Below are positions 1-21,745 of a DNA stretch of 21,745 bases, piece after piece. The position numbers and the translations under genes are program-made. Position 1 is the first letter of the stretch. Every line of letters begins with the position of its first letter. This DNA is from a virus. The notes under the pieces were generated by a model that had not been told where the DNA came from, made no database searches, and saw nothing but the letters and a program-made list of their open reading frames with translations. The stretch covers positions 1 through 21,745 of IMG/VR virus record IMGVR_UViG_3300009184_000246, one strand, 5' to 3'.

Positions 1-1
1 A

Positions 2-1003
2 GACGACAACGAACAGTACACAACTTTGTCTGTTGCTAGTCAAAAGCACATTGGTGTTAACTTCACCTCTGCTGAATTGACAATGCAGTTAGATGACTTT
101 GCAGAACGTGTTTTAAAACCGCGTATCTCTCAGTTGGCTTCTTCTATTGATGCTGACGTAGCTAACAGCTACAAAGCTATCTATAGCTCAGTTGGTACGC
201 CTGGTACAACTCCAGCTACTTCTTTGGTTCTGTTGCAAGCTCAACAAAAACTGAACGAAAACGCTGCTGTTATGTCCCCACGTTACGCTACTGTTAACCC
301 AGCAGCTAACGCAGGTTTGGTTGAAGGCATGAAAGGTCTGTTTAATCCTACAGACACAATCAGCCGTCAGTTCAAGAATGGCATGATGGGTATGGGTGTA
401 TTGGGCTTTGAAGAAATCAACATGAGCCAATCTATTAAGCAACATACAACTGGTTCTTGGGGTACAACTATCACTGTAACTTCAACAGTTGCTACTGAAG
501 GTCAAGCTACTTTAGGTATTAGCTTTACTGGTTCTAGCAAGACTTGGAACGTAGGTGATGTATTCACTATTGCTAGTGTTTACGCAGTTAACCCACAAAC
601 CCGTGAGTCAACAGGTAGCCTGCAACAGTTCACCGTAACTGCTGCTGCAACTGGTTCTTCTACAGCTACATTGTCTATTAGCCCAGCTATCTACACATCT
701 GCTAACGCTCTTGCAACTGTGGATTCATTCCCAGTAGCTACTGCTGTAGTAACAATGGTAGGTTCAGCTTCTAGCCAGTACGCTCAAAACTTGGTTTACC
801 ACAAAGATGCGATCACTTTTGCGACCGCTGACTTGTTGTTACCACAAGGTGTTGACATGGCTTCCCGCCAAGTTCACAACGGTATCTCTATGCGTGTTGT
901 ACGTCAGTATGACATCAATAATGACCGTTTACCTTGCCGTATTGACGTATTGTATGGCTTTAGCACGATTCGTCCAGCAATGGCTTGCCGTATCTGGGGC
1001 TAA
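2..1003 (+). CDS. Major capsid protein, P22 gp5-like (5' end cut off)
   Basis: This is the shell-forming coat protein of a P22-type head. The frame is open to the first bases of the window, so the true start lies to the left; the TTG at 26 is an internal codon and not the start. About 333 residues are visible, against roughly 430 for the P22 coat protein. The segment following the left edge (SQKHIGVNFTSAEL, then DDFAERVLKPRISQLASSID) matches the pattern of the P22 coat family, in which a 'VNFTS.EL...DDF..R.LKP' stretch precedes the long spine helix. A Ser/Thr/Ala-rich middle and a C-terminal part with RQYDINNDRLPCRIDVLYG complete it. A strong terminator-like hairpin follows the stop. Family assignment rests on recognised sequence pattern and on the gp4 and gp10 homologues downstream. 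Confidence 0.88.
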   Translation, partial: DDNEQYTTLSVASQKHIGVNFTSAELTMQLDDFAERVLKPRISQLASSIDADVANSYKAIYSSVGTPGTTPATSLVLLQAQQKLNENAAVMSPRYATVNPAANAGLVEGMKGLFNPTDTISRQFKNGMMGMGVLGFEEINMSQSIKQHTTGSWGTTITVTSTVATEGQATLGISFTGSSKTWNVGDVFTIASVYAVNPQTRESTGSLQQFTVTAAATGSSTATLSISPAIYTSANALATVDSFPVATAVVTMVGSASSQYAQNLVYHKDAITFATADLLLPQGVDMASRQVHNGISMRVVRQYDINNDRLPCRIDVLYGFSTIRPAMACRIWG

Positions 1004-1011
1004 ACCTAAAT

Positions 1012-1036
1012 GCTCCCGCGCAAGCGGGGGCTTTTT
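1012..1036 (+). terminator. Intrinsic terminator or attenuator after the coat gene
   Basis: An 8-bp stem (GCTCCCGC at 1012-1019 pairing with GCGGGGGC at 1024-1031, one G-T wobble) closes a GCAA loop and is followed by five T at 1032-1036. The next gene starts at 1063 in the same direction with no obvious promoter, so partial read-through that keeps coat mRNA in excess is likely (inference). Confidence 0.8.
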
Positions 1037-1062
1037 AAACTTATTTTTTAAGGAAACATATC

Positions 1063-1473
1063 ATGGCACTACCTAATGGCGCTGGCGGTTACCAACTTGG
1101 TGACGGCAATTTATCCGAAGTAGATTTACTGATTCAACCTGCTCCTGTGTCTTTGACTACTGGTGTAACCTTGACTGCTGCTCAAGTATCAAATGGCATC
1201 ATTCTTGGTAACCCAGGAACAAGCGCAGTTTCTTATCAACTTCCTACTTGTGCTGATTTGGATGCGTTAATTTCTAGCGCAAAACCAAATAGCTCGTTTG
1301 ATTTTAACGTAATTAACGTAGATGGAAGTTCATCTGGCGTTGTTACTTTAACAACAAACACTGGTTGGACTTTGGTTGGTCTGATGACTGTTGTTGCTAC
1401 TGCTGGTACAGCACAAGCTTTCCGCGCCCGTAAAACAGGCGACGCAGCTTGGACTCTTTACCGTATAGCTTAA
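1063..1473 (+). CDS. Small putative structural (decoration-like) protein
   Basis: 136 residues, beginning MALPNGAGGYQLGDGNLSEV, rich in Gly, Ser, Thr and Val with alternating hydrophobic residues typical of a beta-sandwich. I do not recognise a named family. It has no signal peptide, membrane segment or catalytic motif. The start is set by TAAGGAAA about 8 bases upstream. It sits directly after the coat gene between two terminator hairpins, the position in which many phages place a head decoration or other high-copy virion protein, so a capsid-surface role is the best inference. Its DNA has the same composition as the coat gene. Confidence 0.8.
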   Translation: MALPNGAGGYQLGDGNLSEVDLLIQPAPVSLTTGVTLTAAQVSNGIILGNPGTSAVSYQLPTCADLDALISSAKPNSSFDFNVINVDGSSSGVVTLTTNTGWTLVGLMTVVATAGTAQAFRARKTGDAAWTLYRIA

Positions 1474-1481
1474 TGTAATAT

Positions 1482-1505
1482 CCCACCCTTCGGGGTGGGT
1501 TTTTT
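1482..1505 (+). terminator. Intrinsic terminator with UUCG tetraloop
   Basis: A perfect 7-bp stem (CCCACCC 1482-1488 with GGGTGGG 1493-1499) closes a TTCG loop with the stabilising C(UUCG)G arrangement. It is followed by six T at 1500-1505, which run directly into the AAGGA ribosome binding site of the next gene. Same-strand genes follow, so it probably acts as a partial terminator or as a 3' mRNA stabiliser. Confidence 0.85.
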
Positions 1506-1516
1506 AAGGAAAAATT

Positions 1517-1933
1517 ATGCCAAATACACAAGCAAGCGGCGTCGCATATAGCGACCCCGAATTTACTATTTGCTACGCAAGCCAAGAACTTGGTTATAGC
1601 ACAGCCGCTCAAGGCACTGTGACACAAGCAACAGATAAATCTACAGGGGTAACTCTAAACAAATCTGCTGGTCGTATCACAATGAACAACGCCGCTTTAG
1701 CTGGGGCTACCGCAGTATCTTTTACGTTAACCAATAGCTTGATCTCCGCAAATGACACAATCATTGTGTGCGTTTCTAGTAATACTACTGGTAGCGCTGC
1801 TGGGGCTTACACTACTTACGTTTCTTATTTAGCTGCGGGTTCTGCTTTGATTACTTTGCGAAATTTAACTGCTTCTACTTCATATTCTGAAGCCGTTATT
1901 ATCAATTTTGCTATTATTCACGGCGCATCGTAA
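1517..1933 (+). CDS. Conserved phage structural protein, function unknown
   Basis: 138 residues. The central part, GTVTQATDKSTGVTLNKSAG then RITMNNAALAGATAVSFTLTN, is a pattern I recognise from many phage proteins near capsid or tail genes, usually left unnamed. It is a Ser/Thr/Ala-rich all-beta protein with no enzyme motif, signal peptide or membrane segment. The start at 1517 is supported by AAGGAAAAATT just upstream. It lies between two hairpins in the head gene region, suggesting a virion component such as a decoration or fibre-type protein. Family recognition is fair; its role is inference. Confidence 0.8.
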   Translation: MPNTQASGVAYSDPEFTICYASQELGYSTAAQGTVTQATDKSTGVTLNKSAGRITMNNAALAGATAVSFTLTNSLISANDTIIVCVSSNTTGSAAGAYTTYVSYLAAGSALITLRNLTASTSYSEAVIINFAIIHGAS

Positions 1934-1936
1934 TAA

Positions 1937-1960
1937 ATAGGGGGTTTAATTACCCCCTAT
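1937..1960 (+). terminator. Hairpin between 1517-1933 and 1976-2179
   Basis: A perfect 9-bp inverted repeat (ATAGGGGGT at 1937-1945 and ACCCCCTAT at 1952-1960) surrounds a 6-base loop. No T run follows on the + strand, so it may be a processing or mRNA-stability hairpin and not a true terminator. It occupies most of the intergenic space and leaves no clear Shine-Dalgarno sequence for the ATG at 1976. Confidence 0.5.
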
Positions 1961-1975
1961 CTAATTGAAAAAATC

Positions 1976-2179
1976 ATGCCTATAATTTATTTGAAGCATC
2001 CTGACCACGGAACTAAAGTGGCAACAATGGAATTAGAAGCAGAATTTGATGAAAAAAATGGTTGGGAACGCTATACTTTAGGTACGCAACCTGAAGTTTT
2101 AGTTGAAGTAATAGAAAAAATTATTGCGGCTCCTGTTAACACACTGGAAGTAAAAAGACGTCGTAAAACCGCACAGTAA
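1976..2179 (+). CDS. Small conserved phage protein, head region
   Basis: 67 residues with the opening IIYLKHPDHGTKVATMELEAE, then NGWERYTLG and a basic C-terminus (VKRRRKTAQ). Short proteins with a 'KHP.HGTK.A......D...GW.R' pattern are common next to head-completion genes in phages, but I know of no established function. It has no membrane segment. The ATG is close behind a hairpin and lacks a good ribosome binding site, so expression may be low or coupled. The adjacent gp4-like gene begins 10 bases downstream. Confidence 0.75.
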   Translation: MPIIYLKHPDHGTKVATMELEAEFDEKNGWERYTLGTQPEVLVEVIEKIIAAPVNTLEVKRRRKTAQ

Positions 2180-2189
2180 GGAGTAGGCT

Positions 2190-2903
2190 ATGGCGACAAC
2201 CGCCGGTGATCAAATTAATGCAGCATTACGTTTAATCGGTATGCTTGCCGAGGGTGAAACGCCTTCTGCCAATACTTCACAAGATGCTTTGAACGCTTTG
2301 AATCAAATGATTGATTCATGGAATACTGAACGTCTATCAGTTTTTTCTACCCAAGATCAAGTATTTACTTGGACTCCTAATCAGATTCATAGAACATTAG
2401 GGCCAACAGGTGACTTTGCGGGTAATCGCCCTATTTTGCTTGATGATTCCACTTATTTTAAAGATCCTACTAATGGGATTTCGTTTGGTATTAAGATTAT
2501 TAACCAACAACAATACGATGGCATTGCGGTTAAAACAGTAACTTCCACCTATCCACAAGTGATGTGGATTAATATGGATTACCCTAATATTGATATGTAT
2601 GTATACCCAGTGCCTACAAAAGCATTGGAATGGCATTTTATTTCGGTTACTGAATTAGACCAACCCGCTAATCTTTCAACTAATTTGACTTTCCCGCCTG
2701 GCTATTTAAGATGTTTTAAATACAATTTGGCTTGTGAAATAGCTACCGAATTTGGCATTGAGCCACCTTCAAACGTAGCTCGTATTGCCATGACTTCTAA
2801 GCGCAATTTAAAACGCATTAATAATCCTGACGATATTATGTCGTTGCCTTATAGCATTGTAGCTACGCGTCAACGCTTTAACATCTTTGCTGGTAATTAT
2901 TAA
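2190..2903 (+). CDS. P22 gp4-like tail accessory factor (head completion)
   Basis: In P22, gp4 binds beneath the portal after DNA packaging and provides the docking ring for the rest of the tail machine. This 237-residue protein has the features of the gp4 family: an N-terminal helical part with IDSWNTERLSVFS (residues about 41-53), a central beta region, then a 'PPGYLRCFKYNLACEIATEFG' type helix and 'RNLKRINNPDDI' near the C-terminus. An AAGGAG site sits 7 bases before the ATG. Its stop overlaps the start of the gp10-like gene by one base (TAATG), implying translational coupling. The gene order coat, gp4, gp10 matches P22 and supports the call. Confidence 0.85.
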   Translation: MATTAGDQINAALRLIGMLAEGETPSANTSQDALNALNQMIDSWNTERLSVFSTQDQVFTWTPNQIHRTLGPTGDFAGNRPILLDDSTYFKDPTNGISFGIKIINQQQYDGIAVKTVTSTYPQVMWINMDYPNIDMYVYPVPTKALEWHFISVTELDQPANLSTNLTFPPGYLRCFKYNLACEIATEFGIEPPSNVARIAMTSKRNLKRINNPDDIMSLPYSIVATRQRFNIFAGNY

Positions 2904-4342
2904 TGAAATCGCATATTTTGGGGCAATCTTATGTTGCCCGCAGCGTCAACGCGGCGGACGATGTAATGATGAACTTGTTTCCAGAAGCTACGCCAAATGA
3001 AGGCAAAGAAAACGGTTTTTTAAATAGAGCGCCAGGGATGCGTAAACTTGCCACAATTGGCAAAGGCCCAATTCGCGCTCTATGGGCGCATCAGACTAAC
3101 GGTGCCGACGCTTACGTTGTATCAGGCAATGAAGTTTTTAAAATTGACAACGGGTATTACCCTACTAAATTAGGCAATATTGCTGGATCAGGCCCAGTGT
3201 CCATTGCTGACAATGGTACACAACTGTTTTTTGCTGCTAATCCTCAAGGCTATATCTATGATGAAGTAGCTAACACTTTTACCCAAATTACTGACCCCGA
3301 CTTCCCCGGCGCAGTAACTGTAGGCTACCTAGATGGCTATTTTGTATTTAACGAGCCAGATAGCCAAAGAATTTGGGTTACTGAGATATTTGACGGTACT
3401 TTAATTGACCCTTTAGCGTTTGCTAGTGCTGAAGGCTCACCAGACTTAGTTCAAGCCATTAACGTAGATCAACGTGAGCTTTGGGTATTTGGTACAGACA
3501 CCATTGAGGTGTGGTACAACGCAGGTACGGCTAATTTCCCTTTTGCGCGCATTCAGGGCGCTTTTAATGAGTTAGGGTGCCTAGCCCCTTACTCCGTAGC
3601 AAAACTTGATAACACGTTGTTTTGGCTTGGTAATGACCCGCGTGGTTATGGCATCATTTATCGTGGTGAAGGCTATCGTGGCAAACGCGTATCAACACAC
3701 GCTATTGAGTACGCCATCCAAAGCTACGGCGATGTATCAAACGCTATTGCCTACACTTATCAACAAGAAGGTCATGCTTTTTATGTATTAATATTCCCTA
3801 CAGTTAATAAGACTTGGGTTTACGATGTGTCCACAGGCGCATGGCATGAACGTGCAGGCTTTGAAAACGGCTACTTTACGCGTCATCGTTCCAACTGCCA
3901 AATGAATTATCAAAGCCAAACCATTGTTGGCGACTATTTAAACGGCAATTTATATGCTTTTGACTTAGATGTTTATAACGATAATGGTGCAGTGCAAAAA
4001 TGGGTTCGTTCTTGGAGAGCGCTTCCTACAGGAACTAACAACTTAAAACGTACTGCTCAACACACATTACAGCTTGATTGCGAAGCAGGCGTAGGTACAA
4101 ATACAGGGCAAGCGCAAGATCCACAAGTCATGCTTCGTTGGTCAGATGATGGCGGCCATACTTGGTCAAATGAACATTGGGTATCGGTTGGCAAGATTGG
4201 TGAATATTATCGCCGTGCTATTTGGCGTCGACTTGGCATGACAATTAAGCTTCGTGACCGCGTGTATGAAATTTCAGGCACAGACCCATCCAAAATGGTA
4301 ATTATGGGCGCTGAATTAATATTGAGCGGTACAAATGCCTAG
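2903..4342 (+). CDS. P22 gp10-like packaged-DNA stabilization protein
   Basis: The P22 gp10 family forms the tail hub between the gp4 ring and the needle and keeps packaged DNA in the head. This 479-residue protein (P22 gp10 is about 470) begins with the family pattern of a Tyr-Val-Ala-Arg-Ser-Val-Asn-Ala stretch and 'NLFPE', then repeated beta-strand units consistent with a propeller-like fold, including VDQRELWVFGTDTIEVWYNAG and the tail of the protein with LRDRVYEISGTDPSKMVIMGA. Length, order after gp4 and these patterns agree. The ATG lies in the stop of the preceding gene, and its own TAG overlaps the next small gene. Confidence 0.87.
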   Translation: MKSHILGQSYVARSVNAADDVMMNLFPEATPNEGKENGFLNRAPGMRKLATIGKGPIRALWAHQTNGADAYVVSGNEVFKIDNGYYPTKLGNIAGSGPVSIADNGTQLFFAANPQGYIYDEVANTFTQITDPDFPGAVTVGYLDGYFVFNEPDSQRIWVTEIFDGTLIDPLAFASAEGSPDLVQAINVDQRELWVFGTDTIEVWYNAGTANFPFARIQGAFNELGCLAPYSVAKLDNTLFWLGNDPRGYGIIYRGEGYRGKRVSTHAIEYAIQSYGDVSNAIAYTYQQEGHAFYVLIFPTVNKTWVYDVSTGAWHERAGFENGYFTRHRSNCQMNYQSQTIVGDYLNGNLYAFDLDVYNDNGAVQKWVRSWRALPTGTNNLKRTAQHTLQLDCEAGVGTNTGQAQDPQVMLRWSDDGGHTWSNEHWVSVGKIGEYYRRAIWRRLGMTIKLRDRVYEISGTDPSKMVIMGAELILSGTNA

Positions 4343-4511
4343 TAACTTAACCACTATTCCTGCACCTAGAGTTCCATTAATAGATCCTACTACAGGATTA
4401 ATTTCTAACGAATGGTATCGTTTTTTCTTTAATTTATACACGTTAACTGGGGCAGGTGGAAATTCTATTTCTTTGTCAGATTTGCAACTTAATCCGCCAT
4501 CTATAGATTAA
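4335..4511 (+). CDS. Small conserved phage protein (58 aa) after gp10
   Basis: 58 residues beginning MPSNLTTIPAPRVPLIDPTT, then GLISNEWYRFFFNLYTL. The block 'PAPRVPLIDP.TGLIS.EWYRFF.NL' is a pattern I recognise from many phage genomes immediately upstream of tail-fibre genes, with no assigned function. The start overlaps the last 8 bases of the gp10-like gene in another frame, so translation is probably coupled. The aromatic WYRFFFNLY segment could bury against another tail protein. In P22 the tail needle gene follows gp10; this protein is far too short to be a needle. Confidence 0.72.
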   Translation: MPSNLTTIPAPRVPLIDPTTGLISNEWYRFFFNLYTLTGAGGNSISLSDLQLNPPSID

Positions 4512-4536
4512 GTATGTTTTTTTATGCCTACCCTTC

Positions 4537-4545
4537 TGATACACT
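4537..4545 (+). promoter_or_regulatory. Possible extended -10 promoter before tail-fibre genes
   Basis: TG-A-TACACT at 4537-4545 resembles an extended -10 box, with a T-rich stretch 17-18 bases upstream in place of a -35 box. It lies in the 58-base gap between 4511 and the tail-fibre start at 4570. The matches are weak and a promoter here is tentative. Confidence 0.22.
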
Positions 4546-4569
4546 AGCACGAAAGCTACGAGGTAATTT

Positions 4570-5508
4570 ATGTCAACATTTTTAACCCCATCCCCTAAGC
4601 AACAATTTTTTACCGATGCCGGTGTTCCTTTGGTAGGTGGTAAAGTCTATACCTATGCGGCTGGGACTTCTACACCGTTAGCAACATATCAAGATTCAAC
4701 AGGCGTAACTTCAAACACTAACCCTGTTATTTTAAACTCCCGCGGCGAAGCTAATATTTGGCTTGCGCCTAGTTTGTCGTATAAATTTATTCTTAAAGAT
4801 TCAGCCGACGCAATTATTTGGACTGTAGATAATATCAATATTGGTATTAACTTTGGTAACGTCATTATTACTGGCGGGTCAATTAATAGCACCGTTATTG
4901 GCAATATTAGCCCCGCCGCAGGTTCATTTACCGATCTTTCCGCAAGTGGCACCGTTACCTTTAATTCCACAAGTCAAATGCAAATCCCTTCTGGTTTGAC
5001 TTCAGAACGCACAACAACGCCTGTAGATGGAATGTTGCGGTTTAATACTACCGTAGGTGAATATGAGGGTAATATTTCAGTTGCAGGGCAAAGTATTTCA
5101 TCCATAGTTAACTCAGGATCACCTGCTACTACAGCAACCTTAACTACTTCATCTCCGCATGGCCTGTCAAATGGCGCTTACATTACAGTAAGTGGAGCTA
5201 TTCCTACTAACTATAACGGTTCGTATAACATTACCTACATTAGCACTACCTCATTTAGTTATGTTATGGCGTCAAGCCCAGGCGGCAGTGCTTCAACGGT
5301 TGGTAGCTATGTAGCGCATCTATGGGCGCAAATTGGTGGTGGCGCTACAGGTAGCAATAATGATCAAATTTTTGTAGAAAATGGTCAGAACGTAACCGCT
5401 AGTTATTCAATCCCTGTAGGCAAAAATGCTTCTAGTGTTGGCCCAATTACTATCAATTCAGGCGTATCTGTAACAGTTCCTAGCGCTAGTCGCTGGGTAA
5501 TTCTTTAA
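4570..5508 (+). CDS. Tail fibre protein with virion-attachment N-terminus
   Basis: 312 residues. The N-terminal ~75 residues (PSPKQQFFTDAGVPLVGGKV, then YTYAAGTSTPLATYQDS and SRGEANIWL) form the widespread phage tail-fibre/tailspike attachment domain that binds the fibre to the tail. The middle is Ser/Thr/Gly-rich beta-sheet with a receptor-type module (TLTTSSPHGLSNGAYITVSG). The C-terminus (SIPVGKNASSVGPITINSGV, then SVTVPSASRWVIL) is a common fibre-tip module. It is short for a complete fibre, and further fibre-like genes follow. The start has GAGG 7-10 bases upstream. Function in receptor binding is well supported by the two end modules; host receptor unknown. Confidence 0.85.
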   Translation: MSTFLTPSPKQQFFTDAGVPLVGGKVYTYAAGTSTPLATYQDSTGVTSNTNPVILNSRGEANIWLAPSLSYKFILKDSADAIIWTVDNINIGINFGNVIITGGSINSTVIGNISPAAGSFTDLSASGTVTFNSTSQMQIPSGLTSERTTTPVDGMLRFNTTVGEYEGNISVAGQSISSIVNSGSPATTATLTTSSPHGLSNGAYITVSGAIPTNYNGSYNITYISTTSFSYVMASSPGGSASTVGSYVAHLWAQIGGGATGSNNDQIFVENGQNVTASYSIPVGKNASSVGPITINSGVSVTVPSASRWVIL

Positions 5509-5517
5509 GGAAACATT

Positions 5518-5736
5518 ATGTCATCAGTCATAATTTCAGGGGATACAAGCGGTACAATTACCGTAGCGGCTCCTGCCACCGCTGGTTCAAATACAATTAC
5601 GCTTCCTGCGGTAACAGGTAATGCACTTGTTTCTACTGCGGTATCGGCATCAACTACAAACACAGTAACCAATAAAATTGCTATTAATATTGGTGGCACC
5701 GTTTATTATTTATTAGCTTCTACTTCAGGAACTTAA
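5518..5736 (+). CDS. Short tail-fibre-like protein
   Basis: 72 residues beginning MSSVIISGDTSGTITVAAPA, then SNTITLPAVTGNALVSTA. Short Gly/Thr-rich stretches of the form 'SGDTSGTITL.AP..AGSNT.TLPA' occur within many phage fibre proteins, and here one stands as a separate gene. AAGGAAA lies 7 bases before the ATG, and the next gene starts 2 bases after its stop. It could be an accessory fibre subunit, or a module split off from a larger fibre gene. No enzyme motif is present. Confidence 0.75.
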   Translation: MSSVIISGDTSGTITVAAPATAGSNTITLPAVTGNALVSTAVSASTTNTVTNKIAINIGGTVYYLLASTSGT

Positions 5737-5738
5737 TT

Positions 5739-6287
5739 ATGACCGCGACAATTAACGCATCTACAAGTTCGGGCATTATACAAACGGCTGATACTAGCGG
5801 TGATTTAGCCTTGCAAAGCAATGGCACGACTAAATTGACCGTAAGCTCTACTGGTGCAACTATTACTGCCTTAACCGTATCAGGCGCTACTACTGTATCA
5901 AGCAGCGGGATAACTTTTTCAAATGCAAGTACACAAACTGTAGCTAGCCCGTTTTCTAAAAGTTTTGTTTCATCTAATCAATCTATTCCAACTGCGTCAG
6001 GGCAAACATTTACTGTTGCACATGGTCTTGGTGTAGTTCCTAAAATTTTACGATTGGTAGCTGTTTGTTTAACAGCACAATATGGATGGACTGTTGGCGC
6101 AGAAGGTGAAATTACAATGAATGGAACAACCAACGGCAATCTTCAAAATATTGGAGTGCTGGCAGATGTTACAAATGTTTATTACGCTGCTGGAAGCGGA
6201 ATAAACATAATAAATAATTCCAGCGGTGATAATGTAAGCATTTTAAACAATTCAAATTTTGCATTAAAAATTTACGCTTACGCATAA
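5739..6287 (+). CDS. Tail-fibre-like protein with variable C-terminus
   Basis: 182 residues. The N-terminal third (MTATINASTSSGIIQTADTS, then GDLALQSNGTTKLTVSSTG) is the fibre-type beta repeat often called a trimerising stalk pattern in phage tails. A linker ends at ASTQTVASPFSKSF, and the C-terminal half (FTVAHGLGVVPKILRLVAVC) resembles fibre-tip modules with an 'H.LG..P....' motif. AGGAA precedes the ATG. It is probably a structural tail-fibre subunit, by content and position among fibre genes; the exact partner is not visible. Confidence 0.77.
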   Translation: MTATINASTSSGIIQTADTSGDLALQSNGTTKLTVSSTGATITALTVSGATTVSSSGITFSNASTQTVASPFSKSFVSSNQSIPTASGQTFTVAHGLGVVPKILRLVAVCLTAQYGWTVGAEGEITMNGTTNGNLQNIGVLADVTNVYYAAGSGINIINNSSGDNVSILNNSNFALKIYAYA

Positions 6288-6296
6288 GGATAGAAA

Positions 6297-6449
6297 ATGA
6301 CACACAGAATTGTAGTAGATTTACAGACTAGCACAATTACTCAAGTGGAATATACAGCAGAAGAACAAGCTGTTTATGATGCAGCCGTAGCCGCACAAGT
6401 TGTTGAAACGCCTGTTAAAACATTAGCAGAACCAATTAAAGAGGTTTAA
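6297..6449 (+). CDS. Small acidic protein (50 aa) in tail-fibre region
   Basis: 50 residues, MTHRIVVDLQTSTITQVEYT, then AEEQAVYDAAVAAQ and a C-terminus ending PIKEV. The pattern 'VD..T...T...YT.EE.A.YDAA.AA' is seen in many short proteins next to phage fibre genes, where some act as fibre assembly helpers; that role is inference here. AAGGA lies 7 bases before the ATG, and the next gene begins 2 bases after the stop. The gene falls below common length cut-offs. Confidence 0.72.
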   Translation: MTHRIVVDLQTSTITQVEYTAEEQAVYDAAVAAQVVETPVKTLAEPIKEV

Positions 6450-6451
6450 TT

Positions 6452-7078
6452 ATGTCATTAGTTCTTAGTGGTGATTCACCCAATTTAACAAGCGCTACGT
6501 TAACTACGCCTACAATAACTACGCCTACAATAACTGGCGGAACATTATCAAGCCCAACAATAACCACGCCAACACTTAATAGTCCTACAATTAACACCCC
6601 AACAATGGGTGGTAGCGTGATTACTAATGGAACTGCCGTAGCTTCTACAAGTGGTACAAGCATTGACTTTACTGGTATTCCTAGTTGGGTAAAGAGTATT
6701 ACTGTGATATTTAATGGTGTAAGTTTAAACGCTAGTAGCGCGCCTTTAATTCAATTAGGAACTTCAGGGGGAATTATATCTACTGGATATTCTTCTTCAA
6801 GCTATCAAAATGTTGGTAATGCTTCAATTTCTTCGACAGCAGGATTTTGTATTTACGAAAATACAAGTGGGCAAGAATGTAGTGGAAGTTATGTTATAAA
6901 TTTGTTAAGTTCAGGAATTTGGGCTGGCGGCGGGAATCATTGCAGAGAAACTTCGCCAGCTATGAAAGTGTCTGCTGGCAGACTTACTGGTGCTGGAACA
7001 ATAGACCGTGTTCGCATCACCACAGTAAACGGTACAGATACCTTTGATGCTGGTTCTATTAATATCCAATACGGGTAA
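6452..7078 (+). CDS. Tail-fibre protein with pentapeptide stalk repeats
   Basis: 208 residues. Residues 18-52 are seven consecutive five-residue units of the form x-x-P-T-(I/L/M) (TTPTI, TTPTI, TGGTL, SSPTI, TTPTL, NSPTI, NTPTM), a stalk repeat seen in phage fibres. The first two units are encoded by an exact 15-bp tandem repeat (6501-6530). The C-terminal ~140 residues (GTSIDFTGIPSWVKSITVIF and a Gly/Ser-rich region with Cys) look like a globular tip. The N-terminus MSLVLSGD resembles that of the short fibre gene at 5518. An AGG ribosome site (GAGGTTTAATT) lies before the ATG. Confidence 0.8.
   Translation: MSLVLSGDSPNLTSATLTTPTITTPTITGGTLSSPTITTPTLNSPTINTPTMGGSVITNGTAVASTSGTSIDFTGIPSWVKSITVIFNGVSLNASSAPLIQLGTSGGIISTGYSSSSYQNVGNASISSTAGFCIYENTSGQECSGSYVINLLSSGIWAGGGNHCRETSPAMKVSAGRLTGAGTIDRVRITTVNGTDTFDAGSINIQYG
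6501..6530 (+). repeat. Exact 15-bp tandem repeat (two copies)
   Basis: The unit TAACTACGCCTACAA occurs at 6501-6515 and again at 6516-6530. It encodes two identical pentapeptides of the fibre stalk, so it can change stalk length by in-frame slippage or recombination. Confidence 0.9.
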
Positions 7079-7081
7079 GTT

Positions 7082-7423
7082 ATGACTGTTTACGTCAAAG
7101 TTCTCATTCCTGCCAAGATTGCTGAAAATGCTCAAACCACGCAATACACTGCGGGGAACAACATTACCACTATTATTGACAAGTTTACGGCTACTAACTT
7201 TAGCGGCTCTAGCGCTACTATTAGCGTTAATATTGTTACTGAGGCTGATACAGCAGGCAATCAGAATTTAATTATTAAGACTAAGAGCTTGACCGCAGGC
7301 GAAACGTACACGTTTCCAGAGATTGTTGGGCAAGCACTAGAGCCAGCAGGGTTTATATCTACTATTGCTAGTGCAGCTAGTGCTATCAATATTCGGTCTA
7401 ACGGACGTGAGATTTCAAACTAA
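7082..7423 (+). CDS. Conserved phage protein near tail fibres, beta-rich
   Basis: 113 residues with VKVLIPAKIAENAQTTQYTA, then NNITTIIDKFTATNFS and a C-terminal 'EPAGFISTIASAASAINIRS NGREI' region. The composition suggests a beta-sandwich, and proteins with a 'YTA....TIIDKFTATN' pattern are often found beside phage fibre genes without known function. The start overlaps no gene and has only a weak purine-rich site. Its TAA overlaps the next ATG by one base. A virion or fibre-accessory role is inferred from position. Confidence 0.75.
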   Translation: MTVYVKVLIPAKIAENAQTTQYTAGNNITTIIDKFTATNFSGSSATISVNIVTEADTAGNQNLIIKTKSLTAGETYTFPEIVGQALEPAGFISTIASAASAINIRSNGREISN

Positions 7424-7518
7424 TGGAACATATTTTACATAGCTATGCTAATAATACGAATGAAAATGCTATTATGCTCATAATTACTATTCAATCAAAC
7501 AAAGTGCGAGGCGCGTAA
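7423..7518 (+). CDS. Possible 31-aa coupled small protein
   Basis: The reading frame from the ATG at 7423 encodes 31 residues (MEHILHSYANNTNENAIMLI, then ITIQSNKVRGA). It begins inside the stop of the previous gene (TAATG) and ends inside the start of the cupin gene (TAATG), filling the gap exactly. That double coupling is the main support. No family is recognised and no strong ribosome site is seen. Alternatively the gap is a leader: TG-C-TATTAT at 7467-7475 resembles an extended -10 box for the cupin gene. Confidence 0.42.
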   Translation: MEHILHSYANNTNENAIMLIITIQSNKVRGA

Positions 7519-7868
7519 TGCAGTGTATTAGCGAACTACATAAGATAATGGAAGGCACTTTTGAGATTGATCTTGGTGTTATACATAACTTTTCTGACGG
7601 TTTATACGCCAAACAGATAGTTATTCCTAAAGGGTATGTAGTTGGTCAACACGCTCATAAATACAGTCATTTAAGCATTTTGGCTAAAGGTAAAGTAATT
7701 GTAAAAACAGACTTGGGCGAAAAAGAATATACGGCTCCCGCTTGTTTAGAGATAAAAAAAGGCGTCCATCACGCTGTTGAAGCGTTAGAAGACACCGTTT
7801 GGTTTTGTATTCACGCTACAGACGAAACAGACCCTGACAAAATAGACAACGTATTGATTGAGGATTGA
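7518..7868 (+). CDS. Cupin-fold metal-binding protein
   Basis: 116 residues of a single small cupin barrel. Motif 1 is visible as G43-Q-H45-A-H47-K-Y-S-H51 ... G58; H51 sits where many cupins have Glu, giving an all-His metal site as in several small cupins. Motif 2 is KKGVHHAVEA, with H84 or H85 as the remaining ligand. GAGG lies 6 bases before the ATG. The next gene, an iron-dependent oxygenase candidate, begins 3 bases after the stop. The reaction is unknown; possibilities are a dioxygenase, an isomerase or a small sugar-binding protein used on tail or host surface components. Fold assignment is firm, function is not. Confidence 0.8.
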   Translation: MQCISELHKIMEGTFEIDLGVIHNFSDGLYAKQIVIPKGYVVGQHAHKYSHLSILAKGKVIVKTDLGEKEYTAPACLEIKKGVHHAVEALEDTVWFCIHATDETDPDKIDNVLIED

Positions 7869-7871
7869 GAA

Positions 7872-8537
7872 ATGAATTTTGATTTTAACAACGGAAGATT
7901 AGTACCAAAAAAAGACTTTACGTTAGTTGGTATAAATTTCGATGTGCGCCCCTATATGGCGCAATTAAACGCGCATCCTGAGCTATGGGATCAAGGACGT
8001 GATTTCCGTAAGATCCCGCGATACAACGGCCAATTGTCCCCTCATCGTGAGTCACAGGACATTTGGGTACGCCATCAGCCATACGATTCTTTTGGTAACT
8101 ATGATGCTAATGAAAAAGAACAAGCTAAGATGATGGTGCCTACTGTTTCTGAATGGTACCCTGAGTCTTTAAAGTTACCCGCAGCGATGGATTTGGCGCA
8201 AACTGTTTGCCAGCATCTTGGAGCTATTCAGTTGGGCGGTCACTATGTAATCAAAATACCCGCAGGTAAAAAAGTTTACCCGCACAGCGATTTTTCATGG
8301 CACAGCACTTACTATAACAAATACCTAGTAGTTTTAAAAACACAGCCAGGCGTTGTTTTTGGCTGGGAACGTAGTGGAAACATGATTCCAATTACAGGGG
8401 ATTTGTGGAATTTTGAGAATGATACGCAACACTGGGTTTACAACGATTCTGATGAAGATGTACTGATTGCTACTTTTAGCGTTCGTACATTCGACATGGA
8501 TCGCCGTGAAACCTTAAATAACGCAAAAGGAGCATAA
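7872..8537 (+). CDS. Aspartyl/asparaginyl beta-hydroxylase-like oxygenase
   Basis: 221 residues resembling the Asp/Asn beta-hydroxylase branch of Fe(II)/2-oxoglutarate oxygenases. The core shows GGHYVIKIPAGKKVYPHSD with H138-S-D140 as two iron ligands, then GDLWNFENDTQHWVYNDSDE with H187 as the third. In the family an Arg ten residues after the last His binds 2-oxoglutarate; here that place is V197 and the nearest Arg is R205. This may mean an altered cosubstrate site, or my alignment is off by a strand. It is paired with the cupin gene, lies between fibre and ejection genes, and could modify a virion protein (inference). GAGG precedes the ATG. Confidence 0.78.
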   Translation: MNFDFNNGRLVPKKDFTLVGINFDVRPYMAQLNAHPELWDQGRDFRKIPRYNGQLSPHRESQDIWVRHQPYDSFGNYDANEKEQAKMMVPTVSEWYPESLKLPAAMDLAQTVCQHLGAIQLGGHYVIKIPAGKKVYPHSDFSWHSTYYNKYLVVLKTQPGVVFGWERSGNMIPITGDLWNFENDTQHWVYNDSDEDVLIATFSVRTFDMDRRETLNNAKGA

Positions 8538-8538
8538 T

Positions 8539-9297
8539 ATGCCAGCAGGATGGGCCGCCGCCGCCGTAGCAGGAGCCACTGTAGTAAGTGGATATATGGG
8601 TTCACAAGCCGCAAAAAGCGCGGCTCAAACACAAGCCGACGCCGCTAATAATGCTACCGCAGCTAATAACGCTGCGTTAGCTCAACAAGCGGAAATGAAC
8701 GCGCCTTGGCGCACGGCGGGTACAACCGCCGTAAATCAGTTATCTGAAATGACGCAACCTGGCGGTGAAGCTACTAAAGCATTTTCTTATGATCCTTTTA
8801 ATTATCAAGCTGACCCTGGCTACGCTTTTAGGCTTAAAGAAGGCATGAAAGCCATGAACGCTACCGCAGCGGCTAGGGGTGGTTTGATCTCTGGTAATGC
8901 TATCAAAGCTGGTCAAGCTTATGGTCAAGAATTGGGTTCACAAGAGTATGGCAACGCGTTTGACCGTTATTTAAAGAACTATGCTAACGCTCAAAACACT
9001 TTTCAATTAAATCGTAATAACCTATTACAACCGTTGCAATTCTTAAGTGGCCAAGGACAAGCCGCCGCCGCAGGGCAAGCGTCTAATATTGGCGCTAACG
9101 CAGCCAATAACACTGCGTTGTCTACGGGCGCCGCTAATGCCACCGCAGCCGGTCAAGTCGGTTCTGCTAATGCCTATACCAACGCTATTGGTCAGGGTGT
9201 CAGTATGTACCAAACCAATGCGTTATTAAATAGATTTGCGCCACAAACGCCGACACCAACGCCTAATTATTATGATCCTGGTGGTCAAACTACTTAA
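8539..9297 (+). CDS. DNA-ejection (DNA transfer) protein, P22 gp7-like position
   Basis: 252 residues, Ala/Asn/Gln-rich. It opens with a hydrophobic Ala/Val/Gly stretch (residues about 4-20) and then a helical AA-rich segment. The core, DPGYAFRLKEGMKAMNATAA then ARGGLISGNAIKAGQAYGQE and NAFDRYLKNYANAQNTFQLN, is the hallmark of a phage family widely annotated as DNA transfer proteins. Such proteins are packaged in the head and leave with the DNA to form a channel into the cell. A strong AAAGGAG ribosome site precedes the ATG, which lies immediately after the oxygenase stop. Position at the head of a three-gene ejection set agrees. Confidence 0.78.
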   Translation: MPAGWAAAAVAGATVVSGYMGSQAAKSAAQTQADAANNATAANNAALAQQAEMNAPWRTAGTTAVNQLSEMTQPGGEATKAFSYDPFNYQADPGYAFRLKEGMKAMNATAAARGGLISGNAIKAGQAYGQELGSQEYGNAFDRYLKNYANAQNTFQLNRNNLLQPLQFLSGQGQAAAAGQASNIGANAANNTALSTGAANATAAGQVGSANAYTNAIGQGVSMYQTNALLNRFAPQTPTPTPNYYDPGGQTT

Positions 9298-9309
9298 CAA
9301 GGTTTAATT

Positions 9310-10485
9310 ATGCCAATAGATCCAAGTATTCCCCTTCAAGTTCAGCCATTAAAGCTTGAATCGCCAATGAACCAGTTGGCTATGATGGGCGACGCCATGA
9401 AAATTGGCGAAATGCAACGTAGCATGGGTGTTCAAAATGAACTACGCAACTTATATTCGCAAGGTGTAGATGTTAGTACGCCTGAAGGTTTTAATAAATT
9501 AGCGTCTATTGACCCTAAAACAGCAATGGCGTTGAGAAATGACGCTTTGCAAGGGCAAAAACTTCAAGGCGAAATTAAAAAAACAGGCTTTGAAATAGAT
9601 GACAAAAAATTGGGTATTATCCGCGAACGTAGCAAAGATCTGCTTCAAAATTTATCACCTGAAAATTTTATTGCTCATACGCAAGAAAATGTACGAGATG
9701 GTTTAGTTACCCCCGAACAAGGGAAACGCGCAATACAAAATTATATTGCAACACCGCCTGATAAACGTGCGGCGCTTATTAATCAAAATTTAGCTAGGGC
9801 TGAAAAAGTTTACGAAATGAACACGGTTAGCGCAGCGCAACAACAAACTGCTGATATTACTAAGCGTGGGCAAGACATTCAAGCAGGCACAACCCGCCGT
9901 GGTCAAGATTTGCAATATGCGCCTGATGTTGTGGCTAATACTCAAGTTGATTCTAAAGGCAATATTACTCAATTTAACCGTTTTGGTAAAGTAATTGGGC
10001 AACTTGAAGGTGTCGGCAAACCAAGCGCTACGTATGAAAAAACCGCCGCATTGCAAAAACAAATGGGTAAAGACATTGATTTGGCAATTAGCGAAATTAA
10101 AAATGCTATTAAACCCGGTGGCACTCTTGATAAATCTACAGCTAGTGGAGCAGGTAAAATGCTTGATGCTGCGGGTAACTTTATTGGCTATGCTACATCT
10201 GGTTCTATTGCGGCTGCTGAACTTAAACCTGTTGGCGATCTTGCACTTAAAATGGTACCGCGCTTTGAAGGCCCACAATCTGACAAAGATACGGCGTCTT
10301 ATACACTTGCGGCTGGTCAATTGGCTAATGAGAACTTACCTATTAAAACAAGACGCGCTGCTGCCGAAACGGTTGTACGCATAATGGAAAGACGTAAAGG
10401 TCAATTTGTTAATCAAGCAATGGCAAGCGAAGGTATTAACGCAGGTGGCCCTGCATTGCCTCCTGGCTTTACTCCAGATAAATAA
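9310..10485 (+). CDS. Predicted DNA-ejection/internal virion protein
   Basis: 391 residues, mostly predicted helix and Gln/Lys-rich. Near residues 181-200 there is a duplicated basic motif T-K/R-R-G-Q-D-I/L-Q (ITKRGQDIQAG, then TTRRGQDLQYA), a pattern that recurs in phage ejection proteins. The C-terminal half contains GGTLDKSTASGAGKMLDAAG and DTASYTLAAGQLANENLPIK, also found in unnamed proteins of P22-like phages. It lies between two other ejection candidates, corresponding in order to P22 gp20. No enzymatic motif is seen. AAGG lies before the ATG. Role inferred from place and composition. Confidence 0.72.
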   Translation: MPIDPSIPLQVQPLKLESPMNQLAMMGDAMKIGEMQRSMGVQNELRNLYSQGVDVSTPEGFNKLASIDPKTAMALRNDALQGQKLQGEIKKTGFEIDDKKLGIIRERSKDLLQNLSPENFIAHTQENVRDGLVTPEQGKRAIQNYIATPPDKRAALINQNLARAEKVYEMNTVSAAQQQTADITKRGQDIQAGTTRRGQDLQYAPDVVANTQVDSKGNITQFNRFGKVIGQLEGVGKPSATYEKTAALQKQMGKDIDLAISEIKNAIKPGGTLDKSTASGAGKMLDAAGNFIGYATSGSIAAAELKPVGDLALKMVPRFEGPQSDKDTASYTLAAGQLANENLPIKTRRAAAETVVRIMERRKGQFVNQAMASEGINAGGPALPPGFTPDK

Positions 10486-10493
10486 GGGTCAAT

Positions 10494-12425
10494 ATGGCAC
10501 TTCAAACCGCTACTAATCCTCAAACTGGGGAACGCCTTGCTTTAGTTGGCGATGCTTGGCAACCTATTATGCAGTCAGCCACCAACAAAGAAGGCGTTAA
10601 AGCCTATTTGATTGGCGACAAATGGCTAACTGATACGCCTGCTAATGAACCTGAAGCCCGTGCTAACGTCGGTGCTGAAGTACCAAGCTGGGGCAAAGAA
10701 AATCCTAATTTGTATGCTGGTTTAGTAAAAACGCGTCAAATGCTTGGCCCAACTGCCGAAATGCTTGGCGGCGTTGCTGGTGGTGTGCTTGGTGCTGGTG
10801 CTGGTACTATTGCCTCACCAACAGTTGTAATTAACCCGGTAACGGGCGGCGTAGCTGGTTCAGCCCTTGGATACGCTACCGCTAAAGAATTGCTTAACAA
10901 AGCTGACGTAGCCCTTGGATTAGCACCTGCCGAAACAGGCGGTCAAGCTGCTGGCCGTGCAGCAGGCAACGTGGCTGAAGGCGCTGCTTTTGAAGTTGGC
11001 GGTCAAGTTGCGGGTAAAGCGATTAATAAACTAGTAGACGCAGGTACATTTTTGGCTGGTAAAGTTGCAGATATTAATCAGTTGCCTAAACAATTGGCAG
11101 CTAAGATTGCTCGTAAATCATTTGAAACACCTGAGAACGTCGCTGCTGGCCGTAATGCGTTACAAGAAGCCGTCAAAGCTGGTGATAACGTAACGGCTCA
11201 ACAAGCTCTTGCACAAGGTAAAGTTGTAGCCCCTGGCACTCAAGCCGTGCTTCAAAAAACTATTTCTAGAACATCGCCCGCTGTACAAGAAACTAAAGCC
11301 TTAGCTGATGAAGCCGCACGGATGTCTACTATTAAAGACGTTACACCTGATCTTAATGCAGCTATTGTTGCGCGTAGAGATGCATCTAAACCTTTTTATG
11401 AAGCGGCTGATAAAGCAATTGTACCGTTGGATAAAGATGTAGCTGCTGTATTAGCGCGTATGCCTTCAGGCACTTTGGCTGCGGCGGCTGAAATTGCCAA
11501 AATGGAAGGACGTCCTTTTGTTATGGGTAAAGCAGTTGCAGAACAAAAAGTACCTAATGCGCTTGGTACTATAGACATCATCCCCGCTAAAGTACCTGAG
11601 TTAACTGGCGAGTCTATGCACTACATTAGACGCGCCTTATCTGATGTTGCCTATGGCCCTACTGCGTCTACAGGCGCTGGCCGTGATACGCAGATGGCTG
11701 CTCGTACATTGTTAGATGACTATATCAAGGTGTTTGAGTCTAAAGTACCTAGCTATAAAGAAGCTAGAACTATATTCTCTGATTTATCTGCGCCAGTTAA
11801 TCAAGCGCAAGTGCTTAAAGAAATGGCATCTGTATTAGAGAAACCAGGCGGCGGAGAGCGTATTGGCCCATTCCTTAACGTATTAGGCCGCGGTGAAGAA
11901 GCTATGCTTAAACGTGCTGGTGGTAAAGGTGCGCCTCGTTATGATTCTTTAGCTGAAGTTTTGACACCTGAACAATTACAAGCAGTGCGTGGCGTAGCTG
12001 ATCAATTAGCTACCGAAGCGTCTATAGGCAAACAAATATCTGCTGGTCAACAATTAGCTACCAAATTGCTTAAAGACGAATTGCCAAATTATCGTTTGCC
12101 TAATATCTTTAACGTCATTGCTACTACGGCTAACAAAATGCTAGATGTGTTAGGTCTTAAAGTTGGTGAAAAGACTATTAAAGAAATTGCCAAAGCTGGC
12201 GAAACTGCCAAATCTTTTGACGAACTACTTGGCTTATTGCCAGGCGAAGATCGCGTTAAAGTTTTAAAAGCTATAAGCGATCCTGATACTTGGGCTAAGA
12301 TACATACTGTAGCTAAAAACCCTGCTGTTGGAAAAGCTCTTATGGGCGTTTCCGCTAATGAACCACAAATGCCAGCAAATGCGCTTGCACCCGAACAACC
12401 TAACCAAAATGCACTTGCGAGGTAA
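10494..12425 (+). CDS. Large DNA-ejection/internal virion protein
   Basis: 643 residues and the third of the ejection set (P22 gp16 is about 609). The N-terminus has two copies of a short motif (residues about 7-25, ATNPQTGERLALVGDAWQPI, and 30-47, TNKEGVKAYLIGDKWLTD) found at the start of many phage ejection proteins. Residues about 84-130 form a Gly/Ala-rich hydrophobic region (GGVAGGVLGAGAGTIA, then GGVAGSALGYATA), suited to membrane insertion. The rest is long helix with Ala, Lys and Glu. No transglycosylase motif is evident. AAGGG lies 6 bases before the ATG. Confidence 0.72.
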   Translation: MALQTATNPQTGERLALVGDAWQPIMQSATNKEGVKAYLIGDKWLTDTPANEPEARANVGAEVPSWGKENPNLYAGLVKTRQMLGPTAEMLGGVAGGVLGAGAGTIASPTVVINPVTGGVAGSALGYATAKELLNKADVALGLAPAETGGQAAGRAAGNVAEGAAFEVGGQVAGKAINKLVDAGTFLAGKVADINQLPKQLAAKIARKSFETPENVAAGRNALQEAVKAGDNVTAQQALAQGKVVAPGTQAVLQKTISRTSPAVQETKALADEAARMSTIKDVTPDLNAAIVARRDASKPFYEAADKAIVPLDKDVAAVLARMPSGTLAAAAEIAKMEGRPFVMGKAVAEQKVPNALGTIDIIPAKVPELTGESMHYIRRALSDVAYGPTASTGAGRDTQMAARTLLDDYIKVFESKVPSYKEARTIFSDLSAPVNQAQVLKEMASVLEKPGGGERIGPFLNVLGRGEEAMLKRAGGKGAPRYDSLAEVLTPEQLQAVRGVADQLATEASIGKQISAGQQLATKLLKDELPNYRLPNIFNVIATTANKMLDVLGLKVGEKTIKEIAKAGETAKSFDELLGLLPGEDRVKVLKAISDPDTWAKIHTVAKNPAVGKALMGVSANEPQMPANALAPEQPNQNALAR

Positions 12426-12428
12426 ATC

Positions 12429-12662
12429 ATGGATTGGCAATATTTATTTAACCTAATTGGTGCAGGCGCGGCTCTTGGTGTTGGTTGGTGGTGTCGTCAG
12501 ATATGGGATTCGGTTCAGCAATTAAAACGAGATGTTCAAGATATTGAAATTTCATTACCAACAAATTATGTTCGCAAAGTAGATTTAGACGTTAAGTTTG
12601 ATAAGTTAGAGGCTACTTTGCAACGTATTTTGGACAAACTAGATCAAAAGGCTGACAAATGA
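12429..12662 (+). CDS. Membrane-anchored coiled-coil protein of the lysis cassette
   Basis: 77 residues with an N-terminal membrane segment (about residues 6-21, LFNLIGAGAALGVGWW) and a helical, charged remainder (QQLKRDVQDIEISLPTNYVR then a coiled coil with DVKFDKLEATLQRILDKLDQ). Small proteins with one membrane helix followed by 'TYV.R..L......KL...L..I..KL' are common beside phage holins and may modulate lysis or act as a holin partner. The stop overlaps the holin-like start (ATGA), indicating coupling. GAGG lies before the ATG. Confidence 0.75.
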   Translation: MDWQYLFNLIGAGAALGVGWWCRQIWDSVQQLKRDVQDIEISLPTNYVRKVDLDVKFDKLEATLQRILDKLDQKADK

Positions 12663-12862
12663 TGGCTAATATTATGGGCGCATTAAAGTCCAAAACTATG
12701 TGGTTTTCAGTGTTATTGGTGCTTTTTGGGGCTTTGATGGATAACTCTGTTTATCTTAAAGACCTCATTCCAGCGCAATATTTTAGTTTGATTATGATTA
12801 TTATTGGCATTATCGTAGCAACGCTAAGAATGGTCACTACGCAGCCTCTCGCCGCAAAATGA
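12659..12862 (+). CDS. Holin-like two-helix membrane protein
   Basis: 67 residues with two membrane segments (about residues 14-26 and 42-57: IIGIIVATL in the second), separated by a short polar loop, and a short basic-neutral tail. The pattern 'KSKTMWFS.LL..FGAL....' followed by '..IMIIIGI..A.LR..TT.PL' matches a common class of small phage holins. Holins open the inner membrane to release endolysin. The start is either the ATG at 12659 or the adjacent one at 12662, with AAAAGG 7-10 bases upstream. Its stop overlaps the spanin start (ATGA). Confidence 0.8.
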   Translation: MMANIMGALKSKTMWFSVLLVLFGALMDNSVYLKDLIPAQYFSLIMIIIGIIVATLRMVTTQPLAAK

Positions 12863-13248
12863 TTTCGTATGTACGAATCGCAATTCTGGCTGGTATTTTT
12901 ATGGCTGGTTTGCTTTTGGGCTGGGGTTATGAGTATCGGAATTTGGTGGCCTTCAAAGCAGAAGTTGAGGCAGTGGCTAAAGTTCAGCAAGCCAAAAACG
13001 AGTCCATTGTCAAGCAACAAACGCTAGTCAATAAAGGAATTGAAAATGAGTACCAAGCTAAGTTGTCTGCTCTTAAGTCTTATTATGGTGGGCTGCGCCA
13101 GCCCAGTAGCGGTCAATTGTCCGCCATTCCCCAATCCACCATCGGTATTGATGGAAAAGCCACCAACCTTGAACTTGCTTGCGCCTATACAACGCAGCAA
13201 TTAGTATCGTTGCAAGGTTGGTTACGACAGCAAATTGAAGTTAAATGA
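12859..13248 (+). CDS. Rz-like inner-membrane spanin (i-spanin)
   Basis: 129 residues with one N-terminal membrane anchor (about residues 5-22, IAILAGIFMAGLLLGWGY), then a long periplasmic helical/coiled-coil domain (KAEVEAVAKVQQAKNESIVK). A polar C-terminus follows. This is the plan of Rz-type i-spanins, which with the Rz1 lipoprotein fuse the inner and outer membranes at the last step of lysis. An o-spanin gene lies fully inside it in the +1 frame (13046-13204), exactly the lambda Rz/Rz1 arrangement. Both ends overlap neighbouring genes by ATGA, pointing to a coupled lysis operon. Confidence 0.85.
   Translation: MISYVRIAILAGIFMAGLLLGWGYEYRNLVAFKAEVEAVAKVQQAKNESIVKQQTLVNKGIENEYQAKLSALKSYYGGLRQPSSGQLSAIPQSTIGIDGKATNLELACAYTTQQLVSLQGWLRQQIEVK
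13046..13204 (+). CDS. Rz1-like outer-membrane lipoprotein (o-spanin) nested in Rz
   Basis: 52 residues, wholly inside the Rz-like gene in the +1 frame. It has a short basic N-terminus (MSTK), a hydrophobic signal stretch and a lipobox (I13-M-V-G-C17-A-S), giving a 36-residue mature lipoprotein after cleavage before C17. The mature part is rich in proline (CPPFPNPPS, EKPPTLNLLAP), a hallmark of Rz1 proteins. Ala at +2 is consistent with outer-membrane sorting. AAAGGAA lies 7-8 bases before the ATG. Function with the surrounding i-spanin: bridging the periplasm and fusing membranes. The lipobox, proline content and nesting make this a strong call despite its size. Confidence 0.9.
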   Translation: MSTKLSCLLLSLIMVGCASPVAVNCPPFPNPPSVLMEKPPTLNLLAPIQRSN

Positions 13249-13688
13249 GTCCGAATTTACAAGCTTTTCTCGATATGATTGCGGTGTCTGAAGGCACTGC
13301 TGGAAAGGGTGACAATGGTTATAACGTCATTGTGGGTGGGGCTTTATTTGAAGGCTATGACGACCATCCTAGAAAATTGGTATGGCTTCGTCCCGGCCTT
13401 GCGTCCACGGCGGCGGGCAGATACCAACTCCTAAGCCGTTATTATGATGCTTATAAAAAGCAACTCAATCTACCTAACTTTAGCCCTATATCTCAAGATT
13501 TGATTGCTATACAGCAAATTAAAGAACGCGGTGCGTTGCAAGATATTGAAAAAGGCTACATTAATGTGGCAATTGACAAAGTTAAAAACATTTGGGCATC
13601 CCTTCCTGGTGCTGGCTATGGTCAGCATGAAAACAAGCTAGATAAATTAATTACAGCTTATAAAGACGCTGGTGGTACAGTAGCGTAA
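13245..13688 (+). CDS. Endolysin, lambda R-type transglycosylase
   Basis: 147 residues, close to the 158 of lambda R. It has the pattern of the lambda endolysin family (GH104): catalytic Glu E16 in AVSEGT, a GYNVIVGG stretch, YDDHPRK, then STAAGRYQLLSRYYDAY and a C-terminal helical part. Such enzymes cleave the glycan strand of peptidoglycan. No signal peptide or SAR anchor is visible, so release would need the holin. Its ATG overlaps the i-spanin stop (ATGA). Lying after the spanins, it reverses the usual lambda order of endolysin before Rz/Rz1. Confidence 0.92.
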   Translation: MSPNLQAFLDMIAVSEGTAGKGDNGYNVIVGGALFEGYDDHPRKLVWLRPGLASTAAGRYQLLSRYYDAYKKQLNLPNFSPISQDLIAIQQIKERGALQDIEKGYINVAIDKVKNIWASLPGAGYGQHENKLDKLITAYKDAGGTVA

Positions 13689-13740
13689 TTAGCTTGTCAT
13701 AATTGCCTGATTTAATTGGCAAAATTCTCTTAAGGTGAAT

Positions 13741-14721
13741 ATGAAAGTCAACAAAAAGTCTGATGACGCTTTTATAAAATTGTGGCATAAGTTAGGCTCA
13801 CCTACGCTAGTTGCTAAAGAATTACGTCTACATCCTAGAAGTGTGCTTAACAGAAGATCAGCCTTGCAGTTGCGATATGGAATAATTTTAGAAACCCATA
13901 ACTCTCAACGGGAAGTAAAAAAAGAAAAACCCAAGAAAATAGAATTAGCAGCGCACAATGTCCGTAGGGGCATTGATGTTGATAAAGTTAAGCGTGTCAT
14001 AGTGTTCTCAGACGCCCATTTTACTGATACCACCACCACGGCGTTTAAAGCCCTATTGGTGATGATTAAAGAGTTTAAGCCACAAGTAATCATCTGCAAC
14101 GGCGACGCCTTTGACGGGCAAGTTTTAAGCCGTTTTCCAAGCATTAATTACGATCAGAAGCCCAACGTCCTACAAGAGCTTAACGCTTGCCGTTATCACC
14201 TAGACGAAATTGAAAAGGTAAGACCTGCTGGTTGTAGGCTAATTTGGTGTCTTGGTAACCATGATATGCGCTACGAGGCTTGGCTTGTTAACAAAGTGCC
14301 TGAATACAGCGGTGTAGATGGTTTTAGCCTTAAATATCATTTTCCTAACTGGGAAACGTGTTGGAGCTTTTGGATTGGCGAAGAAACGGTAGTCAAGCAT
14401 CGGCATAAAGGCGGTCGAACGGCTGGCTATAGTAATTTGATAGCAGCAGGCAATACCAACATTATTACTGGCCATACGCACGTTTTGGCCTGCCAACCGA
14501 TTTCTAATTACCAAGGTCACTGGTGGGGGATTCAGACCGGATGCTTGGCTGACCCTATGTCACCTACGTTTGAGTATTGCGAAGATGGCCCAAAAGATTG
14601 GCGTAGTGGGTTTGTTATGCTTTCGTTTGACCAAGGCAGGATGCTAATGCCAGAGATGATTATGGTTAGCGATGAGCAAAATGGTGAGTTTGAATTTAGA
14701 GGATGTATAAACACTGTATAA
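13741..14721 (+). CDS. Calcineurin-like metallophosphoesterase with HTH-like N-terminus
   Basis: 326 residues starting at the ATG at 13741, behind TAAGGTG; a GTG at 13735 falls inside that ribosome site and is less likely. Residues about 10-45 contain a helix-turn-helix-like segment (SPTLVAKELRLHPRSVLNRR). From residue 85 the metallophosphoesterase motifs follow in order: D91-x-H93 (SDAHF), G121-D122 (NGDAFDG), G172-N173-H174-D175, H220/H222 and G244-H245-T246-H247. This set gives a two-metal site for phosphodiester or phosphomonoester cleavage. The substrate is not shown by sequence; DNA processing or 2',3'-cyclic phosphodiesterase-type activity are options. It follows the lysis cassette by 52 bases. 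Confidence 0.85.
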   Translation: MKVNKKSDDAFIKLWHKLGSPTLVAKELRLHPRSVLNRRSALQLRYGIILETHNSQREVKKEKPKKIELAAHNVRRGIDVDKVKRVIVFSDAHFTDTTTTAFKALLVMIKEFKPQVIICNGDAFDGQVLSRFPSINYDQKPNVLQELNACRYHLDEIEKVRPAGCRLIWCLGNHDMRYEAWLVNKVPEYSGVDGFSLKYHFPNWETCWSFWIGEETVVKHRHKGGRTAGYSNLIAAGNTNIITGHTHVLACQPISNYQGHWWGIQTGCLADPMSPTFEYCEDGPKDWRSGFVMLSFDQGRMLMPEMIMVSDEQNGEFEFRGCINTV

Positions 14722-14723
14722 AC

Positions 14724-15077
14724 ATGAGGCTAAATTCAGAGGTTGTCAAAAACCTATACGCTTCGCTATATTGCTGCTATCCATTTACTAAATGGAAGAT
14801 GCCACTACCTGAAGAAATTGAGTTTGTAGTTACATCCGACCCAGAAACAATGGGAACGTACCTTCTAGATGATGGAGGTGACTACGAGCATACAGTTACT
14901 ATCTCATCCGCCCGTTGCGGTCATTATTACACTGTTATTACTACATTGGCGCATGAGATGGTTCACATGAGCTTTCATCGCCAAAAAGGCGATAAATGGA
15001 TGTTGCATGGCAAACCCTTTAGAACCCGTTGCTTGATGGTAGCCCATGAACTTGGTTTAGATGGTCTAGAATTATGA
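14724..15077 (+). CDS. SprT-like zinc metallopeptidase
   Basis: 117 residues from the ATG at 14724 (an in-frame ATG at 14703, overlapping the previous gene, is possible but has AGAGG directly against it). It contains LAHEMVHMSFH (H77-E78 ... H81) with H95 in MLHGKPFR, the zinc-binding layout of SprT-like proteases, plus a short N-terminal alpha/beta part (FVVTSDPETMG). SprT-domain proteins such as SPRTN cut proteins crosslinked to DNA; in phages the role is not settled. It is the last gene of the rightward late block. The convergent leftward operon ends 250 bases beyond its stop. Confidence 0.82.
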   Translation: MRLNSEVVKNLYASLYCCYPFTKWKMPLPEEIEFVVTSDPETMGTYLLDDGGDYEHTVTISSARCGHYYTVITTLAHEMVHMSFHRQKGDKWMLHGKPFRTRCLMVAHELGLDGLEL

Positions 15078-15079
15078 CG

Positions 15080-15168
15080 GGGCGTTAAGCCGACGTTGTA
15101 GGATGCAGTAAGTGGGTAATTTTTCGGCTTTCTCGCCCATTTGTAGCAACTGCCAAATACAGCCCTAC
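15080..15168 (+). ncRNA. Candidate structured RNA or 3' end element
   Basis: Immediately after the SprT-like stop there is a 12-bp long-range stem in two helices: GGGCG (15080-15084) with CGCCC (15134-15138), and AAGCCGA (15087-15093) with TCGGCTT (15124-15130), separated only by TT/TCT. The 30-base loop holds GTAGG (15098-15102) and GCAGT (15105-15109), which can pair with downstream CCTAC (15164-15168) and ACTGC (15149-15153), giving a pseudoknot-like topology. No T run follows, so a classic intrinsic terminator is unlikely. It may be a 3' stabiliser, a Rho-related end or a small RNA. Pairings are seen; the role is inference. Confidence 0.4.
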
Positions 15169-15186
15169 TACCTATAAGTACCAATT

Positions 15187-15239
15187 TGCTATACATATTG
15201 ATACCTATGTGTACATTTATTGACAAAAAGTATACATAT
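15187..15239. promoter_or_regulatory. Repeated TATACATAT boxes in the convergent intergenic region
   Basis: TATACATAT occurs at 15190-15198 and 15231-15239, 41 bases apart, each followed within about 12 bases by ACCTAT. The first copy forms an extended -10-like TG-C-TATACA (15187-15195). A perfect TTGACA lies between the copies (15220-15225), but no good -10 sits at the right distance. The set could be a promoter or an operator, though any + strand transcript would run antisense to the leftward operon. Nothing else of note is seen between 15169 and 15290. Confidence 0.25.
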
Positions 15240-15292
15240 CACCTATTTCAAAAACGCTTATAAGTGCATGAATTCTCAATAAAAAGTCATGC

Positions 15293-15313
15293 AAAAATAG
15301 GACATCGTTGTCC
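15293..15313 (-). terminator. Likely terminator of the leftward operon
   Basis: Read on the - strand, GGACA-ACGA-TGTCC (15313 to 15300) forms a 5-bp stem with a 4-base loop, followed by TA and five T (complement of the A run at 15293-15297). It lies 14 bases past the stop of the last leftward gene, the right place for the operon end, although the stem is short. Confidence 0.5.
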
Positions 15314-15326
15314 GATATTTGTATAC

Positions 15327-15473
15327 TTATTTAGTAGCCATCATATACAAGCCCACATTAGCGCCAGCATAGCAAGCGTAGCAAATACACATAGGCAAGT
15401 TACCTTTGATTCCTTGCTCGATGGCAATATACGCATAAATTACCCCAGTAACAATGATTAGCCAACTACTCAT
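15327..15473 (-). CDS. Small membrane protein, last gene of leftward operon
   Basis: 48 residues (MSSWLIIVTGVIYAYIAIEQ, then GIKGNLPMCICYACYAGANV and GLYMMATK). It has one clear membrane segment (residues 4-18) and a second hydrophobic Cys/Ala-rich one (about 26-44), separated by EQGIKGN. The pattern 'W.I..TG.IY.Y.A.EQ...GN......YA.YA.ANVGLY' is one I recognise from small proteins in many phage early regions, with no known function. The start overlaps the last 8 bases of the upstream gene, and a probable terminator follows. A competing + strand frame at 15264-15461 is less convincing. Confidence 0.72.
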   Translation of the reverse strand: MSSWLIIVTGVIYAYIAIEQGIKGNLPMCICYACYAGANVGLYMMATK

Positions 15474-15660
15474 TTGGCTCTATGTATTTTTCAAGACGTG
15501 CAATCCTTTGCGTATCAAAGCTACATAGCGTAGCGTAATACTCGGCGTGGGTCTTGTTCTCTAAGTAACTGCGTTTAGCAGACTCAAGCTCTTTTTTAGC
15601 AAGAACCATTGCTGCTGGTGGATTGACTAATAACATCCAAAATCTTTTTAAAGCGTTCAT
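15466..15660 (-). CDS. Small helical phage protein
   Basis: 64 residues with a hydrophobic/aromatic start (MNALKRFWMLLVNPPAAMVL) and a charged helical remainder (AKKELESAKRSYLENKTHAE) ending CSFDTQRIARLEKYIEPNE. The plan '...RFW....NPPA.....ELE.AKR..L......EY...L...D..RI.RLE.Y' is common in small phage proteins of unknown role. AAAGGAA lies 6 bases before its ATG. It overlaps the upstream zinc-ribbon-like gene by 65 bases in another frame, and the downstream membrane protein by 8. Confidence 0.75.
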   Translation of the reverse strand: MNALKRFWMLLVNPPAAMVLAKKELESAKRSYLENKTHAEYYATLCSFDTQRIARLEKYIEPNE

Positions 15661-15787
15661 TTTGATTCCTTTTCGTGGTGCAGTCTTGGCAAAACCATTT
15701 GTAAGTCAGACCGCCTGGGTTATTTACTGCGCTGCCAGTTGCATTATTTTTACGTTGTTGGCAGTTATTGCAAATTCTTAAAGTCAT
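15596..15787 (-). CDS. Small zinc-ribbon-like protein
   Basis: 63 residues with two Cys pairs, C6-N-N-C9 and C33-Q-D-C36, spaced like a zinc ribbon, in MTLRICNNCQQRKNNATGSA then YKWFCQDCTTKRNQ. The ATG overlaps the stop of the upstream secreted protein (ATGA), which supports it as a real gene even though its last 65 bases are shared with the next gene. It may bind nucleic acid or protein; function is not shown. Confidence 0.65.
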   Translation of the reverse strand: MTLRICNNCQQRKNNATGSAVNNPGGLTYKWFCQDCTTKRNQNERFKKILDVISQSTSSNGSC

Positions 15788-16092
15788 CGTCCAAATATCG
15801 AGTCATAAATAGGTGTCATAGATGATGGATTATAGACGGGCGTGGTATATACCATTGGTACTACCGGCGCTATTACAGTGCCTACAGACTGACCTTGTGG
15901 GCCATAGACATAGGTAGTATTGCCTGACTGCATGGCAGTGCCAGCAGATTGACCTTGTGGGCCATAAAAGTATTGCGTATTGCCTGACTGCATGACAGTT
16001 CCTAAACTTTGCCCTTGAGCGCCGTATAGGTACGTTGTTTGGGCAATAGCGCCGTTGCTAATTAACAAAAATGTTAATAAAGTCTTTTTCAT
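15784..16092 (-). CDS. Secreted protein with three 20-residue repeats
   Basis: 102 residues with a typical signal peptide (MKKTLLTFLLISNGAIA, probable cut before Q18). Three back-to-back 20-residue repeats follow at residues 19-38, 39-58 and 59-78, consensus T-x-Y-x-Y-G-P-Q-G-Q-S-x-G-T, with a M-Q-S-G-N linker in the first two. The C-terminal tail is Pro/Tyr-rich (VYTTPVYNPSSMTPIYDS). No membrane anchor or lipobox is seen, so it should reach the periplasm or beyond. Both ends overlap neighbours by ATGA. Its role in a DNA-metabolism operon is unclear; cell-surface change or superinfection exclusion are speculative options. Confidence 0.75.
   Translation of the reverse strand: MKKTLLTFLLISNGAIAQTTYLYGAQGQSLGTVMQSGNTQYFYGPQGQSAGTAMQSGNTTYVYGPQGQSVGTVIAPVVPMVYTTPVYNPSSMTPIYDSIFGR
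15859..16038 (-). repeat. Three tandem 60-bp coding repeats
   Basis: Three adjacent imperfect 60-bp units (16038-15979, 15978-15919, 15918-15859) encode the 20-residue repeats of the secreted protein. The block reading TGACCTTGTGGGCCATA on the + strand recurs nearly unchanged. Confidence 0.85.
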
Positions 16093-16298
16093 TTCAATCT
16101 CCTTGCGATTTCTCGCTCAATGTACCATTTTGCCTTGCGTAAATCTTCAATAGCGTCATGTTTTTCATCTGCCCGCCAAATGTACTTAACAGCGTTGCCA
16201 AGGCAAAAACTCATGTGTTCGGTTATCTGAATACATTCAACCCCTGACGGATGGCTGGTGTAATGTTTTGGATGGTTTACGGCATCAAAATCGCTCAT
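16089..16298 (-). CDS. DUF3310 family protein
   Basis: 69 residues matching the DUF3310 pattern common in phages: VNHPKHYTSHPSGVECIQIT (HPKHY at 9-13), then MSFCLGNAVKYIWRADEKHD and EDLRKAKWYIEREIA. The family is widespread in phage nucleotide and replication regions, often described as nucleotide-kinase-associated, with no firmly established reaction. It is short and appears to be the domain alone. Start and stop each overlap the neighbouring genes by ATGA. Confidence 0.88.
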   Translation of the reverse strand: MSDFDAVNHPKHYTSHPSGVECIQITEHMSFCLGNAVKYIWRADEKHDAIEDLRKAKWYIEREIARRLK

Positions 16299-16489
16299 GG
16301 GTTCTTTGCCTCCTTCAAGAGTTCAATACGTTCGCGTGATACACGCAATACGTTATAGCGCTGATGCAGGCGTTGTAATACAGACGCCCGCTTCTCGCCA
16401 AAGCGTTCTTGCTCTAACATTCCCCAAATATCAGCTTCGGTCATGTTACAGAGGACATCATTTAGCTGACGCCAACTTAGTTTGCTCAT
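16295..16489 (-). CDS. Small helical protein, leftward operon
   Basis: 64 residues (MSKLSWRQLNDVLCNMTEAD, then IWGMLEQERFGEKRASVLQR). The ATG at 16489 is preferred over an upstream in-frame TTG at 16495, since AAAGGAG lies 8 bases before the ATG and only 2 before the TTG. Charged, mostly helical; '...TE.....ML..E..G..R.S.L.RLHQRYN..R..RER..L' resembles short phage proteins of unknown function. It has no Cys pairs or membrane segment. The stop overlaps the DUF3310 start (ATGA). Confidence 0.75.
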   Translation of the reverse strand: MSKLSWRQLNDVLCNMTEADIWGMLEQERFGEKRASVLQRLHQRYNVLRVSRERIELLKEAKNP

Positions 16490-16631
16490 GTGCAATTCTC
16501 CTTTCCAATTCAGTAATGGTTTTCCCTAACTTAATAACCGCACGTTCTGCGGCGTTATAAGTCCTATGCCGAATAATGCTTTCGGCTTTAGCGGCTTTTA
16601 GTTTTGCTTTTAGAAGCTGCAAGCGTTTCAT
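16458..16631 (-). CDS. Small basic coiled-coil protein
   Basis: 57 residues (MKRLQLLKAKLKAAKAESII, then RHRTYNAAERAVIKLGKTIT and ELERRIAHEQTKLASAK). Lys/Arg-rich with leucine/isoleucine spacing of a coiled coil. It overlaps the upstream gene by 44 bases and the downstream gene by 32, so it is too short and too overlapped for many gene finders. Its length with no stop, its start and protein-like composition favour a real gene, and without it the operon would have a 98-base hole. No family recognised. Confidence 0.6.
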   Translation of the reverse strand: MKRLQLLKAKLKAAKAESIIRHRTYNAAERAVIKLGKTITELERRIAHEQTKLASAK

Positions 16632-16755
16632 TTATGACTTTCTCTTGTTGTACGATCACTTGTACAAGTTCTCGAATAATCGTAGCTATATTGGTATGCG
16701 GCGCATATTCGTCAATATCCTTGGCTAGTTTTAATGCTTCTTCAATTAATTTCAT
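16588..16755 (-). CDS. Small helical protein, leftward operon
   Basis: 55 residues (MKLIEEALKLAKDIDEYAPH, then TNIATIIRELVQVIVQQEKV). Amphipathic helix followed by a basic tail ending KSKTKSR. Its ATG overlaps the stop of the upstream Cys-rich gene (ATGA), matching the joining rule of the whole operon. No family is recognised; no Cys, signal or membrane segment. The last 44 bases overlap the next gene in another frame. Confidence 0.65.
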   Translation of the reverse strand: MKLIEEALKLAKDIDEYAPHTNIATIIRELVQVIVQQEKVINETLAASKSKTKSR

Positions 16756-16958
16756 TTAACACTCCCATTAAAAATTTGTGATTCAAGCGCATGGATACGC
16801 TCATTTAAACGCATAATTTCCTCTTGTTGATGGCGTATAGTTTCAGTTTCCTCAACTTTTAGCTTTCTTAACGGGCAATCTCGACCTTGATTGCAATCGC
16901 CATTACAGCAGTAGTCATCACGACCTTTTTCGTAGCCCTTGTTCCATTCTTCTCTCAT
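16752..16958 (-). CDS. Cys-rich and coiled-coil small protein
   Basis: 68 residues. The N-terminal half holds four Cys (C17, C18, C22, C28: DYCCNGDCNQGRDCPLRKL), which could bind a metal. The C-terminal half (EETETIRHQQEEIMRLNERI) is a coiled coil, likely for oligomerisation. The ATG overlaps the helicase stop (ATGA), so it may be translated together with the helicase and could be its partner (inference). No named family recognised. Confidence 0.72.
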   Translation of the reverse strand: MREEWNKGYEKGRDDYCCNGDCNQGRDCPLRKLKVEETETIRHQQEEIMRLNERIHALESQIFNGSVK

Positions 16959-18289
16959 CTCAACTCCTCAATCGCTATGTCAGAAATTGCTCGTTTATCT
17001 TTCAAGGCATCCCAAATTCGTAAATCAATTGTTTTATTGGTCAATAAAAGATAAACCCATACATCGTGCTTTTGACCGCTGCGGTGCAAACGGCCTACTG
17101 TCTGCTCGTACAATTCAAGGCTCCAGGGCAACGATACAAAGACCATCTTGCTACCGCCATGCTGAAGGTTTAAGCCATGCCCTGCACTCTTAGGGTGAAT
17201 CAATAGCAATTCAATCTTGCCGTCATTCCAACGCTCAATAGCCCTAGGGTCATTGATTGTTTGCGCGGTGGGATACCGACGCTTTAATTCAGCTAATTCT
17301 TCGATGTAGTTGTAAACAATAATTGTGTTGGCGCGTTGATTTTCTTGTAGCAACTCATCTAATAAGTCAAACTTGTGGTGCGAAAACCACAACGGCGTTT
17401 GGGTTACATTCATGCGCCCTGGCGTATTAGATGGTGTTGTTTCAGTCTGATAAATAAAACCTGACGCCATCTGTTGTAGCTTTCCGGTTACAACGGCTGC
17501 GCTAACTGCCGTAATTTCTTTATCTTGAAATTCAACAACGTAGTCTTTCTTCATCTTCTCGTATGGGGCGCGGTCTGTTAGCTCGCAACTTAACTCGACA
17601 ACATGGCACGGCGGCAACGTATTGGCGTATTCGCCAGCTTCTAAAACAAATGTAGCAGGTTTGATCTTTTCCATAACTTTTCCTAATGAGCCTACCCGAG
17701 GCTCCCACTCGCCAAAGTCTTTATTGACCAAGACAAAATACTGTTGCATAAACGCGCCTTTGGCACGTCCTAATAGATTCTGATCAACAATCTTGCATTG
17801 ACCAAAAACATCCTCTAAGCCATTGCTAGTAAAGCTACCAGTCAAACCCCAACGTATCTTGAATGGGTCTAACACTTTGGATAACGCTTTAAATCGTGCG
17901 CCTGATGGGTTCTTTAGCCTAGTTAGCTCGTCAAATACAATCCCATCAAAATCTAGGAATTGTTCTGATAACCATTGCAAGCTGTCATAGTTAACTACCA
18001 CCACGTTAGATTTACTACGCAACGCTTTAAGACGCTGGGCAGGCGTACCTACCGCAACACTTAGGGTTAACCCTGTAGCCCATTTAACTTGCTCTACAGG
18101 CCATACATCCGTACAGACGCGCTTAGGGGCAAGAACTAACCAACGCTTGACTAACCCTTGCTTGATGGCGTCTTGCATCGCTGTGAGCGTTATAGCCGTC
18201 TTGCCAGCGCCTACTGGCGCTAAGATCATGGCTCTGTCTTTCTCAAACAAAAAGTCAGCAGCCGTGTCTTGGTAATGGCGCAACTTCAT
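16955..18289 (-). CDS. SNF2-type superfamily 2 helicase/translocase
   Basis: 444 residues, a compact SF2 helicase of the SNF2-like phage group. The N-terminal half has a Q-motif-like YQDTAADFL, Walker A (APVGAGKTAIT, 24-34), the DEAD-box position as D120-E-L-T and motif III-like GLTGSFTSN. The C-terminal half has motif V (HPKSAGHGLNLQ, 365-376) and motif VI (YEQTVGRLHRSGQ, 394-406), including the arginine finger. Such proteins translocate on duplex DNA using ATP. It follows the methyltransferase and VRR-NUC nuclease in one operon; phage VRR-NUC and SNF2 helicase genes often lie together, suggesting joint replication or recombination work. ATGA overlaps on both sides. Confidence 0.9.
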   Translation of the reverse strand: MKLRHYQDTAADFLFEKDRAMILAPVGAGKTAITLTAMQDAIKQGLVKRWLVLAPKRVCTDVWPVEQVKWATGLTLSVAVGTPAQRLKALRSKSNVVVVNYDSLQWLSEQFLDFDGIVFDELTRLKNPSGARFKALSKVLDPFKIRWGLTGSFTSNGLEDVFGQCKIVDQNLLGRAKGAFMQQYFVLVNKDFGEWEPRVGSLGKVMEKIKPATFVLEAGEYANTLPPCHVVELSCELTDRAPYEKMKKDYVVEFQDKEITAVSAAVVTGKLQQMASGFIYQTETTPSNTPGRMNVTQTPLWFSHHKFDLLDELLQENQRANTIIVYNYIEELAELKRRYPTAQTINDPRAIERWNDGKIELLLIHPKSAGHGLNLQHGGSKMVFVSLPWSLELYEQTVGRLHRSGQKHDVWVYLLLTNKTIDLRIWDALKDKRAISDIAIEELR

Positions 18290-19635
18290 AGCAACTCATT
18301 CACTAAATCAATGCCATCGCCAATCCATTGCATACACGGCACCGCCATTGAGTTGCCAAGGGCTTTGTAACGTAAGCCGTCCGGTGCGGTGTCTTTTTTA
18401 CGCCACGGAATATCAGTAAAGCTATCAGGGAAGCCTTGCAACCGTTCACATTCAGTTGGGGTAAGCCTACGGACAGCCATTGAAGCGGCATAAATAGCCG
18501 CAACTTGGTTTGTTACTTCTGTTGATTGAGGGCTACGACTAGGGTCATTACTAGCGGTTAATGTTGGGGCTACAATATTTTGTGCAATAAATGTTTGAGC
18601 ATGATGTGATTGAACCGATGGACGCAACGCTTGTAAAGCAGGCGTAACAGTTAACGGCGTAGCGCTAAACGTATTGGCTTTAGCATCTTCACGTATTGAA
18701 TATGCAACAGCAACTTGGTTGTTCCCCATTTCAGCACGTAAAGTTGGGGACATTTCTTCACTAAATCTAGATGAATTTCCTTCTCGTTTAGCTATACCTG
18801 GCTCAAAACCATAAGCTACATTTTGAACAAAAGGTATATTGCCACCGCCTGTACCCCAACTGCTTGTTACTGTTTGGCATACATCACCCATTAATTTTAC
18901 TCTGCTATCTGATGGATGGTTTTCGTAAACAGTAGGTATTAATCTTCCTGTGTAAGCGTCTTGTCCGCTATAAGATCCGGGGTGGGTATCGGCACAGAGG
19001 GTTCCGACTGTTGTTTGTAAACCGTTGCTATCAAAGCCTTCTTCAATAATGGCGGGAGTTCTTTCCCCCTCGTTTCTGCTCGGCGCAAGATCCCGGCGCA
19101 AGCTAGAGCGCTCAAATAATACTGCGGCGGCAGGTCGCCAATCTCCAAGGTACCCGACAACAAAGACACGACGCCTGCGCTGTGCCACTCCACAGAATTG
19201 AGCGTCCAAAACTCGGTAGCTGAACCCATACCCGAGTTGAGCCACCGCCCCGAGGAAGGAACCAAAGTCCCGTCCGCCTGAGCTTGACAAGACACCTGGG
19301 ACATTTTCCCAGACAAACCAGTTCGGTCTAAAGTAGTCAAGCATTCCGCAATAGACGAGGGCCAAGTTACCACGCGGGTCATCCATTCCTTTCCGCAGTC
19401 CTGCAACTGAGAAGGATTGACAAGGGGTTCCGCCAACGAGGAGGTCGATTTTTCCATCTAAATTCCAATCTTTATATTTGGTCATATCACCAAAATTGGT
19501 GACATCGGGATAGTGATGCGCTAATACGGCTGATGGAAATGGCTCAATCTCAGAAAAACCCGCAGGCTTCCAACCTAAATCGTGCCAAGCCATCGTAGCA
19601 GCTTCGATACCGCTACAAACTGATAAATATCTCAT
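18286..19635 (-). CDS. C5-cytosine DNA methyltransferase
   Basis: 449 residues. Motif I is VCSGIEAATMAW (SAM binding), motif IV TPCQSFS with catalytic C72, motif VI WENVPG (E110), motif VIII QRRRRVF (152-158), and motifs IX-X end in KALGNSMAVP (425-433). The ~170 residues between motifs VIII and IX (about 200-385) form the target recognition region, which in this protein contains several short repeated-looking segments such as 'NNQVAVAYSI' and 'TNQVAAIY'. It would methylate cytosine in phage DNA to evade host restriction or to mark it for phage enzymes. No cognate restriction enzyme is obvious unless the adjacent VRR-NUC serves. ATGA overlaps join it to both neighbours. Confidence 0.93.
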   Translation of the reverse strand: MRYLSVCSGIEAATMAWHDLGWKPAGFSEIEPFPSAVLAHHYPDVTNFGDMTKYKDWNLDGKIDLLVGGTPCQSFSVAGLRKGMDDPRGNLALVYCGMLDYFRPNWFVWENVPGVLSSSGGRDFGSFLGAVAQLGYGFSYRVLDAQFCGVAQRRRRVFVVGYLGDWRPAAAVLFERSSLRRDLAPSRNEGERTPAIIEEGFDSNGLQTTVGTLCADTHPGSYSGQDAYTGRLIPTVYENHPSDSRVKLMGDVCQTVTSSWGTGGGNIPFVQNVAYGFEPGIAKREGNSSRFSEEMSPTLRAEMGNNQVAVAYSIREDAKANTFSATPLTVTPALQALRPSVQSHHAQTFIAQNIVAPTLTASNDPSRSPQSTEVTNQVAAIYAASMAVRRLTPTECERLQGFPDSFTDIPWRKKDTAPDGLRYKALGNSMAVPCMQWIGDGIDLVNELL

Positions 19636-19907
19636 ACGTTAGCCATCCAAGTGTCGATATGCTCTTTAGTCCATAAGCAAGCATAGTTTTGATTGAGTTG
19701 TTTAAGGTTACGGGCGTGGATGCCTTGTAGGGCAGACAGCTTGCCACCTGTAGTCTTTAGCTCAACAAACCATGTCTGCCCACTAGGTAAGCAAGCGATG
19801 CGGTCAGCTACTCCGCGTTGATTGGGGGATCTGAACTTGTAGGTAATGCCCCCAAGGGACATTACAGCCCAGACGAAGTATTTTTCAATTTCGGTTTCTT
19901 TTGTCAT
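19632..19907 (-). CDS. VRR-NUC domain nuclease
   Basis: 91 residues, a stand-alone VRR-NUC (PD-(D/E)XK type) domain. Visible core: GVADRIA with D35, WFVELKTTGGKLSALQ with E49-x-K51 and Q61. Phage VRR-NUC proteins act as structure-specific nucleases and often lie beside SNF2-type helicases, as here (with the methyltransferase between). First gene of the leftward operon. No ribosome site is seen before the ATG, and a -10-like box ends 6 bases before it, so the mRNA may be leaderless. The stop overlaps the methyltransferase start (ATGA). Confidence 0.9.
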   Translation of the reverse strand: MTKETEIEKYFVWAVMSLGGITYKFRSPNQRGVADRIACLPSGQTWFVELKTTGGKLSALQGIHARNLKQLNQNYACLWTKEHIDTWMANV

Positions 19908-19913
19908 GTGGCA

Positions 19914-19943
19914 AATATATCACAGTAAAAAAGTTTTGCACAA
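19914..19943 (-). promoter_or_regulatory. Leftward operon promoter with extended -10
   Basis: On the - strand, TTGTGC (19943-19938) as -35, an 18-base gap, then TG-A-TATATT as an extended -10 (TATATT at 19919-19914). The expected start lies at or within a base or two of the VRR-NUC ATG at 19907. Confidence 0.55.
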
Positions 19944-19964
19944 CATTTATTTTTCATGTATAGT
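19936..19964 (+). promoter_or_regulatory. Rightward promoter of the nuclease gene
   Basis: TTGCAC at 19936-19941 as -35, a 17-base gap, then TATAGT at 19959-19964 (five of six consensus positions). It gives a leader of about 25 bases with AAAGGAAA before the ATG at 19998. Its -35 box overlaps that of the leftward promoter in the near-palindrome TTGCACAA. Confidence 0.65.
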
Positions 19965-19997
19965 GGAATCTCAATCAACTAAAGTAAAGGAAACAAA

Positions 19998-21137
19998 ATG
20001 AACGCTCCCGTCTTACATTCCCGTGTTGTTGGTGGTTCTACAGCCAAGCGGGTTATCGCTTGTCCTGGTTCAGTAGCCCTATGCGCTGCTATGCCACCTA
20101 AGCCTTCTAGCAAATACGCTGACGAAGGCACCTTACTTCATAACGTCATGGACGTCATTCTTTCTACAGGTCAAACGCCTGAAGCCTGTATTGGCATGAA
20201 GTATGGCGATATCAAACTAACCGATGAACTCATCAATGAGAAGGTTTACCCAGCACTGCGGGCATTAGATGAAATTGACCCTAATAAGGAGATGGAATAT
20301 GCAACAGAAACCCGTGTTGGCTTCGGTGATTTTCTTCCTAATGTGTTTGGCAGCACCGATTTGCTTGGCCGTGTTGGTAGACGAGCTATCATCCTTGACT
20401 GGAAATTTGGTTCAGGAGTTGCAGTTGACGCCGAAGAAAACGATCAACTTATGTTCTACGCAGCCGCAGCTATGCGAACCCCCGAAGTCCAATGGATATT
20501 TGATGATTGTGACGAAATCGAGTGCATCATTGTCCAACCACCATCTGTAAAGCGTTGGGTTACAACAACCAAGCGTATTAAAGCGTTTGAGCAAGAGTTA
20601 GCAACCGCAGTCAAGATCAGTTCTATGCCTGACGCACCGCTTAAAGTAGGTGAGCATTGCCGTTGGTGTGCAGCCAAGCCTACTTGTCCTTTGATGACCG
20701 GTGCAGTAGAACGTACCTTACACGCTCAGATTGACATTCTTAACGTAACACAGATAGCTGACTATCTTAAGAAAGCTGGTACCCTAGAACAATGGATTGC
20801 TGATCTGCGTGGATTAGCGCATCAAGTCTTAGAAGTTGGTAAACCTATCCCTGGCTACAAATTAGTAGCTAAACGGGCTACTCGCCAATGGGTTGATGAA
20901 GATCAAGCTTTGGTAGCTATGATGAACGAGGGTTTACCCGAAGATGAATTACTTGTTAGTAAAATAGTATCCCCTGCACAAGCAGAGAAAATATTGAAAA
21001 AGCATGGCAAGCAATTGCCTGCCAATCAAGTAGTAGCAGTAAGCAGTGGCAGTACGATGGTTGAGGATTCTGATCCAAGGCCAACGGTTTTACAAATCGG
21101 GCAGCAATTAACAAGCGCCCTTTCTAAACTTCAATAA
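19998..21137 (+). CDS. RecB/Cas4-like nuclease of the DUF2800 type
   Basis: 379 residues. PD-(D/E)XK core of the RecB family: ADEGTLLHNVMD (E43, H48), GSTDLL with D121, ILDWKFGSG with D134-W-K136, and ENDQLMFYAAA with Q150. Four Cys are placed as in the Fe-S 'staple' of Cas4 and AddB: C22 near the start and C221-x2-C224-x5-C230 later. The pattern resembles phage DUF2800 proteins. Likely a DNA exonuclease in replication or recombination. AAAGGAAA lies before the ATG. It starts a rightward block and is followed by a conserved phage gene. Confidence 0.85.
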   Translation: MNAPVLHSRVVGGSTAKRVIACPGSVALCAAMPPKPSSKYADEGTLLHNVMDVILSTGQTPEACIGMKYGDIKLTDELINEKVYPALRALDEIDPNKEMEYATETRVGFGDFLPNVFGSTDLLGRVGRRAIILDWKFGSGVAVDAEENDQLMFYAAAAMRTPEVQWIFDDCDEIECIIVQPPSVKRWVTTTKRIKAFEQELATAVKISSMPDAPLKVGEHCRWCAAKPTCPLMTGAVERTLHAQIDILNVTQIADYLKKAGTLEQWIADLRGLAHQVLEVGKPIPGYKLVAKRATRQWVDEDQALVAMMNEGLPEDELLVSKIVSPAQAEKILKKHGKQLPANQVVAVSSGSTMVEDSDPRPTVLQIGQQLTSALSKLQ

Positions 21138-21148
21138 GGAATCAAATT

Positions 21149-21745
21149 ATGTCAAATTTAACAACATTCTCAGGTGCAAACCTACCTTCAGTAAAGTCTT
21201 TAGCAACAGCATTGCGTACCATTGAAACCGATGTAGGCGCAGCAGGCACCGTCATTATCAAGATGGACAAAACAGGTCATTGGGTATTCGGCGCAGATCA
21301 AACCGAAATCGAAGATACCTCTACTTGGGCAGTTAATCCTTTCTCATTTGTTCATGGCTATATTGCATGGGGTGATGGCGAAGTATTGGCTGAGAAGATG
21401 GTCAGCGTTAGCCAACCATTGCCTGAACTCGATGCAGCGCCTCCTGGTGCTAAGAAGGGTTGGGAAACTCAAGTTGGTATGTCTATCAAATGTCTTGATG
21501 GCGAAGATAAAGGCATGGAAGCCCGTTACACTACCACGTCAGTTGGCGGTAAAAAAGGCGTTCAAGCTTTAGCTGTTGCCATTGCTACGCAAGTAGAGAA
21601 AGATCAAGACAAGCCTGTACCGGTAGTTGAGCTTGGTAAAGAGCATTACACCCACAAGTCGTATGGCCGTATCTATACTCCTGTTTTTAAAGTATTGGAA
21701 TGGGTTGGTATGGATGGTGAAGCTCCAGCAGAAGAAACGCCTAAA
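21149..21745 (+). CDS. Conserved phage protein next to the nuclease (3' end cut off)
   Basis: The frame from ATG at 21149 is open for 199 codons to the right edge, so the gene is 3' partial. The start is MSNLTTFSGANLPSVKSLAT, then GTVIIKMDKTGHWVFGADQT and NPFSFVHGYIAWGDGEVL, and further GWETQVGMSIKCLDGEDKGM and HYTHKSYGRIYTPVF. I recognise this as a conserved phage protein found with recombination or replication genes, but I know of no demonstrated function. An OB-fold-like single-strand DNA-binding role is possible from the context with a RecB-like nuclease, yet that is inference. TAAGGAATC precedes the ATG. Confidence 0.82.
   Translation, partial: MSNLTTFSGANLPSVKSLATALRTIETDVGAAGTVIIKMDKTGHWVFGADQTEIEDTSTWAVNPFSFVHGYIAWGDGEVLAEKMVSVSQPLPELDAAPPGAKKGWETQVGMSIKCLDGEDKGMEARYTTTSVGGKKGVQALAVAIATQVEKDQDKPVPVVELGKEHYTHKSYGRIYTPVFKVLEWVGMDGEAPAEETPK

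Follow-up and report, generated by a model that had tools for sequence, protein, structure and literature searches.

Gene content of the locus

The window, i.e. the whole stretch of DNA analysed in this study, comprises 21,745 nucleotides (positions 1 to 21,745) of the viral IMG/VR record IMGVR_UViG_3300009184_000246. Two adjacent genes on its plus strand encode a cupin of 116 amino acids (7518 to 7868), assigned by matches to Cupin_2 and PHROG 12032 and by the fold of its AlphaFold2 model, and a putative iron oxygenase of 221 amino acids with an Asp/Asn/Pro-hydroxylase fold (7872 to 8537), assigned by the PF05118 matches of its relatives and likewise by its modelled fold. Coordinates and order of both reading frames agree with a preliminary description of this DNA, as does their location between a fibre-like and a DNA-ejection gene. 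Upstream of the pair, the plus strand encodes head closure protein Hc3 (2903 to 4342; PHROG 578, E 5e-130) and the fibre-like protein (6452 to 7078; PHROG 29482, E 9e-14; PHROG 18673, tail fiber, E 8e-6), while a DNA-ejection protein is encoded directly downstream on the same strand (8539 to 9297; PHROG 598, E 1e-26). These PHROG matches place the pair in the late virion block, and the gene order suggests that both proteins are produced late, together with the virion proteins. Both genes are under purifying selection, with pairwise dN/dS values of 0.05 to 0.11 for the hydroxylase (computable for five out of seven pairs, the other two being saturated) and 0.07 to 0.11 for the cupin (five pairs). 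Since these values are low, the two reading frames are more than chance occurrences.

The cupin

The window cupin matches Pfam Cupin_2 with an E-value of 4.7e-5, which is under Pfam's cut-off, and the profile of PHROG 12032, named "short tail fiber", with 1.8e-26. The AlphaFold2 model (pLDDT 90), computed from an alignment of 50 of the 52 cupins (L009, a short copy, and L146 were left out), has a small cupin fold with Z-scores of 11 to 13 to many cupins. Four histidines encoded within 7518 to 7868 on the plus strand (H45, H47, H51 and H85) are predicted to form a metal site; all four are kept in 104 of the 105 IMG/VR cupins examined, the window cupin included, i.e. in 52/53 cupins paired with a hydroxylase and 52/52 unpaired ones. 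Modelled fold and His-rich predicted metal site together are those expected of a member of the cupin superfamily.

The same sequence family includes cupins of Vibrio, Shewanella and other phages, several of them called "short tail fiber". In contrast to the window cupin, the four-histidine site is broken in all 11 named-phage relatives sampled. The family name therefore covers two kinds of protein, and by its residues the window cupin belongs to the one with the predicted metal site. The cupins of VPMS1 and BA3 are encoded before an ejection protein, as in the window, whereas no hydroxylase neighbour was present in the regions examined around the named-phage cupins. Proteomic support for PHROG 12032 as a virion fibre was not found in the accessible parts of the literature. 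One relative (L096, MW202744.1, 3926 to 4687) combines a cupin with a broken metal site and a subsequent SET domain (Pfam SET, E 6.4e-6) in a single reading frame, resembling a cupin-methyltransferase fusion.

Among PDB entries, the profile of the cupin family matches best to CelOCE, a cellulose oxidative enzyme (9bwf, E 9.5e-10). Activity of the CelOCE type is the copper-dependent cleavage of polysaccharides. CelOCE and the TM1459-like cupins are small single-domain proteins like the window cupin, but identity is only about 25% and other cupins fit equally well by fold (Z 11 to 13). The match is a lead only, and the substrate class of CelOCE is not transferable to the window cupin.

Family, fold and iron site of the hydroxylase

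The window hydroxylase alone gave no match in Pfam (none at E-values up to 1), PHROG or NCBIfam, nor among the sequences of the PDB. Of 21 aligned relatives, 14 matched the Asp/Asn beta-hydroxylase family PF05118 (best E 2.4e-17); matches of the relatives to PHROGs were weak. The top PDB matches of the relatives' profile were proline 3-hydroxylase (1e5r, E 1.7e-4) and L-proline cis-4-hydroxylase (4p7w, E 1.1e-3). The AlphaFold2 model (pLDDT 85, pTM 0.83) was built from 64 of the 67 hydroxylases, L014, L019 and L163 being left out. It resembles the caprazamycin beta-hydroxylase Cpz10 (7v4m, Z 14.7), proline 3-hydroxylase (14.7), the human aspartate/asparagine beta-hydroxylase AspH (5jqy, 6yyu; 13.3 to 14.3) and the cis-4-hydroxylase (14.2) over approximately 145 to 170 residues with 11 to 16% identity. 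Among predicted viral proteins, many of the top hits carry annotations as Asp/Asn/proline hydroxylases.

The predicted iron ligands are H138-x-D140 (8283 to 8291, plus strand) and H187 (8430 to 8432, plus strand), which are kept in 164/164 aligned rows; by the aligned ranges, H187 corresponds to H160 of Cpz10 and H725 of AspH. The residue numbers given earlier for this protein (H138, D140, H187, V197 and R205) are correct, and the proposal that both neighbouring genes encode metal-site proteins is in line with the conservation of the four cupin histidines and of the iron triad in relatives. Cpz10, the proline hydroxylases and AspH presumably all belong to PF05118, and the window protein appears to share the fold and the iron ligands of these solved members; an iron-oxygenase fold is therefore highly probable.

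All of these relatives differ from the window protein. Cpz10, the one of best Z-score and similar length, uses the triad His115, Asp117 and His160 and binds 2-oxoglutarate (2OG) with Arg170, ten residues after the distal histidine (according to the available text of PMC9814697); the window protein has a valine there, and the Cpz10 substrate is a small molecule. The two proline hydroxylases also possess an arginine at this position and act on free proline. AspH shares the double-stranded beta-helix, but only two histidines serve as its iron ligands (as far as described in the available part of PMC10947486), while the window protein has H-x-D plus H. Furthermore, AspH is driven by 2OG and acts on EGF domains. 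Substrates of the solved relatives range from free proline and a nucleoside intermediate to Asp/Asn of EGF domains, so the fold by itself does not favour Asp/Asn residues of the fibre, a target proposed earlier, over other substrates.

The cosubstrate pocket

Canonical Fe(II)/2OG oxygenases carry Arg or Lys ten residues after the distal histidine, and an arginine is found there in 1e5r, 4p7w, Cpz10 and AspH. In the window protein this position is V197 (8460 to 8462, plus strand). Judging from where the structural alignments end (206 on 179 of Cpz10, 217 on 755 of AspH), V197 lies on R170 of Cpz10 and R735 of AspH, which supports the earlier view that the arginine anchoring the C5-carboxylate of 2OG is replaced. 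The protein thus probably has a non-canonical 2OG site.

R205 (8484 to 8486, plus strand), a conserved Arg/Lys position, had been suggested to fill the place of the missing arginine. This is rejected on two grounds: the residue lies eight positions further on in the same predicted strand (197 to 206), i.e. approximately 26 Angstrom away at a strand rise of 3.3 Angstrom per residue, and it is Arg or Lys in 110/113 rows which also have Arg197. The residue that changes together with Arg197 in the alignment is position 127 instead.

In AspH, according to the available descriptions, R735 and S668 hold the C5-carboxylate of 2OG, and R688 and H690 hold the C1-carboxylate. By numbering from H138 = H679, I127 of the window protein (8250 to 8252, plus strand) would correspond to S668, and by numbering from H187 = H725, K150 (8319 to 8321, plus strand; Lys in 162 and Arg in 2 of 164 rows) would correspond to R688; both equivalences rest on these offsets. 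In the discovery set, position 127 ranked first out of 221 columns changing with 197 (0.95 versus 0.64 for the next column). Thr127 is typical of the canonical relatives and was present in 42/43 rows with Arg197 (Asn in the other), while Thr/Ser was lost in 33/35 rows without Arg197. A hold-out set was obtained from 159 candidates, 123 of which were less than 90% identical to discovery rows and were thinned to 87. Here, Thr/Ser was found at 127 in 70/70 rows with Arg197 and lost in all 16 non-Arg rows, most of which belong to clades already seen in the discovery set. In both sets together, the Thr/Arg combination at 127/197 occurs in 112/113 Arg rows and both residues are lost in 49/51 non-Arg rows, the two exceptions being L144 (Thr/Lys) and L128 (Ser/Ile). 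L113, a truncated sequence not included in the trees, and L306, with a gap at 197, were counted in neither group. Position 201 also shifts with 197 in both sets, as does 125 in the discovery set and 199 in the hold-out set.

The non-Arg rows comprise three clades of 26, 14 and 10 rows and the single Thr/Lys row. The window clade (10 rows) combines Ile127 with Val, Leu or Met at 197, the 14-row clade has Val/Ile with Ala/Val/Met/Asp, and the 26-row clade has Trp/Tyr with Tyr/His/Gln/Asn, apart from one Ser/Ile row. Most pairs of the latter clade are Trp/Tyr or Tyr/His, with which a carboxylate might still be bound. The tree contains only four changes at 197, hence tests on independent events cannot reach significance. 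Residues H138, D140, H187, K150, H58, D63, R67, W95, W143 and N191 are kept in the rows without Arg197 as well, with K150 exchanged for Arg in one of them. The exchange of both putative C5 contacts in three lineages is a new observation from the alignments; a change of cosubstrate is what it would predict.

The natural loss of the arginine is mimicked by the AspH variant R735W; structures of R735W and R735Q are available (8re7, 8re5, 8re6). According to PMC12816917, loss of this arginine shifts AspH to hydrophobic 2-oxoacids, R735W giving less than 1% with 2OG but more than 95% when the Val, Ile or Leu keto acid is supplied instead. In the window protein, Thr127 and Arg197 are both replaced naturally.

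Neighbours of the hydroxylase in related loci

Each retrieval of relatives was limited to the best 80, out of totals of 197, 239, 316 and at least 597, and all counts describe these samples. Searching for the same pair in other phages, as the preliminary description had proposed, was successful: all 17 loci retrieved with the window hydroxylase have an adjoining cupin, and among 79 different hydroxylases (including that of the window), 51 have a cupin gene no more than 400 bases away, 18 have a P-loop gene and 10 have neither. For the 87 hold-out hydroxylases the corresponding numbers are 65, 5 and 17. Cupin and P-loop gene together were found beside none of the hydroxylases, neither in the 79 discovery and 87 hold-out loci nor in loci selected by the P-loop gene. 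These mutually exclusive partners are a new observation. The cupin is encoded on either side of the hydroxylase; on the tree, the order changed about four times and the partner about eight times.

The P-loop partner has approximately 165 amino acids and is sulfotransferase-like. It was found at L105 (5505 to 6014), L140 (5136 to 5687) and 16 other loci, matched PHROG 10855 ("hydrolase") in 15/15 tested cases and reached at best an E-value of 8.5e-4 with Pfam Sulfotransfer_3, below the cut-off (five proteins scanned). When the P-loop gene was used for selection, 17 of the 72 loci had a hydroxylase, 53 did not and two lacked a called P-loop reading frame. On one contig (L226), two reading frames matching the hydroxylase profile (2862 to 3332 and 3717 to 4424) flank a P-loop gene, the first of them apparently partial.

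A match to an ejection-protein profile was present within the next three co-directional genes downstream in 51 of 66 loci, namely those discovery loci for which 1.5 kb or more of downstream sequence was available; an ejection neighbour was no selection criterion. For most of the remaining 15, the N-terminus encoded by the first or second gene thereafter is similar, as judged by eye.

The loss of Arg197 was also considered as a correlate of cupin pairing. In the discovery set, 34/35 non-Arg rows but 17/43 Arg rows were paired with a cupin. This association was upheld neither in the hold-out set (12/16 versus 53/70) nor in independent pairs. Pocket change and pairing are not tied to each other, as 53 of the 70 hold-out rows of the Arg type have a paired cupin too.

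Asp/Asn/Pro-hydroxylase genes are already known in phages. In the accessible text of PMC7029224 an Asp/Asn beta-hydroxylase is listed as a core gene of pelagimyophages, and 2OG oxygenase-like proteins are widespread in phages of marine bacteria according to the available part of PMC12774648. The literature searches made here gave no paper on a cupin-hydroxylase pair in phages. Three named phages (MW202665, Pseudomonas phage PfAn1 and Limnohabitans phage DC33) encode hydroxylases that are 26 to 41% identical relatives of the window protein, but no cupin is encoded beside any of the three. In PfAn1 (L002), a GNAT-like acetyltransferase (9610 to 10074) follows the hydroxylase, and in DC33 (L169) a protein that looks GNAT-like by eye (6603 to 7052) is followed by an ejection-like gene. 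DC33 (PQ492659.1) is classified as Inoviridae in the taxonomy of its record, yet has a 39-kb genome with genes looking like those of tailed phages, and is probably mislabelled.

A first scan of bacterial genomes gave no hydroxylase relatives. A second one with another alignment gave 11 hydroxylase loci, five with a cupin and one with a P-loop gene. Cupin-hydroxylase pairs are located in Paraburkholderia, Cupriavidus and Variovorax genomes (L401, L403, L404, L405 and L408), likely in prophages, and L401 (Paraburkholderia) carries the Trp127/Tyr197 set and L404 the Thr/Arg combination. The relatives of the hydroxylase thus include cultured phages as well as likely prophages of these three genera.

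Possible function of the pair

The explanation favoured here, with a probability of about 0.4 as a whole, is a late oxygenase module which uses a 2-oxoacid other than 2OG and modifies a virion component. The pair would be an accessory module that recurs in the late blocks of podophages, composed of a four-histidine metal cupin and a non-haem iron oxygenase which are made along with the virion proteins and encoded immediately before the first ejection gene. The iron held by H138, D140 and H187 would chelate the keto group and the C1-carboxylate of the 2-oxoacid, with K150 helping. In the window lineage, binding would proceed via iron and K150 with no grip on a C5-carboxylate, so that a hydrophobic 2-oxoacid would be expected rather than 2OG; since the Thr/Arg clamp is missing and Ile and Val would line the pocket in the window clade, an uncharged tail would be favoured. 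Use of a hydrophobic 2-oxoacid such as the keto acid of Val, Leu or Ile is put forward tentatively, by analogy to the AspH variant. The wider proposal, in which three phage lineages exchanged the C5 clamp and became 2-oxoacid oxygenases independent of 2OG that use branched-chain or other hydrophobic keto acids of the host, is still a little more doubtful, and a role of the adjacent metal cupin in making or processing this keto acid is pure speculation. If the favoured explanation is true, a natural family has made a cosubstrate switch like that of AspH R735W together with a coordinated second change, the cosubstrate of the Asp/Asn/Pro-hydroxylase class can change in nature, and phage modification is linked to the amino acid pools of the host. 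The pair also offers a handle on why such enzymes are repeatedly found at one particular position next to DNA-ejection genes.

The substrate is a weaker part of this explanation. A virion component, i.e. the fibre, the ejection protein or the cupin itself, may be hydroxylated during assembly; the probability of such a target falls somewhat short of even odds. It is favoured because the oxygenase gene keeps its position among the virion genes, ahead of the ejection gene; insertion at a common site might explain this position as well. A molecule of the host surface or a small molecule is almost as probable a target, and the enzyme might then serve superinfection exclusion, receptor change or the conversion of a metabolite. 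The nearest solved relatives have free proline or a nucleoside intermediate as their substrate, and the alternative neighbours resemble group-transfer enzymes (sulfotransferase-like, or GNAT-like in PfAn1). Pelagimyophages, with the beta-hydroxylase among their core genes, have surface-altering glycosyltransferases in the host-recognition region (available text of PMC7029224). This is countered by the fixed place just upstream of the ejection gene in most loci, and by the gene neighbourhood, in which nothing points to a pathway of more than one or two genes.

Continued use of 2OG, with K150, K128 or a residue of an unaligned loop holding the C5-carboxylate, is regarded as unlikely. A lysine has this function in some other 2OG oxygenases (FIH, JmjC), K150 is Lys or Arg in every row, K128 is basic in most, and the near solved relatives all use 2OG as far as the available literature describes them. 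On the other hand, K150 matches R688 of AspH by numbering, a C1 contact, and is no compensating change since it is equally present in rows with Arg197. Moreover, no basic residue among the top columns of the 221 scanned was gained with the loss of Arg197, and the partner column 127 changes to Ile, Val, Trp or Tyr.

The predicted 2-oxoacid oxygenase and the cupin would not work together at all if both merely occupied the same insertion site, located between the tail genes and the ejection genes, which seems more unlikely still. Cupins without a hydroxylase were found in 59/80 cupin-selected loci (the best 80 of at least 597), most P-loop-selected loci also lack a hydroxylase, and several of these have the P-loop gene directly before the ejection gene. 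Against this, a cupin adjoins the majority of hydroxylases in both sets and in both orders, and this frequent pairing, together with the complete mutual exclusion of cupin and P-loop gene, argues against a random hot spot. That the versions without Arg197 are non-catalytic iron-binding or structural proteins would fit the lost cosubstrate clamp and the broken metal sites of the named-phage "short tail fiber" cupins, but is improbable in view of the low dN/dS and of the iron triad and seven further residues retained in these rows.

Elsewhere in the window, three reading frames attracted attention by eye. A small protein encoded on the minus strand (15784 to 16092) has a signal-peptide-like start and a repeated unit of the YGPQGQS type in its translation. 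A DNA cytosine methyltransferase-like reading frame (18286 to 19635, minus strand) is adjoined by a small nuclease-like one (19632 to 19907).
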